DNA of 64,000 nucleotides from contig CALVBI010000001.1 in the NCBI GenBank assembly GCA_944325735.1, positions 310,001 to 374,000 of the forward strand, given 5' to 3'. This document shows positions 1-64,000 of this stretch, one piece after another. The position numbers and the translations under genes were made by a program. The DNA is from Candidatus Gastranaerophilales bacterium. Lineage in GTDB: Bacteria; Cyanobacteriota; Vampirovibrionia; Gastranaerophilales; Gastranaerophilaceae. The notes beneath the pieces were generated by a model. The model worked only from the letters and a program-made list of their open reading frames with translations, was not told the DNA's origin and did not search any database. Numbering within the stretch: the stretch's first letter is position 1; each line of letters opens with the position of its first letter.

Positions 1-593
1 TCATAAATAACCTCAAATTTTCCGCCTAAAGTATCTCCAGCTTCTTTTGCTTTGTCTATTTCTTTTTTAAATTCTTCTTCTGTTTTACCTTGACCAATTT
101 GAATAATTCTTGAATAACATTTTATATTAAACTGTTCAAGAATTTGTTTTGCTAAAGCTCCTACTGCCACTTCTATTGCAGTTTTTCTTGCACTAGAACG
201 TTCTAAAATATTCCTCAAATCAGTTTGATTATATTTAACGCTGCCTGCAAAATCTGCATGTCCTGGACGATACTTTGAAAAAGCTTTTTCGTCTGTGAAA
301 TCTTTAGGATCTGTACTCATAATCTTTTGCCAATTTTCAAAATCTTTGTTTTGAATAACAAGAGTGATAGGAGATCCCAAAGTTTTTCCAAAACGAACAC
401 CAGATGTAATTTCTACGGTATCTGATTCGATTTTCATACGTCCGCCGCGGCCATATCCGCCTTGGCGACGTTTTAATTCTTTATTGATAAAATCGGGATT
501 TATTTCAAATCCCGAAGGTATTCCTTCTATAATTGCGGTTAAGCACTTACCATGGCTTTCTCCCGCAGTTAAAAACCTAAACTTTTCCAGCAT
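1..593 (-). CDS. aroC: Chorismate synthase, N-terminal part (cut by window edge)
   Basis: Last step of the shikimate pathway: 5-enolpyruvylshikimate-3-phosphate to chorismate, an FMNH2-dependent cytoplasmic enzyme. About 197 residues from the start are visible, including the family motifs TAGESHG near residue 10, RRQGGYGRGGRM near 43-54 and the RPGHADFAGS block near 109. The 3' end lies outside the window. The ATG at 591-593 has AGAGGATT just before it. aroB and aroK lie 15 kb away, so the pathway genes are scattered. The call rests on unmistakable family motifs. Confidence 0.95.
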   Translation of the reverse strand, partial: MLEKFRFLTAGESHGKCLTAIIEGIPSGFEINPDFINKELKRRQGGYGRGGRMKIESDTVEITSGVRFGKTLGSPITLVIQNKDFENWQKIMSTDPKDFTDEKAFSKYRPGHADFAGSVKYNQTDLRNILERSSARKTAIEVAVGALAKQILEQFNIKCYSRIIQIGQGKTEEEFKKEIDKAKEAGDTLGGKFEVIY

Positions 594-608
594 AATCCTC
601 TACTATTT

Positions 609-1085
609 TTATTTTGCATATTTTAAGAAAATCTGTTCTTTTGTCTGCATCATTTCTTCGGTAATTTGCCATTTTCCGTTAATTTTCTTAACTACCATAT
701 ATGTTTTAAGTTTATAAGTTTCGCCTTTTGGTTGTCTTAAAGAACTAACTTTGTAAGCTCCGTTTCCTAAAGATGTTACATTTACATTTGTATAAGTATT
801 TTTATAACCTCTTAATTTAGCTCCTGCTTGACCTATTTTCATTTGTTTTATGTAAGTCGCTGTATTTGTAGATACATTTACTAATTCACCATTTGGTTTT
901 ACAACCTGTCTTATAATCTTTGCATTTGGAGAATACATACCGGCAACTGTCGGACTATATGAATTTGCAGCAGATACATAGCTGTTAAAGAAATTCAAAG
1001 CTTCTTGAGCACTGTCTGCAAAAGCTTGTAATCCTGTCATTACAAACATTGTGAATACAACTAATATAGATAATATTTTTTTCAT
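609..1085 (-). CDS. Secreted NTF2/SnoaL-like small protein
   Basis: 158 residues. The first 23 form a signal peptide (MKK, a hydrophobic core, then an AFA-D type cleavage site), so the product is probably periplasmic. The rest has the look of an NTF2-like cone fold: an early helix with NFFNSYVSAANSY, a strand-rich middle, and the late VVKKINGKWQITEE strand pair typical of DUF4440/SnoaL-like domains. No catalytic residues can be assigned. An RBS-like GGGTAG precedes the ATG. It sits directly upstream of aroC on the same strand, 15 bases away, and may be co-transcribed. The fold call is moderate; the substrate is unknown. Confidence 0.6.
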   Translation of the reverse strand: MKKILSILVVFTMFVMTGLQAFADSAQEALNFFNSYVSAANSYSPTVAGMYSPNAKIIRQVVKPNGELVNVSTNTATYIKQMKIGQAGAKLRGYKNTYTNVNVTSLGNGAYKVSSLRQPKGETYKLKTYMVVKKINGKWQITEEMMQTKEQIFLKYAK

Positions 1086-1174
1086 TTTTCTACCCTTTCT
1101 ACAAAAAATCTTCCAATTATAGAACGATTTATGTATAAATTTTGTTCATTCTAATTATATCATATAAACGCTGA

Positions 1175-2068
1175 ATGTCATTAAACGAAATATGTAGTAG
1201 AATTAAGCATATGAATATGCAAGTTTTATCAGAATACTTAGATTATCTGGAAATTGAAAAAGGCCTTGCTGAAAATACTCTTGAAGCATACAGGAGAGAT
1301 TTGAGCGATTTTTTCGATTTTTGCGGTGATGTTGATATTAACGATATTCAAAGATCAAAAATCAACACGTATGTCAGAAACCTGCATGAAAAGAAGTTTT
1401 CTCCCACAAGTATTATGAGAAAAATTGCATCACTTCGAGGATTTTTCAAATGGAGTTGTGTAAATGAAATAACCAAAACTAACCCTGCACTCACTCTAGA
1501 ACAGCCAAAAATTCCTCAAAGACTTCCAAAAGTCATGACAATAGAAGAAATTAATAATATCCTAAACCAAGATTTATCAAAACTTCACAGGGTAATTATA
1601 GAACTTTTATACGGATGCGGACTTCGAGTATCAGAACTTGCGAATTTGAAAATTACTGATTACGATTTAAAAAGTAAATTTCTTGAATGTACAGGTAAAG
1701 GTTCAAAAGATAGACTTGTTCCACTCGGGAAAAAAGCTATTCAAGCAATAAAAGATTTTTTACCTGAAAGAGATTACTTAATTTCAAAATACAACTTACA
1801 GACAAAATACCTTTTGATAAACGACAAAGGTAAAAAAGTAACACGTCAAGAAATCTACACATTTATCCATGAGCAGGGAAAAAAATTACACAAAGCAATC
1901 TCTCCACACACACTGCGTCATAGTTTTGCAACTCATTTGTTAGAAAACGGAGCTGATTTGAGAGTCGTTCAAGAGCTTTTAGGACACAGCAATGTATCCA
2001 CAACCCAATTGTATACACACATTAGCAAAAAGCGTCTCAAAGAAGTTTATTTTGCAATAAATGGATAA
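1175..2068 (+). CDS. Tyrosine recombinase, XerC/XerD type
   Basis: 297-residue site-specific recombinase of the size expected for XerC/XerD. An N-terminal SAM-like domain (residues about 15-105, with ENTLEAYRRDL) precedes the catalytic domain. All catalytic residues are visible: R151 (GCGLRVSEL), K175 (GKGSKD), H245 and R248 (HTLRHSFATH), H271 (LLGHSNV) and the nucleophile Y280. Chromosome dimer resolution at dif is the likely job. A second complete Xer protein lies at 29613-30527, so the two probably form the XerC/XerD pair; which is which cannot be told here. ATGs at 1211 or 1217 are alternative starts, and none has a clear RBS. Confidence 0.9.
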   Translation: MSLNEICSRIKHMNMQVLSEYLDYLEIEKGLAENTLEAYRRDLSDFFDFCGDVDINDIQRSKINTYVRNLHEKKFSPTSIMRKIASLRGFFKWSCVNEITKTNPALTLEQPKIPQRLPKVMTIEEINNILNQDLSKLHRVIIELLYGCGLRVSELANLKITDYDLKSKFLECTGKGSKDRLVPLGKKAIQAIKDFLPERDYLISKYNLQTKYLLINDKGKKVTRQEIYTFIHEQGKKLHKAISPHTLRHSFATHLLENGADLRVVQELLGHSNVSTTQLYTHISKKRLKEVYFAING

Positions 2069-2069
2069 T

Positions 2070-2522
2070 TTACATATCCACGCATACATAAGGCGGAAGT
2101 TTCTTTAAAAAGTTTATATCAAATTCAAAGTTTGAAAAAGTTATTGTCTTTGAATAACCCGTTTTCAATAATATTGTCAAATGAATCAAAGATCTTCTGC
2201 GAAAAATTTGAGGTTCTTTTATAAAAGTTATTCCTTGAATATCTTTATATAAAAATATTTCCTCATCATTTTTAGATATTATTTTTAATTGATTATTTAC
2301 ATTATCTACAATAATAGATTTATAATTTATCAAAGTTCCGAATTGAAATTGGAAATTATAAAACAATACCATAATTATTGATATTGGGATTACATACAAA
2401 ACTTCTTTTATATTAGTTACTTTTTAACATATGTAGATGATTAATGCCGTAATAAGCAAAACAAAAAAGAAAACTTTTTTGATTTTCGGAATAAGATTAT
2501 CAAACTTATAAATCTTTTGCAT
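2070..2522 (-). pseudogene. Two-helix membrane protein gene interrupted by an in-frame TAA
   Basis: From an ATG at 2520-2522 with a good RBS (AAAGGAAAG) the frame encodes MQKIYKFDNL and a hydrophobic segment, then meets TAA at 2424-2426. The same frame stays open after the stop, with a second hydrophobic segment (VLYVIPISIIMVLFYNF) and a strand-rich tail resembling a membrane-anchored PH-like domain, ending at 2070. Total about 150 codons. A single base change, sequencing error or rare readthrough would explain it. A TTG at 2397-2399 could restart the second part, but it has no RBS. It sits 24 bases downstream of dnaN on the same strand. Function unknown. Confidence 0.65.
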
Positions 2523-2546
2523 ATTGCTTTCCTTTGAATGTTGTTT

Positions 2547-3668
2547 CTATCTGATTTGAACAGGCATAATCAAACAAACATAATCTTCTTCGCTGTTTGG
2601 TTTAAACATTGTAGCTGACAATGGTGTGTTAAGTCCTATTTTAACCTCATCAGAATCAATGTTTTTCAAAGCTTCCAATACAAATTTATAGTTAAATGCA
2701 ATTGTCAATTCTTCTCCTGCGTAATCAATATCAATATTTTCTTCTGATTTACCAGAATCTGGTGTATCAGCTGAAAGTTTTAGGTTATTATGGCTGAATT
2801 CAAGTTTTACAATACTTGTTTTTTCATTAACCATAATTGATACACGTTCTAATGCTGATGTCATTTGAGCAACATTTACAAGAGCCTCTTTTGGGCTTTC
2901 TGCAGGTATTAATTGGTTATATTTAGGGAATTGACCTTCTAATAATCTTGAAATTGTTGTTGTTTTTTCTGATTTAATTATTAATCTTGATTTTTCTGTG
3001 TAAATTTTTACTGAATCTTCATCAATGAAACTGCTCATTTTAATAAATTCGTTCAAAGTCTTTGAAGGAATAATTAATTGTTTTGAGTGATTGTCTTTAT
3101 TATCAATAGTTTCACGAACTCTAGCTAAGCGGTTGCCGTCAGTTGATGCAATTTCCATGACATTTTCAGAAATATCGCATACAATACCTGATAAAAGATT
3201 GCTTGTTTCATAACTTGCAGCAGCAAAACCTGCTTGTTTCACAGCTTTTACAAATGGTCTGATTTCTATTTCAAAACCTTCTTCATCATTTACATTAATT
3301 AAAGAAAACTCCGGAGGAAATTCTGAAGCTGAAATACCGATTATATCAAACTTTGAGTTTTGACAAGTTATATTAACAGTAGTTTCACCCTCATTCATTT
3401 CAAAAGTAATTAACTTATCACCAAGCTTTGAAACTATCTCGTTGAGAGTCTTTGAAGGTAATGTAATTTTTCCTTCTTCTTCCACTTGAGCATCAACTTC
3501 TGCAATTACTGTTAAATCTAAATCTGTTGCAACTAATTTGATTGTACTTTTATCAATAGTTTCAATCAAAATATTTAAAAGTACAGGTTGAAGAGCTTTC
3601 ATAGATGTAGCTCTTTCTACAATTTTAATCCCGTTATATAAATCTTCTTTTTTTACAACAAATTTCAT
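2547..3668 (-). CDS. dnaN: DNA polymerase III beta subunit (sliding clamp)
   Basis: 373-residue clamp that encircles DNA and tethers the polymerase. Family features include the N-terminal MKFVVKKEDLYNGI, the central IIPSKTLNEF of domain 2, and the C-terminal CLIMPVQIR that ends bacterial beta clamps. Length is normal. The SD-like GGGGAG lies upstream of the ATG, so this gene has a leader, unlike several neighbours. The region upstream of its start has the repeats and AT-rich tract expected of a replication origin, which matches the dnaN-linked origins of cyanobacteria. Confidence 0.97.
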   Translation of the reverse strand: MKFVVKKEDLYNGIKIVERATSMKALQPVLLNILIETIDKSTIKLVATDLDLTVIAEVDAQVEEEGKITLPSKTLNEIVSKLGDKLITFEMNEGETTVNITCQNSKFDIIGISASEFPPEFSLINVNDEEGFEIEIRPFVKAVKQAGFAAASYETSNLLSGIVCDISENVMEIASTDGNRLARVRETIDNKDNHSKQLIIPSKTLNEFIKMSSFIDEDSVKIYTEKSRLIIKSEKTTTISRLLEGQFPKYNQLIPAESPKEALVNVAQMTSALERVSIMVNEKTSIVKLEFSHNNLKLSADTPDSGKSEENIDIDYAGEELTIAFNYKFVLEALKNIDSDEVKIGLNTPLSATMFKPNSEEDYVCLIMPVQIR

Positions 3669-3774
3669 GATTTTTACTCCCCGATTTTCTATTCTATAAT
3701 TTGATTATATCCGTTAAATATTCAAAAAGAATAGAATAATACAAAAACTTTACCTTTTGAGTTTTGAACAATTG

Positions 3775-4029
3775 AATTTATATTATATATTATATTAATT
3801 AATATAATAATATATTTAATAGTAATAATAAGCTGTCAATATTTGTAGAAAACTATTTGAAACTATGACTATGACTAACTTTTGCAAGTAGAAAAAATTG
3901 TAGAAAATTGTTCAATAATTTTTATGTTTTTGTAGAAAACTATTTAATTAACATTTTTCTGTAGAAAACTCATGAATTTTCTACAGGTTTTCATGAAGTT
4001 TTCTACAATTTATTAACAAATTTTCTACG
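3775..4029. other. Candidate chromosomal replication origin (oriC) next to dnaN
   Basis: Holds six exact copies of TTTTCTACA or its complement (3844-3852, 3899-3907, 3931-3939, 3960-3968 in one orientation; 3977-3985 and 3999-4007 in the other) plus near matches at 3887-3895 and 4021-4029. The sequence differs by one base from TTTTCCACA, the cyanobacterial DnaA box. Beside the first box, 3820-3831 reads TAG-TAA-TAA-TAA followed by GCTG, like a DnaA-trio element. Next to that is an almost pure A/T tract (3779-3820) fit for unwinding. Order and orientation (AT tract, trio, short GC, box) match Bacillus oriC. Function is inferred from layout. Confidence 0.65.
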
Positions 4030-4441
4030 GACATAGTCCTAGAGCTCTTATAATAGCAATCATGCCCTCTGCAGCTATATCTTTTACAATTTTTCCGTTT
4101 TCATTAAAATAGTAAAAGTTCATAATACAAGCACTAAAATGTTTTCCTGTAGCATCAAGTCCCATAAAGTTTCCGTCGTGAGTTCCTGTGCATGTCCATC
4201 TGACTGCAACTTTATTATCTTCTGCAATCATTTCTTCCAATTTCCATTGAACATCAGAAAATCCAGATCTCATCCAATGAACAACAGATAAATATCCTTT
4301 TCCGCCATATAGTGGTTCATTAGAGGCAGGTGTATAAAATGATGCTTTATCATCGACAAGTTCTTCAGCAAGTTTTTCATCAGCTGTATTAATCATTTGT
4401 TCAAATTTTTTCATTAATTTTTTGCACATATCCTTATTCAT
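4025..4441 (-). CDS. SnoaL-like (NTF2 fold) protein
   Basis: 138 residues, cytoplasmic, no signal peptide. The pattern matches SnoaL-like polyketide cyclase/ester cyclase family proteins: an N-terminal helix pair, a central GKGYLSVVHWMRSGFSDVQW segment, and the VAVRWTCTGTHDGNFMG-type strand with a conserved histidine. The family includes small hydrolase- or isomerase-like enzymes and many of unknown role, and no substrate can be given. A strong RBS (GGGGGAGAG) precedes the ATG. Its stop codon overlaps the last DnaA-box-like repeat of the candidate origin, so it is the gene flanking oriC opposite dnaN. Confidence 0.75.
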   Translation of the reverse strand: MNKDMCKKLMKKFEQMINTADEKLAEELVDDKASFYTPASNEPLYGGKGYLSVVHWMRSGFSDVQWKLEEMIAEDNKVAVRWTCTGTHDGNFMGLDATGKHFSACIMNFYYFNENGKIVKDIAAEGMIAIIRALGLCP

Positions 4442-4498
4442 ATTTTTCTCTCCCCCTATAAAATATTTATATCAAAAAAAAAATAATTATAAAAAAGC

Positions 4499-4527
4499 TT
4501 GACAAAATAAATATTTTGTGATATAAA
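4499..4527 (+). promoter_or_regulatory. Near-consensus sigma-70 promoter
   Basis: TTGACA at 4499-4504, a 17-base spacer, then TATAAA at 4522-4527. Transcription would start near 4534. The only hairpin with a T-run soon after is at 4553-4582, so a very short RNA, or a leader for the genes at 4830 and 5213, are the two readings. Confidence 0.6.
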
Positions 4528-4552
4528 GAGTGTGGGGTAAATGTATATTTAT

Positions 4553-4584
4553 AAGTCTTGTCAAACGACGAGACTTTCTTTTTC
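4553..4584 (+). terminator. Strong hairpin followed by T-rich tail
   Basis: A 10-bp stem (4553-4562 with 4567-4576, one wobble) closes on a four-base AAAC loop and is followed by TCTTTTTC. This is the form of an intrinsic terminator. It sits about 20 bases after the predicted start of the 4499 promoter, which would give an RNA of only about 50 bases, or act as an attenuator. Confidence 0.55.
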
Positions 4585-4829
4585 GGGGGAAGGACTTTTA
4601 TATTTTTTAACTTTATTTATAGGACTGTAAGCTCAATATAAGCGGTTATTTATCCTTTTATATATAAATAGCTAATAAATATTATTTTTCTGTAAGCCTT
4701 TATTCATGGTTATTTTTACTGTTTGTAAATATAATGTAACAAATAAATCTTTTTGTTAAAGTTTTTGATTTAAAAAACCGAGATAAAATTTACAGACAGA
4801 GCAATAGTTAATTGGAGGTAAATTTTTAC

Positions 4830-5189
4830 ATGAATTCAAAAACTGAAAATGTTATGGTTCAAGACTGTAACATAGTTGCAAATGGCATAATGCGTGACAT
4901 TAATGACCTTGATGCAATGGAGAGAATGCTTAGCAGTGAATTGAGTTCTGAAGATTTGTTCAGAATTGATTGTGCAATTTTGGCATCTTTAAGGGATACA
5001 ACAGATTTTTCAAGAGATTTATTACGTCAGCTTGAGGAAGGTAAGTTTGAAAAAGTAACAGTTGAAACTTCTAAAACTCTTGATAATACACTAGCAGAAA
5101 TTCAAAAAGATGCAATGATAGATGTTACATTACCCCTACAGAATATGTTTGATGAAATGATAAATTACGTATCAGAAGCGTTTGTATAG
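4830..5189 (+). CDS. Small acidic protein of unknown function
   Basis: 119 residues from the ATG at 4830, chosen because GGAGGT at 4814-4819 is well spaced from it. A TTG at 4812 overlaps that RBS and is not credible. The protein is mostly helical and acidic, with no signal peptide or membrane segment. I do not recognise the family. Its C-terminus (PLQNMFDEMINYVSEAF) resembles that of the next gene's product (PIKNLFEDVLCFVSKL), so the two may share a short interaction motif. It is the first gene of a probable two-gene operon. Confidence 0.7.
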   Translation: MNSKTENVMVQDCNIVANGIMRDINDLDAMERMLSSELSSEDLFRIDCAILASLRDTTDFSRDLLRQLEEGKFEKVTVETSKTLDNTLAEIQKDAMIDVTLPLQNMFDEMINYVSEAFV

Positions 5190-5212
5190 TAAAAAAGGAG
5201 CTATTAAAAAAG

Positions 5213-5503
5213 ATGGAAGATTTGTGCAAATTAGACAATTTAGAAATTGATTTTTCTAAAATTACCCCGGTTGAAGATGTATGTGAAACAATTTTGTTAT
5301 CAGAAGAATTATTGGAGAAATACAAAATAGTTATTGATGAAAATAAGATTGAACAAATTATCGCTGAAATTCCTGAAGAACAAAGACAGGCTTTAACATT
5401 TGAAGAAAAACTTGAATATATTAAAAATATTTTATCTTACGATGTTTCAAAGCCTATAAAAAATTTATTTGAAGATGTTCTTTGTTTTGTTAGTAAATTA
5501 TAA
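5213..5503 (+). CDS. Small acidic helical protein of unknown function
   Basis: 96 residues, starting at an ATG behind AAGGAG, 23 bases after the previous gene, so it is very likely co-transcribed with it. Helical and acidic, with EIPEEQRQALTFEEKLEYI in the middle. No known domain is recognised. The C-terminal PIKNLFEDVLCFVSKL aligns with the end of the preceding protein. Transcription ends at the strong hairpin right after it. Confidence 0.7.
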   Translation: MEDLCKLDNLEIDFSKITPVEDVCETILLSEELLEKYKIVIDENKIEQIIAEIPEEQRQALTFEEKLEYIKNILSYDVSKPIKNLFEDVLCFVSKL

Positions 5504-5522
5504 GGAATAAAATAATAAAAAA

Positions 5523-5555
5523 AAATAAGAGGATTTTTTAGTCCTCTTATTTTTT
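5523..5555. terminator. Bidirectional intrinsic terminator
   Basis: An 11-bp perfect stem (5523-5533 with 5542-5552), flanked by A-rich and T-rich sides so that it can end transcription from both the 5213 gene (+) and der (-). The stop codon of der lies inside the stem. Confidence 0.85.
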
Positions 5556-6878
5556 GTCTTTATCAGATCTTTCTCTAATTGATAATTTGATTGGTGTTCC
5601 AAAAAATCCGAATGCTTCACGCAATTTATTTTCTACATAACGTTTGTAATGATCTTTCATTAAATCAGCGTTATTTGCAAAAATTACAATATGCGGTGGT
5701 TGAATACCGGTTTGAGTAACATACATAATCTTAAGTCTTTTACCTTTTGATGAAGCCGGTGGATTTAACATATAGGCTTCTTTGATTACTTTATTCAAAA
5801 GACCTGTTGAAATACGTTTAGTACATTCTGCGTATACATTTTCAGCTTCTGTATAGATTTGATGTAATCTTTGTTTTGTAACAGCTGAAATGTATATTTT
5901 AGGTGCGTATTCCAAAAATGGTATGTCATTTGCAAGTTTTTTATTGTATTGATTAATTGTATTTGATTTTTTATCTTCAATCAAATCCCATTTGTTAATT
6001 GCAATGATTAAACCTTTTCCTGCTTCTGTAATAATTGACGCAATTTTCTTATCTTGATCTGAAATTCCTTGAGTAGCATCAATTACAAGTAAAGCAACAT
6101 CGCAATCTCTAATAGATCTTATTGCTCTGTCTACTGCAAATTTTTCAACACCCCAGTCTACTTTTGATTTTTTTCTAATACCTGCAGTATCTACAATAAT
6201 AAATTCTCTGTCATTAAAAGAGATATGACTGTCTATGCTATCACGAGTTGTTCCTGAAATATCTGATACGATTACTCTGTTTTCGTTTAGTAAAGCATTA
6301 ACAATTGATGATTTGCCTGCATTTGGTCTTCCAACAATTGCAATTTTAATTGTATTATCATCTTCTTGTTCTACATCTTGAGAGAAATCTTCTGTTACAA
6401 GATCAAGAAGGTCACCTACACCACCTGACCCGTGAAGAGCAGAAATTCCTATAGGCTCCCCGATTGCAAGTGAATAAAAATCATTTACCATCATCAAAGA
6501 TTCAGGGTTATCAGATTTATTTACAGCAAGAAAAACAGGTTTTCCTGATTGTCTTAAAATATTTGCAATATCGTAATCAACAGGATTAACACCTTCTTTT
6601 CCATCTACAATAAAAATTATTTTGTCAGCTTCTTCACAAGCAATTTTCGCTTGATCAAAAATTGACAACATAATTTCATCTTCATCACCTGGTATAATTC
6701 CGCCAGTGTCGATTACAGTAAAAATTTTATTTTGCCATTCAACGTCAAAATAAATTCTATCACGTGTAACTCCCGGTAAATCGTCAACGATAGAATTTCT
6801 CGTACCAATAAGACGGTTTACGAAAGTTGATTTGCCTACATTTGGGCGTCCTACTATTGCTACAATCGGTTTTTTCAT
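5547..6878 (-). CDS. der: Ribosome assembly GTPase Der (EngA)
   Basis: 443-residue GTPase with the tandem G domains that define this family: GRPNVGKS at 10-17 and GRPNAGKS at 183-190. Each is followed by a DTGG/DTAG switch, and NKSD and NKWD specificity motifs are present. A C-terminal KH-like domain follows. It acts in late 50S subunit assembly. Length is normal. There is no Shine-Dalgarno sequence; a TGC-TATAAT -10 ends 6 bases before the ATG, so its own transcript would be leaderless. It lies 23 bases downstream of recJ on the same strand. Confidence 0.97.
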   Translation of the reverse strand: MKKPIVAIVGRPNVGKSTFVNRLIGTRNSIVDDLPGVTRDRIYFDVEWQNKIFTVIDTGGIIPGDEDEIMLSIFDQAKIACEEADKIIFIVDGKEGVNPVDYDIANILRQSGKPVFLAVNKSDNPESLMMVNDFYSLAIGEPIGISALHGSGGVGDLLDLVTEDFSQDVEQEDDNTIKIAIVGRPNAGKSSIVNALLNENRVIVSDISGTTRDSIDSHISFNDREFIIVDTAGIRKKSKVDWGVEKFAVDRAIRSIRDCDVALLVIDATQGISDQDKKIASIITEAGKGLIIAINKWDLIEDKKSNTINQYNKKLANDIPFLEYAPKIYISAVTKQRLHQIYTEAENVYAECTKRISTGLLNKVIKEAYMLNPPASSKGKRLKIMYVTQTGIQPPHIVIFANNADLMKDHYKRYVENKLREAFGFFGTPIKLSIRERSDKDKK

Positions 6879-6884
6879 AAGGTT

Positions 6885-6893
6885 ATTATAGCA
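6885..6893 (-). promoter_or_regulatory. Extended -10 promoter of der
   Basis: TGCTATAAT, followed by six bases and then the der ATG. The expected start of transcription is the A of ATG, giving a leaderless mRNA. It lies between the recJ stop and der. Confidence 0.6.
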
Positions 6894-6901
6894 TGGAAAA
6901 A

Positions 6902-9235
6902 TTAAATAAGTGAATATACATCATCTTCCATCAAGCTTTTTTGAAATTCTTCACATTCTGCAATCATGTCAGTCAAAATTTCGTATTTGGGTGAATGAAG
7001 AATTTGAGAAATATCAGCTTGAGGATTGTAATCTACGATATAGTATTCTTTAGTTTTCTCTTTTATTTTTATTACATTGATGTCATCTAGAATTGAGAAT
7101 AGTAAATCAAATACTTGATAAGATTTGCCTAAAAAACTTGCACATCTTCTTAATTCAACTTTTCCGCCGTTATTGTGACAAGCAAATTTTAACATTCCAC
7201 ATACGGTTTTCAAAAATTCTTCTTCATCCATGTATTTTAAGTCATAATTCATAAAATGAATTGATAACGGTGTTGTCTGATTAAGAATTCTGTCAAAAGT
7301 TTCTTTGTCCGCAGGATAATCAAAAAGCATTAAAGAGTCACAAGGTCTTAAATTGTCACGTGTAATTGTACGGGCAAAAAGATCTGAGAATGGTTTTAAT
7401 TTATCTAATATAGGTTTGCTTTCTGCAAAAATCAGAATATTTTGTTTTGAATTTTTAACATAATCATTTACTTGAGGCAAAATATCTGTTTTTTTGCGGT
7501 GATCGTAAATTTTTTGTTGCGGTAAGTTTTCTTCCTCTTTTAAATATTCGGAATGAATATCGTCAATAATTAATTGTACTGATGTATTTCCGTTAAATTC
7601 ATTAATCTGCGGGTGGAAAGCAATGTCTAACGTATCTCCTTTTACAAGAGATGTATCTCCATCTTTCCAGCGAATACAATTAAACTCAGTAGTACCTGCT
7701 TGACAGGTTAAACGTAAATGATTTTTATTTTCACCCATCAATCGTTTTTCTTTAATTTTGAGATTTCTGATAGCAAAAGTCGGGCTAGGATTTGATGCCC
7801 CAAAAGGTTCCAGCTGAGAAATCTGTTCAACTAAATCAACGTCAATATCATCAGGCATAAGTTCTAAATCAATATTAATAAATGGTTTCAAATCTTTTCC
7901 CTGAGCCATTTCTTTAACGGTTTTGCAAAGAGCAGATTTAACCTGTTCAAAAGAGGATTTTTCTTCGCTAAAAGCAAGTCCTGCAGCCATAGCGTGTCCG
8001 CCAAATCCGTCAAACAATTCTGCATTAGCAGAAATTGCATCATATAAATTTATTCCATCAATACTTCTTGCTGAACATCTGAATTGTTTTGTCTCATCAG
8101 AATATGTCATTAAAAAAGTTGGTTTGTAATATTTTTCTACAAGAGATGATGCAACGATTCCGATAATTCCGATATGCCAATCTTTATTGAATAATACGAT
8201 AGCAGAGTTTCTGTTACCTTCAGCTTTTACCATTTCATCAGCTTCTGCAAATGTATTTTGGCATAATTCTTGTCGAATTTTATTAAATTCATTCAAACTC
8301 TGAATAGCCATTTCAATTTCTTGTCTATTATCGGATATTAAAACTTTCAAAGCTGCGTCGACAGTATCAAGACGTCCTGAGGCATTAATTCTTGGTGCAA
8401 TTCCGAATGCAATTTGTTCAGATGTAATTTGACCTTTGTAACCTGCGCTTTCTAACAGTCTTGAAAGCCCGTAATGTTTTCCATTAGAGATTAGTTCTAA
8501 TCCTTTAGTTATAAAATATCTGTTTTCACCGATTAACGGTACAACGTCTGCAACTGTACCTACAGCAACGTATGGTAAAATATCTGAAATGAATTCAAGT
8601 TTGTTGTATTTTTCTAATAATCCTTGAGCAACTTTAAATGCAACACCAACACCTGCAAGAGATGTTAAACTTTCAATTTGTTTTGTCGTTAAGTTTTCAT
8701 CTAAAGCATTAGGAGCTTTTGGATTTATAATTCCATAAGCTTTTGGCAAAATTTCAGGAGCTTCGTGGTGATCTGTAATAATTACATCTATTTTAAAACT
8801 GTTTAAGAAGTTCACTGCATCGACATCTGAAATCCCGCAGTCACAAGATATAATGACTTTAGGTTTAACTTGTGTCATTACTTTTACAAGAGCTTTTGTA
8901 TCAAAACCGTGTCCTTCTTTTTCTCTGTCAGGAATAAAGTAATTAACGTCAGCTCCTAAGAATTTAAAAGTTCTGTATAGCAAAGAAGTGGAAGTTACAC
9001 CATCGGCATCAAAGTCACCGTGGATAACAATTTTTTCTCCGTTATCAATAGCATTTGATAATCTTTCAATAACTTTTTCCATATCCGTAAAAGCTTTCGG
9101 ATGAGTAATTTTAGTTTCAAGAGGATGCGTAAATTCGTAAATATCTTCATCAGATTTGATACCTCTTGAATGTAAAAGTCTTTTTATTAAAGATTTCTCC
9201 TGCCCGTCGTATTTATTAAAAATCCACTCTTTCAT
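6902..9235 (-). CDS. recJ: Single-stranded-DNA-specific exonuclease RecJ
   Basis: 777-residue DHH-family 5'-3' exonuclease used in recombination and mismatch/base excision repair. The DHH domain shows HGDFDADGV at 72-80, CDCGISD near 130 and the DHH triad at 154-156. The DHHA1 domain has GFGGHAMAAGLAF. An OB-like region follows, and a C-terminal extension of about 200 residues makes it longer than E. coli RecJ (577), as in many Gram-positive and cyanobacterial forms. The promoter gives an almost leaderless start: TATAAT, seven bases, then ATG. It is divergent from the 9291 gene. Confidence 0.95.
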   Translation of the reverse strand: MKEWIFNKYDGQEKSLIKRLLHSRGIKSDEDIYEFTHPLETKITHPKAFTDMEKVIERLSNAIDNGEKIVIHGDFDADGVTSTSLLYRTFKFLGADVNYFIPDREKEGHGFDTKALVKVMTQVKPKVIISCDCGISDVDAVNFLNSFKIDVIITDHHEAPEILPKAYGIINPKAPNALDENLTTKQIESLTSLAGVGVAFKVAQGLLEKYNKLEFISDILPYVAVGTVADVVPLIGENRYFITKGLELISNGKHYGLSRLLESAGYKGQITSEQIAFGIAPRINASGRLDTVDAALKVLISDNRQEIEMAIQSLNEFNKIRQELCQNTFAEADEMVKAEGNRNSAIVLFNKDWHIGIIGIVASSLVEKYYKPTFLMTYSDETKQFRCSARSIDGINLYDAISANAELFDGFGGHAMAAGLAFSEEKSSFEQVKSALCKTVKEMAQGKDLKPFINIDLELMPDDIDVDLVEQISQLEPFGASNPSPTFAIRNLKIKEKRLMGENKNHLRLTCQAGTTEFNCIRWKDGDTSLVKGDTLDIAFHPQINEFNGNTSVQLIIDDIHSEYLKEEENLPQQKIYDHRKKTDILPQVNDYVKNSKQNILIFAESKPILDKLKPFSDLFARTITRDNLRPCDSLMLFDYPADKETFDRILNQTTPLSIHFMNYDLKYMDEEEFLKTVCGMLKFACHNNGGKVELRRCASFLGKSYQVFDLLFSILDDINVIKIKEKTKEYYIVDYNPQADISQILHSPKYEILTDMIAECEEFQKSLMEDDVYSLI

Positions 9236-9242
9236 ACTCAGG

Positions 9243-9270
9243 ATTATAGCATAAATATTTATGCTATACT
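9243..9270. promoter_or_regulatory. Divergent palindromic promoter of recJ and the 9291 operon
   Basis: Positions 9245-9268 form a perfect 24-bp palindrome with centre AAATATTT. Each arm contains an extended -10: TGCTATAAT toward recJ and TGCTATACT toward the 9291 gene. Transcription in the two directions would therefore compete for one symmetrical site, or be controlled together. Confidence 0.6.
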
Positions 9271-9290
9271 AAAATTAAGGGAGAAATTGT

Positions 9291-9689
9291 ATGAAAGAAA
9301 AAGCTGTAGAATATTTTAAGACTAATTATTCTTGTTCAGAAAGTGTAATAAGAGCAGCATCAGAAGAAGGACTTTGTCCCAAAGAACTTTTATCTGTAGC
9401 TACAGCATTCTGTGGTGGTTTGTCATCAGGTTGTGTATGTGGAACTATTGCTGCTGCTCAATTGATTAACGGTTACAATTTTGGACGAGAAAATGTATTA
9501 GGAAATAAAGTAATCGCTCGTCAAAATGCAAAAGCAATTGTTGAAGAATTTAAAAAAAGAAATAAAGTTACTTGCTGCAGAATTCTATCAGGCGGTCTTG
9601 AAGGACCTGCAAGAAAAGAACGTTGTGCTAAATATGTGGCTGATGTTTGCGAAATCATTGAAGATATAATTAAAACAAAGGTAAAATAA
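9291..9689 (+). CDS. C_GCAxxG_C_C family protein
   Basis: 132 residues. Cysteine pattern: NYSCSESV near residue 15, a CGGLSSGCVCG block near 44-54, and CCRILSGGL near 98, then two late cysteines. This matches the C_GCAxxG_C_C family of small presumed redox proteins, often with a signature CGGG...GCxCG and found mainly in anaerobes. The biochemical activity is unknown. A GGGAGAAATT RBS precedes the ATG. The fluC gene begins directly after its stop (TAAATG), so they are one operon. Confidence 0.8.
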   Translation: MKEKAVEYFKTNYSCSESVIRAASEEGLCPKELLSVATAFCGGLSSGCVCGTIAAAQLINGYNFGRENVLGNKVIARQNAKAIVEEFKKRNKVTCCRILSGGLEGPARKERCAKYVADVCEIIEDIIKTKVK

Positions 9690-10067
9690 ATGTATTTGAA
9701 CTTGATTTCAATTTTTATAGGCGGAGGATTAGGAGCTGTATTAAGATATTTAGTCGGTTTTAATCTAGCTAAGCATTTTGAAATTAATCTTCCTATTTCA
9801 ACTTTTCTTGTGAATGTTTTAGGAAGTTTTATTATCGGATTTTTATACTTTTTATTTATAGAAAAAGCCGATATAAGTCCTGCAGTGAAACTTGCATTAA
9901 CTGTCGGATTTTGCGGAGGATTGACAACTTTTAGCACTTTTTCTTTGGAATTATTTGAAATGATTGGAAATCAGCAGTTTTTCCATGCTTTTTCATATAT
10001 TATTTTAAGTATTACGATATGTTTGTTGATGACAGCGATAGGAGCGTATTTTGCAAAACTTATTTAA
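9690..10067 (+). CDS. crcB: Fluoride exporter FluC (CrcB)
   Basis: 125-residue, four-helix membrane protein that exports fluoride as a dual-topology dimer. Family motifs are clear: GGGLGAVLRY at the start, STFLVNVLGSFIIGF in helix 2, and GFCGGLTTFSTFS in helix 3. It starts right after the preceding stop codon and overlaps the next gene by 17 bases, so the three form one operon. I looked for a fluoride riboswitch before the operon and found none. Confidence 0.93.
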   Translation: MYLNLISIFIGGGLGAVLRYLVGFNLAKHFEINLPISTFLVNVLGSFIIGFLYFLFIEKADISPAVKLALTVGFCGGLTTFSTFSLELFEMIGNQQFFHAFSYIILSITICLLMTAIGAYFAKLI

Positions 10068-10893
10068 CTTTGATAAATTAAATTTCATAACAGCCGGAAT
10101 GCCTTTAAGAACAGGAAAAGGCAGTTATGTATCAGCTTTTGATGTTTTAAAAGAAATGAATTTGGACGGTATGGAACTTGAATTTGTCCATGGCGTTAGA
10201 ATGAATGATGAGCATAGAAAATTTGTCAAAGAGCAGTCTAAGGATTTTGTTGTAACAGCTCATGGACCTTTTTATATTAATCTTAATTCTAAGGAAGAAG
10301 AAAAGATTGACGCAAGTGTACAAAGAATAATAGATACAGCATCTGTAGCATCTCAAGCAGGAGCTTTTAGTATAACTTATCACGCAGCTTTTTATATGGG
10401 TGCTGATAAAGAAACTGTTTATAATCGTGTAAAAACTCAAACTAAACGAATTATTGATGTTTTGGAACGAGAAAAAATAAAAGTTTGGGTTCGCCCTGAA
10501 ACAACTGGTAAAGCAACTCAATGGGGTGATGAAGACGAGATTATAAGATTATCAAAAGAATTTGAACAAGTTCTTCCTTGTATTGATTTTTCACATCTTC
10601 ACGCAAGATCAGCCGGTGAATATAATACTTACGATGAATTTTCAAGAGTTTTGGAAAAAATGGGAAATGAATTAGGACAATATGCTCTTGATAACTTCCA
10701 CGGGCACCTTGCAGGTATTGAATATACAGCTAAAGGTGAAAGACAGCATTTGAATTTAGAAGAATCTGATATGAATTATAAAGACTTGATAAAAGTAATG
10801 AAAGAATTCAATGTAAAAGGTGCACTTGTGTGTGAAAGTCCTAATATTGAAGATGATTGTAAACTTTTAAAAGATTACTATAATTCTCTTTAA
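10051..10893 (+). CDS. Endonuclease IV-like TIM-barrel protein
   Basis: 280 residues, related to AP endonuclease IV / xylose-isomerase-like TIM barrels. The metal-ligand pattern is visible: VTAHGPFYINL, SITYHAAFYMG, RPETTGK, CIDFSHLHAR, FHGHLAGIEY and ALVCESPNIEDD. The family cleaves DNA 5' of abasic sites using three zinc ions; a sugar isomerase-type role is the alternative. The TTG start at 10051 is preferred because GGAG stands six bases before it. It overlaps crcB by 17 bases. Confidence 0.8.
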   Translation: MQNLFNFDKLNFITAGMPLRTGKGSYVSAFDVLKEMNLDGMELEFVHGVRMNDEHRKFVKEQSKDFVVTAHGPFYINLNSKEEEKIDASVQRIIDTASVASQAGAFSITYHAAFYMGADKETVYNRVKTQTKRIIDVLEREKIKVWVRPETTGKATQWGDEDEIIRLSKEFEQVLPCIDFSHLHARSAGEYNTYDEFSRVLEKMGNELGQYALDNFHGHLAGIEYTAKGERQHLNLEESDMNYKDLIKVMKEFNVKGALVCESPNIEDDCKLLKDYYNSL

Positions 10894-10996
10894 TCTAATG
10901 TAAATAAACGATATTATTAAAGATTTTCTTGTTATTTGACGTAATACTTGAAGAATAAATATTTCTGTGTCAATTAACAATATAAGGTCTTGAAAA

Positions 10997-11365
10997 ATGT
11001 TTAATAATGTGAATAATCCATTTGGAAATCGAGCAATATCTTCTTCTACATCATCTGACAGTAATGGCAGACGTCAAAAAGAAGATCCAAAAGAAGAATT
11101 AAAAAAATATATTGACGAAGATGAGCCAGATGAAGTCTTAATCGGCGGACAGCCTATTTTGACTGAAGAAGAAGTGCTTGCAATGACAAGACAGTATATT
11201 GCAAAATTAAAGTCAGAACATGAAGAAAATGAAAAAGTTCAAAAAAAACTTGATAAATACTTAGAAAATTTTGATGTGAAAAAATTTATGAAAAAGAACC
11301 CAAATATGACTAGTCCTGATTTTTACATGGTAATGTTTAACGAAACTGAAGGTTTGGTAAAATAG
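10997..11365 (+). CDS. Small charged protein, paralogue of the next gene
   Basis: 122 residues, hydrophilic and acidic, with a low-complexity Ser/Thr-rich N-terminus and a helical C-terminal half. No domain is recognised. The segment KKLDKYLENFDVKKFMKK near residue 75 to 92 aligns with LQNYLNTFDVAQFIKT in the 11462 product, and both end about 25 residues later in a [LI]-[VI]-K tail, so these are tandem paralogues. It has AAGG before the ATG and its own probable promoter, being about 100 bases from the upstream gene. Confidence 0.65.
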   Translation: MFNNVNNPFGNRAISSSTSSDSNGRRQKEDPKEELKKYIDEDEPDEVLIGGQPILTEEEVLAMTRQYIAKLKSEHEENEKVQKKLDKYLENFDVKKFMKKNPNMTSPDFYMVMFNETEGLVK

Positions 11366-11461
11366 TTTTTTGTAACATGTCTTAAATTTTTTAAAGAATT
11401 AAAAAAAAGTGTCCGATATACCATTATGTAAAAGAGTAGTTTTACAGAAAGGATAGGTATT

Positions 11462-11860
11462 ATGGAAATTTCAGGAGTATCATCAAAGGCTTACACCTCA
11501 GCTGCAGCATCGTTAGAAGAAGAAGACGAATTACAAGAAGAACAAGAAGAAAAAGCTACCGAAGAATCAAAAGAATACGGTGTATCAACAAAAGAAGCTG
11601 AAGAAAAAGATACGACACAATTTTCATCATCTGAATATGATGAAGATGATGTAGAAGAAAAAGCTACAAATTATTTGAAAAACATTATGTTTACAACTAA
11701 TTTGACAGATAAATCAGCTGCTGCATTACAAAATTATTTGAATACATTTGATGTAGCACAATTTATTAAAACCTACGGACCGTTTACATCAACCTCAGAA
11801 ATATCAGCAGCAATGTATGCGGCAACGTCAGGCATGATTAAACAACAACAGGACGAATAG
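11462..11860 (+). CDS. Small acidic protein, paralogue of the 10997 product
   Basis: 132 residues. The first 65 are very rich in Glu, Asp, Ser and Lys and likely disordered. The C-terminal half carries the shared YLxxFDVxxFxK motif found in the preceding gene. No signal peptide, no membrane segment, no known family. RBS AAAGGATAGG precedes the ATG. A strong hairpin follows the stop. Confidence 0.65.
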   Translation: MEISGVSSKAYTSAAASLEEEDELQEEQEEKATEESKEYGVSTKEAEEKDTTQFSSSEYDEDDVEEKATNYLKNIMFTTNLTDKSAAALQNYLNTFDVAQFIKTYGPFTSTSEISAAMYAATSGMIKQQQDE

Positions 11861-11869
11861 TATAAAATA

Positions 11870-11905
11870 AAAGGCGATGAATTTTATTATTCACCGCCTT
11901 TTTTA
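11870..11905. terminator. Intrinsic terminator between convergent genes
   Basis: Stem of seven plus five pairs with one mismatch (11870-11882 paired to 11886-11898 approximately), then TTTTTTAATTTTTG. It ends the 11462 transcript and may also serve metG from the other side. Confidence 0.75.
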
Positions 11906-11923
11906 ATTTTTGTATTTATTTAA

Positions 11924-13486
11924 TTATTGTTTTTTAGCTGATTTGTCTGCTAATTCTGAATCTAATCTCAAGAATACAGGTTTTATATCTTCTTTAGAGA
12001 TTAGTTTTCCGCATTTAATATTATCAGCTGTCAAATCGTCTAATTTTGTTTTTAAATCGAACGATAATTGTTTTGCCATATCAGAAGCAATATTTGGGCA
12101 ATACGGATAAATTAATGATGCAATGATGCACATAACATCAAGTACATTTACAAGAACCTGTCCGCATTCTGTCATTTTTTCTTCTTTTGCTAATGTCCAA
12201 GGTGCTGTATCTTGAACATATTTGTTTGTAGCATCGACTAATGATGTAATTTCAAGTCCTGCTTCTGCTATTTCAAAATTATCAAAATGTTTTTTAACGA
12301 TTTGGATTGTGCCTAGAGCTTTTTTAGCTAAAGGATTTTCTCCTTTGAATTCAGGTTTAACTTCACCGTCAAAATATTTTACTAACATTGATAGGGTTCT
12401 GTTTAAAAGATTTCCCATACTGTTTGCAAGATGTGCATTTACTTTTTCTTTAAAGTCATCATCAGAATAATTTCCGTCACGTCCGCAAGGTGCAGATGTT
12501 GCCATGTAGTATCTGAAAGCGTCAGGATGTTCTAAATTGAAACTTTCAAGAACTGATGTTGGAGAAATTACATTACCTAATGATTTTGACATTTTAGATT
12601 CGTCAATTGTAATCCAGCCATGAGCTAGAATATGTTTTGGTAATGGTAAATCTAATGCCATTAAAAATGCAGGCCAGTAAATGCTGTGGAATTTCAAGAT
12701 ATCTTTTCCGATTACCTGTACATTAGCAGGCCAGTATTTTTTGAAGTTTTCTGATGGATTTTCAGTGTCATATCCTAATGCTGTAATATAGTTAGAAAGA
12801 GCGTCAATCCATACATAAATAGATTGTTCATCATCACCTAATACATCAATACCCCATTCAACATTTGATTTTGCACGAGATACTGAAATATCCTGAATAT
12901 CTTCTAATTGATTAATTACTTCATTAGCTCTGAATTCAGGAACAATAAAATCAGGGTGATCTTTAATATGTTTGATTATAGCATCTTTGTATTTTGTTAA
13001 TTTAAAGAAATAGTTTTCTTCTTTAACAACTTCAGGTTTTTTAAGGTGATCAGGACAAAGGCCGTCTTCTGTCAAATCTTTTGGATTTAAGAAGCATTCA
13101 CAACCTTGACAGTATAAACCTTCGTATGAATGTTTGTAAATATCACCTTGTTTTAATAATTTATCAAAGATGTGTTGAACAATTTTTTCGTGGTCTTCAT
13201 CAGTTGTTCTAATAAATTTTGTATAATCAACATCTAGAGCTTTCCAAGCATCTTTAAATTTCTGAGCATTTTCATCACACAATTCTTTTGGTGTAATTCC
13301 TTTTGCAGCAGCAGTTTTTTGAATTTTAATACCGTGTTCGTCAGTTCCTGTAAGGAAATATACATTATCACAACGTTGAGTGTAATGTCTTGCGATTATA
13401 TCAGTTAGAATTTTTTCATAAGCGTGTCCGATATGTGGAGCGCCATTTACGTAATCTATTGCAGTTGTTAAATAAAACTTTTCCAT
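11924..13486 (-). CDS. metG: Methionyl-tRNA synthetase
   Basis: 520-residue class I aminoacyl-tRNA synthetase that charges tRNA-Met. HIGH is at 18-21 (APHIGHAYEK), KMSKS at 298-302, and the zinc-knuckle CQGCECF...CPDH at 126-147. The length shows that it lacks the C-terminal EMAP-like tRNA-binding extension. RBS GTGAGGT precedes the ATG, and a TGCTAAAAT -10 stands further upstream, so the mRNA has a short leader. Confidence 0.96.
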   Translation of the reverse strand: MEKFYLTTAIDYVNGAPHIGHAYEKILTDIIARHYTQRCDNVYFLTGTDEHGIKIQKTAAAKGITPKELCDENAQKFKDAWKALDVDYTKFIRTTDEDHEKIVQHIFDKLLKQGDIYKHSYEGLYCQGCECFLNPKDLTEDGLCPDHLKKPEVVKEENYFFKLTKYKDAIIKHIKDHPDFIVPEFRANEVINQLEDIQDISVSRAKSNVEWGIDVLGDDEQSIYVWIDALSNYITALGYDTENPSENFKKYWPANVQVIGKDILKFHSIYWPAFLMALDLPLPKHILAHGWITIDESKMSKSLGNVISPTSVLESFNLEHPDAFRYYMATSAPCGRDGNYSDDDFKEKVNAHLANSMGNLLNRTLSMLVKYFDGEVKPEFKGENPLAKKALGTIQIVKKHFDNFEIAEAGLEITSLVDATNKYVQDTAPWTLAKEEKMTECGQVLVNVLDVMCIIASLIYPYCPNIASDMAKQLSFDLKTKLDDLTADNIKCGKLISKEDIKPVFLRLDSELADKSAKKQ

Positions 13487-13524
13487 TTTTTACCTCACTT
13501 ATAGGTTTAATTTTAGCATAAACA

Positions 13525-15156
13525 TTATTTGTGTTTAAAAATCATATATCGAAAACCATTATCGATAACTGTGACCGGTTTGTAATTTTCTTGAACAAAT
13601 CCGCAAAAATCCAGTGCATAATCATTACAAATATACTGAAAATAGTAATCTTTCATATTTAAGTTATTAAAAATAATGTATTCAGGCATATTTTCTTTGT
13701 AATGATTGATGATTTTATCTTCGCCAAGACTTTCTGTATAAAGTGGTAAAAGAGAATTATAGAAATCATCGGAATTCCTTTGAGTAAGAAAGTTTACGGT
13801 CATTCCTTCAGGGAAAATAACAATTTTATCTGTCGGTTTTGTTGTTTTATTAATAAAATCGTTAAGTTCATTTGTACTTTGAGCCAAATCTTTTACTGTG
13901 TAAATTGTACCTTTAGGAGTTGTAACTTTATTATTTACTAAAGATAACATATAAAGGTTTGTAAAAAGATACAAAATAGTCGCTATGATTAAATAAATAC
14001 CTGCTGTTTTTTCAAGTTTCTCAGGTAGAACTTTGAAAATCAAAGCGAAAATTGCAATTAACAAAATAGGGAAATAAAAATTTCCATAGCTGTATAAAAG
14101 CAATACCCAAAAAACTTTAGCACTTACTGTTAATGCAGAAAGTACAAGTATCAATAATTTCGTATCAAATTTTTTATACATTGCAATTGCACTGATTAAA
14201 AGACACAGCGGAAGAAATCCGAATGCTGTTTTTACATTTTCGGTGAAAAACCATAAATATCCGATATATCCTAAAATAGAAATAGATATTGGTAAAATTT
14301 TATTGTTTTTATTAAAAGCAAAAGCGCCATATAATATTGCACCAAATGGGATTGCGCATTTTAAAAAGCTTATTAGATCAGCTAATAATGCTTTTGGATG
14401 AAAATAAATTCCGCTGTTTTGGTAAAAGTATGTCAAAGTTTTACTTTTAGCCATTGCGCTTGTAATTTTAAGAGAATTTATCAAATCATTTATTGATAAT
14501 CCTTGAATAAACAAAAATCCAAAACTTAATAAAGGAATTGAAATAAATGATAGAAAAGCTTTCCAATTCTTGTTTTTGATGATGAAAAATAAAATTACTA
14601 ATCCGTATAATAAAAAATCATATTTATTTGCAATACAAATTCCTGCAAGTAGTGAACTTATTACAAGATTTAGAGATTTTTTGTCATCATTGAATTTTAA
14701 TAGAAAATATAATGAGTATAAAAAACTAACGAGTCCGTATAAAACAGACCAAGAATAAGGGAAATGATAGTTAAAAATACTTGTTGTCGTAATTCCAATT
14801 GATATTGTGAGTAAGCCTATACAAAAACTGAAGAATTCTCCAAAAAATTTTTTAGCGATAAGATAAATTCCGCTTATTGTTAAAATTGAACATACACAAC
14901 CGCTTAAATACAATGTAGCTAATTTAGCACCTATAACCTTGTATAGTAAAGCATTAATCTGATATGACAAAGGTCCGTATATGTTGAATAAGTCTTTGTA
15001 TAATATTTTCCCTTGTAAAATTTGTTCAGGATAATATACTTCACGTCCGAAATCTATTAATATTCCTGAATAATGTCCACAAAAAATTAACAATCCCAAA
15101 ATCGTTAGTATCCATAAAAAAATGAGATACTTATTATTATTTATAATCTCTTTCAT
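13525..15156 (-). CDS. Polytopic membrane glycosyltransferase (GT39/ArnT-like)
   Basis: About 543 residues from the ATG at 15154-15156, preferred over a TTG 36 bases upstream. It has about ten to twelve hydrophobic segments. The first periplasmic loop carries DFGREVYYPEQILQGK, the acidic motif of polyprenyl-phosphate-dependent GT-C sugar transferases, followed by a GPLSYQINALL helix. A soluble C-terminal domain of about 100 residues ends the protein. It likely transfers a lipid-linked sugar to an envelope component; donor and acceptor are unknown. Confidence 0.75.
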   Translation of the reverse strand: MKEIINNNKYLIFLWILTILGLLIFCGHYSGILIDFGREVYYPEQILQGKILYKDLFNIYGPLSYQINALLYKVIGAKLATLYLSGCVCSILTISGIYLIAKKFFGEFFSFCIGLLTISIGITTTSIFNYHFPYSWSVLYGLVSFLYSLYFLLKFNDDKKSLNLVISSLLAGICIANKYDFLLYGLVILFFIIKNKNWKAFLSFISIPLLSFGFLFIQGLSINDLINSLKITSAMAKSKTLTYFYQNSGIYFHPKALLADLISFLKCAIPFGAILYGAFAFNKNNKILPISISILGYIGYLWFFTENVKTAFGFLPLCLLISAIAMYKKFDTKLLILVLSALTVSAKVFWVLLLYSYGNFYFPILLIAIFALIFKVLPEKLEKTAGIYLIIATILYLFTNLYMLSLVNNKVTTPKGTIYTVKDLAQSTNELNDFINKTTKPTDKIVIFPEGMTVNFLTQRNSDDFYNSLLPLYTESLGEDKIINHYKENMPEYIIFNNLNMKDYYFQYICNDYALDFCGFVQENYKPVTVIDNGFRYMIFKHK

Positions 15157-15250
15157 ATTACAAAATTTAACAAATAAATGCCTAAAAAGCAATTTTTATG
15201 GATAGAAAAACTTTATATACATGTGTACAAAGGTCTATAAAGGTGGTTTT

Positions 15251-15667
15251 ATGTCATTAGGATGGGCGGATAATTTGGATATGTTAGCACAAAACGGTGT
15301 ATTGGATTTTGATGCTCCAGCTTATATTACAGGACAAACACCTCGATATGTTGGAGGATTATCTTCTCAACCATCTCCTTTTGTAGGACCGATGCCGAAT
15401 AATCAAAATCTTCAACAGCCTAAAGTTGATGAATTCAGTTATGAAAAAAAAGATAAAAAAGATATAGTATCTAATCATGCTTGGAAAAAATGGGCATTTG
15501 GATTGGTTGCAGCAGGTGCATTGATTTTTGGCGGAATTAAATTTAAATCAAAAATATTGCCTGCAATAAAAAAATTACCTCAAACTTTAAAATTGGATAA
15601 AGTTGCTGATTTCTTTAAAAATAGTTGGAATAAATTTACCGGATTGTTTAAAAGCAAAAAACCTTAA
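15251..15667 (+). CDS. Unknown protein with one membrane helix
   Basis: 138 residues from the ATG at 15251, chosen because AAAGGTGG lies just upstream. An ATG at 15221 has no RBS. The N-terminal 60 residues are rich in Pro, Gly and Gln. A single membrane helix (WAFGLVAAGALIFGGIKF) near the middle is followed by a very basic tail with repeated KxxxxIKKLP/FKxxWNKF pattern, likely amphipathic. I do not recognise the family. Its stop overlaps the aroB stop on the other strand by four bases. Confidence 0.6.
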   Translation: MSLGWADNLDMLAQNGVLDFDAPAYITGQTPRYVGGLSSQPSPFVGPMPNNQNLQQPKVDEFSYEKKDKKDIVSNHAWKKWAFGLVAAGALIFGGIKFKSKILPAIKKLPQTLKLDKVADFFKNSWNKFTGLFKSKKP

Positions 15668-16740
15668 TTCAACAACTTAATTAATTCATCAGGTAAAAAT
15701 TCAAATGCTTCTACTGTTGAATAATCAGTCGGCAAAATGAATACAATACTTTTTGATGTAGCTTTTTTATCCATTTGCATTAATTTAATCATTTTATCAA
15801 GATTAAATGTTGGTATTTCTTTAAAGTTGTATTTTTTTATTACGTCTTCTGCAAGGTATTTGTAGTTTTTGTCAATAAGATTTCTTTTTACAGCGAGATT
15901 AAAAGCAAATTTCATACCTTCAACTATTGCTTCGCCATGTGTGAATTTTTTATATTTAGTAATTTTTTCAATAGCGTGGCCATATGTATGACCAAAGTTT
16001 AGAATTCTTCTAAGTCCATTTTCTTTTTCATCTTTTTCGACAACAGAAATCTTGAGTTTTACACAGATTTCAATAAGTTTTGATAACGTTTTTTCATCAC
16101 GATTTAGGATTTCTTGGGATTTTTCAGATAAGAAATTTGTAAGATTTAATTCTTCTTCGCATTTACAGCTTTTTTCGATAAAAGAATATTTTACAACCTC
16201 TCCTAATCCTGTTTTGAATTGCCTATCGTCAAGAGTTTTCAAAAATTTCGGGTTAATGAAAACTATTTTAGGTTGATAAAAAGCGCCGACAAGATTTTTA
16301 CCAAAATCTGTGTCAATTGCAACTTTCCCGCCTACAGAACTATCAACGCATGCAAGCAGAGTTGTTGGAACTTGAATAAAATCAATTCCTCTCATATAAG
16401 TTGATGCGACAAATCCAGCTAAATCTCCAACTACTCCTCCGCCTATTGCGATAATTACATCTTTACGGGTTAATTTTTTTTTGAGAGCAAAGTTAGTGAT
16501 TTTTTGATAGTTTTTAAAATTCTTTTCTTTTTCCCCGTCTTTTAGAATAAATTTATTTTCTTTAGGGATATTGAGTTTTTTTCCGTAAATTTTTTCAACT
16601 TTTTCAGAAATTACAGCAAGATATTTTTTATCTTTTGTGTAAGATAAAATTTTTTCTGCCAAATCTGTGATATCTTCATTTTTAATTACAATCGGATAAC
16701 TATTTTCTTCTTGCTTAATTTTTACTGATAAATCAACCAT
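15664..16740 (-). CDS. aroB: 3-dehydroquinate synthase
   Basis: 358 residues, second step of the shikimate pathway (DAHP to 3-dehydroquinate; NAD and Zn/Co dependent). Motifs: AIGGGVVGDLAGFVASTYMRG (NAD site), PTTLLACVDSSVGGKVAID, and the metal-binding FGHTYGHAIE and THGEAIVEGM. Normal length. The start overlaps the 3' end of aroK by eight bases, so the two are translated from one mRNA. Confidence 0.96.
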   Translation of the reverse strand: MVDLSVKIKQEENSYPIVIKNEDITDLAEKILSYTKDKKYLAVISEKVEKIYGKKLNIPKENKFILKDGEKEKNFKNYQKITNFALKKKLTRKDVIIAIGGGVVGDLAGFVASTYMRGIDFIQVPTTLLACVDSSVGGKVAIDTDFGKNLVGAFYQPKIVFINPKFLKTLDDRQFKTGLGEVVKYSFIEKSCKCEEELNLTNFLSEKSQEILNRDEKTLSKLIEICVKLKISVVEKDEKENGLRRILNFGHTYGHAIEKITKYKKFTHGEAIVEGMKFAFNLAVKRNLIDKNYKYLAEDVIKKYNFKEIPTFNLDKMIKLMQMDKKATSKSIVFILPTDYSTVEAFEFLPDELIKLLN

Positions 16741-17242
16741 TTAATGCTCCGAGAATTTCTTTTACAATATCATATGGAGTTTTTCCGTTTGTGTCAATTA
16801 TGATATTTGCTTTTTCGTAATTTTTTTTACGCATTTCAATAATATTTGCTATTTTTTCAATAGAAAAATTCTTTTTTAAAAGAGGTCTGTGAGTTTCGTT
16901 TTTAATTCTTGTATAAATTTCTTCAGGTGTTGCTTTTAAATAAATTACATTTGCACTATCAAGCATTATCTTTCTGTTATCTTCTCTTTCAAAAGCTCCT
17001 CCGCCTGCTGAAATTATCATATTTTTTTCTTTACAGAATTTTCTTATTTTTTCGCTTTCAAGCATTCTGAAAAAAGGTTCACCATGTTTTAAAAAGATTT
17101 CTGAAATCTTTTTTTGAGTACTTTTTTCAATTTCTGCATCAATATCAACATATTGAAAATCGGTGAGAGTTTTACTTAATTCTGCTCCCACAGTGGTCTT
17201 TCCGCTACCCATCATGCCGATTAATACAATATTGCTTTTCAT
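16733..17242 (-). CDS. aroK: Shikimate kinase
   Basis: 169 residues, ATP-dependent phosphorylation of shikimate. The P-loop GMMGSGKTT spans 9-17, DIDAEIE lies in the shikimate/Mg site, and SAGGGAF and the lid RPLL are present. There is no Shine-Dalgarno sequence. A TAAAAT -10 ends six bases before the ATG, so the aroK-aroB transcript would start at the start codon. Operon with aroB (8-base overlap). Confidence 0.95.
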   Translation of the reverse strand: MKSNIVLIGMMGSGKTTVGAELSKTLTDFQYVDIDAEIEKSTQKKISEIFLKHGEPFFRMLESEKIRKFCKEKNMIISAGGGAFEREDNRKIMLDSANVIYLKATPEEIYTRIKNETHRPLLKKNFSIEKIANIIEMRKKNYEKANIIIDTNGKTPYDIVKEILGALNG

Positions 17243-17248
17243 ATCTGT

Positions 17249-17254
17249 ATTTTA
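17249..17254 (-). promoter_or_regulatory. -10 element of a leaderless aroK-aroB transcript
   Basis: TAAAAT, then six bases, then the aroK ATG. No RBS is present between them. Confidence 0.5.
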
Positions 17255-17263
17255 CTATAAAAA

Positions 17264-17291
17264 AAAGACTTACAAAATAATGTAAGTCTTT
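17264..17291 (-). terminator. Intrinsic terminator after ctpA
   Basis: Perfect 11-bp stem (17264-17274 with 17281-17291), followed on the minus strand by a long T run. It separates ctpA from aroK. Confidence 0.85.
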
Positions 17292-17315
17292 CTTTTTGGT
17301 AAGTATATTTATTTT

Positions 17316-18536
17316 TTATTGAACAGCAATTTCTTGTCCGCCTGTCATTTTACTTAAGACTTCAATTGCTTTTTTAAGTTGAAGATCGTTTTTATTTTTT
17401 ACATCTTCTTCTGTTAATTTTACTTCAATATCAGGAGTGATACCTTTTTTGTTAATATCAGTACCATTTGGTGTTAAATATTTTTGGATTGTGATATTTA
17501 TACCAGATTCATAAGGTAGTTTGTTAATTTCTTGAACCAAACCTTTACCAAATGATTGTTCTCCAATGATTACTGCTCTGTGGTTATCTTTCATAGCTCC
17601 TGAGAAAATTTCTGAAGCTGATGCTGAACCTTTGTTAATTAGTACAACTACAGGTTTTTTAGTGTATACACCTGCAGATGCTCTTTGAGTTTCTTTGTAA
17701 CCATCTCTATCAACTGTGCTTACAATTGTTCCGCCATCTAAGAACATATCTGAAATATAAATAGCGTTTGTCAAAAGTCCGCCTGGATTTGATCTTAAAT
17801 CGATGATAAAACCTTTTTTATCTTTGTTATTATTTAATATTGTTCCAAATTCAGTTGCTGCATTTCTGCTTATAAATGAGCTTAATCTGATATAGCAAAA
17901 ATCATTTGGAAGTTTTACATCAGTTGGTAATTTTTGTGAAATTGATTTAATTTCAATTTCTGCACGTGTAATTATATATTTTTTAGGTGGATTATCTTTG
18001 CGTTTTACAAGTAAAGTAACTTGTGTACCTTCTTTACCTCTGATTTTATCAGCGGCTTTGTCAACAGTAATTCCTTTTGTACTTACACCGTCAATTTCTA
18101 AGATTTCATCGTCTGCCTGCAAGCCTGCTTTTTCTGCAGGAGTATCTTCAATTGGTGCAATTACCATTAATTTTCCATCTTTTACGGCAATTTGGATACC
18201 GATACCTTTTAAAGAACCTTTAATGGAACTTGTTTCTTCTGCAAATTCTTTAGGGTCTAAAAATTTTGTATAAGGATCGTTTAAACTTGCAACCATTGTG
18301 TTAATTGCAACATATGCGTCTTCATTTGTTCTGATTTGGTTATCATATTTGTGACGCCATTTTGCCCAATCCTGTTGGTTGTTAGATTGATCTACAAATT
18401 TATTGTTAATTAATCTCCAAACATTATCATATAAATCTGTAGGGCTGTAAGCAAAAACATTATCTCTGATTACCCAGCCTGATAGGAACAAAAATGCTCC
18501 AAAAAATATAATGCTTTTTTTCATAATGTTTCTCAT
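17316..18536 (-). CDS. ctpA: Carboxy-terminal processing peptidase (S41, CtpA-like)
   Basis: 406 residues. An N-terminal hydrophobic signal or anchor (about 5-30) places it in the periplasm. A PDZ domain (about 105-185, with KGIGIQIAVKDGK and AGLQADDEILEIDG) precedes the S41 catalytic domain. The catalytic SASASE block lies at 304-309 and the lysine at 331 (EQSFGKG). The family trims protein C-termini and in cyanobacteria includes the D1-processing enzyme. GGAGGG upstream is rather far (about 14 bases) from the first ATG and fits either ATG (residue 1 or 5). Confidence 0.93.
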   Translation of the reverse strand: MRNIMKKSIIFFGAFLFLSGWVIRDNVFAYSPTDLYDNVWRLINNKFVDQSNNQQDWAKWRHKYDNQIRTNEDAYVAINTMVASLNDPYTKFLDPKEFAEETSSIKGSLKGIGIQIAVKDGKLMVIAPIEDTPAEKAGLQADDEILEIDGVSTKGITVDKAADKIRGKEGTQVTLLVKRKDNPPKKYIITRAEIEIKSISQKLPTDVKLPNDFCYIRLSSFISRNAATEFGTILNNNKDKKGFIIDLRSNPGGLLTNAIYISDMFLDGGTIVSTVDRDGYKETQRASAGVYTKKPVVVLINKGSASASEIFSGAMKDNHRAVIIGEQSFGKGLVQEINKLPYESGINITIQKYLTPNGTDINKKGITPDIEVKLTEEDVKNKNDLQLKKAIEVLSKMTGGQEIAVQ

Positions 18537-18704
18537 TCTTTAACTATTTCCCTCCAAATACTCTTAACCTTTTTGTGCACAACTTAATTATTAAGATGTT
18601 TTTTTAATAAAAAAGTTTCCATGTGTACTTTTAAGAATTAAAAGTTTTTGTTTTTATATTATCATAATTTTTTTAAAAAAGGAAATTTTCATCACACTTT
18701 GCAA

Positions 18705-18863
18705 CTATTTTTTTTCTTCACTCATTATTAGATAAGTCAGCATTTCTAATCTTGATAGTAATTCAGTATAGCAGTCAATAGTGATATCTAAATTGTTTTT
18801 TGCAGCTTCTTTACTGATTTCAATAGTTTTTAAGATTTCTTTTTTCATACTCTGATTAATCAT
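18705..18863 (-). CDS. 52-residue helical small protein divergent from an XRE regulator
   Basis: A short frame from ATG 18861-18863 to TAG 18705-18707, with AGGA seven bases upstream. The product is charged and probably all-helical (KKEILKTIEISKEAAK...). Codon use looks like the neighbours. No family is recognised. It faces the XRE gene at 19003 across about 140 bases, the same arrangement as three other XRE genes in this window, so it may be that regulator's target. Confidence 0.55.
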   Translation of the reverse strand: MINQSMKKEILKTIEISKEAAKNNLDITIDCYTELLSRLEMLTYLIMSEEKK

Positions 18864-19002
18864 AAAATAATCCTCATAATTTTTTCTATTTGGATTATAT
18901 ATTATTGATAAAAATAAATCAAGAAAAAACGGAAATAAAATTAAAAAACTTAAAATCTGCTAAAATAAAATGTCAATATGGCTGATTTTAAGATTTATCA
19001 AC

Positions 19003-19236
19003 ATGATTGATAATAAAAATATGGATAATGAATATCTGAAAAAGTTTGCACAACATTTAAAAAAAATCAGAAAAGAGAAAAATATTAAACAAGATGATTT
19101 TTTAGATGTAAATGGAATTTCACGCTCAACTATTGCGATGGTTGAAACGGCAAAAACTGATATTACTTTGTCTAAATTAAAAATTATAGCTGATGTTTTA
19201 GGGGTAAATTTAAAGGAATTAGTTGATTTTGACTAA
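19003..19236 (+). CDS. XRE-family transcriptional regulator
   Basis: 77 residues from ATG 19003 (ATG 19021 is also possible; the ATG at 18970 lies only three bases after a TAAAAT -10 and is unlikely). A single HTH_3 domain: LKKIRKEKNIKQDDFLDVNGISRSTIAMVE, then LKIIADVLGVNLKELVDFD. It has no other domain. It probably represses the divergent small gene and itself. The 3' end overlaps the metallophosphoesterase stop by four bases on the opposite strand. Confidence 0.8.
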   Translation: MIDNKNMDNEYLKKFAQHLKKIRKEKNIKQDDFLDVNGISRSTIAMVETAKTDITLSKLKIIADVLGVNLKELVDFD

Positions 19237-20009
19237 TTAAATTCTATTACTGCAATTTCAGGCAGACAGTTAAATCTCATAGGTAAAATGCTTGTCCCAA
19301 GACCATATGTTGTATATATTTTTTTACCTTTATACTCATAGTATCCGTTAGCAAATTTTTTTCCAAATTTAGAAGGAACAACAATTGCTTGAGGAAATCT
19401 TATTTGTCCGCCATGTAAATGTCCTGCAAGGGTTAAGTTTACGCTATTTGGAACATCAGGTATTATATCAGGTGTATGGGATAGTAGAATTACAGGTTCT
19501 TTAGTGTTTTTCAATGCTTTATTAATGTCAGGAGTACCTGTTTGCAAATCATCTACTCCTGCAATACAGAATTTTTCAAAACAAACATTGGTATTAAAAA
19601 GGACTTTTATATTATTTTTTTCAAGTTCTTTTACAATTTCTTCTTTTCCCTGCCAGCCGTCATGATTCCCTACAACAGCGTATGCTCCATGTTTTGATGT
19701 TATATTGGAAAAACTTTTAGCTATTTTATCAATAGTCATTGAAGATCCTTTTTTGTGTCCGCTCACATAATCTCCGCCGAGTAAAACTATATCTGCATTT
19801 TGCTTATTTATTGCTCTGATTGTTCTTTCTAATCTGTAGTTTTCATAGGGTTTTATATGAAAATCACTCGCAAAAACGATTTTTAACCCTTTTAGCTGTT
19901 CGTCTTTAATTTGCAAATGTTTTACGGTTAGGGTATTTGGTTCAATAATTACTGACCAAATTAATAAACAAATTAATGATAAAAATAAAGATAAAATAAT
20001 AATTTTCAT
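19233..20009 (-). CDS. Membrane-anchored metallophosphoesterase (YkuE/YaeI-like)
   Basis: 258 residues. An N-terminal membrane helix (2-22) is followed by a calcineurin-like domain with the full metal-binding set: ASDFHI, GGDYVSG, VGNHDGW, LLSHTPD and AGHLHGGQ. This order matches the YkuE/YaeI subfamily of membrane-facing phosphohydrolases; some act on UDP-diacylglucosamine or phospholipid substrates, but none can be assigned here. TATAAT ends six bases before the ATG and no RBS is present, so the mRNA is predicted to be leaderless. Confidence 0.85.
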   Translation of the reverse strand: MKIIILSLFLSLICLLIWSVIIEPNTLTVKHLQIKDEQLKGLKIVFASDFHIKPYENYRLERTIRAINKQNADIVLLGGDYVSGHKKGSSMTIDKIAKSFSNITSKHGAYAVVGNHDGWQGKEEIVKELEKNNIKVLFNTNVCFEKFCIAGVDDLQTGTPDINKALKNTKEPVILLSHTPDIIPDVPNSVNLTLAGHLHGGQIRFPQAIVVPSKFGKKFANGYYEYKGKKIYTTYGLGTSILPMRFNCLPEIAVIEFN

Positions 20010-20015
20010 AATTTA

Positions 20016-20021
20016 ATTATA
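20016..20021 (-). promoter_or_regulatory. -10 element of the metallophosphoesterase gene
   Basis: Consensus TATAAT, six bases before the ATG, no RBS between: leaderless start predicted. Confidence 0.5.
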
Positions 20022-20080
20022 TAATACCAGAAATCTTATTAGCCGAAAGTCTATATTTTAAAAAATTGGAAATAAAATTA

Positions 20081-20110
20081 AAAAGCCCCTTATTATTTAA
20101 GGGACTTTTT
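20081..20110 (-). terminator. Intrinsic terminator after rpoD
   Basis: On the minus strand AAAAGTCCCTTA pairs with TAAGGGGCTTTT (one U-G wobble) and runs into T-rich DNA. It ends the dnaG-rpoD transcript. Confidence 0.8.
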
Positions 20111-20122
20111 GAAAATTTTAAC

Positions 20123-21223
20123 TTATGCTTCAACATATTCTCTAAGACGTTTGCTTCTGTTAGGGTGACGCAATTTTCTTAGAGCTTTTGCTTCAATTTG
20201 TCTGATACGTTCACGAGTTACACCGAACAATTGTCCAACTTCTTCCAAAGTTCTTTGACGACCGTCGTCCATACCGAAACGTAATCTTAAAACATCACGT
20301 TCTCTTGGAGATAGTGTGCATAAAACTTCTGCTAAATCTTCTCTCAAAAGTTCTGAAGCTACTGTCTTAATTGGTGCATCTGCTTCTTTGTCTTCGATAA
20401 AATCACCTAAACGAGAATCTTCTTCTTTACCGATTGGAGTTTCTAATGATAAAGGTTCTTGAGCAATTTTAATGATTTCACGAAGTTTTGGAATTGATAC
20501 GTTCATTTCGATAGCCAATTCATCTTCAGTTGGTTTTCTTGAAAGTTCTTGAGCTAATCTTCTTGTAACTTTTTTCAATTTATTAATTGTTTCTACCATA
20601 TGAACAGGAATTCTGATAGTTCTAGCTTGATCTGCAATAGCTCTTGTAATAGCTTGTCTAATCCACCAAGTTGCATATGTTGAGAATTTGAATCCTCTTT
20701 CATGATCAAATTTTTCAGCAGCACGGATAAGACCTAAGTTACCTTCTTGGATCAAGTCTAAGAAAAGCATTCCACGTCCTACATATTTTTTAGCAATACT
20801 TACAACTAAACGAAGGTTTGCTTGGACTAATTTTCTTTTAGCAATAGCACCAGGTGTGCCACCTTCTAAAATTTTTCTTGCAAGTTCGATTTCTTCGTTA
20901 GCTGATAATAATTTAATTCTACCGATTTCTCTTAAATATAATCTTACAGGGTCATCAACAGCTATACCTTTTGGCATTTCAAAATCAGAGTCAGATTCTT
21001 CTTCGTGGCCGCCCATCATATAAATGTCATCTAAATTAACTTTAGTTTCCATTTTTTCAGTAACGATATCCTCGATATTATCTGTGCTGATGTCCATGTT
21101 CATATAATTAACACCATCAGCTTCAGCTGAAAGTGCACCATCTTCATTGATTTCATGTAAATCTAGATTATCTTCATCCATAATGCTTACAATAGAGGAG
21201 TTGCTTTGTCTTTTTTTACTCAT
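20123..21223 (-). CDS. rpoD: Primary RNA polymerase sigma factor RpoD/SigA
   Basis: 366 residues. Region 1.2 ([16 protein letters not shown]), region 2 ([25 protein letters not shown] and the -10 recognition helix with [14 protein letters not shown]), region 3, and region 4 ending in [21 protein letters not shown] are all present. The long acidic N-terminus is region 1.1-like. It is the vegetative sigma factor. It overlaps dnaG by eight bases in the order dnaG-rpoD, as in classic macromolecular-synthesis operons but without rpsU. Confidence 0.97.
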
Positions 21224-23102
21224 TCATTTTCTCCAATTTTAATCTGTTATTTATCTTATCTCTTAGCTGCATTTGAATTTTCAGGGCTTCTGTTTCATTA
21301 TCATTTGCGCTTTTATATAAATTTCTGATTTGTTCTTGTTCTTTTTCTTTTTGACATTGATTTATCTTATTAATGTTTTCTGTGATTACCATTACAAAAT
21401 CGTTGTCATCAAGGTTTTGGAAAGTTTCGGAAATACTTATTAAATCTGTTATAATCTTTTGTGTTTCCGGTTCATTAACGAATGCTGTATATAGCTTTTC
21501 GATTAATTCTTTCACATTATTTACGGTACATGTTAATTTGTCAATTGTAGATTTTACATTTATTAACGTTTCGTTCGTAAATGGGGTATCGCCTATCATT
21601 TGCCTGATTTGTTCAAATGAGAAATGATTGTCGCTTACAAGAAAAATGCTCAATAAATTTTTTTGCGCTTTTTCTGAAATTGGTACATTTTTCTTAACAA
21701 TTTTTTCTATATTGTTAGTTTTAGTGGTTGTAAAAGAATTATTTTGAGATTTTTTTATCTCACGCATAAGAGCATTTTCATCTATTCTTAGTGTATTTGC
21801 AATCATACGAATATATTCTGATTGAATAATTTCGTTGTTAATTTCTTGTAAAATTGGAATAACTTCTTTTATAGTCTTTGTCTTTTCAATAGGAGTTTGT
21901 GGTTTTTCTTTTAATATGCTGTTAATTTGAAAATCCAATAAAAGTGGAGCATGTTCCATATATTCTTTATAACTTTCAGCTCCGACAGAACGGATAAATT
22001 CATCTGGGTCTTTGCCTTCCGGTGGAGCAATTACTCTTATTTCACAAGAATATTTGTCATCTGTTGTAGAAATATAGCTTTCATCAAATTGTTTAATATT
22101 CCCAAGTCCCGCAAATGCATTTTTTATAAGTTCTGCATTTCTGTTTGTAGCTTTTTGACCTGCTGAATCGGTATCAAAAGACAGATAAATTTTTCTTGAT
22201 GGAGTATATCTCGATAATAATTTTATGTGGTCTGCTGTCAATGATGTTCCGCAAGATGCTACTGCATTTTCAATCCCATGAGCTTGGGCAGAGATTACAT
22301 CAAAATAGCCTTCCATTAAAATTACGCTGTCGTTTTCTTTGATTGAGTCTTTTGCTGTGTATAGTCCATATAATAATTTACTTTTATTGTAAATAGGTGA
22401 ATCTGAAGAGTTAAGATATTTTGGCTGTTGGTCTTTTTCTATAGCACGTGCTCCGAATGCGACAAATTCTCCAAATTCATTTTGAATAGGGATAATTATA
22501 CGATTTCTAAATCGGTCTATGTATTCGCCTTCCTTTGTCTTAATTATCAGGCCTGCTTTTTCCATAACTTCTTCAGAAAATTCATTTCTAAACTTTTTAT
22601 AGAACATGGTAAAAGTTTTAGGAGCAAGTCCTATGTGGTATTTTTCAATAATATCTTTTGTAATTCCACGTCCTGTCAAATATTCTATAACATGAGTTGT
22701 TTCAGGTTCTTTGTCTTTTAATAATCTTAAATTATAAAACTCTGCAGCTTTTGTGCAGGCTTTAATCATTTCTTCTTTTAAGCCTTTTGTTTCTGTTTTG
22801 TTGTAATTTATCGGCATTTCAAGGCCGAATTTTTCAGCGAGTTCTCTTGCAACTTCAATAAACTCTTTGTTTTGAGTTTTCATTATGAATGTGAGAGCAT
22901 CTCCGCCTTCTCCACAGCCAAAACATTTGTAAATCCCTAAATTTGGGTTTACGGAAAAAGATGGGGTTTTTTCTTTATGGAATGGGCATAATCCCCAATA
23001 ATGACCGCCGTTTTTCTTTAATATAACCTGTTCAGATACAACATCTACTATATCCAAGCGTTCTTTAATTTGAGATACTAATTCTTCAATAGTTTTTGCC
23101 AT
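21216..23102 (-). CDS. dnaG: DNA primase
   Basis: 628 residues. The N-terminal CHC2 zinc finger ([11 protein letters not shown], then CFGCGEGGD) lies at about 38-66. The TOPRIM catalytic core includes LMEGYFDVI and [11 protein letters not shown] divergent C-terminal helicase-binding domain follows. It makes RNA primers for replication. A TGC-TACATT extended -10 ends six bases before the ATG and no RBS is seen, so the dnaG-rpoD mRNA is predicted to be leaderless. Confidence 0.96.
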
Positions 23103-23108
23103 AATTAC

Positions 23109-23117
23109 AATGTAGCA
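23109..23117 (-). promoter_or_regulatory. Extended -10 of the dnaG-rpoD operon
   Basis: TGCTACATT followed by six bases and the dnaG ATG; leaderless start predicted. Confidence 0.5.
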
Positions 23118-23193
23118 TTAACAAAAACAGAAATCAAAAATTACCTATATGTCTAATTGATTAGATAAATTCAATATATATTATTTATGTATT

Positions 23194-24609
23194 ATGGAAA
23201 ATCTGTTAGATTCGACAGAAAATAAAGACATAATTTTTGTAAATGATGTGAAAGAGCTTAAAAATATTAAAGGTCTGGTAAATAAAAGGCTCTGTATAAT
23301 AAAAACCGATTTTAAAGATATAAATAAAATTAAAAGTTTCTGCAAAAAATACCCTGAACTCGAGATCTGGTTAGCTTGTAAAGAAATTTCCAGAAAAAAT
23401 ATATTATTTGCAAATTCCTGCGGTGTAAAAAATGTTATTGAATATCCGATTAAAAAAGAAGTTTTAGATGATTTGTTAAAAAACAAACTCCAAAAAAATT
23501 TTGGCAAAAATTCAGAAAAAGATGAAAAAATTTTAGAACTTATTAAGGGTAAAAAAGTTATGATTGTAGATGACAATCAGTTCAATATCGAGCTTTTGGA
23601 AGAAACTTTGAAATCCTTAAACTTAAATTTATTATCTTTTCAAAAACCTAAAGAAGCAGCAAAAATTATTGATTTAGAAAAATTTGATTTGTTTTTATTA
23701 GATGTAATGATGCCTGAGTTATCAGGGTTTGATTTGGCGGAGATGATTAAGAAATCCAGATTAAACAGTGATACGCCGATTGTTTTTATTTCTGCTTTGT
23801 CAGATGTTGAAAATAAAGTAAAAGGTTTTAATTTAGGTTCTTATGCTTATATTGAAAAACCTTTCAATATAAAAGTTGTAAAATCTCAAATTCTTAATTT
23901 ATTAAAGACGAATTGCAAACGAGAAAATAATTCCAGATTAAAAGATTCCTACTGGGCAATGGTGACACATGATATGAAAGGACCGGTTCAGGCTGAACTA
24001 TCAGCTCTGAACTTTTTATTAAAGACAGGAAAATTCGATAATCAACAAGTGGAAGTTTTAAATGGTATGGTTAGTTCTACCAAATTTTTACAGACACTGA
24101 TTACCAATGTAATGAAAAAATATAATTACGATAACGGCAAAATTGTAATTAATCCTGCAATGAATTCTTTCAAAAATTTGATTACCGAATGCTGTGACGA
24201 GGTTCAATATATTGCGTCAGATAGGGATATTTTAGTTAAAGCTTTTTATAATTCAAAATTTGATAATATAATATTTGATTACGATGAAATGAAAAGAGTT
24301 ATTCATAATCTTTTGGCTAATGCTTTAAAATTCAGTTATAAGCACAAGGAAATTTTAGTAAAAGTTAAAGATTATGAAAATAATATAATGGTCTCAATTG
24401 AAAATTACGGTATAGGAATAAAATTAGAAAATCCTGATGATGTATTTGAACAATTTATCTCTTATTGTGAGGATAGCAAGACTGTAAGCTCAGGTCTTGG
24501 ATTGTATATTTCTAAACAGATAATTTTAGCTCACAAAGGTAATATTCATTTCAAAAGTACCCCTTGTGACAAAACAATCGTTACGTTTACTTTACCTGTA
24601 AAACCTTAA
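23194..24609 (+). CDS. Receiver-histidine kinase hybrid (REC then HisKA-HATPase)
   Basis: 471 residues, no membrane segment, so cytoplasmic. Residues 1-100 look like a degenerate receiver ([17 protein letters not shown]). A full receiver follows at about 121-238: VDDN acidic pair at 125-128, phosphoacceptor D170 (LLLDVMMPE), and the K of EKPF. The kinase core has H259 in [11 protein letters not shown] and an HATPase domain with [11 protein letters not shown] and [12 protein letters not shown]. Receiver-first, kinase-last order is common in cyanobacteria. Input and partner are unknown. No RBS is seen. The gene faces away from dnaG. Confidence 0.88.
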
Positions 24610-24611
24610 AC

Positions 24612-24639
24612 TTGATGTTATCTGTTTTTTTCATATAAT
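24612..24639 (+). promoter_or_regulatory. lepA promoter
   Basis: TTGATG at 24612-24617, 16-base spacer, TATAAT at 24634-24639, then seven bases to the lepA ATG. Leaderless start predicted. Confidence 0.65.
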
Positions 24640-24646
24640 AAAAATT

Positions 24647-26449
24647 ATGAAGTATAAAGATAATGTAAGAAATTTTTGTATAATAGCCCATATTGACCAT
24701 GGAAAATCAACCCTAGCTGACAGATTGCTTGAAAAAACAGGTACTGTCGCTCAACGTGATATGCAAAATCAGATTATGGATTCCATGGATATCGAAAGAG
24801 AACGCGGAATTACTATTAAATTAAATTCTGCAAGAATGAATTATAAAGCTAAAGACGGTAAGGATTATATACTTAACCTTATTGATACACCGGGGCACGT
24901 TGACTTTTCTTACGAAGTATCAAGATCTTTGGCAGCTTGTGAGGGTGCATTGTTAATTGTAGATGCTACACAAGGGGTTGAAGCTCAAACTCTTGCAAAT
25001 GTTTACCTTGCAATAGAACAAAATCTTGAAATTATACCTGTAATAAATAAAATAGATTTGCCATCTGCTGATGTAGAAAGAGTTAAAGAAGAAATTGAAG
25101 AAGTTTTAGGTATTGATGCCTCTTTAGCTATTCCTGTAAGTGCAAAAGCAGGTATTGGTATTGAAGAAGTTTTGGAAGCAGTTGTCGATTTAATCCCGCC
25201 GCCTGTTGATAATTCTGACAAACCTTTGAGAGCTATGGTATTCGACAGTGCTTACGACCAATATTTGGGAACATTATGTTTCTTTAAAATTATGGACGGT
25301 AAAATTAAACTTGGTGACAAAGTTAAATTTATGGCGTCAGGTAAGGAATATGATGTTGTAGAACTCGGTTATCAAACTCCTGCAAGAGTTCAGGTAGATG
25401 AACTTGTATGTGGTGATGTTGGATATTTTGCAGGTTCTATTAAAGAATTGACAAGATTTGTAGGTGATACAGTTACAACTGTTGAAAATCCTGCAAAAGA
25501 ACCTCTACCTGGTTATAAAGAAGCTCTTCCAATGGTGTTCTCAGGCATGTATCCGGTTGATAACGATGAATATGCTGATTTGAAAGAAGCATTGGAAAAA
25601 TTAAAACTTAATGATAGCAGTATTACTTTTGAACCTGAAACATCAACTGCTTTGGGTTTTGGTTTCAGATGCGGATTTTTGGGTATGCTTCATATGGAAA
25701 TTGCTCAGGAACGTTTGGAACGTGAATATGGTCTTTCAATTGTAACTACAGCTCCGTCTGTTGTATATCATGTTTACAAAACAAACGGTGAAATGGTGGA
25801 AATTGATAACCCTGCTAATCTTCCGCCTGCTCAACTTAGAGATTATATTGAAGAACCTTATGTAAAAGTTCAAATTATTGCTCCAAATGATTATGTTGGA
25901 ACTTTAATGGATCTTGCACAGACAAAACGAGGTATTTTCAAAAATATGTCTTATATTGACAAAGTTCGTGCAAGTTTAGAATATGAAATACCTTTGAGTG
26001 AAGTAATTACAGATTTTTATGATCAATTAAAATCACGTACAAAAGGTTATGCAAGTATGGATTATGAATTTAAAGATTACAAGCGTTCAAAACTTGTAAA
26101 ACTGGATATTATGCTTGCAGGCGAAGTTGTAGACGCTCTATCTGTAATATGTCATGAAGATAGTGCTTTTTATATTGGTCAAAAATTAACAGCAAAACTT
26201 AAAGATATTATTCCTCGTCAATTATTTGAAGTTCCTATTCAAGCAGCAATAGGTGGTCGTGTAATTGCAAGGACAAATATTAAAGCAATGCGTAAAAACG
26301 TGTTGGATAAGTGTTATGGCGGAGATATTTCGCGTAAGCGAAAACTTTTAGAAAAACAAAAGAAGGGCAAAAAACGTATGAAGTCAGTAGGCCGCGTAGA
26401 AGTTCCTCAAGAAGCATTTATGGCTGTTCTGAGTCTTGAGGAGGAATAA
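24647..26449 (+). CDS. lepA: Elongation factor 4 (LepA)
   Basis: 600-residue translational GTPase. G1 is AHIDHGKST at 14-22, followed by the switch DTPGHVDF and NKIDLP. It has the EF-G-like domains and the LepA-specific C-terminal domain ending in [15 protein letters not shown]. The family helps ribosome function under stress, including back-translocation or initiation roles. Normal length. Its promoter places the transcript start at the ATG. The last 32 bases overlap a convergent LuxR-type gene. Confidence 0.97.
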
Positions 26450-26648
26450 TATTATCCCTTGCTTTTATTGCTGCAGAAGTTCTGTTTGTAACGCCCAATT
26501 TTTTATAAGTATGAGTTAAATGAGCTTTAACAGTATGATCTGTTATACATAATTTTTCAGCAATTTCGCTGTTACTATCTCCATTCATCACTAATTTTAA
26601 AACGTCAATCTCTCTACCTGTAAGTTTGTTTGTTTTCTTCTTTTTCAT
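26418..26648 (-). CDS. Stand-alone LuxR-type HTH regulator
   Basis: 76 residues, essentially one GerE/LuxR DNA-binding domain: [46 protein letters not shown]. There is no receiver or sensor domain, so it is an orphan small regulator. No RBS is evident. The 3' end runs 32 bases into the end of lepA on the opposite strand. The 280 bases upstream hold nothing else I can identify. Targets are unknown. Confidence 0.8.
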
Positions 26649-26932
26649 AGTTTGATATCTTTTTTTTAACTTGAGCCTCTCAACGATATCATAATATTAG
26701 CAAAATGACCTTGTTCTTACTATTAGCCAAAAGTATATATTTCAAATGTGCTGTAAATCAAGCATAATGAGCATAAAAATAAATGTGTAAAGAATTGTAA
26801 ACTATTATGTAAATAATATATACTTAATACGCAATTTTTAAATACAAAAATACTTTATATAAATATGGAAATCAATTAAAAGGATAAAACAATTATTAAG
26901 AGATTGTGAGTAAAGATACGGAGAATGGAATT

Positions 26933-27394
26933 ATGACAGGAATCAATGGAAATTTTGGATTATTTGGCAACAATGGCAACAGAAGAATTGAAACAAATGC
27001 TGCAAATAATAAAAAAGAAGTAAAAACTAATATACCTATTAATAAACAATCTGCAGCAGAACATGTTGAAAATAAAGAACTTGGTGATGAATTATTAACA
27101 GGTGCAAATTTTTATCCTGGTTTGAATTTAAATACATCAAAAAAAGTTACAAATAAAGTTCAAACAGGTGATTTGGATGATTTGACAAAAACAGTACAAA
27201 CTATGAATTTGTCAAATGTTACAAGAGCAGATAAAAAAGCAGCTTTCAACCTTGTACAAGATCCATTGGTAAAAGCTTATATGTATGGCAATATTAATGA
27301 AAGCACTATGTCTGTATTATCAAAACTTGATGGATTTGAAAGTTTTACTCAAGATATGGCTGACGATTTATTAGCAGAAGTTGAAATTGCTTAA
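26933..27394 (+). CDS. Unknown Asn/Lys-rich protein in an inverted-element cassette
   Basis: 153 residues from the ATG at 26933, chosen because GGAG stands ten bases before it. The GTG at 26906 lies inside the flanking repeat and is not a likely start. The first 60 residues are polar and low-complexity (Gly, Asn, Lys). The C-terminal half is helical (LVQDPLVKAYMYGNINESTM). No signal peptide or membrane segment. No family is recognised. Its layout with flanking elements and terminator is repeated for the next gene. Confidence 0.65.
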   Translation: MTGINGNFGLFGNNGNRRIETNAANNKKEVKTNIPINKQSAAEHVENKELGDELLTGANFYPGLNLNTSKKVTNKVQTGDLDDLTKTVQTMNLSNVTRADKKAAFNLVQDPLVKAYMYGNINESTMSVLSKLDGFESFTQDMADDLLAEVEIA

Positions 27395-27433
27395 TAATTT
27401 AAAAATTCAAAGTTTTTACTCACAAAATTTAAA

Positions 27434-27470
27434 GAACCGATAATATTATCGGTTCTCTTTTTTTTTTATT
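27434..27470 (+). terminator. Intrinsic terminator with ACCGAT stem
   Basis: GAACCGATAA pairs with TTATCGGTTC (27434-27455), then a run of T. It ends the 26933 transcript. Confidence 0.85.
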
Positions 27471-27581
27471 AATTTTTGTAACAAATAAAGATTTTTTCCT
27501 AAAGATAATTAAATAATATACCGTCATAGATATTGTGAGTAAATAAAATTAACCGATATTCGGTTAAAAGGAGAAACGGAA

Positions 27582-28016
27582 ATGACAAAAGTTAACGGAA
27601 ATGGCGGTAACAAAACAAATTTAGAAGCTTTAAAAGCTTATTATGAAGCTTTAAATACTAAAAAAGCAGGTAAAGATGAAAAGGCTCAAGAAGCAAAACC
27701 TGTTGTAAGTTTTCAAGCAGAAAAAGTTGAAGCAAGTGCATTAGATGCAACAGCAGCTCAAATTTGGGGTGTTCAATTATCAAAAGTTGACAAATCAGAA
27801 GCTGCTACTACAAAAAGAATTGAACAATATTTTAATACACCATTTATGGCTTCATTAGATGAATTACAAGGAATTGAAGCAGAAGATAATTTTGCAGCAT
27901 ATGCAATGGCAAATGTAAAAGGTGTTGATCCTGATAAATTTGCAAAATATATGAACAAACCTCTAGGACAAGAAACAGCAGCTGGTGTTACTGAATTTTT
28001 AGATGCTTTAGTTTAA
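27582..28016 (+). CDS. Unknown small protein in a second inverted-element cassette
   Basis: 144 residues, AAGGAG eight bases before the ATG. The N-terminus (MTKVNGNGGNKTNLEALKAYYEALN) is polar, the rest Ala/Lys/Glu-rich and helical. No cysteine, signal peptide or membrane segment. No family is recognised. Just before the RBS, 27551-27565 can form a small hairpin (AACCGA/TCGGTT), which shares the ACCGA core with the terminators of both cassette genes. Confidence 0.65.
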   Translation: MTKVNGNGGNKTNLEALKAYYEALNTKKAGKDEKAQEAKPVVSFQAEKVEASALDATAAQIWGVQLSKVDKSEAATTKRIEQYFNTPFMASLDELQGIEAEDNFAAYAMANVKGVDPDKFAKYMNKPLGQETAAGVTEFLDALV

Positions 28017-28050
28017 CTTATAAATATACATATTTACTCACACAAATTTA

Positions 28051-28080
28051 AAGACCGATTGAAAAATCGGTCTTTTATTT
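28051..28080 (+). terminator. Intrinsic terminator with GNRA-type loop
   Basis: AAGACCGATT pairs with AATCGGTCTT around a GAAA loop (28051-28074), followed by TTATTTTTATTTT. It ends the 27582 transcript next to the convergent tdk stop. Confidence 0.85.
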
Positions 28081-28704
28081 TTATTTTCCAACGAAATTTA
28101 AAACTTTAAATCCTCGTTTTTTCTTTTCTAATTCAACATCAGGGAGTTCGTAGCATTTTATGCATCGAGCTTCATAAGTTTCATCTCCGCCTATCATAAT
28201 TAAAGGCGAATTTTTATCAGCGGGTTTGCCATCTATTAATCTTTGTGTACGAGTAGCATTTTCGCGTCCGCATTTCATACATACTGCATGTAATTTGTGG
28301 ACTTCAGTTGCAATACACATTAATTCAGGCATACTGCCAAACGGTTCTGCTTTGAAATCAAGTTCAAGACCTGTGCCTATAACCTTTTTCCCTTCGTCCA
28401 TAAGTTTAGAGATAACTTTTACAATATTGCTGTCGAAGAATTGTAATTCATCAATAGCAATTACTTCATCTTCAGGTTTAACAACTGTCATAATTTGAAC
28501 AGCATGTTTAACTTTTATAGCATCAAGCCATAGTCCGTTTCTTGATTCAATATAATCTCCTTTTGCACGAGTATCAATGTCTGGAGAGATTACTTTAACT
28601 TTTCTTTTTGCAATGATAGAGCGTCTTATGCGTCTTAAAAGCTCTTCTGTTTTTCCACAGCTCATAGGACCTGTGATTAATTCAAATGAGTATCCAAAAT
28701 CCAT
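28081..28704 (-). CDS. tdk: Thymidine kinase
   Basis: 207 residues from the ATG at 28702-28704; a TTG 12 bases upstream overlaps the GGGAAG RBS. Salvage enzyme making dTMP from thymidine. The P-loop GPMSCGKT spans 12-19, AIDELQFF is the Walker B/catalytic segment, and the zinc site is formed by CMKCGR and CIKCYE. Type II bacterial tdk of normal length. Confidence 0.95.
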   Translation of the reverse strand: MDFGYSFELITGPMSCGKTEELLRRIRRSIIAKRKVKVISPDIDTRAKGDYIESRNGLWLDAIKVKHAVQIMTVVKPEDEVIAIDELQFFDSNIVKVISKLMDEGKKVIGTGLELDFKAEPFGSMPELMCIATEVHKLHAVCMKCGRENATRTQRLIDGKPADKNSPLIMIGGDETYEARCIKCYELPDVELEKKKRGFKVLNFVGK

Positions 28705-28774
28705 TTTTCTTCCCAAAAATTTATTGTCTTTACTTTATAAATTATATAACTCGGAAAGTTTTTTTTAAAGTAAA

Positions 28775-29572
28775 TTAATGTAAAATTTTGTCCCTTAATT
28801 TTTTCAAACCTGCTCCGTAGAAATATCTCAACTGTTCAGGGAAATTGTCCTCAATATCAATCATATACATATCATGGACGGTGAATGCTTTTATCAAAAA
28901 TACAATTTCAGAGTTTTTTGTCCACACAACTTCCGGATTTGTATTTTTAACAGGTTGCGTAATTCCAAATAGACCTTCAGAATTGTCTGCTGAAAGAAAA
29001 ACAAATTTTCCGTTAAAATAATGTTCAAGCATTGGAATTCCTGAATGTTGGAATGTTTTTCCGAAATTGCAGGTGAAGTTATCATATTTAACTATTTTTA
29101 TATCTAATCCTCTGTTGTATGCATCAAGCAGGTAGGTTTCAAGATATTTGAAGTCTTGGGCCCAAAGTGATATAAAAATTGTTTTTTGTGCATTTTTTAT
29201 AATTTCAATTATTTTATCTAAAATTTTTGTTCGTCCGCTTATTGATAATATCGGTTCTGTGTATTCTTCTTCTTTTACATTTGGTAATTTTTTTTCAAGA
29301 AAATTGATTGTTGAATCAATTTTTCTTTTATAACGTTTAGTTAGTTCCTTTGGTTTAATTGGGGTGTATGTGACAGGTTTTGTGTTGGATGGAATTACTA
29401 TATGCATAGATTCAAGGGCTTTTAGGGTGTCATAAGCTCTTGATTGCGGAATGTTTGCAAGTTTGCTTATTTCATAGCCTGTTGCAGGAAATTTTTTCAA
29501 AAGAGCAATATATACCTTTGATTGGTATTCATTAAGCCCGATTTCTTTTAATTTTTCAACAATTTCATCCAT
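28775..29572 (-). CDS. TrmB-family transcriptional regulator
   Basis: 265 residues. The N-terminal winged helix (about 1-75) has GLNEYQSKVYIALLKK and YEISKLANIPQSRAYDTLKALE, typical of TrmB. A short coiled-coil link leads to a phospholipase-D-like effector domain (KTIFISLWAQDFKYLE...). In archaea and some bacteria such proteins sense sugars. The ligand here is unknown. The extended -10 TGCTAAACT ends six bases before the ATG, without an RBS. Confidence 0.85.
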   Translation of the reverse strand: MDEIVEKLKEIGLNEYQSKVYIALLKKFPATGYEISKLANIPQSRAYDTLKALESMHIVIPSNTKPVTYTPIKPKELTKRYKRKIDSTINFLEKKLPNVKEEEYTEPILSISGRTKILDKIIEIIKNAQKTIFISLWAQDFKYLETYLLDAYNRGLDIKIVKYDNFTCNFGKTFQHSGIPMLEHYFNGKFVFLSADNSEGLFGITQPVKNTNPEVVWTKNSEIVFLIKAFTVHDMYMIDIEDNFPEQLRYFYGAGLKKLRDKILH

Positions 29573-29578
29573 AAAAAA

Positions 29579-29587
29579 AGTTTAGCA
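29579..29587 (-). promoter_or_regulatory. Extended -10 of the TrmB-type gene
   Basis: TGCTAAACT, six T, then ATG. Leaderless start predicted. Confidence 0.45.
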
Positions 29588-29612
29588 AAATTTTTAATAA
29601 GAGGCAAATTAA

Positions 29613-30527
29613 TTACGCACGAGGGTGAGTTTCGTTGTAGACGTCTTTTAAGTGTTGTGTTGAAACGTGAGTATAAATTTGAGTGTTTGATATGCTTGCG
29701 TGGCCTAAAAGTTCTTGAACGACTCTTAAGTCTGCTCCGTTTTCAATCAAATGTGTTGCAAAACTGTGACGAAACATATGCGGTGTTACGTGTTTGGGAA
29801 GATTAATTTTTTCAACAACTTCATTTATTACATTTCTAACAGTTCGTGTTTGAAGTCTATATCCTGTATTATTTATGAATACAGGAGAATCTTCACTTTT
29901 ATCAGGGGCAGGAAATCCTTTTGGAATTAAATCTCTTGCGCTTTCAATATAGCGTTCAAGAAAATTTTTAGCTCTATCCGTAACTAGAATAATTCTTTCT
30001 TTTGAGCCTTTACCGAAAACTCTTATTTCGTTATGTTCAAGGTTTAAATCTCCAAAGTTAAGCCCTGACAATTCGGAAATACGCATACCTGTTGCCCAAA
30101 GAAGTTCTAAAATAGTTCTGTTTCTGTATCCTGCAGGAGTTTCGATTTTTGTATTATTCAAAATTTGTTCAACCTCATCAGGTGTTAAAAATTTTGGTAA
30201 TGATTTTGGTCGTTTAGGGTTTGTTAAATTCATTGCAGGATTTGAGTCAACTTTTCTTTCGCGATATAAGTATTTATAAAAAGTTCTTAAAGAAGCAATT
30301 TTTCGTGCAATTGTAGTTTTTTTGTAGTTAAATTTTTGGATAAAATGAAGATATTCTCGAACTTTTGAAAAATTTATATCTTCACATGACTGTTCATCCA
30401 TCCAGACAAGAAAACTTAAAATGTCTGAACAGTAAGCTTTTGCAGTATGTTTTGAAAAATTCTTTTCTGCAATTATGTATGATTTAAAATCTTCTAAATC
30501 TTGTTTTGAATCAGCGTTTACACTCAT
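29613..30527 (-). CDS. Tyrosine recombinase, XerC/XerD type (second copy)
   Basis: 304 residues with an N-terminal SAM-like domain and a complete catalytic set: R149 (TGMRISEL), K173 (GKGSKE), H250 and R253 (HMFRHSFATH), H276 (LLGHASI) and Y285. It differs clearly from the 1175 protein outside the motifs, as XerC and XerD do. The likely role is dimer resolution with that partner. It lies 40 bases downstream of the TrmB-type gene's end of the minus-strand cluster, with no mobile-element genes around it. Confidence 0.92.
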   Translation of the reverse strand: MSVNADSKQDLEDFKSYIIAEKNFSKHTAKAYCSDILSFLVWMDEQSCEDINFSKVREYLHFIQKFNYKKTTIARKIASLRTFYKYLYRERKVDSNPAMNLTNPKRPKSLPKFLTPDEVEQILNNTKIETPAGYRNRTILELLWATGMRISELSGLNFGDLNLEHNEIRVFGKGSKERIILVTDRAKNFLERYIESARDLIPKGFPAPDKSEDSPVFINNTGYRLQTRTVRNVINEVVEKINLPKHVTPHMFRHSFATHLIENGADLRVVQELLGHASISNTQIYTHVSTQHLKDVYNETHPRA

Positions 30528-30623
30528 TTTTCTACTTCATTTATATTATTGCTTTTTTATAAATAGTATTATACAATACTTTTAGAAGAATTAAAATAAC
30601 TAAATTATCCTGCAGGAGATAAC

Positions 30624-32477
30624 ATGAATTATAAAAAATTATTAATATCATCAATTGTCGTTATGGCTGCCCTATCTACACAGGTTTATGCAAAAGAATT
30701 ACAGGCGCAAGTTCAAAAAAATACTGCAAATGCTGCTAAAACAGCAAAAACTGCTCCTGTTAAAACTTCAAGTCAGGTATATCCTGAAATTTCAAGATTA
30801 ATTGAATATAATCATTGTGGGGAAGCTGATGCAAAAATTAGACAATTATTAAATCTTAAACCAAATGATATTAATTTGTTAGCATTGAGAGCTGTTTCAA
30901 TGGCTAAACAACATAAATTAGATCCTGCTCAAAAAGAATTAGATAAATTGTTAAAACAATATCCTAAAAATCCTACATTACACTATGCACAAGGACTTGT
31001 TTATTTACAAAGAACAACTTCTTCTGATGTAGATTATATTAAAAATACAAGAGGATTAATTAATAATTCAATCAAAGAATTTGTAACTGCTGTGACATTG
31101 AATACAAATTACTATGAAGCATATAATGCAATGGGTGTTGCAACATTAAAACTAGGCAACAGAAATGATGCAATGGATTTATTTAATACTGCAATCAAGA
31201 TAAATCCTTCATTTGCAACAGCATATGATAACATTGGCGTTGTAGAAATGATGAATAATAATCTCGATTCAGCAGAAAATTATTTCATGAAAGCTATGAA
31301 ATACAACACTCATAATCCAACTGCTTGGTATCACATGGCACAAGTAGAAACTCGCAGAGGAAATTACTCAAAAGCTTTAACTTGGGTGAACCATTCAATC
31401 CACGTAAATCCAAATTCATCACCTGCTTTGACTTTACAAGGTGAATTATTCTTGAAACAAGGTAACCAAGCTGCAGCTATTAATTCTTTCAAAAAAGCGC
31501 AACTTGTTAAACCGGAAAACTCAAGAGCATATTTGAACCTTGCTATGATTTATGAAAATCGTGCAGATGAAGAATTTGCAATTGAGCAATTGAAATCTGC
31601 TTTAGCAATTAATCCTAATTATCAAGAAGGAAAATTAAGAATTGCTAATTTAGCATTGCATACAAGAAAATATGATCAAGCTTTGGATTATTATTCAAAA
31701 TTAATCGGTGATCAAAACTATAATGATGAAGCTATTATAGGTCTTGCGAATACATATTATGAAATGGCTAAAGATAGAGGTGCAAATGAAGGTATAACTA
31801 CAAATAAAGAGGTATACCTTGCATATGATTACATCAATAAAGCTATTGAAAAATGCCCTGAAGATTTGGAACTTCATTTAGCAAAATTAAAACTTGCAAG
31901 ACTTGTACACCAAGAACCATTATCTCGTGACAGTTTGAATTATATTATTCAAGCTGCAGGCAACAATCTTATGGATAACGTAATCAAAGGTGAAGCTTAT
32001 CTTGCAATGGGTAGAGAAAAAGATGCTGTATATACTTTCGAAAATGCAATTAACTTCTCTAACTCAGTAGATGATGATTTATATTTAGCAGAAATTCTTG
32101 TTCACAATAAACAATTCAGAACAGCAAGACTTGCTTTACAAAAAGCCTTGACAAAAGATCCTGCTAATGTTATTGCTAAGAATGGTATTGAATATATTAA
32201 TCTTTGTGAAACAAAATCAAATGAATTCTTTGATATTGCGCAAAGAGAATATCAACAAAACAATTACGCATCTGCAATCGAATATTGCAACCGCGCAATT
32301 GACTTCTATCACAACAGCCCTCAAATAGCAAAATTAAAAGCAATGTCTTATGAAAAAGAATTAAACTATAGAGGTGCTATTAAATATTATCAACAATATC
32401 TCGCTATGAATCCAAATGCAGCCGATAAAGCTCAAATCGATAAGAAAATCGAAAAATTCAAAAATAAAGCAAAATAA
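30624..32477 (+). CDS. Secreted TPR-repeat protein
   Basis: 617 residues. A signal peptide (about 1-23, ending VYA) directs it to the periplasm or outer membrane. After a short Ala/Thr/Lys linker the rest is a TPR solenoid of perhaps twelve or more units (for example YEAYNAMGVATLKLGNRNDA and ATAYDNIGVVEMMNNNLDSA). TPR proteins are scaffolds for assemblies such as pili, peptidoglycan machines or export systems; no partner is evident. RBS GCAGGAGATAAC precedes the ATG. Confidence 0.85.
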   Translation: MNYKKLLISSIVVMAALSTQVYAKELQAQVQKNTANAAKTAKTAPVKTSSQVYPEISRLIEYNHCGEADAKIRQLLNLKPNDINLLALRAVSMAKQHKLDPAQKELDKLLKQYPKNPTLHYAQGLVYLQRTTSSDVDYIKNTRGLINNSIKEFVTAVTLNTNYYEAYNAMGVATLKLGNRNDAMDLFNTAIKINPSFATAYDNIGVVEMMNNNLDSAENYFMKAMKYNTHNPTAWYHMAQVETRRGNYSKALTWVNHSIHVNPNSSPALTLQGELFLKQGNQAAAINSFKKAQLVKPENSRAYLNLAMIYENRADEEFAIEQLKSALAINPNYQEGKLRIANLALHTRKYDQALDYYSKLIGDQNYNDEAIIGLANTYYEMAKDRGANEGITTNKEVYLAYDYINKAIEKCPEDLELHLAKLKLARLVHQEPLSRDSLNYIIQAAGNNLMDNVIKGEAYLAMGREKDAVYTFENAINFSNSVDDDLYLAEILVHNKQFRTARLALQKALTKDPANVIAKNGIEYINLCETKSNEFFDIAQREYQQNNYASAIEYCNRAIDFYHNSPQIAKLKAMSYEKELNYRGAIKYYQQYLAMNPNAADKAQIDKKIEKFKNKAK

Positions 32478-32496
32478 TAAATAGTAAAAACCAGAC

Positions 32497-32757
32497 ATGA
32501 CTAAAAAATTCGATATACGAAAGACATTTGAAATATTTTTGAGAGAGCCCATCAGTGTATTAACTGAAGGGCTGTTTCAACTTGTAAATATTGAAAATAA
32601 TATTTTTAGTCAAAAACCTTATGTAAATATCGATTTTGTAAATAAGAAAACTCAAATTACCGTTGTAAACAGCGATAAAATGTATAATTTGTTTCAAAAA
32701 GTTTTGTTTAAACAAAAATTAAAAGAACAAAAAGAAAAGGTTATGTCTAAAAATTAG
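32497..32757 (+). CDS. Small unknown basic protein downstream of the TPR gene
   Basis: 86 residues, 19 bases after the TPR gene and probably on the same mRNA, though no clear RBS is present. Mixed alpha/beta with a basic C-terminal helix (FKQKLKEQKEKVMSKN). No family recognised. The last four bases overlap the stop of the convergent prepilin-like gene. Confidence 0.55.
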   Translation: MTKKFDIRKTFEIFLREPISVLTEGLFQLVNIENNIFSQKPYVNIDFVNKKTQITVVNSDKMYNLFQKVLFKQKLKEQKEKVMSKN

Positions 32758-33503
32758 AATCTTATAGGGTAGTCTTTTGGTATTTTCCAATCATTGCAGT
32801 AAATTAAAGAAGTGCAATATATACTGCTAATAATTCCACTTGCATTTACAGTTTCTCCTTTACAACCTTTTATATAATCTGTTCGATTATTTTTAATATC
32901 TTCACAATTATAATTAATTGAGCCATATGGAGTAATAGTAACTTGTGAATTATTTGGATGTTTTCTTATATAAAAAGCAAAGACTTCTTTACCAGAAATT
33001 AATCTTTTTGGGTTTTTATTAGTTGATAATATTACATTGAATTGACCATAAGGAGTAGTTGTACTTTTAAGAACAAATGATATTACACTGCCATCACTCA
33101 GTTCTACCCAATTTGTTAATTGAGGATTATTCCAAAACCAGTTTGGATTACCTGAATAGTCATCATTATAATTGTATATTATATATTTTAAATTTTTCTT
33201 TTGTTGTTGAACAGCACTTCTGCCAATAATATTAAAATATGGATAAAAATATTCTTGTAAGAAAGCTTCTGCAGAGTCTCTATCGTATGTTTGATAATTT
33301 TCCCAATTCCAATTTATTGCCTCTCCGTTTTCTGTTTGAGCTTTTTCAAGTGCTTGATAAAGTTGAGTATATGCTTTTTTTAGTGCTGTTTCTGTTACTT
33401 TTTTGCGATAACTTTGTATTAATGCAGGTAAAGTTAATGCAGTTATTACTCCTATAATTCCCAGAGTAATTAAAACTTCTGCAAGAGTGAAGGCTTTTTT
33501 CAA
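32754..33503 (-). CDS. Prepilin-like protein (type IV pilin/pseudopilin N-terminus)
   Basis: 249 residues. It starts with the class III leader MKKA|FTLAEVLITLGIIGVI: short basic leader, cleavage before F, glutamate at +5, hydrophobic helix. The body is strand-rich, ending in a Cys-containing region (NCEDIKNNRTDYIKGCK, then IYCTSLIYCNDWKIPKDYPIRF). The start codon is TTG, with GAGGATAAACAA before it. It is divergent from an XRE regulator across palindromic DNA. It likely forms part of a pseudopilus or surface fibre; no assembly genes are nearby. Confidence 0.85.
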   Translation of the reverse strand: MKKAFTLAEVLITLGIIGVITALTLPALIQSYRKKVTETALKKAYTQLYQALEKAQTENGEAINWNWENYQTYDRDSAEAFLQEYFYPYFNIIGRSAVQQQKKNLKYIIYNYNDDYSGNPNWFWNNPQLTNWVELSDGSVISFVLKSTTTPYGQFNVILSTNKNPKRLISGKEVFAFYIRKHPNNSQVTITPYGSINYNCEDIKNNRTDYIKGCKGETVNASGIISSIYCTSLIYCNDWKIPKDYPIRF

Positions 33504-33540
33504 TTGTTTATCCTCATAAAAAATAATATTATTAACTGTG

Positions 33541-33607
33541 TTAATAGTTTATAAACTATTAAATAGTAGTATAAACTATTGTTATATGATTGTCAAATCA
33601 ATAAAAT
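33541..33607. promoter_or_regulatory. Operator pair and promoter between prepilin and XRE genes
   Basis: A perfect 22-bp palindrome at 33541-33562 has core AATAGTTTATAAACTATT. A second, imperfect copy follows at 33562-33580 (AATAGT...AAACTATT). The XRE promoter reads TTGTTA at 33579-33584, 17-base spacer, TAAAAT at 33602-33607, so its -35 overlaps the second site. This fits autoregulation plus control of the prepilin gene by the XRE protein. Confidence 0.65.
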
Positions 33608-33613
33608 TATTAA

Positions 33614-33841
33614 ATGAATGACAAAGAGTATCTTAAAAAAATAGGGATAAAATTAAAAATTTTACGTTCATTAAAAGGTTTGTCACAAGATGATGTTGCA
33701 AATCGATTAGATGTTGATAAAAGTTATTATAGTAAAATTGAACGAGGGCTTACAAATCCTTCAATTCTTTATTTAAGACATATTTCTGATTTATATGAAG
33801 TCAGTTTAAGTGAGTTAGTGGATTCAAATATAAGTTTTTAA
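33614..33841 (+). CDS. XRE-family transcriptional regulator
   Basis: 75 residues, a single HTH_3 domain: LKILRSLKGLSQDDVANRLDVDKSYYSKIERG and LYEVSLSELVDS. No second domain. The -10 TAAAAT ends six bases before the ATG, so the mRNA is predicted to be leaderless. It is divergent from a prepilin-like gene with two operator-like sites between; engB follows 23 bases downstream but has its own -10. Confidence 0.88.
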   Translation: MNDKEYLKKIGIKLKILRSLKGLSQDDVANRLDVDKSYYSKIERGLTNPSILYLRHISDLYEVSLSELVDSNISF

Positions 33842-33852
33842 ATTATTTATGT

Positions 33853-33858
33853 TATTAT
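33853..33858 (+). promoter_or_regulatory. -10 element of engB
   Basis: TATTAT followed by six bases and the engB ATG, no RBS; leaderless start predicted. Confidence 0.45.
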
Positions 33859-33864
33859 TAGCAT

Positions 33865-34458
33865 ATGGCTACAAAATATATGCAGGCAAAATTTTTAATA
33901 AGTGCGGAAAAACTTTCTCAGTGTCCTGAGTATACTTTGCCTGAATTTCCGCTTCTAGGACGTTCTAATGTCGGGAAGTCTTCATTTATTAACGGTCTTG
34001 CAAATCATAAAAAACTTGCAAAAACTTCTAATACTCCGGGGAAGACTAGATTAATCAATTTTTTCCAGTTTTCAGATAAGTTTATGATTGCTGATTTACC
34101 CGGATATGGTTATGCTAAAGTGTCTAAAGAAGCTCAAAACAGATGGCAGAAATATTTGGAAGAATATTTGCTTAAACGTGAACAAATTACTTCTTTAGTG
34201 CAGTTAATTGATGGTAGACATGATATTCAAAAAAATGATTTCCAAATGCGTGAATGGGTAGAAGCTTATAATTTACCGATTTTCACTATTGTTACTAAAA
34301 TGGATTATGTGCCAAAATCAAAGACTTTGAATGTTATCAAAAATGTTGAAAAACAATTTGGCGGGGTTGTATTACCTTTTAGTGCGGTAGATAGCAGATA
34401 TAATGAAAAAATCTTTGAATATATTTTGAATTTTAAATCCACTCAGGATAATAATTAA
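33865..34458 (+). CDS. engB: Ribosome biogenesis GTP-binding protein EngB (YihA/YsxC)
   Basis: 197-residue GTPase. G1 GRSNVGKSS at 32-40, G2 TPGKTRLINFF, G3 DLPGYGYAK, G4 TKMDYV. Normal length. Essential for 50S assembly in many bacteria, and the second ribosome-assembly GTPase in this window besides der. No Shine-Dalgarno sequence. Its 3' end overlaps the convergent secreted protein gene by 26 bases. Confidence 0.95.
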   Translation: MATKYMQAKFLISAEKLSQCPEYTLPEFPLLGRSNVGKSSFINGLANHKKLAKTSNTPGKTRLINFFQFSDKFMIADLPGYGYAKVSKEAQNRWQKYLEEYLLKREQITSLVQLIDGRHDIQKNDFQMREWVEAYNLPIFTIVTKMDYVPKSKTLNVIKNVEKQFGGVVLPFSAVDSRYNEKIFEYILNFKSTQDNN

Positions 34459-35002
34459 GCTGTATTACCTTATTAGTTTTTAATCTGGCGTGACCGCCTT
34501 TTATAAAGTTTGTCAAAGATCCTGTTGGAGGAAGAATTGTCAATGCCCATTTGAGTGGGAATACCCATAGGCTTCTGTCTTGTCCGAAACGTTCGTAGGT
34601 ATAGTCTATTTTGTTTTTATCTATGTTTTCAAATTTAAACTCTCCAAAAATTATGCTTGCTGGAATTCCGTTCATTCCGCTTGCAATAATTGTTTCAACT
34701 CTTGCAGGGACAATTGTACCTTGTTTTATTATAATTTCATTATTGTACACAACATCTTCGATAACCTTGAAAGTTACAGGCTGGCCTTCATAGATATGAT
34801 TTTCGTTTTTAATATTTTCTGTTATGTGCAACTTTATAGGTACGCATTTTGTACTTTCATAATTGTATTTTGTATGAGTTTGTGGCTTTTCAAGCGGTAT
34901 ATTTTTAAGAGTTGAATTTACAAATTCGTCCTGCATTATTTTTGCAAAGCAGGGTGAAGTTGTTAAAAATAAAACTGTCAAAAGGCTAATAATTTTATTC
35001 AT
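34433..35002 (-). CDS. Secreted beta-rich protein of unknown function
   Basis: 189 residues with a signal peptide (about 1-20, CFA-K cleavage). The mature part is strand-rich with GQPVTFKVIEDVVYNNEIIIKQGTIVPARV, a pattern seen in periplasmic proteins with an SH3- or conjugative-TrbI-like segment, but I cannot name the family. It overlaps the preceding M48-like gene by eight bases, so the two are translated together and probably work in the same compartment. Confidence 0.65.
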   Translation of the reverse strand: MNKIISLLTVLFLTTSPCFAKIMQDEFVNSTLKNIPLEKPQTHTKYNYESTKCVPIKLHITENIKNENHIYEGQPVTFKVIEDVVYNNEIIIKQGTIVPARVETIIASGMNGIPASIIFGEFKFENIDKNKIDYTYERFGQDRSLWVFPLKWALTILPPTGSLTNFIKGGHARLKTNKVIQLNYYPEWI

Positions 35003-35690
35003 ATTTTAACTTTTCCTTTGAATTAGTTTTAATTTTTTCTTCCAATAATCTTCTATTTTCTACAGAATTTAATAAAAAATTCTGATAATGCGGGTTTTCA
35101 AGATATTCGTTGTTTGCAAGGAAGTATGGATATTTAGTATAAATATATTCATAAATATGCGCTAATCTTTTAGATGTAAGATTTTTATTAGAAACTAAAT
35201 CTTGATAGTGTTGCGGGTATGCTTTATTTATAAATGTAATAAGTGCAATCGGGTTATAGCCTGCATTTACCATATAATCTACGGCTCTTTTATCAGACAC
35301 GAGTTCAAATTTTTTCGGAGCAGCTTTTATTTGTACTCCTGTAAGCCAACCGTTGCCCATTCCGTCAAATGTTCTTGAAGATCTGGCAATTTCTCTTGAA
35401 AGATACGCTGCAAGTTCATTATCATCGGCGATAAATTTATAGTATTCACGGAACATTACAATTTGCCTGCTTGTGACAGTTGTATCCATTTTTAATAATG
35501 AATCTTTTGCTTCTTTATCATAGACAAATATAATGTGCCCTTTAATTTTGTTTGCATTTAAAATATGTGTGCCAATATCATTTATTCTGTTTTGGATAGT
35601 TTGCTCTTGTATAATTTCTTTATCAGATACAGCAAAAGTGCTTGTTGAAAAAGTGAGCAGACATAAAAATGATATTATAATTTTTTTCAT
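34995..35690 (-). CDS. Secreted M48-type peptidase relative lacking the zinc site
   Basis: 231 residues, signal peptide about 1-20. The layout follows periplasmic M48 proteases of the BepA/LoiP type: an N-terminal helix pair, DNELAAYLSREIARSS where the family has the HExxH helix, then FELVSDKRAVDYMVNAGYNP where the third ligand sits. Here HExxH reads R99-E-I-A-R103, so both zinc histidines are lost, while the downstream E129 and D133 remain. It is probably a non-catalytic chaperone or scaffold. Operon with the 34433 gene (8-base overlap). Confidence 0.7.
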   Translation of the reverse strand: MKKIIISFLCLLTFSTSTFAVSDKEIIQEQTIQNRINDIGTHILNANKIKGHIIFVYDKEAKDSLLKMDTTVTSRQIVMFREYYKFIADDNELAAYLSREIARSSRTFDGMGNGWLTGVQIKAAPKKFELVSDKRAVDYMVNAGYNPIALITFINKAYPQHYQDLVSNKNLTSKRLAHIYEYIYTKYPYFLANNEYLENPHYQNFLLNSVENRRLLEEKIKTNSKEKLKYE

Positions 35691-35837
35691 ACATAACTCC
35701 GATTTTATATAATGATATATTATTTTTTTATATTAGTCAAAATAGTCTTATTAAATATACATTAAATAAAGGATTAAATTGAGTTGTTGTCAGGTTAAAA
35801 TATAAATGGGTTAGTAATATCTTTTAGGAGTGGCTTT

Positions 35838-36050
35838 ATGGAGGAAGTTTTTTATCCGCAAAATAATGGGGAGATTTCGGAATCTATTACACAAAGTTGG
35901 ACAGAACAGGCATTAGAATGTTATTCAATAAAATGCGATTGTACTAAATGTTCATTGAAAAACGGGCATTACTCTTTTAAGTGTCAAATGCCTAAAGTTA
36001 TTGATATTTTGATAAACGTTGCTGGCAGACCTAATACCAACCCCGTATAA
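35838..36050 (+). CDS. Small cysteine-containing protein of unknown function
   Basis: 70 residues. CYSIKCDCTKCSLKNGHYSFKCQMPK contains five cysteines in a stretch near the middle, arranged C-x4-C-x-C-x2-C and a later C, suggesting a small metal or redox site. No signal peptide. RBS AGGAGTGGC before the ATG. Own transcription unit, ending at the hairpins after it. Family not recognised. Confidence 0.6.
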   Translation: MEEVFYPQNNGEISESITQSWTEQALECYSIKCDCTKCSLKNGHYSFKCQMPKVIDILINVAGRPNTNPV

Positions 36051-36055
36051 TTCTT

Positions 36056-36120
36056 GTTACATTACATGTGAAAATGTAACGGTATTTTTGAGGCGGATGA
36101 ATTTCCGCCTTAATTTTTTT
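36056..36120 (+). terminator. Two hairpins, the second an intrinsic terminator
   Basis: GTTACATT (36056-36063) pairs with AATGTAAC (36073-36080). AGGCGGA (36091-36097) pairs with TCCGCCT (36104-36110), followed by TAATTTTTTT. Confidence 0.75.
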
Positions 36121-36166
36121 TATTTAAATTTTAAAAAATGATATTTTTATTGTATTATGTATTTGT

Positions 36167-37432
36167 ATGAAAAAGTTCTTTTTTCTATTATTAGCGGTAA
36201 TAGTTGTAAGTTTACCCTCTCAAGCTGAAATAATAAAAATTTCAGCGAATGATGCTGTTAAATTAGCTTTGCAGCATAATTTGGCTTTGCAAGCTAAACG
36301 CAAAGAAATTGCAGTTTTGGAACAAGAAGTTAAAATGGCGAATGCTCTTAAAAATCCGCAACTTCAATCAACTATTTTAATGGGACCTGTTGGAAAAACA
36401 AATGCAAGTCAAGCAGGTATAGCTATTCCTTTAGAAATTTCTAAAAGGGGAGTTCGTAAAAAGGCTGCAATTGCTAATATGAAATTGATTGAAAATCAAA
36501 TAAGACAAGAAGAGTTGAATTTAAAACTCGAAGTTATGGAAGCTTATTTTGATGTTGTATATATGAAATCAGTTGTAGCAATTTTACAGCAGAGAGAAGA
36601 ACTTTTTAAGAATATGAAATTGCTTGCAGAAAACAAGCCGAAAAATTCTAAAAATTACGAAATTGAAAAATTGCAATCTGATATAAAATATAAAAAACAA
36701 TTGGTTTCTTTGAACAAAGCAAAAGCTAATTTACTATATTCTCAATTCAATTTTAACAAAGTTTTGAATTTAAAAGATACTGATGTAATGTATGATACTC
36801 GTGAAAGTTCATTGTTCCAAGATCATATATCATTATTGGATATTCAATTACCTGAGTATGAAACTATTGAAGAAGTAGCAATGAAATATAGTTATTCTAT
36901 TAGAATAGCTTATGATAATATAGATAAATCCGAAAAAGAATTAGCAGTCGCAAAGCATAAAGTTATTCCTGATATTACAGTAATTGGCGGTTATGCTTTT
37001 TCAGGTGATGGAATGTTGCATGGTGGTTATGCTGGTGGTTATTTGGATTTGCCTGTTTTTTATTCATATAGACCTGAAGTAAAACGTGCTAAAATTATTC
37101 TTGAAAGAGCTAAAATTGACAGAGTGTCTTTTGAAAATAAATTAAAATTTGCCCTAAAAGAAGATTACAACCAGTTTAAATATGCAAAAGAAAATATGGG
37201 GTATTACAAAGATATTTTAAAAGAGTCTGATAAAATTTTGAAAATGTCAGAACAACGTTATGCAAAAGGTGATACTCAATTATTGAATTTGTTTATTATT
37301 GAAAATTCTCATCAGGAAATTTTAAACGAATATATCAGCGCAATGCAGGTATATTACAATGCATATTTAGATTTAATACATAATATGGGACATGATGTTC
37401 TGTTAGATGAAAGTTCTTTAGATGATTTATAA
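36167..37432 (+). CDS. TolC-like outer-membrane efflux protein
   Basis: 421 residues with signal peptide (about 1-20, SQA-E). Two related halves, each starting with the ANDAVKLALQHNLALQAKRKEI-type helix, long coiled-coil helices and short membrane strands, as in the outer membrane efflux protein family. Such channels join with an inner-membrane pump and a periplasmic adaptor; neither is encoded here. A TATTAT -10 lies eight bases before the ATG and no RBS is visible, so the leader is absent or one to two bases long. Its presence supports an outer membrane. Confidence 0.88.
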   Translation: MKKFFFLLLAVIVVSLPSQAEIIKISANDAVKLALQHNLALQAKRKEIAVLEQEVKMANALKNPQLQSTILMGPVGKTNASQAGIAIPLEISKRGVRKKAAIANMKLIENQIRQEELNLKLEVMEAYFDVVYMKSVVAILQQREELFKNMKLLAENKPKNSKNYEIEKLQSDIKYKKQLVSLNKAKANLLYSQFNFNKVLNLKDTDVMYDTRESSLFQDHISLLDIQLPEYETIEEVAMKYSYSIRIAYDNIDKSEKELAVAKHKVIPDITVIGGYAFSGDGMLHGGYAGGYLDLPVFYSYRPEVKRAKIILERAKIDRVSFENKLKFALKEDYNQFKYAKENMGYYKDILKESDKILKMSEQRYAKGDTQLLNLFIIENSHQEILNEYISAMQVYYNAYLDLIHNMGHDVLLDESSLDDL

Positions 37433-37459
37433 AAAAAATCGTTGAAAGTGTTCAACGAT
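37430..37459 (-). terminator. Intrinsic terminator of the two small minus-strand genes
   Basis: ATCGTTGAA (37438-37446) pairs with TTCAACGAT (37451-37459). On the minus strand it is followed by eight T. The tail overlaps the stop codon of the TolC-like gene. Confidence 0.8.
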
Positions 37460-37526
37460 ATTATGTATTGTTATAAATTTTTGCTATCCCAAATCTCGGT
37501 AGCTGTTCTTAACAGCAGAGTTATGC

Positions 37527-37739
37527 TCATCGGGCTAGGCCCTCTTTATGAAATTTCATAAGCTTTGCAAGATGCCATTCTCTTGCACTGATGTCATCTA
37601 TTTGGTTTTTAATATCTTCTAATTCTGCAAGTAGTGTTTGCAAATCTTTTCTTTGAGGAGTTGGCTGTTCAAAATGTTCTTCATCTTCAAGCCAAAATAG
37701 TGGCAAACAATCATTTTCGAATAGTTCTTTGTCATTCAT
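37527..37739 (-). CDS. Small acidic protein of unknown function
   Basis: 70 residues from the ATG at 37737-37739, chosen for the GGAG nine bases upstream. A longer frame to 37784 has no RBS. The N-terminal half is acidic and aromatic (CLPLFWLEDEEHFEQP), the C-terminal half a probable coiled-coil (LQTLLAELEDIKNQIDDI). Family not recognised. It follows the 37788 gene on the same strand. Its 3' untranslated region (37460-37526) can form small hairpins such as GCTGTT/AACAGC. Confidence 0.6.
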   Translation of the reverse strand: MNDKELFENDCLPLFWLEDEEHFEQPTPQRKDLQTLLAELEDIKNQIDDISAREWHLAKLMKFHKEGLAR

Positions 37740-37787
37740 AATGCTACACTCCGATATTTTTTTAGATACACATTTTTTAATCAACAG

Positions 37788-38015
37788 TTATGCATTTTCT
37801 TTCTTTTGATATTGTGTAATAAATGCATGAATCATATCTACTAAATCAAAATTTCCATATTTAAACGGATAAGGCTGATTTGAATATTCACTGTCAGTTA
37901 CTTTTTGTAGTTCTCTTACTTGTTTATAATCAAGTGAATCAAAATCAAAACTTGTCATTTCACCGTAATCCAACATAAGATCTTCCATATCCATAACTTT
38001 TTTTTCTTCGTTCAT
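37788..38015 (-). CDS. Small acidic protein of unknown function
   Basis: 75 residues from the ATG at 38013-38015, with AAGGAG nine bases upstream; a GTG six bases earlier is too close to that RBS. Acidic with aromatic residues (DLMLDYGEMTSFDFDSLDYKQVRELQ) and a helical C-terminus. No signal peptide or known domain. First gene of a two-gene unit with the 37527 gene. Confidence 0.6.
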   Translation of the reverse strand: MNEEKKVMDMEDLMLDYGEMTSFDFDSLDYKQVRELQKVTDSEYSNQPYPFKYGNFDLVDMIHAFITQYQKKENA

Positions 38016-38205
38016 GAGCACACACTCCTTATTAACAATCTATCAACAAATTTTTTATCGGATATGTTTTAGAAAAACTTTAGGATTTTAAATGTTTTTG
38101 TAACATATTTTTACATACTCTTATAAAATTCATTCAAATAGAGGTTTGACTTTGTGAAAAAAATCATTAACATAAAAAATAAAGTAAGTAGAATGAGGGC
38201 GTAGT

Positions 38206-38754
38206 ATGAGTAATAATATACTTTCAGGTGTTTATGCAGGTTTGACTAATACATATTCATATCTTGCATCACAGTATCCTGAAGGTTTAACATTGGATAA
38301 TTTAACTGAGGCAAGAACTAAGACTTCTAACTATGGAGTTTTAAACCAATCTTTTGCTTCATATTTACAAACAAATTTCGGATCTATAGATAAAGACGGT
38401 GACGGTATAATTACAGCAGAAGAAATGAATAACCTTTCAAATACAATTTCTACACAAGGTTTGACAAAAGCTGAATTAACACAATTATATGCATCAGGTT
38501 CAAGCGGTTTGTCTGAAAGTACAATGACAAAAATTCTTGAACATTTTGATGAAATGGATACAAATCATGATGGTAGAATTACTAGTGCTGAAATTTCAGC
38601 ATATGATGTAAATTGTGCAAGAATGGAAGTTGAAGATGATTTTAATAATCGTCGTGTAACTGATATGTCTGTTTTTTATGGTGATAGTAGTTCATCATCC
38701 GCTGATTCATACAGTCTGTTAAGTTATAAATATAAATCCAATAAAAATTCATAG
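38206..38754 (+). CDS. EF-hand calcium-binding protein
   Basis: 182 residues with two canonical 12-residue EF-hand loops: D62 to E73 (DKDGDGIITAEE) and D118 to E129 (DTNHDGRITSAE). Both have acidic residues at loop positions 1, 3 or 5 and 12. A Ser-rich tail ends the protein. No signal peptide, so a cytoplasmic calcium sensor or buffer is likely; a non-classical export route cannot be excluded. RBS GAGGGC before the ATG. Confidence 0.85.
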   Translation: MSNNILSGVYAGLTNTYSYLASQYPEGLTLDNLTEARTKTSNYGVLNQSFASYLQTNFGSIDKDGDGIITAEEMNNLSNTISTQGLTKAELTQLYASGSSGLSESTMTKILEHFDEMDTNHDGRITSAEISAYDVNCARMEVEDDFNNRRVTDMSVFYGDSSSSSADSYSLLSYKYKSNKNS

Positions 38755-38806
38755 ATAAAGACATATTTACACACATTAAACTTAGTAACGATACATTTGG
38801 AAAGGA

Positions 38807-38840
38807 AATGACGCTTTATATTTAAAGAGTCATTTTTTTT
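38807..38840 (+). terminator. Intrinsic terminator after the EF-hand gene
   Basis: AATGAC and CTTTA pair with TAAAG and GTCATT (one G-A mismatch), followed by eight T. Confidence 0.7.
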
Positions 38841-38906
38841 ATTTAATTGAAAATCGCTAAAATATATGTTAAAATAATTAAGTACAAACATAAAAGGAGC
38901 TTTAGA

Positions 38907-39760
38907 ATGGAAAGAGATTTATTGTTTAGAAAAGTCGGGGGGGGGGCGATTTAACAGCTTTCCTGCTTGCTTTTTGCCCGATTGGTATAAAAAGAAAAAA
39001 GTGTTATGTTGAGGATATAAAACATCAAATAAATGCTTTTACTCTTGCAGAAGTTTTAATAACACTTGGTATTATTGGTGTAGTTGCAGCTATGACTATG
39101 CCATCATTAATTCAGAAGTACAAAGAAAAAGTTTGGTTAAATCAATTTAAAACTACGTATTCTATACTTTCTCAAGCATATTTAAGTGCTTATCAGGAAT
39201 ATGGGTTACCTGAAGAATGGGGATTATCTACAAATTCTCAAGATAAAGATAGTATTGCAAAAGTATCATCTTATCTTTTTAAATATTTAAAACTTGCAAA
39301 TGATTTTAAACAGAATGATAAAAATAGTTCTAATGGATTACCTGTCCATTATAAAGATTTAGATGGAACAAATCTAGGAACAAATTTTAATGGATGGAAT
39401 GGTCGTGATTATGTTGTTGTTTTAACAAATGGTGCAGTAATTGGGATAAACAGTATTGGTTATATTGCACAAGATGCAAATAGTCAAAATAAAAAATTTT
39501 TGGTTAGTATGTATATTGACACCAATGGTGTGAGAGGCCCTAATCAATTTGGAAAAGATTTCTTTTTTATTTATTTAAATTCGCATGAAAATTATCCTGT
39601 TATTACCGGTTATCCTTTATGGTGGATAAGTGAAAAAAATTGTTCTACTAAAACAACTTCTGGGTGGTATTCCGGGGGAGCTTGTGCAACATGGATTATA
39701 AAAAATTGGAATATGGATTATCTTCATCGAGAATTAACACATGATGAATGGATTAATTAA
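38907..39760 (+). CDS. Prepilin-like gene with poly-G tract, out of frame (probable phase-OFF)
   Basis: An ATG at 38907 with a perfect AAGGAG starts MERDLLFRKV, then a run of ten G (38937-38946) leads to TAA at 38952. The frame one base away is open from 38948 and encodes DLTAFLLAFCPIGIKRKKC, then NAFTLAEVLITLGIIGVV, a prepilin N-terminus, through a 222-residue body to 39760. Eleven (or eight) G would join the start to the pilin. The leader before the expected A-F cleavage would be unusually long (about 49 residues). C-terminal features (NGVRGPNQFGKD, Cys pair) resemble the 45846 protein. Confidence 0.75.
38937..38946 (+). repeat. Homopolymer of ten G
   Basis: By far the longest G run in this AT-rich window, located nine codons after a start codon with a strong RBS. 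A slippage-prone tract in this position is typical of contingency loci. Confidence 0.9.
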
Positions 39761-39786
39761 AAAAGGCTCTTGTAAGAGCCTTTTTT
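39761..39786. terminator. Bidirectional intrinsic terminator
   Basis: GGCTCT (39765-39770) pairs with AGAGCC (39775-39780), flanked by A and T runs on the two sides. It lies between the convergent prepilin-like gene and eno. Confidence 0.85.
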
Positions 39787-39793
39787 AATCCTT

Positions 39794-41101
<1,308 letters not shown>

Positions 41102-41237
41102 CTATATAAATTTGAAATATATTTATATAGACATTTTACACTCTTTTTGACCTTGTGATAATCTTTTCATAAAACTTTTAACTTTGCAAGTAGGTTATAT
41201 AGTCTAAATATATGATGTGTAATATTAAACCAGTTTA

Positions 41238-41243
41238 TATAAT
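41238..41243 (+). promoter_or_regulatory. -10 element of the DUF3137-lemA operon
   Basis: TATAAT, six bases, then ATG at 41250 with no RBS; leaderless start predicted. Confidence 0.5.
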
Positions 41244-41249
41244 TAAAAA

Positions 41250-42368
41250 ATGGATAGAACTCAATTAAATCAAAAATTTGAAGAATTATACGCTAAAAAA
41301 TTAGCTCCTAAAATTATTCCTCTTGAACAAGAAAGATTGTCTGCTTCAAAAATATCAAATATTAATAATTTATTAGGTTTATTATTTTTTATTGGTGCTT
41401 TGGGTGGAACATTCTTATTCTCAAAGTTATATTTTTTGTTATTGATAGTCCCTGCTGTAATAATATTTTTAATAGAAAATAGAAGACAGAATAAATTCAG
41501 ATTGAAAATAAAACAGCAGTTATTAATGGAAATTTTTTCTTTGTTTGGAAAATTTCAGTATTCACCTGATAAAGAACTTATAACAAAAAATGAAATATAT
41601 AAAACAGGTTTATTTCCAAGATTTAATCGAAAAAAAGATGATGATAGAATTTTTGGGAATTACAAGGGGATGGATGTAGTTATTGTTGAAACAGAATTAA
41701 CTCATTCCGAAACAACAAAAAGAGGAGATTCAAATGAGAATAAAACTATAAGAGATTTTAATGGTTTAATAATAAAAGTAAGTTTAAATAAACCATATAA
41801 AGGTAAAACTCTTTTATATCAAAAAGCAATTGGTCAAAAAGGCCAAAAACAGGCAATTAAATCTATGTTATCTGAAGGTTTGGGAGAAGAACAAGCTGAT
41901 AAGATTGCAAATTCAGATGTCGTTAATGCTGTAACTGGTGTTTTAGCTTTTGCAGAAAAACCTTTAATAAATCGTTTAAATATATCTGGAGATGGACTAT
42001 CTGTTGATCTTGGCAGAGAAATTAGAGTTGATAGAAACTTAAAAAAAGTTTCTCTTGAAGATCCTGAATTTAGTCAAATGTATGATATTTATTCTGATGA
42101 TCAAGTTGAAGCAAGATATATTTTGACTCCTACTTTTATGGAAAGACTCAAAAATATAAGAGAAGTTATTGGAGGATATCATATTCATTGTATGGTAGAA
42201 AATCAATATATTACTTTATTTATTGAAATTCCTAAAGATTTCTTTGAAATTGGCAGTTTATCAAATTCTATAAACAATAAAAAAATTTATGAAGGTATAT
42301 TTATTCAATTAATTACTATATTTAATCTTATTCATTATTTCAAATTGGATAAAAAATTAGGTTTATAA
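41250..42368 (+). CDS. DUF3137 membrane protein
   Basis: 372 residues. Two adjacent membrane helices (about 48-80, ending LIENRRQNKFR) near the N-terminus, then a large soluble domain with the DUF3137 pattern: FGNYKGMDVVIVETELTH, FNGLIIKVSLNKPYKGKTLL, EDPEFSQMYDIYSDDQVEARYILTPTFMERL and LFIEIPKDFFEIG. The family is of unknown function and commonly sits beside lemA, as here (20 bases upstream). Confidence 0.85.
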   Translation: MDRTQLNQKFEELYAKKLAPKIIPLEQERLSASKISNINNLLGLLFFIGALGGTFLFSKLYFLLLIVPAVIIFLIENRRQNKFRLKIKQQLLMEIFSLFGKFQYSPDKELITKNEIYKTGLFPRFNRKKDDDRIFGNYKGMDVVIVETELTHSETTKRGDSNENKTIRDFNGLIIKVSLNKPYKGKTLLYQKAIGQKGQKQAIKSMLSEGLGEEQADKIANSDVVNAVTGVLAFAEKPLINRLNISGDGLSVDLGREIRVDRNLKKVSLEDPEFSQMYDIYSDDQVEARYILTPTFMERLKNIREVIGGYHIHCMVENQYITLFIEIPKDFFEIGSLSNSINNKKIYEGIFIQLITIFNLIHYFKLDKKLGL

Positions 42369-42388
42369 AATAAGAAAGGATATTTAAT

Positions 42389-42937
42389 ATGGAGATTTTA
42401 CTATTATTAGTCGCAATTGTGGTTATTGGACCTTATTTTGTTTATGTACAACTTATTAAGAAAAAAAATCAAGTTAAACAAGCTGAAGGTAGTATTGATG
42501 TTCAATTAAAGAAACGTTATGACTTAATTCCTAACATTTTGACAATCGCTAAAAAATTTATGGAACATGAAAGATCTTTGATTGAGGATATTACAAAACT
42601 TAGAACTCAAGCTGCTACAGCAAATGAAATGTCTGAAAAAATAAAATTAGATAATGCGATTAAAGGTAAAATGGAACAATTGATGGTAAATTTTGAAAAT
42701 TATCCACAATTAAAATCAGATGCAACAATGGTACAAGCTATGCAGACTTATGCAGAAGTTGAAGAACATATTGCCGCAGCAAGAAGATTTTATAATAGTG
42801 CGGTAAATGAATTAAATAATGCAGTTGAAATTTTTCCATCGTCAATCATTGCAGGCATGTTAAATATAAAAGCTAAACCATTTTTTGAAGTTCAAGAAAA
42901 TGAAAGACGTCCTGTTAATGCCTCTGATATTTTATAA
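42389..42937 (+). CDS. LemA-family protein
   Basis: 182 residues. An N-terminal membrane helix is followed by the conserved AEGSIDVQLKKRYDLIPNIL and the long antiparallel helices, with AARRFYNSAVNELNNAVEIFPSSIIA near the end. LemA proteins are membrane-anchored coiled-coils of unclear role. RBS AGAAAGGAT. Operon with the DUF3137 gene; the pairing supports a joint membrane function. Confidence 0.92.
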   Translation: MEILLLLVAIVVIGPYFVYVQLIKKKNQVKQAEGSIDVQLKKRYDLIPNILTIAKKFMEHERSLIEDITKLRTQAATANEMSEKIKLDNAIKGKMEQLMVNFENYPQLKSDATMVQAMQTYAEVEEHIAAARRFYNSAVNELNNAVEIFPSSIIAGMLNIKAKPFFEVQENERRPVNASDIL

Positions 42938-42966
42938 TAAATAGTAATTATTTAAAATAAGAGTAT

Positions 42967-42998
42967 AACATCCCTTCTATGTATATGGAAGGGATGTT
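42967..42998. terminator. Terminator between lemA and the MATE gene
   Basis: Perfect 11-bp stem: AACATCCCTTC (42967-42977) with GAAGGGATGTT (42988-42998), then T-rich DNA. The MATE stop codon abuts it. Confidence 0.75.
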
Positions 42999-44380
42999 TA
43001 ATTATTTGATAAGTAACTGTGTAATTTATTTTTGACTTTGTAAATAATATGTTTAATACTGTATAAATATCCGAAAAACAGTACAGTAGAAGCACTTACC
43101 CAAGCAATAGGACCTGCATAAAACATGCCGATATAGCCAAATTTTATAGCAAGGTAAACCGCTGTAAATGCTCTCATTACAAGTTCTGCAATACTTGATA
43201 ATAATGGGAAAACAGTTTCTCCCATACCTTGCAAAGCATTTCTGTAAATAAAGATTTGACCGAGGAAGAAATAAAATATTGTACTTATTAAAAGGTAACT
43301 GTGTGCAATATTAATAATTTCTTTTGTAGCAGTTCCTATGAAAGCTCCAATGATATTTGTGCCCCAAAATCTCATTACAAATGCCATTACGATACTTAAG
43401 ACAATATTAATTGTAGATGTTTTAATTACGCCTAATCGTATTCTTTTAAATTTGCGTGCTCCGAAGTTTTGTGCAACATAAGTTGCAAGAGCTACACCAA
43501 ATGACATCATAGGTAAAGTTGCAATTTGTTCTATTCTTAATGCTGCTGTCATTGCTGCAATTACGTTTGATCCGAAAGAGTTGCATACACTTTGAATTAT
43601 AAGAATACTGATCCCAAGAATAGAAAATTGAACAGCCATTGGCACCCCTATTTTTAGATGTTCATATGCTGAATTATAAAAATCTTTATCAAATTTTATA
43701 AACCATTCATTTCTATGGATTCTAAGGATTGGAAATTTATATTTTATAAAAATTGTACATAATATAACAGAAATCCCTTGTGATAAGATTACCGCAATGG
43801 CAGATCCGGGGACTCCCATATGAAAAATGATTATAAATACTAGAGCAAGTACAATATTTATCAATGATGCAACGATTAAAAAGTACAAAGGTGTTTTGCT
43901 ATCACCTAAAGCTCTTATGATACTTGCTAACATGTTATACAAGGTAGTTGCAATTAGACCTATGATGATAATTTCAACATACCAAAAAGCGTTATGATAA
44001 ATATTATCAGGTACGTTCATCCATTTTAAAATGTAATTCATTGATAATGCAAAAATAGATGAAAAAATAAAAGTTACAATTACGCTTAAAATTGTAGATA
44101 TAACAACAGAATTACGAACCCCTTGAATGTCTTTAGCACCAAATCTTTGACCTGTGACAACTGCAAAACCATTCGTTAATCCAACAATGATAAATGTAAT
44201 TAAGAAAAATAAAGGTGCTACAGCTCCGACTGCTGCGAAAGATTCTACACCTAAAGTTCTTCCGACAATTACAAGGTCTGCTATGTTGTATAATTGCTGA
44301 AAAACATTCCCGATTAAAAGCGGTACAGAAAATAGCAATATATGTTTTAAGGGGCTCCCTTTTGTCATATCAGTAATCAT
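42998..44380 (-). CDS. MATE-family multidrug exporter
   Basis: 460 residues, twelve predicted membrane helices in two related halves. The N-terminal segment SPLKHILLFSVPLLIGNVFQQLYNIADLVIVGRTLG and the later PMAVQFSILGISILIIQ and FIYRNALQGMGET are classic MATE/DinF-type signatures. It exports cationic compounds by sodium or proton antiport. Substrate unknown. It ends just before tRNA-Met on the other strand. Confidence 0.93.
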   Translation of the reverse strand: MITDMTKGSPLKHILLFSVPLLIGNVFQQLYNIADLVIVGRTLGVESFAAVGAVAPLFFLITFIIVGLTNGFAVVTGQRFGAKDIQGVRNSVVISTILSVIVTFIFSSIFALSMNYILKWMNVPDNIYHNAFWYVEIIIIGLIATTLYNMLASIIRALGDSKTPLYFLIVASLINIVLALVFIIIFHMGVPGSAIAVILSQGISVILCTIFIKYKFPILRIHRNEWFIKFDKDFYNSAYEHLKIGVPMAVQFSILGISILIIQSVCNSFGSNVIAAMTAALRIEQIATLPMMSFGVALATYVAQNFGARKFKRIRLGVIKTSTINIVLSIVMAFVMRFWGTNIIGAFIGTATKEIINIAHSYLLISTIFYFFLGQIFIYRNALQGMGETVFPLLSSIAELVMRAFTAVYLAIKFGYIGMFYAGPIAWVSASTVLFFGYLYSIKHIIYKVKNKLHSYLSNN

Positions 44381-44508
44381 AAAACCATACCTTTTTAATT
44401 TCTTTTCTAAATTAAATTATACTAAAAATAGAATTGTTTTACAAAATACTTGAAATTTAAAATATTTTGTGCAAAGATAGATTTTGTCAATTAAATAATA
44501 AGACTTAT

Positions 44509-44582
44509 GGCAAGGTAGCTCAGCTGGTGAGAGCGCACGGCTCATACCCGTGAGGTCGAGAGTTCGAATCTCTCCCTTGCTA
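44509..44582 (+). tRNA. tRNA-Met (CAT), elongator type
   Basis: 74-base cloverleaf. Acceptor GGCAAGG pairs with CCTTGCT (one G-U), the D arm contains AGCTCAGCTGGTGAGAGC, the anticodon stem CACGG/CCGTG holds loop CTCATAC with anticodon CAT, and the T arm has GTTCGAATC. The discriminator is A and no CCA is encoded. The anticodon stem lacks the three G-C pairs of initiator tRNA, so it is the elongator type. The 3' half is repeated downstream at 44729-44768. Confidence 0.96.
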
Positions 44583-44768
44583 TTTTTTTTGTTTAACCAC
44601 AGGTAATTAGCCTTGCGCAGATATACAATCCCAATCGAATCGGCCTCAAGTTTTCGTCCGCTTCTCTTGGAGCGCACGTCTACCTCTTGCAAAACTTGAC
44701 ATTTAGTCAACTTTTGCTTCGGCACAGTCCGTGAGGTCGAGAGTTCGAATCTCTCCCTTGCTATTTTT
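44548..44768 (+). repeat. att-like duplication of the tRNA-Met 3' half
   Basis: The 40 bases at 44548-44587 (anticodon-stem 3' arm to just past the tRNA end) recur without a mismatch at 44729-44768, an offset of 181. The DNA between (44591-44728) is 63 G/C of 138, about 46%, far richer than its surroundings. It has no convincing gene. This is the footprint expected of a tRNA-targeting integrative element that was reduced or excised. The following 150 bases to 44922 hold nothing I recognise. Confidence 0.75.
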
Positions 44769-44922
44769 ATTTGTCTAATTCAGATAATTCGTGCCATTTG
44801 ACTAAAACAAGCTGATTCTTTACAGTAAGTCAGTATTTATAAAAATGTAAAAATATTGTTTAAAATCAACAAAAAATGTTACTATATGAACTGCTTTTTT
44901 ATCTTAATAAGGGTTAATACAA

Positions 44923-45270
44923 ATGAAAAATGATACATTTTACAACGCAGAAGGCTTGCGTTACTTCAAACAAAAACAATATGATTTAGCTATTGAAAAT
45001 TTTAATAAAGCAATAGACCTAAAAAATGATAATGCAGATTATTATAGAAATAGAGGCTATTGTTATTATGAGATGAAACAGCCTGAAGCCGGAGATAAAG
45101 ACTTTAATGAAGCTTCAGTTATAGATGAAATAAAAAGAGCTTTAATTGGCATAGAAGATCGTTTTTGCAGCAATTTTTCACATTATTTAAGTGTATTAAT
45201 AAAACATAAAAATGATTCGCGCTTTGCAAATAAAATACAATCTATTTTGAAAATATATTATTGTGAATAA
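44923..45270 (+). CDS. Small TPR protein
   Basis: 115 residues. One or two TPR units near the N-terminus: NAEGLRYFKQKQYDLAIENFNKAIDL, then NADYYRNRGYCYYEMKQPEAGDKDFNEA. The second half is helical without clear repeats and ends with two cysteines or aromatic residues (KIYYCE). No signal peptide. Likely a protein-protein interaction adaptor. AAGGGTT stands before the ATG as a weak RBS. Confidence 0.75.
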   Translation: MKNDTFYNAEGLRYFKQKQYDLAIENFNKAIDLKNDNADYYRNRGYCYYEMKQPEAGDKDFNEASVIDEIKRALIGIEDRFCSNFSHYLSVLIKHKNDSRFANKIQSILKIYYCE

Positions 45271-45288
45271 TTAATATTTATTTTCTAA

Positions 45289-45755
45289 TTATATTGCAGT
45301 GAATGGGGGATGACTTTTGGGGCGGGTTCTCTCCCAATATGAACCTAAAGAAAGTCTGCATCCGGCAAATTCTGGATTAGGAAAATTCAGTATATAACCT
45401 TTATGTTTTATTGTTTTATGAATAAAAATTTGTTTAAAAATTTGAATTGGTAATAATGTCGCGTGATATTTAATTATATTACCGTCTATTTGTTTAAGCT
45501 TTCCAAAATCAGTAAGGTTAGAGTCTCTTAAATCAAAATTTCCTTTTATTATTTTTATTTTTTTGAATAATCTATTTTCGTCAATGCCGAGTTCTGAAAA
45601 ATTATGTGTTGCACCGCCTGCTTTGCCGTATCCGTAAACAGTATATCTTCCTAATAAATATTAAATGATATATTATTTTGATTTTTTAAAAATGTATTGT
45701 AATTTGTTTTATTTGTATTTATATTATTGTGTAAATAGATAGAATTTACTTGCAT
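45289..45755 (-). pseudogene. Frameshifted gene of the SF-motif N-terminus type
   Basis: From ATG 45753-45755 (AAGGAG upstream) the frame reads MQVNSIYLHNNINTNK and NNISFN, then stops at TAG near 45656. Reading continues in another frame from there: LLGRYTVYGYGKAGGATHN and a further 115 codons to TAA at 45289-45291. One indel near 45655 would join them into about 155 residues. The second part is coding-like (ordinary composition, no stops) but its C-terminus (SYWERTRPKSHPPF) is odd. The N-terminus resembles those of the 48276 and 49965 proteins. Function unknown. Confidence 0.6.
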
Positions 45756-45845
45756 AATCATCTCCTTAATATCTTTCAGTTAAACTTAAAAAAAAATAAA
45801 TTTGCTACTTTATTAAAATTTTTTTACATAATAGAGATATTTCAA

Positions 45846-46466
45846 TTAGATGCGATGTGGGTAATCTTTTTTTATTTCCCAGTTATCATATTGGATTAAT
45901 GCTCCACAATATTTAGGTGTTGTAGTTGCGCATAAATCTAGTAGATTTGTGCGGTTAACTGGAGTTGTATTTAATCCTGCAAAAAATAGATATTTAGGAG
46001 TATTTCCCGTATTATTTATATTTAAGTATGTTGTAAATTGATCATATCCTTGTTTATTTGGCCCTTGGATTCCGTTAATATCTATAATAAAATCTACGTA
46101 TGTGCCAATATGCAAGCAAATAATTGTGCCGTTTTTTAATTTTATGTATGTTAGCCGCTCATTATATTCTGGGGTATAATCGGCACTGATTCCTATTTCT
46201 GTATATTCAAGGTATGGAGCTATGTATTTATTTACCCAATCTTTTATATCAGAACCGTACGGTGGAAAATCCCAATCTGTATATTCATTGTTTTCTGTGA
46301 TTGAAAGCATTATTGCTTGTGAAAGGATACTATATGATGCTTTTAATCTAGTAACAGTTAATTTTTTTCTATAATTTGCAATTAAGGAAGGGATAGTCAT
46401 TGATGCAATAATCCCAATGATTCCTAATGTAATAAGTATTTCTGCTAAAGTAAATCCTTTTTTCAA
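45846..46466 (-). CDS. Prepilin-like protein
   Basis: 206 residues with the leader MKKG|FTLAEILITLGIIGII, glutamate at +5 and hydrophobic helix. The body contains the DINGIQGPNKQGYDQF block shared with the 38907 protein (DTNGVRGPNQFGKDFF) and late cysteines. The start codon is TTG with AGGAGAG five bases upstream, as with the 32754 prepilin. It is divergent from an XRE gene. Probable pseudopilin or minor pilin exported by a type II/IV system encoded elsewhere. Confidence 0.87.
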   Translation of the reverse strand: MKKGFTLAEILITLGIIGIIASMTIPSLIANYRKKLTVTRLKASYSILSQAIMLSITENNEYTDWDFPPYGSDIKDWVNKYIAPYLEYTEIGISADYTPEYNERLTYIKLKNGTIICLHIGTYVDFIIDINGIQGPNKQGYDQFTTYLNINNTGNTPKYLFFAGLNTTPVNRTNLLDLCATTTPKYCGALIQYDNWEIKKDYPHRI

Positions 46467-46495
46467 ATTACTCTCCTAATAATTGCTTTTTTTTA

Positions 46496-46558
46496 ATAAA
46501 TTATCACACATACTGCTATTTTTGTCAATATTTTAGTAGTTTTTACATAAATTATCAC
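46496..46558. promoter_or_regulatory. Repeated operator-like sites between prepilin and XRE genes
   Basis: ATAAATTATCAC occurs at 46496-46507 and again at 46547-46558, as direct repeats 51 bases apart (about five helical turns). They flank the presumed divergent promoters and are good candidate sites for the XRE protein encoded at 46613. Confidence 0.5.
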
Positions 46559-46612
46559 TATTTTAGCATTTTTAAAATTCGCTTTATATATAAAATTAAA
46601 TAAAGAGGCATT

Positions 46613-46924
46613 ATGAATACAAAAGAACTTCTAGGGTTAAAAGTTAAAGAATACAGAAAGCAGCGTAAAATAACACAAGAAAAATTGGCGGAAATTATAG
46701 GTGTTGATAATGGTTATATTAGTAAACTTGAAGTTGGTCAAAATTTCCCATCTATAAGTACGCTGGGAAAGATTGCAGATGCTCTTGGTGTTGAATTATA
46801 TGAATTATTTCATTTTACAAAAGAAAATGATAAAGATTTTAAAGATGAAATAATTGCAATTTATGATAAATTAAATAAAGAAAAACAATATACACTTTAT
46901 CGAGTTGCAAAAGCAATGGAATAG
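46613..46924 (+). CDS. XRE-family transcriptional regulator
   Basis: 103 residues. The N-terminal HTH_3 domain (VKEYRKQRKITQEKLAEIIGVDNGYISKLEVG, then LGKIADALGVELYELFHF) is followed by a short helical tail. RBS AAAGAGGC before the ATG. It lies divergent from a prepilin-like gene, the same arrangement as at 33.5 kb, with repeated sites between. It ends nine bases before the convergent HxlR gene. Confidence 0.9.
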   Translation: MNTKELLGLKVKEYRKQRKITQEKLAEIIGVDNGYISKLEVGQNFPSISTLGKIADALGVELYELFHFTKENDKDFKDEIIAIYDKLNKEKQYTLYRVAKAME

Positions 46925-46932
46925 ATTTTTGA

Positions 46933-47286
46933 TTAAATTTCTTTATAAGCACAGGGAATGTTTTCTTCTTTTAAATAGTTTAGTCCCCATATATTTAATT
47001 CTATGATTGCAGGAATTAAACTTTTTCCGCGTTCTGTTAAAGAATATTCTGTTTTAGGTGGTACAACAGGGTACAATTTTCTTTTTACAATCCCGTCTGA
47101 TTCCAATTCTTTAAGTTGTTGGATTAACATTTTAGGAGTTGCATGTGAGATTAGTTTTTGTAATTCACTGTATCTTAATGTTTTGTCTATCAAATGACCG
47201 ATTATAACCCCTTTGTATTTTCCGCCTATGATTTCCATTGTTGCCTCTAATGGGCATTTGTATTCTGTTTGTTTCTTTTTTGCCAT
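46933..47286 (-). CDS. HxlR-family transcriptional regulator
   Basis: 117 residues, winged helix of the MarR-like HxlR family: CPLEATMEIIGGKYKGVIIGHL, LRYSELQKLISHATPKMLIQQLKELE, then the wing VVPPKTEYSLTERGKSLIP. Members often respond to electrophiles or redox stress through the N-terminal cysteine, present here as C14. It is divergent from the MBL-fold gene 120 bases away, its likely target. Confidence 0.92.
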   Translation of the reverse strand: MAKKKQTEYKCPLEATMEIIGGKYKGVIIGHLIDKTLRYSELQKLISHATPKMLIQQLKELESDGIVKRKLYPVVPPKTEYSLTERGKSLIPAIIELNIWGLNYLKEENIPCAYKEI

Positions 47287-47406
47287 AATTCCTCTTTTTT
47301 ATACTTTCTTATTTAATACTATTATACTAAAAAGTAAGTATTATACAAAATAGTGCATTCTTGTTTTTTTATAGTCATAAATTAAAATATTAAAAAAAGG
47401 AGGGAA

Positions 47407-48189
47407 ATGATGAAAATTACTCAGGTTAGGAATGCAACTATTATTGTAGAATTTGATAACAATAAATTTTTAATTGATCCTTGGCTTGGTCCAAAAGATT
47501 ACATGGAAGGTTTTGAAGCAGGTATAAATTCTCATATCAGACAGCCGAGAGTTGAATTACCTTTTGAAATTCAGCAGATAGTTGATGTAGATGCAGTTAT
47601 TTTAACACATTTTCACCCTGATCATTTTGATGAATATGCTGTGAATGCGTTAAATAAAGATATTAAGTTTTTTGTTCAATCCCAAACAGATTTAGAAATA
47701 ATACAATCTTACGGTTTTAAAAATATTGAAATTATAACAGAAGATGGGATTACTTATAAAAATATAAAATTGTACAAGACAAATTGTCAGCATGGTAAAA
47801 GAGAGATTATAAAACCGATTTGCGAAAGTGTAGGAATGCCATATGATTCTATGGGTGTTGTATTCAAATCAGAGAATGAGAAAACTCTCTATATTGCAGG
47901 CGATACAATTTGGTGCAAGGAAGTAAAAGATGCTTTAGACAAACATTCTCCTGACATTATTGTAGTGAATGCTTGTGGTGCAACTGTTTTTAATGGTGAA
48001 CATATTATTATGAATATTGATGATGTAAAAGAAGTACTCAAATACTCTCCAAATTCAACATTAATTGCAAGTCATATGGATACAGTTAGTCATCTTTCAG
48101 TTACACGGGAGGATTTGAAAAATTTTGCAGAAGAATGTAATTTTTCTAATTTATTAATTCCGAATGACGGAGATATTTTATGTTTGTAA
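47407..48189 (+). CDS. Metallo-beta-lactamase-fold hydrolase (UlaG-like)
   Basis: 260 residues. Metal-binding motif THFHPDHFDE with H68, H70, D72 and H73. Further ligands are expected in the NCQHGK segment, IAGDT and ASHMD. The small, compact form resembles L-ascorbate-6-phosphate lactonase/UlaG-like and UPF0173 hydrolases. Substrate unknown. AAAGGAGGGAA precedes two adjacent ATGs. Regulation by the divergent HxlR gene is likely. Confidence 0.85.
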   Translation: MMKITQVRNATIIVEFDNNKFLIDPWLGPKDYMEGFEAGINSHIRQPRVELPFEIQQIVDVDAVILTHFHPDHFDEYAVNALNKDIKFFVQSQTDLEIIQSYGFKNIEIITEDGITYKNIKLYKTNCQHGKREIIKPICESVGMPYDSMGVVFKSENEKTLYIAGDTIWCKEVKDALDKHSPDIIVVNACGATVFNGEHIIMNIDDVKEVLKYSPNSTLIASHMDTVSHLSVTREDLKNFAEECNFSNLLIPNDGDILCL

Positions 48190-48216
48190 AATAAAATTGT
48201 AATTTCTAAAGTTTAA

Positions 48217-48250
48217 AAACCCGTAAATGTTTATTTTACGGGTTTAATTT
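48217..48250 (+). terminator. Intrinsic terminator after the MBL gene
   Basis: AAACCCGTAAA (48217-48227) pairs with TTTACGGGTTT (48235-48245), then AATTTTTG. A near copy occurs at 49917-49970. Confidence 0.8.
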
Positions 48251-48275
48251 TTGCTATAAAAGTTTAATTATTTTA

Positions 48276-49775
48276 TTAATTATAACCTATTTTTTTACGT
48301 TCTTTTACTTGTCTTTCTTTTATAAAATTGTTAATAGCTTGTTCAAAATCTTCATTTGTAATTTTTAAATTATCAATATCTGATTTTACAAAAGTTCCAT
48401 TAGACATTTTGTCAAATATTCCTACACGTTCAAATGCATTATTATGTGCATCTGAAGATAAGCGAGCAATATCTGCTCCTGTTGCATGTATGTCAAATAA
48501 TTTTTTTGATAATGCTTCTTTGTTAATTGATTCATCTAAAGGTTTTTTAGCTGTATGAATATCTAAAATTTGTCTTGTTCCTTGTAAATCCGGCAGACCA
48601 ATTTGGATATGTTTACCAAATCTACCTGAACGCATTATTGCATCATCAAGCATTTCTATTTTATTTGTTGTTGCTAGGATATAGACATCATCGCCTTGTT
48701 TTTCTATATCACTCATAATTGATAAAAATTGATTTACAAATTCTGCACTGTAATTGTCAACTTTATCTCTTTTTTTAGCAACTGAATCAAATTCATCGAA
48801 TACAATTATACTTGGTTGGTTTTCTATTGCTCCTTCAAATAAAGTGCGTAAATTTTCTTCTGATTCCCCTACCCATTTTGATTTAAGTTCAGAGCCGTTT
48901 AGTTTTAGGAAAAACGCATTAGACTCATTAGCCAGAGATTCTGCAATCAAAGTCTTACCAGTTCCCGGAGGACCAGTAAGTATTATGCCATGGTTTACTT
49001 TGATATTTTCAAAAGCTTCCGGATATTTTATTGGGAATAAAACACCTTTTTTTAATTCTTCGATAGCTTTATCTTGACCTCCGATATCTGCAAATGTTAG
49101 AGGTTTATTTTTTTCTTGTGTATCGAGAACTAAAGATTTAAGTTCTTTGGTATTTTGTCTTTTTATGATATCTTGTGAATCTTTTGTAAAATCAAATACT
49201 TTTGAAAAAATATGGCGTTGAAATGATAAATTTGTTTTAGGTTCATCTTTAATTTTAATTCCCATATCACCGATGTATAGAATATCATCTGTAGTTACAT
49301 AAAAAGAATTGTTTGGTTTTAGAGCTTCTTGTCCAGTTGAATTGCTTAAATATAAATCAAAATTGTTTATATTTAAAATTTCTTTATCTCCTGTTGCATT
49401 TTTGTAAAAAGCTAAACTACCTTGGATATTATCGTCTTCAATAAAAAATATTCTTTTAATAACGTGATCCAAAGAATCTAGAGAATTTTTCAAAGCTCGT
49501 TGAGTTTCTTTTAGGTTTTTACCTACAGTAATTATGTCTCCACGTTTAAATACATCAAATAATGATGCAATTCTATCTTCTAAAGGCAGTTGTTTTGCTA
49601 AAGTTAAAGCTGCTTCATTGAGATTTCCAAAGCTAATTGATTTTTTCTTTGGTTTATTTTGTAGGACGACCATATCAGAGGATAATTGATTTGAAGCAAA
49701 TTTTGTGTGATTGTTATTTGCTTTTGTCTGTTGAGATGAAATAATGCTAAAATTTTGAATTGGTGAAATTTTCAT
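48276..49775 (-). CDS. AAA+ ATPase with lineage-specific N-terminal region
   Basis: 499 residues. The C-terminal half is one AAA module of the FtsH/Cdc48/katanin kind: FADIGGQDKAIEEL, Walker A GPPGTGKT at 268-275, pore-like KSKWVGESEENL, Walker B IIVFDEFD at 323-330, the arginine-finger region MRSGRFGKHI, and the lid helices with GADIARLSSDA. No protease domain and no membrane helix. Residues 1-220 are not recognised; they begin MKISPIQNFSII and contain KKKSISFGN at 43-51, a motif shared with neighbours. Probable protein remodeller for a lineage-specific partner. Confidence 0.85.
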   Translation of the reverse strand: MKISPIQNFSIISSQQTKANNNHTKFASNQLSSDMVVLQNKPKKKSISFGNLNEAALTLAKQLPLEDRIASLFDVFKRGDIITVGKNLKETQRALKNSLDSLDHVIKRIFFIEDDNIQGSLAFYKNATGDKEILNINNFDLYLSNSTGQEALKPNNSFYVTTDDILYIGDMGIKIKDEPKTNLSFQRHIFSKVFDFTKDSQDIIKRQNTKELKSLVLDTQEKNKPLTFADIGGQDKAIEELKKGVLFPIKYPEAFENIKVNHGIILTGPPGTGKTLIAESLANESNAFFLKLNGSELKSKWVGESEENLRTLFEGAIENQPSIIVFDEFDSVAKKRDKVDNYSAEFVNQFLSIMSDIEKQGDDVYILATTNKIEMLDDAIMRSGRFGKHIQIGLPDLQGTRQILDIHTAKKPLDESINKEALSKKLFDIHATGADIARLSSDAHNNAFERVGIFDKMSNGTFVKSDIDNLKITNEDFEQAINNFIKERQVKERKKIGYN

Positions 49776-49916
49776 AAAAAATACTCCTACAAATAAATAT
49801 CCTACACATCTGCTACAATTGTAACAGATTAAAATAAAATTAGTATATAGAAATATAAAATCGTTACAATTGTTAATCTTACACTTATAATTCTGAAAAA
49901 TATTTTTGGATTTACA

Positions 49917-49970
49917 AAAGTTTAAAACCGGTAAAATTTTATTTTTACGGGTTTTATTTTTTCTATGAAG
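49917..49970 (+). repeat. Near copy of the 48.2-kb terminator region
   Basis: AAAGTTTAAAA, an imperfect stem (AAAACC and GTAAAA pairing with TTTTAC and GGTTTT, one G-G mismatch at 49930/49949), and a TTTATTTTTT-CTAT tail match 48208-48261 almost base for base. Here the hairpin ends at the ATG of the 49965 gene, whose RBS is missing. Confidence 0.65.
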
Positions 49971-51773
49971 ATATCAAATTTCAGTATTCAAAATAATTAT
50001 TATAATAATTTACCTGCGCAAAAACCTGTCTTAACTCCTTTAACTGTATCTGATAGTTTTACTTTTACAGGAAATATGTCACGTTTGAGCAGAGAAACTC
50101 AATGTTCTATCTCTTATATTTCTAATGCATACAAAGATATTTTAAAAAAAATATCTGAAAAAACTCCTGAAGGTATGGAAATTATTGAAAAGGAATATAA
50201 AGATTTTAAGTCAACAAGAAGTTTAATGTTTCATAATTGTGGAGAAAATAAAACTTCTATTCAAGTGAGAGTTCCTGATGGGAAAGATGGAAAAGATTTT
50301 ATAAAAATCGTTGTAAAAAAGGGAAATAATTTTGTTGATGATAGGGTAATATTGGATTCTTTTACTATAAAAAATTTTGATCAGCTTATAGAAGATGAGA
50401 ATAAAAATAGAGTTTATATTTTCCCTGATAAAGTTGATGTAATGGAATTTGATAAACCTATTGAAAATAGATTACAGAATGTTTTAAATGATTTAGATTG
50501 TGCAATGTTAAAGTTTAGAAAATTTTTGACTAAATATGATGGCATGTATTTAAAACCTGAAATATTTTCATTAGATTCAAAACAACTTAATAAATTGAAT
50601 AATATTAACGCTTTATATAAAGAAACTGATGAAGTTTTGAAGGGTTTGCCTCATAAATTGGCATTAAAATTAAAAGGTGAATATGGGGATTATAAACTCC
50701 AAGCTGCTCAACCTATACATGTTTTAAAAAATATTGGTGAAAATCAAAATCAAATTGTTTATAAAAAATTAAATCATCCTGAACATGGTGAGTTAACCAG
50801 AATAATGATATATGATAAAAATGATGAAATAATTGACGGCTTTCTTCTTAAAGAAGATGAGGGATTAATTGTTTCTAATTTTAATCCGAAAAATTTTAGT
50901 ATAATTCCTCCAAAACTTTTGTATCACGATAAAACTTCTATAAAAGAGGTTTTACCAAAATTGGAATTATATATTTCTGATTATGAGAAAAAACTTGATG
51001 AATTTAATAAATTTATTTCCAAAAAATTATATGAAAGATCATTAGCTCCTGTAATTGGAAAGTTAAGTGGAGATCTTGGAGCTGATATGATAAAAATTGA
51101 TACTACATATCAGCAAATATCTGAAAAATTAGCTTCAATGAGTGCACCAATAGTTTCAAAGAAAAAAAATTCTTATCCAAAATGGAATGGAGTTGCAGGA
51201 CAGCGAGGTTTTGCATTCAAAATTTCAGACGATGAACAAGTTTCTATTTTGAAAATGAAAAATACAAAAGGAAATAATATTACTCGTTTATGTTTTTCAA
51301 AAAATGGAGAAGATAAATATTTCTTGATAAATCAAGATATGGTTATTAAAAATTTTAATCCGAAATATCCGACGATTATTCCTCCGGAATTAAAATATTA
51401 TAGTGATATTGAACTCGAAGAACTTGGTCTGGAGCCTTTTTTGAAAAAAGCTGCAGAAGAACTACAAGAATTCAAAACATATATTGAAACTCCTATACCT
51501 AAAAAGGTACCTGAAGTTAAAGAGATTAAGATAACAGAACCGAAGAAAGCAGACAAAAAGGAAGTTACTCCTCCTATAAAAAAAGAAAAGATAGTAAAAA
51601 TAAAACAAAAACCTCTTTCAAAAACTAAAGAATATAAAGAATTGATGAAAGAATGCAATGAGAAATTAATGCAAGCGATGAAAAATGCGGAAAAGGATTT
51701 GCAAGGATTTAATAATGTAATGCAAGAAATTCAAAGTAAAATTGCAGGATTCTTTACAAAAACAGAACAATAA
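49965..51773 (+). CDS. 602-residue repeat protein of unknown function
   Basis: It begins MKISNFSIQNNYYNN and soon has DSFTFTGN, the lineage N-terminal motif. The body is three related units of roughly 150 residues, each a strand-rich part followed by helices. Units 2 and 3 share NFNPKxxxIIPPxLxY, then a helix ending LxEFxxFI or LQEFKTYI. Unit 1 has IKNFDQLIED...LKFRKFLTK in the same place. A Lys/Pro/Glu linker (KKEVTPPIKKEK) leads to a C-terminal coiled-coil. No signal peptide. No RBS is visible: the ATG follows a hairpin directly. Confidence 0.7.
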   Translation: MKISNFSIQNNYYNNLPAQKPVLTPLTVSDSFTFTGNMSRLSRETQCSISYISNAYKDILKKISEKTPEGMEIIEKEYKDFKSTRSLMFHNCGENKTSIQVRVPDGKDGKDFIKIVVKKGNNFVDDRVILDSFTIKNFDQLIEDENKNRVYIFPDKVDVMEFDKPIENRLQNVLNDLDCAMLKFRKFLTKYDGMYLKPEIFSLDSKQLNKLNNINALYKETDEVLKGLPHKLALKLKGEYGDYKLQAAQPIHVLKNIGENQNQIVYKKLNHPEHGELTRIMIYDKNDEIIDGFLLKEDEGLIVSNFNPKNFSIIPPKLLYHDKTSIKEVLPKLELYISDYEKKLDEFNKFISKKLYERSLAPVIGKLSGDLGADMIKIDTTYQQISEKLASMSAPIVSKKKNSYPKWNGVAGQRGFAFKISDDEQVSILKMKNTKGNNITRLCFSKNGEDKYFLINQDMVIKNFNPKYPTIIPPELKYYSDIELEELGLEPFLKKAAEELQEFKTYIETPIPKKVPEVKEIKITEPKKADKKEVTPPIKKEKIVKIKQKPLSKTKEYKELMKECNEKLMQAMKNAEKDLQGFNNVMQEIQSKIAGFFTKTEQ

Positions 51774-51775
51774 GT

Positions 51776-52474
51776 TTATTGTTTAATTTCTTTTTTCCAT
51801 TCTATGTAAAAATAAATTGCAAGGATAAAATATACTCCCCACATTAGAATTGTAGAATATGCTTTTGTCCCTGAAAAAATGACTAAATCCAACCACATTA
51901 TAAAAGATAATCCGTTTACTACCATCCATACAATCCATTGTTCTATTGCTCGCCTTACGGTCAAATACATTCCAAGGATTGATAAAAATGTTGTGATGCC
52001 GTCAATTATCGGGCTTTTGTCATTGAAATAATGTAAAATTAAAATTGTAATTATACAGCCTATAAATCCGATTATGCTTATTATTATTTGTTCTTTAAGA
52101 TTTAGTTTTATTTTGACAATTTCTTTTGATTCTTTTTTCAGGTGTTGCTTCCATTTAAAAATTCCTAAAATTTGCATTGGAATGTAATAGCAAAGGTAAA
52201 GCAACATATTTCCCCATAGTGCATTTTTAAATGAAAGGAATATATAACAACTTGAGCCTAAAAGTCCGAAAAAATAACAGGAAATTTTGCCTTTGCCTGC
52301 AATAATTGTGTACAAAATTCCGCAAATGGCATTAATTATTGCCGCAGGATTATCTTTTAGAACTATTGCATTTATGAGAATTATTGAAAAAACTATTATC
52401 AAACCTATTATTTCAAAGTTTTTCCAGCCTTGTAATTCTTTTTTTATAAATTCTGTGATTTTCATTATGAGCAT
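51776..52474 (-). CDS. pnuC: Nicotinamide mononucleotide/riboside transporter PnuC
   Basis: 232 residues, seven predicted membrane helices. PnuC-type motifs: the GILYTIIAGKGKISCYFFGLLGSSCYI segment, YYIPMQILGIFKWKQHL, and the C-terminal EQWIVWMVVNGLSFIMW. It imports NAD precursors by facilitated diffusion coupled to phosphorylation. The ATG at codon 4 (52463-52465) is an alternative start and lies about nine bases after a TATACA -10. No riboswitch is evident; the intergenic gap to the divergent gene is only 16 bases. Confidence 0.9.
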   Translation of the reverse strand: MLIMKITEFIKKELQGWKNFEIIGLIIVFSIILINAIVLKDNPAAIINAICGILYTIIAGKGKISCYFFGLLGSSCYIFLSFKNALWGNMLLYLCYYIPMQILGIFKWKQHLKKESKEIVKIKLNLKEQIIISIIGFIGCIITILILHYFNDKSPIIDGITTFLSILGMYLTVRRAIEQWIVWMVVNGLSFIMWLDLVIFSGTKAYSTILMWGVYFILAIYFYIEWKKEIKQ

Positions 52475-52490
52475 TGTATAATGAATTGAG

Positions 52491-53492
52491 ATGAAAGTAC
52501 AAGCGATTTACAATAGCAAAATATTAAAAAAGGGATTGGAATTTGCAGCAGATAACGGCTCATTATTTGTAGCATCAGCGTCTTTAGCATTGTCTACTGT
52601 TGCTCGTCCGCTTGTAATTATGGGAACGCCTGATACTGACAAAGAAAATAAAAAATATGCTTGTGCAAAATCCCTTGCATCAAGTGCTGTTGGGTATTTG
52701 TTAATGCTTGGTGCTTCTTTGCCTGTATCTAAAGCGATTAAAAATATTGATAAAACACCTGGTAAGTATTTAAAAAATTCTACTATTGATGCTTTGAAGG
52801 CTGGTGAAAAAACACTTGCAAAATCAAAACGTTACAGTTTTGCAACTCAATTATTTAAATTAGGTCTTGGTTTTGTAATCGCAGTTCCAAAATCTATTAT
52901 GACTTGTGCTTTGATTCCGCCTTTTATGTCAAAAATTTTCCATAAACAAGATGAGAAAAAACCTAAAAAACAGGTGTCTTTTACAGGTTTGTATAACAAC
53001 GGAGTTGAAAGTTTATCAAGACGTTTTGGGAAAATAATTGATACAAAACCTGTTCAAAGAATGGCTGAAAAATTCCATAATACAAATTTTGAACAACATA
53101 TAATTTCTTTGACAGATGTTCTTGCAACAGGTGCTTTTATTCATCAGACAGCTAAAAGTAAGGGGATTGAAGAAAAGCGGAAAAAAGCATTGATGTACAA
53201 TGCTGCAATTTCTACAGGTTTGTGTATTGCAGGCGGGTACGCCTTAAATAATTTACTTGAGAAACCGACTGAAAAATTTATAAAGAAATTTTCAGAAGTA
53301 AATAAAAATTCACCCAAACTGGATAAGTACATTGAGGGAATAAAAGTTGTAAAACCTGCGTTAATTTTAGGTGGGATTTATTATATTGCAATCCCGATAA
53401 TATCAACTTTTTTAGCAGATAAATTTGACAGAAAAAACTTAATGAAGGAGGGTAATAATGAATTATTTGGAGATAAAATTACAAGGTCTTGA
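52491..53492 (+). CDS. Membrane protein of unknown function with internal SFTG motif
   Basis: 333 residues with about five or six hydrophobic segments (for example GSLFVASASLALSTVARPLVIM, and KPALILGGIYYIAIPIISTFLA near the end). A central soluble part has KKQVSFTGLYNNG, matching the SF-x-G motif of neighbouring proteins. No family recognised. TATAAT ends eight bases before the ATG. Its 3' end overlaps bcp by 35 bases, so the two are on one mRNA. Confidence 0.65.
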   Translation: MKVQAIYNSKILKKGLEFAADNGSLFVASASLALSTVARPLVIMGTPDTDKENKKYACAKSLASSAVGYLLMLGASLPVSKAIKNIDKTPGKYLKNSTIDALKAGEKTLAKSKRYSFATQLFKLGLGFVIAVPKSIMTCALIPPFMSKIFHKQDEKKPKKQVSFTGLYNNGVESLSRRFGKIIDTKPVQRMAEKFHNTNFEQHIISLTDVLATGAFIHQTAKSKGIEEKRKKALMYNAAISTGLCIAGGYALNNLLEKPTEKFIKKFSEVNKNSPKLDKYIEGIKVVKPALILGGIYYIAIPIISTFLADKFDRKNLMKEGNNELFGDKITRS

Positions 53493-53910
53493 TAAAGATG
53501 GTAATGAAAATGAATATACTTTAGCTGATTTTAAAGGGCAAAAAGTTGTATTGTATTTCTACCCTAAAGATAATACGTCAGGCTGCACACAAGAGGCTTG
53601 TGATTTTAGAGATAATATGAACAGAATTACATCTTCTGCAACTGTAATTGGCGTAAGTCCAAATGATATTAAAAGTCATAAAAAGTTTAAAGAAAAACAG
53701 GATTTAAATTTCCTTCTACTTTCAGATTCTGAACATACATTATCTGAAGCTTTTAATGTTTGGAAAGAAAAATCTATGTATGGTAAAAAATATATGGGGA
53801 TTGAACGTTCAACATTTATTCTTGATGAAAATGGGAATACCATTCAAGAATGGAGAAAAGTAAAAGTGAACGGGCATGTAGATGAAATCCTTAAATATTT
53901 AAATAATTAA
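53458..53910 (+). CDS. bcp: Thiol peroxidase Bcp (peroxiredoxin)
   Basis: 150 residues. Reduces hydrogen and organic peroxides with thioredoxin. The peroxidatic cysteine is C43 in YPKDNTSGCTQEAC and the resolving cysteine C48, five residues later as in the E. coli Bcp class. ERSTFILDENG is the late conserved strand. RBS GGAGGG before the ATG lies inside the preceding gene. Confidence 0.95.
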   Translation: MNYLEIKLQGLDKDGNENEYTLADFKGQKVVLYFYPKDNTSGCTQEACDFRDNMNRITSSATVIGVSPNDIKSHKKFKEKQDLNFLLLSDSEHTLSEAFNVWKEKSMYGKKYMGIERSTFILDENGNTIQEWRKVKVNGHVDEILKYLNN

Positions 53911-54575
53911 TCAGGTCTTTTTAAGCTGTACGGTGTTTCATATTTTAGCGGTATAAGTTTTAGGTTGTCGATTTTTGTTTGAATTTTTTTGACAAAATTC
54001 TTATTATTTATTTTGGCAGGGCTTTTTATCAGAGTCCATAATTCTCCACCGCTTAGTTTTTTACCTGTTAATTTTTTTTCATCAATTCTAAATTGAAGAT
54101 ATGCTTCAGCGTATTTAAGTTGTTCTTCTCTAGGGAGATTAATATATTTTTCCATAGTGATATTTTTATCAAGTTTGCAATTTTTCCCTTGAGTTTTAAA
54201 TGCATATGCAGTAACTGCTTTTAAAGCAGTATTATCCATTTGAATTAATCCATGATATTTTCCGCCATCTGCTTTAGGGTTGAAACGTGATTCGTTAAAC
54301 ATTAAGGCTGCTAAATCTTCAGGATTGCAATTAAGTCTTTTAGACATAGCTGTTATTTCATCAAAAAATTCTTGAGAAAGATTATGGACAACATTTGTCC
54401 AGCTGTCATGGAGTTCTTTACTAATATTTTTTTCTTGTTTTGCCTCTATAGGTTCAGCAGGTTTTTTGAAATTAAAAATAGGTCTGAACATTGGAAGTTC
54501 ATATTTTAATTCCGGGAATTTTATAGAATCAGGTCTTAATGGCCCTATTCCTTGAATATTTTTATCGTTACTCAT
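53907..54575 (-). CDS. Lytic transglycosylase-like (SLT/lysozyme fold) protein
   Basis: 222 residues. Residues about 65-170 follow the transglycosylase pattern: LAALMFNESRFNPKADGGKYHGLIQMD, with E95 as the probable catalytic acid, then TALKAVTAY and EQLKYAEAYLQFRI. There is no signal peptide, unusual for a peptidoglycan enzyme; the N-terminal 60 residues are polar and Pro-rich. It could act as a phage-like or injected muramidase, or leave by another route. RBS AAAGGTT. Convergent with bcp (4-base overlap). Confidence 0.75.
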   Translation of the reverse strand: MSNDKNIQGIGPLRPDSIKFPELKYELPMFRPIFNFKKPAEPIEAKQEKNISKELHDSWTNVVHNLSQEFFDEITAMSKRLNCNPEDLAALMFNESRFNPKADGGKYHGLIQMDNTALKAVTAYAFKTQGKNCKLDKNITMEKYINLPREEQLKYAEAYLQFRIDEKKLTGKKLSGGELWTLIKSPAKINNKNFVKKIQTKIDNLKLIPLKYETPYSLKRPD

Positions 54576-54650
54576 AAAAGCATTAACCTTTCTTACGTGA
54601 TATTAATACGTCAGAAAGATTGAAGAACTTTAGATATTATTAAATAACTG

Positions 54651-55559
54651 TTACAATTTAATATTTTTACCGAGTTCTTTAACGGTTTTAATATCTTCTT
54701 CAGGAGCTTTTCCAACAGTTGTAAGATAATTACCTACCATAATTCCTTCTACACAACTGTTTAGTGCTTTGCGTTGATTTTCTTCAGATAATCTCATTCT
54801 CCCGCCACAAAAACGTAAAATTGAATTTGGATTTGCAATTTTGAAAATTGCTAAAGTTCTTAATACATTTTCTTCATCAATTTTATCGTGATAATTTTCA
54901 AATGGAGTCTCAGGTATTGGCATTAAAATATTGATAGGAATTGAATCAGGTTGAATTTCTGCAAGTTCAAGAGCCATTTCAATTCTTTGTTCAACACTTT
55001 CTCCCATACCTAAAATTACTCCGCAGCATAATTCCATTCCATATTTTTTCACTAATTTGCAGGTGTTTAATCTGTCATCAAAGCTGTGAGTTGTGCAAAT
55101 GCTTGGGTAGTATGATCTTGATGTATTGATATTGTGGTGAAATCTTTTTAGTCCTATTTCAGATAATTTTTTTGCTTGTTCTTCATTTAAAATTCCGATT
55201 GAAGCACAGCTTTTTAGTCCGTCAATTTTATTTACTTCTTCAATCATTTTTAATATAGTGTCAAAATCACTTTCATCAGGAGTTTTCCCTGATGTAACAA
55301 TTGCAAATCTTGATGCTTTGTGTGATTTCGCTTCTAATGCGATTTTTTTCACTTCTTCTAAAGAAACAAGAGGATAGGATTCAATATTTGTGCAGTAATG
55401 AGAACTTTGAGCACAATATTTGCAGTTTTGTGAGCATTTTCCGTTTCTTGCATTAATTAGTGAACAAAATTCTATATCTTTTTTAATATATTTTGATGCT
55501 GTTTCTAAAAGTGTATCTAAATCCTCATTATATAGTTTGATAAGCTCATCTTTATTCAT
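54651..55559 (-). CDS. bioB: Biotin synthase
   Basis: 302 residues from the ATG at 55557-55559, chosen because AGAGGA stands six bases before it. Radical-SAM enzyme that inserts sulfur into dethiobiotin. The 4Fe-4S cluster cysteines are C42, C46 and C49 (GKCSQNCKYCAQSS). YNHN-equivalent FHHNINTSRSYYP and the C-terminal RFCGGRMRL are present. No other bio gene and no BirA box is seen nearby. Confidence 0.95.
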   Translation of the reverse strand: MNKDELIKLYNEDLDTLLETASKYIKKDIEFCSLINARNGKCSQNCKYCAQSSHYCTNIESYPLVSLEEVKKIALEAKSHKASRFAIVTSGKTPDESDFDTILKMIEEVNKIDGLKSCASIGILNEEQAKKLSEIGLKRFHHNINTSRSYYPSICTTHSFDDRLNTCKLVKKYGMELCCGVILGMGESVEQRIEMALELAEIQPDSIPINILMPIPETPFENYHDKIDEENVLRTLAIFKIANPNSILRFCGGRMRLSEENQRKALNSCVEGIMVGNYLTTVGKAPEEDIKTVKELGKNIKL

Positions 55560-55643
55560 CTTAAATCCTCTGGCATTAATCATATATCCTTAATTGACTA
55601 AAGTCAAATCATATGTTAAAATTGGCTCACAAAGGAGCAGAAT

Positions 55644-56300
55644 ATGTTTTGTCCGAACTGTGGTAAACAAATTAAAGATTATGATAATTTTTGCAGATAT
55701 TGTGGAATTGATTTAAAAAATGACAATTTCCCGCAAGAGCAAGTTAAAGAAGAATTTGTCGAAAAAACGGTACATCCTGAATTAGAAAAATCGGATGAAG
55801 CTAAGAAAGAATATACTCTGCCTGATGACAATGCAGAAGAACTTGTATTGTATGATATTAAAAAACATTGGATGGCACTTTTTTGGCCTATTGTTATGAC
55901 GCCTGTGTTTTTTATTTATTTTTGGACAATATTTTTAAATACGCATAGTTTTTTAAGCTGGGTAATAGTATTTTTATTATTGCTGCCTATTGTGTATCCT
56001 ATTTTAAGATTTAATTCAGATAAAATTATCATTACGACTAAATATGCTCATATTAAAATTGGAGTTTTAAACCCTGAAGAAATTGATATTCCTTTGAATA
56101 AACTTAATATGATTGATATTTACCAGACTACAATGGGTAGAATACTTGATTATGGTATGCTTTCTCTTACGTATAAGTCTGAAAGATTTGATTATAGTTA
56201 TATTAAATCCCCTGAAAATTTGCAATATATAATTGATGATCCTGCAAGGTTTGTGCAAGAAGCATTAGAAGAGGATGATGAAATTCCTGTTAAGGATTAA
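55644..56300 (+). CDS. Zinc-ribbon membrane protein with bacterial PH domain
   Basis: 218 residues. An N-terminal zinc ribbon (MFCPNCGKQIKDYDNFCRYCG, four cysteines) is followed by an acidic linker, two membrane helices (about 75-120), and a bPH2/DUF304 domain (RFNSDKIIITTKYAHIKIGVL, IPLNKLNMIDIYQTTMGRILDYGML). Such proteins are of unknown function, perhaps membrane organisation. AAAGGAGCAG RBS. Divergent from bioB. Confidence 0.85.
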   Translation: MFCPNCGKQIKDYDNFCRYCGIDLKNDNFPQEQVKEEFVEKTVHPELEKSDEAKKEYTLPDDNAEELVLYDIKKHWMALFWPIVMTPVFFIYFWTIFLNTHSFLSWVIVFLLLLPIVYPILRFNSDKIIITTKYAHIKIGVLNPEEIDIPLNKLNMIDIYQTTMGRILDYGMLSLTYKSERFDYSYIKSPENLQYIIDDPARFVQEALEEDDEIPVKD

Positions 56301-56310
56301 TTTTCTAATT

Positions 56311-56964
56311 CTATTTTATATTTTCAAATTTAACTTTATTTGAATATAAATTATCGATTAATTGAGCAATATTTTCTTTATCTTTTTGAGGAATTGTTTT
56401 TATATTGTCATAACATCTTGTAGGAATTTTTACAGGTTCTATTGGTTTGTATTCTAAATTTTTGTTATTTACCCAACTTGTTACTTTTTCTGTGACAGGG
56501 TCTATTTTTTTTATTATGCTAACAGTTTTGCCATCACGTTTATATATTGATATTGTAATGATTTTACCTGTTTCGATATCATATTCTTGAATTGATGAAA
56601 TTTTAGTTTCGTCTTTTACATTAAAGTTAATAGTACGAATTTTTTTACCTGTTTCTACATCATATTCATCTACAGATTTATATAAAACATAATTAATGGT
56701 GCGGATTTTTCTACCTGTTTTTCTGTCATATTCATCAATTGAGCGAATTTTTTTATCGTTGAAGTAGTCGAAGTGTGTTGTTTTAATTTTTGATCCTGTT
56801 TGAGTATCAAATTCAATAATTCTATCAACAGATTTACCGTTTTTACGGTATACTACTTCTTCTCTTGTTTCTGGATGCATATTGGAATAAAGAAGTTTTA
56901 AATGAGAATCTTCTGTTTCAGATTTGTGTGGTAACACTTTGTGAATAGCAGTTAGTAGTTTCAT
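56311..56964 (-). CDS. Protein with tandem YD/TGKKI-type repeats
   Basis: 217 residues. From about 50 to 165 it has five or six units of about 20-24 residues built on I-x-E-Y-D-x-x-T-G-x-K-I-R-T-I-N (IDEYDRKTGRKIRTINY, VDEYDVETGKKIRTINF, IQEYDIETGKIITI). This is the style of DUF2963/MORN-like repeats, beta-hairpin ladders known from phytoplasma proteins. No signal peptide. Function unknown; surface or partner binding is a guess. Confidence 0.7.
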   Translation of the reverse strand: MKLLTAIHKVLPHKSETEDSHLKLLYSNMHPETREEVVYRKNGKSVDRIIEFDTQTGSKIKTTHFDYFNDKKIRSIDEYDRKTGRKIRTINYVLYKSVDEYDVETGKKIRTINFNVKDETKISSIQEYDIETGKIITISIYKRDGKTVSIIKKIDPVTEKVTSWVNNKNLEYKPIEPVKIPTRCYDNIKTIPQKDKENIAQLIDNLYSNKVKFENIK

Positions 56965-57088
56965 TTTAAATTTCTCCTACATATATAATACATGATAAAA
57001 TATTTTTTACTATTTTATGTAAAGTATTATACATTATTAAAATTAGTAACATATTACCCGACACGGCAAATTGTTATATAGTAACATA

Positions 57089-57430
57089 TTAACTTCTTTT
57101 TGCTAAAAGTTTCAAGAAAGTTTTGTAATCAGTTCCCCAGCTTGCCATAGCATTTAAAACCGTAGCAAGGCTGTATCCTACATCTGTGAGAGTATATTCT
57201 ACTCTGGGTGGGATTTGTGGGAATACTTCTCTTTTGACAAGTCCGTCATCTTCCATTTGCCTCAAATTATGAGTAAGGACTTTTTGTGAAATTCCGCTGC
57301 AGGATTTTTTTAATTCCCCGAAACGCTTTGTCCCATTTAGCAAATCCCTTATAATTAAGATTTTCCATTTTTCCCCAATAAGTTTTAATGTTGTTTCCAC
57401 AGGACATTTAGGTAGTTCTTTTAATTCCAT
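57089..57430 (-). CDS. HxlR-family transcriptional regulator
   Basis: 113 residues: CPVETTLKLIGEKWKILIIRDLLNG, FGELKKSCSGISQKVLTHNLRQME, wing QIPPRVEYTLTDVGYSLA. C9 is the conserved N-terminal cysteine. It lies 80 bases downstream of the DJ-1/PfpI gene on the same strand and is its likely regulator. Second HxlR protein in this window. Confidence 0.92.
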   Translation of the reverse strand: MELKELPKCPVETTLKLIGEKWKILIIRDLLNGTKRFGELKKSCSGISQKVLTHNLRQMEDDGLVKREVFPQIPPRVEYTLTDVGYSLATVLNAMASWGTDYKTFLKLLAKRS

Positions 57431-57505
57431 AAAACCTCAATTAGTATCTTTTGGTAAGTAAGGATATTTTTATCCTAACAAATTTCAAAAAAAAAGTCAA
57501 AAAAA

Positions 57506-57524
57506 AGATCGCTAGTTGCGATCT
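57506..57524 (-). terminator. Terminator overlapping the end of the DJ-1/PfpI gene
   Basis: AGATCGC pairs with GCGATCT (57506-57512 and 57518-57524), followed on the minus strand by eight T. The stem begins inside the last codons and the TAG stop starts in its loop, so a ribosome at the stop would cover it. Confidence 0.75.
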
Positions 57525-58243
57525 AAATAGTTAATTATAGCTTTTGCAAATGCTTCACTGGATTGAAAATTTTGTCCTGTAATTAAGTTTCCGTCTTCAG
57601 TTATATTTACTGCACCGATGTCGCATTGGACGAATTGCGCTCCTGCATCTTTTAGTGTGTCTTCCAAGTAATAAGGAAGCAAATTTTCTTTATTGTAATA
57701 ATGTTCTTCTTCATTTGTAAAACAAGTTAATTTTTTGCCATTAACAAAAGAAATTCCATTTTTTACTGCTGATAAAAGCCCTGCAGGTCCATGACAGATT
57801 GCTGCAATAAGTTTATGTTTTGTAGAAAAATCGTTAATAATTTCTCCAAGTGTGTTATTTTTGTACAAATCAAGCATAGGTCCATGTCCTCCTGGCAGAA
57901 CCAGAGCATCGAAAGATTTATAATCTATTGAATCTAATTTGTCAGTTTTTTCAAGTGCTTTTTTAGCTTTTTCCCATTTAATTTCATTTTCCAAGTTTTC
58001 GCTTTCGGGATCTATTGGTGCTTGACCACCATTTGGGCTTGCAACTGTAACATTATAACCTTTTTCGATAAATGCAAGATATGGTATTGCAAATTCTTCA
58101 AGCCATAATCCTGTTTTATGTTTGTTATTAAACTCATTTGCACTTGTCACAACCATTAATATATTTTTTATTGGTGTTTCAAAATGGCACATTTCACAAA
58201 ATTCTGTTTCGCAAATTTCTTTATCTTTATTATTTTCAGACAT
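57512..58243 (-). CDS. DJ-1/PfpI family protein (Hsp31-like)
   Basis: 243 residues. Nucleophile C150 in the elbow AAICHGPAGLL, with LVLPGGHGPMLDL before it and GQNFQSSEAFAKAI at the end, as in Hsp31/HchA-like glyoxalase III and deglycase proteins. An extra N-terminal stretch carries C11, C16 and C19 (CETEFCEMC), not part of the usual domain. Associated with aldehyde or electrophile stress. The HxlR gene follows. Its RBS (AAAGGAGG) lies within a strong hairpin. Confidence 0.85.
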   Translation of the reverse strand: MSENNKDKEICETEFCEMCHFETPIKNILMVVTSANEFNNKHKTGLWLEEFAIPYLAFIEKGYNVTVASPNGGQAPIDPESENLENEIKWEKAKKALEKTDKLDSIDYKSFDALVLPGGHGPMLDLYKNNTLGEIINDFSTKHKLIAAICHGPAGLLSAVKNGISFVNGKKLTCFTNEEEHYYNKENLLPYYLEDTLKDAGAQFVQCDIGAVNITEDGNLITGQNFQSSEAFAKAIINYLDRN

Positions 58244-58248
58244 AAAAA

Positions 58249-58291
58249 ATTTCCTCCTTTTAAGATTAATGAAATCATGAAAGGAGGAAAT
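58249..58291 (-). promoter_or_regulatory. Hairpin that is both a PiT terminator and masks the DJ-1 gene RBS
   Basis: ATTTCCTCCTTT (arm 58280-58291 read on the minus strand) pairs over 12 bases with AAAGGAGGAAAT (58249-58260), and six T-rich bases follow. It ends the PiT transcript as an intrinsic terminator, and its second arm is the Shine-Dalgarno sequence of the DJ-1/PfpI gene, so any readthrough mRNA would hide that RBS. Confidence 0.7.
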
Positions 58292-58309
58292 CTACATTGG
58301 TAATAATAA

Positions 58310-59326
58310 CTATATAATTTTATAAATCAGATAATAAATTATTGATGAAATAATCATACAAGCAGGTATTGTAACTACCCAAGCAATTACGATATTTCCA
58401 ACAACTCTCCATTTTACGGCGTGTGCATGGAATGTGGAACCTACTCCCATAATTGCTGTTGAGATAACGTGTGTTGTGCTCAATGGAATTCCAAAATGAG
58501 ATGCTGCCAAAATTAATCCTGCAGCAGATGTTTCAGCTGCGAAGCCATGGATAGGTTTAAGTTTAATAATTTTATGTCCCATTGTTTTGATAATTTTCCA
58601 ACCGCCATTCATTGTACCTGCAGCCATTGTAAGAGCACAAGCTATAATTACATAAATCGGGATTTCAAAATCCCCTGTAGGGCTTCTATGAAGAACTCCT
58701 CCTGCTAGTAATGCAAGTGTGATTATACCCATAGTTTTTTGAGCATCATTTGAACCATGGCTTAGTGCCATAAGTCCTGATGATAATAATTGTAATTTTC
58801 TAAATTGTTTGTTAACAGTTTGTGGAGTTTCTCTAAGAACAATTACAACCCAAGCTATTAAAAGCATTAAAGTAAAACCAACGCAAAATCCCAATACTGG
58901 AGATGTAAACATTGGAATTATTACTTTATCTATAAGTGTATGGAAATGTACAACGTCAATTCCTGCTTTTACTATTGAAGCTCCAAGTAATCCTCCGATT
59001 AGTGCGTGTGATGAACTTGATGGAAGTCCAAGCCACCATGTGAATAAATTCCATATAACAGCAGCTAAAAGTGCACAAAATATTACGGTTAAAGTTATTA
59101 AATCAGCATTTACAATACCTGATCCGATAGTTTTTGCAACGTGAGTACCGGTTAGAGCTCCAATAAATTCTAAGCTTGCTCCGAATAGTACGGCTTGTTT
59201 TGGAGAAAGAACTTTTGTAGATACAACGGTTGCAATTGCGTTTGCACAATCATGAAATCCGTTGATAAACTCAAATGCTAAAGCAACTAATACAACTGCT
59301 ATTAAAAGTAAAATAGTTATACTCAT
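58310..59326 (-). CDS. pit: Inorganic phosphate transporter, PiT family
   Basis: 338 residues with about ten membrane helices. Both copies of the signature GxxHDCANAIATVVS (near 25) and LSHGSNDAQKTMG (near 190) are present, plus GLPSSSSHALIGG and GIPLSTTHV. It imports metal-phosphate or phosphate with H+/Na+. The DUF47 partner gene lies 12 bases upstream in the same operon. Confidence 0.95.
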   Translation of the reverse strand: MSITILLLIAVVLVALAFEFINGFHDCANAIATVVSTKVLSPKQAVLFGASLEFIGALTGTHVAKTIGSGIVNADLITLTVIFCALLAAVIWNLFTWWLGLPSSSSHALIGGLLGASIVKAGIDVVHFHTLIDKVIIPMFTSPVLGFCVGFTLMLLIAWVVIVLRETPQTVNKQFRKLQLLSSGLMALSHGSNDAQKTMGIITLALLAGGVLHRSPTGDFEIPIYVIIACALTMAAGTMNGGWKIIKTMGHKIIKLKPIHGFAAETSAAGLILAASHFGIPLSTTHVISTAIMGVGSTFHAHAVKWRVVGNIVIAWVVTIPACMIISSIIYYLIYKII

Positions 59327-59338
59327 TTTTTACCTTGC

Positions 59339-59980
59339 CTAACTTTGTTTTAATACTACATTCAGGATTGTATCTGATACATAGAAACAAGCATCAAAAG
59401 CGTTTTCAATTTCTTTGTACATATCTCTTAATTTGATTACATCGAGGGCTTCATATTGACCTGAAAATAAATTGCCCATAGCTCTGCGGTGAATTTCATC
59501 TCCGTGAGATTCAATTTCTTTCATTTCAATATTGAGTTCTGTAATTTCTTCAACATCAGATACTTTTTTGAATTGTTTTATAATTTCTCCGAGTTTTTCT
59601 GTAGCTTGTACCAAAGTTAAAGCCTGTTCTTTCATTTCTTCAGTGTAATTATTTAATCTGTACACTTCTAAATTAAGACAGGCTTTTACAATTTTTTTAG
59701 TTATTTTATTTAATTGTACTGCGATTGTTTGAATATCTTCTCTTTCAATCGGGGTAATAAAACTTTTATTTAACTGTTTTAGGCAGGCTTTATATGACAG
59801 TTTTCCTTTCCTTTTATATTTTAGAGCTTTTTCTTTGTACTCATCATTTAAATGATTGTGCATAATCTCATCATATAGTTTTGCTGTTTTCAAACAAATT
59901 TCTGCACTTTCCTGAAAGTATGTAAAAAACATTTTATCTTCAGGAGGCATAATGTACGACATTAAATTGAATTTTGGCAT
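59339..59980 (-). CDS. DUF47 (PhoU-like) partner of the PiT transporter
   Basis: 213 residues from the ATG at 59978-59980, chosen because AAAGGAG stands nine bases upstream; a longer frame to 60013 lacks an RBS. All-helical PhoU-like fold with FFTYFQESAEICLKTAKLYDEIM near the start and IESHGDEIHRRAMGNLF then DVIKLRDMYKEIENAFDAC near the end, the E/D-rich metal sites of this family. It regulates or assembles with PiT, encoded next. Confidence 0.93.
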   Translation of the reverse strand: MPKFNLMSYIMPPEDKMFFTYFQESAEICLKTAKLYDEIMHNHLNDEYKEKALKYKRKGKLSYKACLKQLNKSFITPIEREDIQTIAVQLNKITKKIVKACLNLEVYRLNNYTEEMKEQALTLVQATEKLGEIIKQFKKVSDVEEITELNIEMKEIESHGDEIHRRAMGNLFSGQYEALDVIKLRDMYKEIENAFDACFYVSDTILNVVLKQS

Positions 59981-60058
59981 GATATAAATCTCCTTTTCAT
60001 ACACACACGCCAAGCATAACCAAAAAATAATTTATTTAAAAGTACATGTTTACAAATT

Positions 60059-60949
60059 TTAATGCTTATTTTGTTTGCAATTTTCAGGCTCTGAATGGAT
60101 TATAATTGTAGAAGCCCCTAGTTTTTCTTGAATTAATGCTTCAATTTCATCACATATATTATGACAATCATAAATTGTCATATCGTTTGGAAATTTCATT
60201 GTGATTTCAATATCTGTAGAAGGACCTGAGCGTCTTGCTTTTAAGTTTTTATAGCCTTTTATGCATTTGTTGTCATATGAATTTATTATATCTTCAATAG
60301 CTTTTAAATCTTTAGCAGGTAATGATCCGTCTAATAAATCGTTTAAGGTTTCTTTGGAAATTGAATATCCTGCCTTTACGATAAACAATGCAACACAAAT
60401 TGCGATTATAGGGTCTAGAATATTTATTCCTGTTATTTTTATTAGAATTAACCCTGCCATAACGCCTAATGATGAATATACATCAGTTCTCAAATGTTCG
60501 CCGTCAGCAAATAAGGATACTGAATTTGATTTTTTTGCAACGTGAAAAAGGTAGGCACTAACTAAAATATTTGCAACGACTGCAAATAACATTACATAAA
60601 TGCCTAAAGTTGTATCCATTTCAGAATTTGCACCGAAAAATAACTTTCTGCAGGCTTCGTAAATAATGTAAAAAGCTGCAAAAATAATTAATCCGCCTTC
60701 AATAAATCCTGACATGTCCTCATATTTTCCATGTCCGAACGGGTGGCATTCATCTGCAGGTTCTGAAGATTTCATCACCGCAAAAAATGTTAAAACAGAA
60801 GCTAAAAAGTCGCTCAATGAGTGAATTGCTTCTGAAATTATACTGATTGAGCCTGATATAATTCCTGCTATAAGTTTTAAAATAATAATTATGGCATTTG
60901 ATGAAATTGATAATCCTGCTGCCAATTTTTTTTCGGTTAAAATATTCAT
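60059..60949 (-). CDS. Cation diffusion facilitator (CDF) metal exporter
   Basis: 296 residues from the ATG at 60947-60949. The frame extends to 61012, but the extra residues come from the palindromic repeat there and are doubtful. Six membrane helices; metal-site motifs SISIISEAIHSLSDFLASVLTF and the HPFGHGKYED loop, HLRTDVYSSLG in helix V, and the cytoplasmic ferredoxin-like domain ending TIIIHSEPEN. It exports Zn, Fe, Mn or similar; the ion cannot be read from sequence. Confidence 0.92.
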   Translation of the reverse strand: MNILTEKKLAAGLSISSNAIIIILKLIAGIISGSISIISEAIHSLSDFLASVLTFFAVMKSSEPADECHPFGHGKYEDMSGFIEGGLIIFAAFYIIYEACRKLFFGANSEMDTTLGIYVMLFAVVANILVSAYLFHVAKKSNSVSLFADGEHLRTDVYSSLGVMAGLILIKITGINILDPIIAICVALFIVKAGYSISKETLNDLLDGSLPAKDLKAIEDIINSYDNKCIKGYKNLKARRSGPSTDIEITMKFPNDMTIYDCHNICDEIEALIQEKLGASTIIIHSEPENCKQNKH

Positions 60950-60989
60950 ATCTTTACTCTTTTTTTTATTTTTAAATAATTTTTTATAA

Positions 60990-61088
60990 TCTGGATTCTT
61001 TCGGGCTATCACCCTCAGAATGACTTATATTGTAGGCTGGCTTGTTGTTAATTGTGTCATTGCGAGGCTTTAGCCGAAGCAATCTAGC
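60990..61088. repeat. Dispersed palindromic repeat (REP-like) region
   Basis: Contains GATTCTTTCGGGCTATCACC-CTCAGAATGA (a hairpin with CGGGCTATCACCC) and TCATTGCGAGGCTTTAGCCG-AAGCAATCT (a hairpin around AGGCTTTAGCC). Both are GC-richer than the flanks. Elements of just this style recur in many bacterial genomes between genes. Here they separate the AlkD-like and CDF genes and supply spurious upstream codons to the latter. Confidence 0.7.
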
Positions 61089-61769
61089 TTATATTTTTTT
61101 CAAACATTTTAACATATTTTTTGTATCTTTATCAACCCTTAGCGATTCACATATTTTTTGAATACTTTTGTTAAATGTCCAATTATCAAGTTTTGAAGTC
61201 TTTAAATATTTGTGAGTTTTTTCGGGCAATTTAATATAACATATTGAAAGCGCCCATGCAACACTCATTTTTGAATAATATCTGTCATCTTTAAAATTGT
61301 CGATTAATTTTAAGATTTTTTCAATATATTTTTCTTCAATAAAATGAGATAAAAGCATTACATACCCAAAACGCAGGTCATATTCTTTGTCGGATTTAAA
61401 ATATGGTTGTATGAATTCCCATACTAATTCTTTATTTTGATTTGTAAATTTAAGACTGTTGCAAAAAGTGTCACATACTGCCCAGTTATCAATTTTAGGA
61501 ATAAAATTTTTGACATATTCAAGAATTTCTTCAGGATTTTTTTTAATAAGTCCGATAATCATTCCCTGAAGCATCACTTCTTCCATAAATTCACATTGTT
61601 GCTTGTTGACAAATTCTTCCCATTCCCCGCTTTTATAGATTTCTTTTGCAATTTTTCTTAAAGTTGGTAATCTGACACCAAGTATATTGTTAATATTTGG
61701 AATTAGTGAGGCTGAAAATTTTTTATAATCAGGGTCTGCTTTTTCAAGAATTTTAGCTTTTATATCCAT
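61089..61769 (-). CDS. DNA alkylation repair protein (AlkD-like)
   Basis: 226 residues made of HEAT-like helices: GVRLPTLRKIAKEIYKSGEWEEF, IDNWAVCDTFCNSLKF, RFGYVMLLSHFI and KMSVAWALSICYIKLPEKTHKYL match the AlkC/AlkD family (PF08713), glycosylases that remove bulky or positively charged alkylated bases. The catalytic-type tryptophan and aspartate of NWAVCD are present. Extended -10 TGCTAAAAT ends six bases before the ATG, with no RBS. Confidence 0.9.
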   Translation of the reverse strand: MDIKAKILEKADPDYKKFSASLIPNINNILGVRLPTLRKIAKEIYKSGEWEEFVNKQQCEFMEEVMLQGMIIGLIKKNPEEILEYVKNFIPKIDNWAVCDTFCNSLKFTNQNKELVWEFIQPYFKSDKEYDLRFGYVMLLSHFIEEKYIEKILKLIDNFKDDRYYSKMSVAWALSICYIKLPEKTHKYLKTSKLDNWTFNKSIQKICESLRVDKDTKNMLKCLKKI

Positions 61770-61775
61770 AGATTG

Positions 61776-61784
61776 ATTTTAGCA
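61776..61784 (-). promoter_or_regulatory. Extended -10 of the AlkD-like gene
   Basis: TGCTAAAAT, six bases, then the ATG; leaderless start predicted. Confidence 0.5.
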
Positions 61785-61816
61785 TGAATTGAAAAATACA
61801 GATAATTTTTATTTTG

Positions 61817-62137
61817 CTAATCAATAAACTCCCAGTGCAATCCATAAGCTGTTTTGCGTTTTTTGTTGCATACTTCTTTAATTCTATTGTATGCATCATA
61901 GCTGTATGAGAGACCTTTTTGGATTAACATATCATTAGCATCTTTTGCATTTTCAAAAATTTCTCCTGTTTCGATACATTTAACTTTTTTAGATTTGTTT
62001 TTAAAAGACTGATAAGGTTTAATAATATTTTTAATTCTAATGAACATATCTTTACTTACTCTATATGTTTCTGAATTTTTCCCATTAATTGTTAATTTGA
62101 TAATGTAAGGTGTTTTGGTAATTTTTTCGTTTGTCAT
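61817..62137 (-). CDS. NUMOD1-like DNA-binding protein without nuclease domain
   Basis: 106 residues. The C-terminal half, VKCIETGEIFENAKDANDML then IKEVCNKKRKTAYGLHWEF, follows the NUMOD1 pattern (cIDTGEIFxSaxxAxx...iSxxCkGKRKTAGGyHW) known from the DNA-binding tails of homing endonucleases and phage proteins. The N-terminal half is basic and strand-like. No GIY-YIG or HNH motif is present. RBS AAAGGAAA-type before the ATG. Divergent from an XRE gene across an inverted repeat; perhaps a phage or selfish-element remnant that became a regulator. Confidence 0.65.
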   Translation of the reverse strand: MTNEKITKTPYIIKLTINGKNSETYRVSKDMFIRIKNIIKPYQSFKNKSKKVKCIETGEIFENAKDANDMLIQKGLSYSYDAYNRIKEVCNKKRKTAYGLHWEFID

Positions 62138-62202
62138 AATAATTTCCTTTATAGTTGCTATACATTTAACATTTATAATAATACACCAAATATTTAAATT
62201 TA

Positions 62203-62232
62203 TACGTTTAACGTATACATACTACGTTAAAC
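62203..62232. promoter_or_regulatory. Operator-like inverted repeat between NUMOD1-like and XRE genes
   Basis: GTTTAACGTA (62206-62215) and TACGTTAAAC (62223-62232) are perfect inverted arms around seven bases. The left arm also belongs to a 13-bp palindrome TACGTTTAACGTA (62203-62215). Good candidate sites for the XRE protein encoded at 62264. Confidence 0.65.
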
Positions 62233-62263
62233 AGAGTGGTGATTGATAGAAAAATAACATAAT

Positions 62264-62608
62264 ATGTTTAATATGGATGGTAATGATATAAAAAAGATTT
62301 TTGGTTCATCTGTTCAAGAAATAAGAAAAGCTAATGGTATAACTCAAGAAAAATTAGCAGAACTTATTGGGAAAGATAAAAATACAATCAACCGTATAGA
62401 AACAGGTATCAATTTTGTAACTGGTGAAACTTATGCTGATTTGTGTAATGTATTAAATGTCCATCCAAGTATTTTAATGACACAAAAACCTGTATTTCTT
62501 TTGCAGGAACATATAAATTATACAAATGAAATTAATCAATTACTAAAAACTTTTCCTCCAGAAAAATTGAAAGATATATATAATATTTTATTAGCAATGA
62601 GTAAATAA
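62264..62608 (+). CDS. XRE-family transcriptional regulator
   Basis: 114 residues (an ATG at 62273 would give 111). HTH_3 domain: VQEIRKANGITQEKLAELIGKDKNTINRIETG, then LCNVLNVHPSILM. A C-terminal helical tail (EINQLLKTFPPEKLKDIYNILLAM) may dimerise. No RBS is clear. Divergent from the NUMOD1-like gene, fourth such XRE arrangement in this window. Confidence 0.88.
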   Translation: MFNMDGNDIKKIFGSSVQEIRKANGITQEKLAELIGKDKNTINRIETGINFVTGETYADLCNVLNVHPSILMTQKPVFLLQEHINYTNEINQLLKTFPPEKLKDIYNILLAMSK

Positions 62609-62618
62609 TTAATTTAGT

Positions 62619-63095
62619 TTATACTCTTTTTAAAAGCACGACAGCGTTAGCTTCTATTGCAAGTTCTTGGCCTACTGCGTCCATTTTTTCATTGGTTTTT
62701 GCTTTGATTGAAAGTCTATCAGGTTCGATTGAAAGAATTTGTGATAAAACTTCTTTCATTTTCGGGATATAAGGCATCATTTTAGGCTGTTGAGCTATAA
62801 TGTTGCTGTCTATATTTTCGATTGCATATTTTTTTTCTTTAATAAGTTTATAAACATCTCTTAAAAGTACAGTACTGTCAGCATCTTTGTATAAATCGTC
62901 AGTGTCAGGGAACAGTGTTCCAATATCAGATAGAGCAAGTGCACCAAGCATTGCATCAATTATTGCATGGATTAATACATCAGCATCTGAATGTCCGAGA
63001 AGTCCTTTTTCATGGGTAATTTTTACCCCGCCGATTATTAAATCTCTTCCTTCTGTGAGTTTGTGAATATCGTATCCCAGACCTATTCTATACAT
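62619..63095 (-). CDS. ispF: 2-C-methyl-D-erythritol 2,4-cyclodiphosphate synthase
   Basis: 158 residues, MEP isoprenoid pathway. Zn ligands D9 and H11 in GLGYDIHKL and the histidine in GHSDADVLIHAIIDAMLGA. IGTLFPDTD and SIKAKTNEKMDAVG complete the active site. Normal length. It follows the HAD gene by seven bases on the same strand, in one operon. Confidence 0.97.
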   Translation of the reverse strand: MYRIGLGYDIHKLTEGRDLIIGGVKITHEKGLLGHSDADVLIHAIIDAMLGALALSDIGTLFPDTDDLYKDADSTVLLRDVYKLIKEKKYAIENIDSNIIAQQPKMMPYIPKMKEVLSQILSIEPDRLSIKAKTNEKMDAVGQELAIEANAVVLLKRV

Positions 63096-63102
63096 TTTTA
63101 CC

Positions 63103-63906
63103 TCATATTACATATTTTTCAATAGCTTTTACAAAACCGTCATTTTCAACGGTGTCAGTTATGTAATCGGCACATTCTTTTAATTCAGGTGTTCCGTTGC
63201 CCATTGCAACTTTAATCCCGCCTGCTTTTAAAAGTTCTATATCATTATTTTGATCGCCGATTGTGAGAATTTCTTCTTTTTTCAATCCCCATTTTTTTGC
63301 TAAAAATTCAACTCCGAGAGATTTTTTTGCTTGAGCACTTCCTATTTCGCAAAAATAAGGAGTTGATTTAACTATGTATAATTGGGGGAATTTCTTTTGC
63401 AATTCTTCTACCCAGCCTGTAACTCTTTCTGCATCATTGTAGTCAATTGCAAGAATTTTATTGACATTTTTTATTTCTAAACTGTCAAATGAGCATACTG
63501 TGTATGATACAAATTTGCCGTCAGTGTATTTTTTAACGCAATCGTTATCTTTTTCTACATACAATTTATCATCAATGTATAAATTTATATGAATATTATT
63601 ATCTCTTGCCCATTTAATAATTTGTTTTGCAATTTCAGAATCCAAGTTTTGTTGATATAAAGTATTGCCCTCGCAATCTTTAATTAGTCCGCCTTGATAT
63701 GAAACAACAGGTGTTTTAAGTCCTAATTCATCTGTTATATGATGAGTAGCACAATGCATTCTGCCTGTTACGAGTACAACTTTAACATCTTTTTTGCAAA
63801 GATTTTTGATACAATTTTTTACACCGTCAGAAAATCCGGTATCCCATTTTACGATAGTGCCGTCAATATCAGTTGCAACCATTTTAATTTTTTTTTCAGC
63901 AGACAT
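63103..63906 (-). CDS. HAD-superfamily hydrolase, Cof subfamily
   Basis: 267 residues. The nucleophile motif ATDIDGT has D13 and D15. VLVTGRM is motif II, the cap domain covers about 85-190, and EILTIGDQNNDIELLKAGG is motif IV. Cof-type phosphatases act on sugar phosphates or nucleotides such as FMN or pyridoxal phosphate; no substrate can be named. AAAGGATAAATT before the ATG overlaps the previous stop. Operon with ispF. Confidence 0.92.
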   Translation of the reverse strand: MSAEKKIKMVATDIDGTIVKWDTGFSDGVKNCIKNLCKKDVKVVLVTGRMHCATHHITDELGLKTPVVSYQGGLIKDCEGNTLYQQNLDSEIAKQIIKWARDNNIHINLYIDDKLYVEKDNDCVKKYTDGKFVSYTVCSFDSLEIKNVNKILAIDYNDAERVTGWVEELQKKFPQLYIVKSTPYFCEIGSAQAKKSLGVEFLAKKWGLKKEEILTIGDQNNDIELLKAGGIKVAMGNGTPELKECADYITDTVENDGFVKAIEKYVI

Positions 63907-63909
63907 AAT

Positions 63910-64000
63910 TTATCCTTTAATTTGGGCTCTCATTAATGCACAAAGTGTTTTTGCATCATTAATTTCTCCGTTATCAATCATTTTTAAAACGTCATCATAT
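63910..64000 (-). CDS. C-terminal end of a gene, probably a Nudix ADP-ribose pyrophosphatase (partial)
   Basis: Only the last 29 or so codons are in the window: YDDVLKMIDNGEINDAKTLC then ALMRAQIKG and the stop at 63910-63912. The GEI-x-DAKT pattern is how many Nudix ADP-ribose pyrophosphatases end. The Nudix box itself would lie outside. The HAD gene starts four bases further on, so it is the upstream member of the HAD-ispF operon. Confidence 0.55.
   Translation of the reverse strand, partial: YDDVLKMIDNGEINDAKTLCALMRAQIKG

Follow-up and report, generated by a model that had tools for sequence, protein, structure and literature searches.

Prepilin-like genes held one base out of frame by a ten-base G/C tract in a Gastranaerophilales genome

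The window analyzed here, a 64-kb stretch of the genome of a Candidatus Gastranaerophilales bacterium, carries at 38907-39760 a prepilin-like gene whose leader is interrupted by a run of ten G. The next longest G run in the window, which has a GC content of 30%, is five. The gene is laid out as follows.

38895-38909, plus strand: ribosome-binding site (RBS) AGGAG (38895-38899) and start codon ATG (38907-38909), from the sequence
38907-38936, plus strand: leader segment 1, MERDLLFRKV, ten codons, from the sequence
38937-38946, plus strand: G10 tract with C on either side, leaving the frame short by one base, from the sequence
38947-38960, plus strand: 3' flank CGATTTAACAGCTT, containing the unshifted stop TAA (38952-38954) and GCT at +11, from the sequence
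38947-39037, plus strand: leader segment 2 in the prepilin frame, ..DLTAFLLAFCPIGIKRKKCYVEDIKHQINA, without an in-frame start codon (start codons read by eye)
39038-39757, plus strand: mature prepilin-like protein, 240 aa, FTLAEVLITLGIIGVVAA..., with stop at 39758-39760 (Pfam N_methyl, genome scan and model)
39761-39787, plus strand: probable intrinsic terminator AAAAAGGCTCTTGTAAGAGCCTTTTTT (read by eye)

The RBS, the ATG at 38907, the ten G at 38937-38946 and the stop at 38952 are all as the first-pass annotation had placed them, and its description of a prepilin-like gene with a tract inside the leader, OFF as sequenced, holds. The one-base fit that it reported is exact: with eleven G (or eight) at 38937, the frame remains open across the tract, joins the start to the intact prepilin at FTLAEVLITLGIIGVVAA and ends at 39758-39760. 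Two lengths were misjudged. The leader, put at about 49 residues, is in the ON frame MERDLLFRKVGGGGDLTAFLLAFCPIGIKRKKCYVEDIKHQINA, 44 residues ahead of the Phe, and the mature prepilin has a length of 240 aa, the supposed 222-residue body being the part that an ORF from the internal ATG at 39092 would encode. Translation from 39092 was rejected because this position lies inside the prepilin helix. Any other start downstream of the tract was rejected for this gene because none precedes the motif: inspection by eye found no ATG, GTG or TTG in frame between tract and prepilin motif. The same is true of 44 of the 76 tract genes in this genome.

Directly upstream (38206-38754) lies a gene for an EF-hand protein of 182 aa, and the minus strand of the window has two more prepilin-like genes, at 33432-33500 and 46395-46463, with plain leaders that lack a G tract. 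The part of leader segment 2 at 38990-39037 (..CYNSDMKHH..) is reminiscent of a former promoter and start, TGTTATAAT..ATGAAACATCAT, now lying within the frame, and has equivalents at L012, L019, L027 and L036. The impression is of an older prepilin gene that acquired a new leader at its 5' end.

The N-terminus of the encoded protein carries a class III signal motif (G/A-FTxxE followed by a hydrophobic helix), with Ala, not Gly, at residue -1, and matches Pfam N_methyl (PF07963) above the cut-off (E=8.5e-5). An AlphaFold2 model obtained from 36 homologues (pLDDT 85.9) has a 53-residue N-terminal helix (residues 3-55) and a beta-rich, globular body with strands at 86-190. A PDB fold search with the body model returned no match at E <= 0.001, and the pilin FimA (3sok) appeared only at E=2.2. 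Assignment of the body as a putative prepilin is based on the N-terminal motif together with the model.

A reading of this gene as a single-locus curiosity was rejected, as the arrangement occurs about 77 times in the genome and also across related species. The genome (1.94 Mb, 8 contigs) contains 78 G/C runs of at least eight bases, 77 of them within leaders of prepilin-like genes, and all runs of at least nine sit in such leaders. Seventy-three of the 77 leader tracts are ten bases long, two are nine, one is eleven and one is twelve. The RBS and start arrangement seen at 38895-38909 is found in 74 of 76 tract genes, and ORFs of at least 207 aa are intact in all 76, with residues conserved at 30-40% identity. 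When the first 30 mature residues are excluded, 72 of 76 tract-gene bodies form one homologous cluster; three tract genes encode far longer proteins (592-741 aa) and fall into a separate body cluster. A variant motif, YTLAEVIVVMLIIAV, also with a G10 leader, occurs in L029, L044 and L050 of this genome, which are probably the three longer genes and would constitute a second family using the same device. A repeat-like peptide (..HSEGAYPKESSQLLK..GLLRQKSRND..), apparently translated from a dispersed repeat element, occurs in the leaders of L015, L018, L032, L033, L040, L044 and L051. The genome has 109 N_methyl matches in all, and the few examined among the genes without a tract lack the G run and have mostly plain leaders. 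N_methyl genes number just 17 and 23 in two congeners without any G10, so that the tract genes seem to have expanded on top of a core set.

We scored the frame offset of each tract gene from its best RBS-preceded start, as the number of bases that must be added at the tract to bring the gene into frame. Exactly one added base is needed in 69 of the 74 scorable genes of this genome, and the rule applies whether the coding strand carries G (55 genes) or C (21 genes). Among genes with ten-base tracts, the start-to-tract and tract-to-motif distances each take all three values modulo 3, and the pairs formed are almost only the three combinations that leave a gene one base short. The sampled relatives include Fusobacterium sp. 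CAG:439, BRZ_LG__bin75, BRZ_EH__bin71 and other Gastranaerophilales MAGs. Over all of them, counted as distinct proteins and including a few loci with uncertain start or assembly (for example at scaffold gaps in CAG:439), 243 of 286 genes are one base short; an insertion is needed in 243 genes and a deletion in 21.

The tract is exactly ten bases long in 230 of 276 unique genes and is near-fixed even between deeply diverged genes; of the 267 genes that could be scored in the assemblies, 19 are in frame. The first-pass annotation had named a fixed length as evidence against switching. Fixity is largely true between genes and species, although rare length variants exist: in one pair with 94% DNA identity, the gene is G10 and OFF in CAG:439 and G11 and ON in BRZ_EH__bin71. 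In isolate D-Fe6_120416.27, the tracts are nine bases long and every gene scored has an ON length of ten, so the conserved quantity is being one short rather than being ten. The congener G002, a close relative, has longer, variable tracts of 9-15 bases (L103-L109), many lying outside prepilins; their frames are mixed, and they make up a predicted phase-variable set of a more classical kind. The congeners G012 and G023 have no G10 tracts. Of five relatives searched with a fixed motif, only one gave a match, since the 3' flank differs from species to species. Scanning viral contigs for the leader pattern gave four matches, of which the one examined was a contig ending in a G run after apparent phage tail genes. 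On the minus strand at L323:2559 in BRZ_EH__bin71, a G10 leader precedes what may be a MotB/OmpA-like membrane protein (..TTMADLLLGLAIIFMTLF..), with the frame displaced by the other offset.

The strand that carries the G is constant in long contig blocks of this genome, regardless of gene direction. With the leading strand inferred from GC skew, all 38 plus-strand tracts have their G on the strand of positive skew. Among the 38 minus-strand tracts 32 do so, and the remaining six lie at weak-skew loci. Co-directional genes accordingly have G10 leaders (..VGGGG..) and head-on genes C10 leaders (..ALRVPPPP..). The same strand blocks are seen in G031, BRZ_EH__bin71, G001 and G022; G002 has no clear strand rule. 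The two leader classes are interspersed in the protein tree, whose well-supported branches force a minimum of six changes; leaders have therefore apparently been replaced repeatedly with the strand rule retained. Short and long first leader segments are each paired with several kinds of second segment, combinations that suggest reassortment around the tract. Read on the G strand, the flanks of both gene classes have C before the run, C-A/G after it and GCT at +10 to +12, the last being present in the flank of the window gene as well. In co-directional one-base-short genes of this genome, the unshifted frame meets a stop within 12 nt in 48 of 48 cases, where shuffling expects 10.6; for head-on genes the count is 7 of 21, against 5.4 expected.

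The explanation we prefer, with about even confidence, is that these genes form a default-OFF, phase-variable prepilin repertoire in which each member is one insertion from ON and replication slippage works the switch. A tract set at ten bases would keep each prepilin gene OFF, an occasional insertion from ten to eleven would restore the frame and let the cell make that prepilin, and the population would display a changing subset of a large pilin repertoire. This presumes that tract lengths switch within populations, that ON cells would bear a fibre and that a mostly silent repertoire may be of benefit. As the RBS, start and ORFs of at least 207 aa are intact in all family members examined, the genes must be translated sometimes. 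The deficit of exactly one base in nearly all genes speaks for such a switch, and so do the in-frame G11 alleles, one of which is the 94%-identical counterpart of an OFF gene. The strand rule follows replication, not transcription, and length ten also occurs in in-frame genes that are not prepilins, which indicates a DNA-level process; these two observations together with the variable tracts of G002 indicate a tract linked to replication. Variable tracts of the G002 type, found also in other genes, appear to resemble classical phase variation.

Two observations fit a switch less well. The near-fixed length (exactly ten in 230 of 276) is tighter than expected of a fast switch, and the excess of genes needing insertion over those needing deletion (243 versus 21) is not predicted by a symmetric one. 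Moreover, MutS and MutL are present in tract-rich genomes; slippage should therefore be damped, and loss of mismatch repair was rejected as a cause. Of the phase-variable reading in the first-pass annotation, the exact one-base OFF state is borne out; independent random switching is insufficient as an explanation, the length being near-fixed. Ordinary random phase variation accounts neither for this length nor for the insertion-only direction or the strand rule. We tentatively raise, as a doubtful but substantial proposal, that tens of prepilin genes bearing a fixed, one-short leading-strand G run may be expressed by a directed correction in a single direction (replication-coupled insertion or programmed recoding) and not by random phase variation.

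Programmed recoding, considered by itself, is in our judgment the less likely reading but a serious rival. The DNA would be uniformly G10 or C10, and a ribosomal -1 frameshift or the insertion of a base by RNA polymerase would yield low or regulated prepilin in all cells. A single offset direction, the same across species and codon phases, is in keeping with this, as are the conserved tract length and the retention of the same offset in isolate D-Fe6_120416.27, where tracts of nine have an ON length of ten. Any run of nine or ten contains a slippery heptamer X_XXX_XXX in any phase, the direction in homologues is constant, and C_CCC_CCC is one of the motifs listed as efficient for -1 slippage in E. 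coli (PMC4066793), although an all-G run is not in the list of most efficient motifs there (PMC4066793). Co-directional genes also keep a stop just past the tract (48 of 48, with 10.6 expected), and both the insertion bias and the tight lengths would be natural if out-of-frame G10 were the functional state. Recoding, however, leaves unexplained why G is on the leading strand and why length ten is found in in-frame genes of other families, and the mRNAs of the two gene classes have opposite bases (G10 or C10) with the same offset. More improbable still is that the tract is mainly a DNA site, serving pilin-gene recombination or marking replication polarity, with the frame offset secondary. Its strict replication polarity, the G-strand flank common to both gene directions, the several leader segment combinations around it and the six or more changes of gene bodies from one leader class (G or C) to the other would all suit such a site. 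Yet a site has no need of a one-base offset maintained in all three phases, and the tract is absent from some congeners and confined to prepilin leaders in this genome. A polar site of the KOPS or Chi kind, acting genome-wide, is not favored, given the lack of G10 in G012 and G023 and its prepilin-only occurrence here.

A sequencing or assembly artefact, by which true tracts are in frame and assemblies drop one G, seems to us very improbable. Homopolymer G is hard to sequence, and earlier annotated G-tract lengths have been wrong (PMC9187656). Within BRZ_EH__bin71, however, 48 of the 49 prepilin tracts that could be scored lack one base. Six tracts of equal length in other genes have long open frames on either side, and five of the six are in frame; one of these five, ..CASRYMPGGGQIGGPV.., lies in a family-2 glycosyltransferase with a Pfam match (E=6e-19) spanning the tract. 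Because a minus-one error would break these in-frame tracts too, a systematic assembly error does not seem to be at work; several independent assemblies agree. This control further suggests that a length of ten is fixed at the DNA level whatever the frame, and that the choice of frame is specific to prepilins. To the idea that the family consists of decayed pseudogenes we give almost no credence. As sequenced, the genes would make a short peptide of only about 10-40 aa, but all 76 keep ORFs of at least 207 aa with residues conserved at 30-40% identity, the RBS and ATG are retained, and the one-base offset is the same nearly everywhere. Intact ORFs and conserved frame already refute this reading for the family.

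Large dispersed surface-protein families whose expression is set by a simple repeat at the 5' end are known, as in Neisseria opa and Mycoplasma gallisepticum vlhA. These involve other repeats and other proteins, and their repeat numbers vary between copies, whereas the tracts described here are nearly all of one length. The phasomes of Campylobacter and Neisseria (PMC8355987, PMC5084427) likewise contain many G/C homopolymer tracts in surface genes, but the genes are many and different and their states mixed ON and OFF, in contrast to a single family nearly all OFF by the same base. We know of no strand rule in these phasomes. The nearest documented case appears to be that of Bifidobacterium sortase-dependent pili, which have poly-G slippage switches with measured G-tract heterogeneity (PMC9187656). 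There too, in a gut commensal, poly-G splits a pilus gene into two ORFs and product follows a change in tract bases; the pilus type is different, however, and there are one or two loci of variable length per genome rather than about 77 near-fixed prepilin loci obeying a strand rule (PMC9187656). Programmed frameshifting and transcriptional slippage, as in dnaX and IS elements, share the conserved out-of-frame join, the slippery run and the constant direction, but in bacteria the known examples involve individual genes or IS elements in which A/U runs predominate, as opposed to dozens of genes with G/C runs and a replication-strand rule (PMC3711429, PMC5009743). The arrangement was not found in the Gastranaerophilales and Melainabacteria literature on phase variation, pilin or frameshift, as covered by titles and abstracts of open-licence papers, which is weak evidence of absence.

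Gene callers likely break or mis-start all tract genes, and the family is thus probably under-annotated. The replication-strand rule offers a handle on how strand orientation controls homopolymer stability. If the tracts switch, as in the default-OFF repertoire that we prefer, they would constitute one of the largest single-family phase-variable repertoires known to us, in a little-cultured gut lineage, and would explain why many pilin genes of this lineage look broken. Should they not switch, recoding would be the route of expression for tens of genes in each genome, which would be new in scale.
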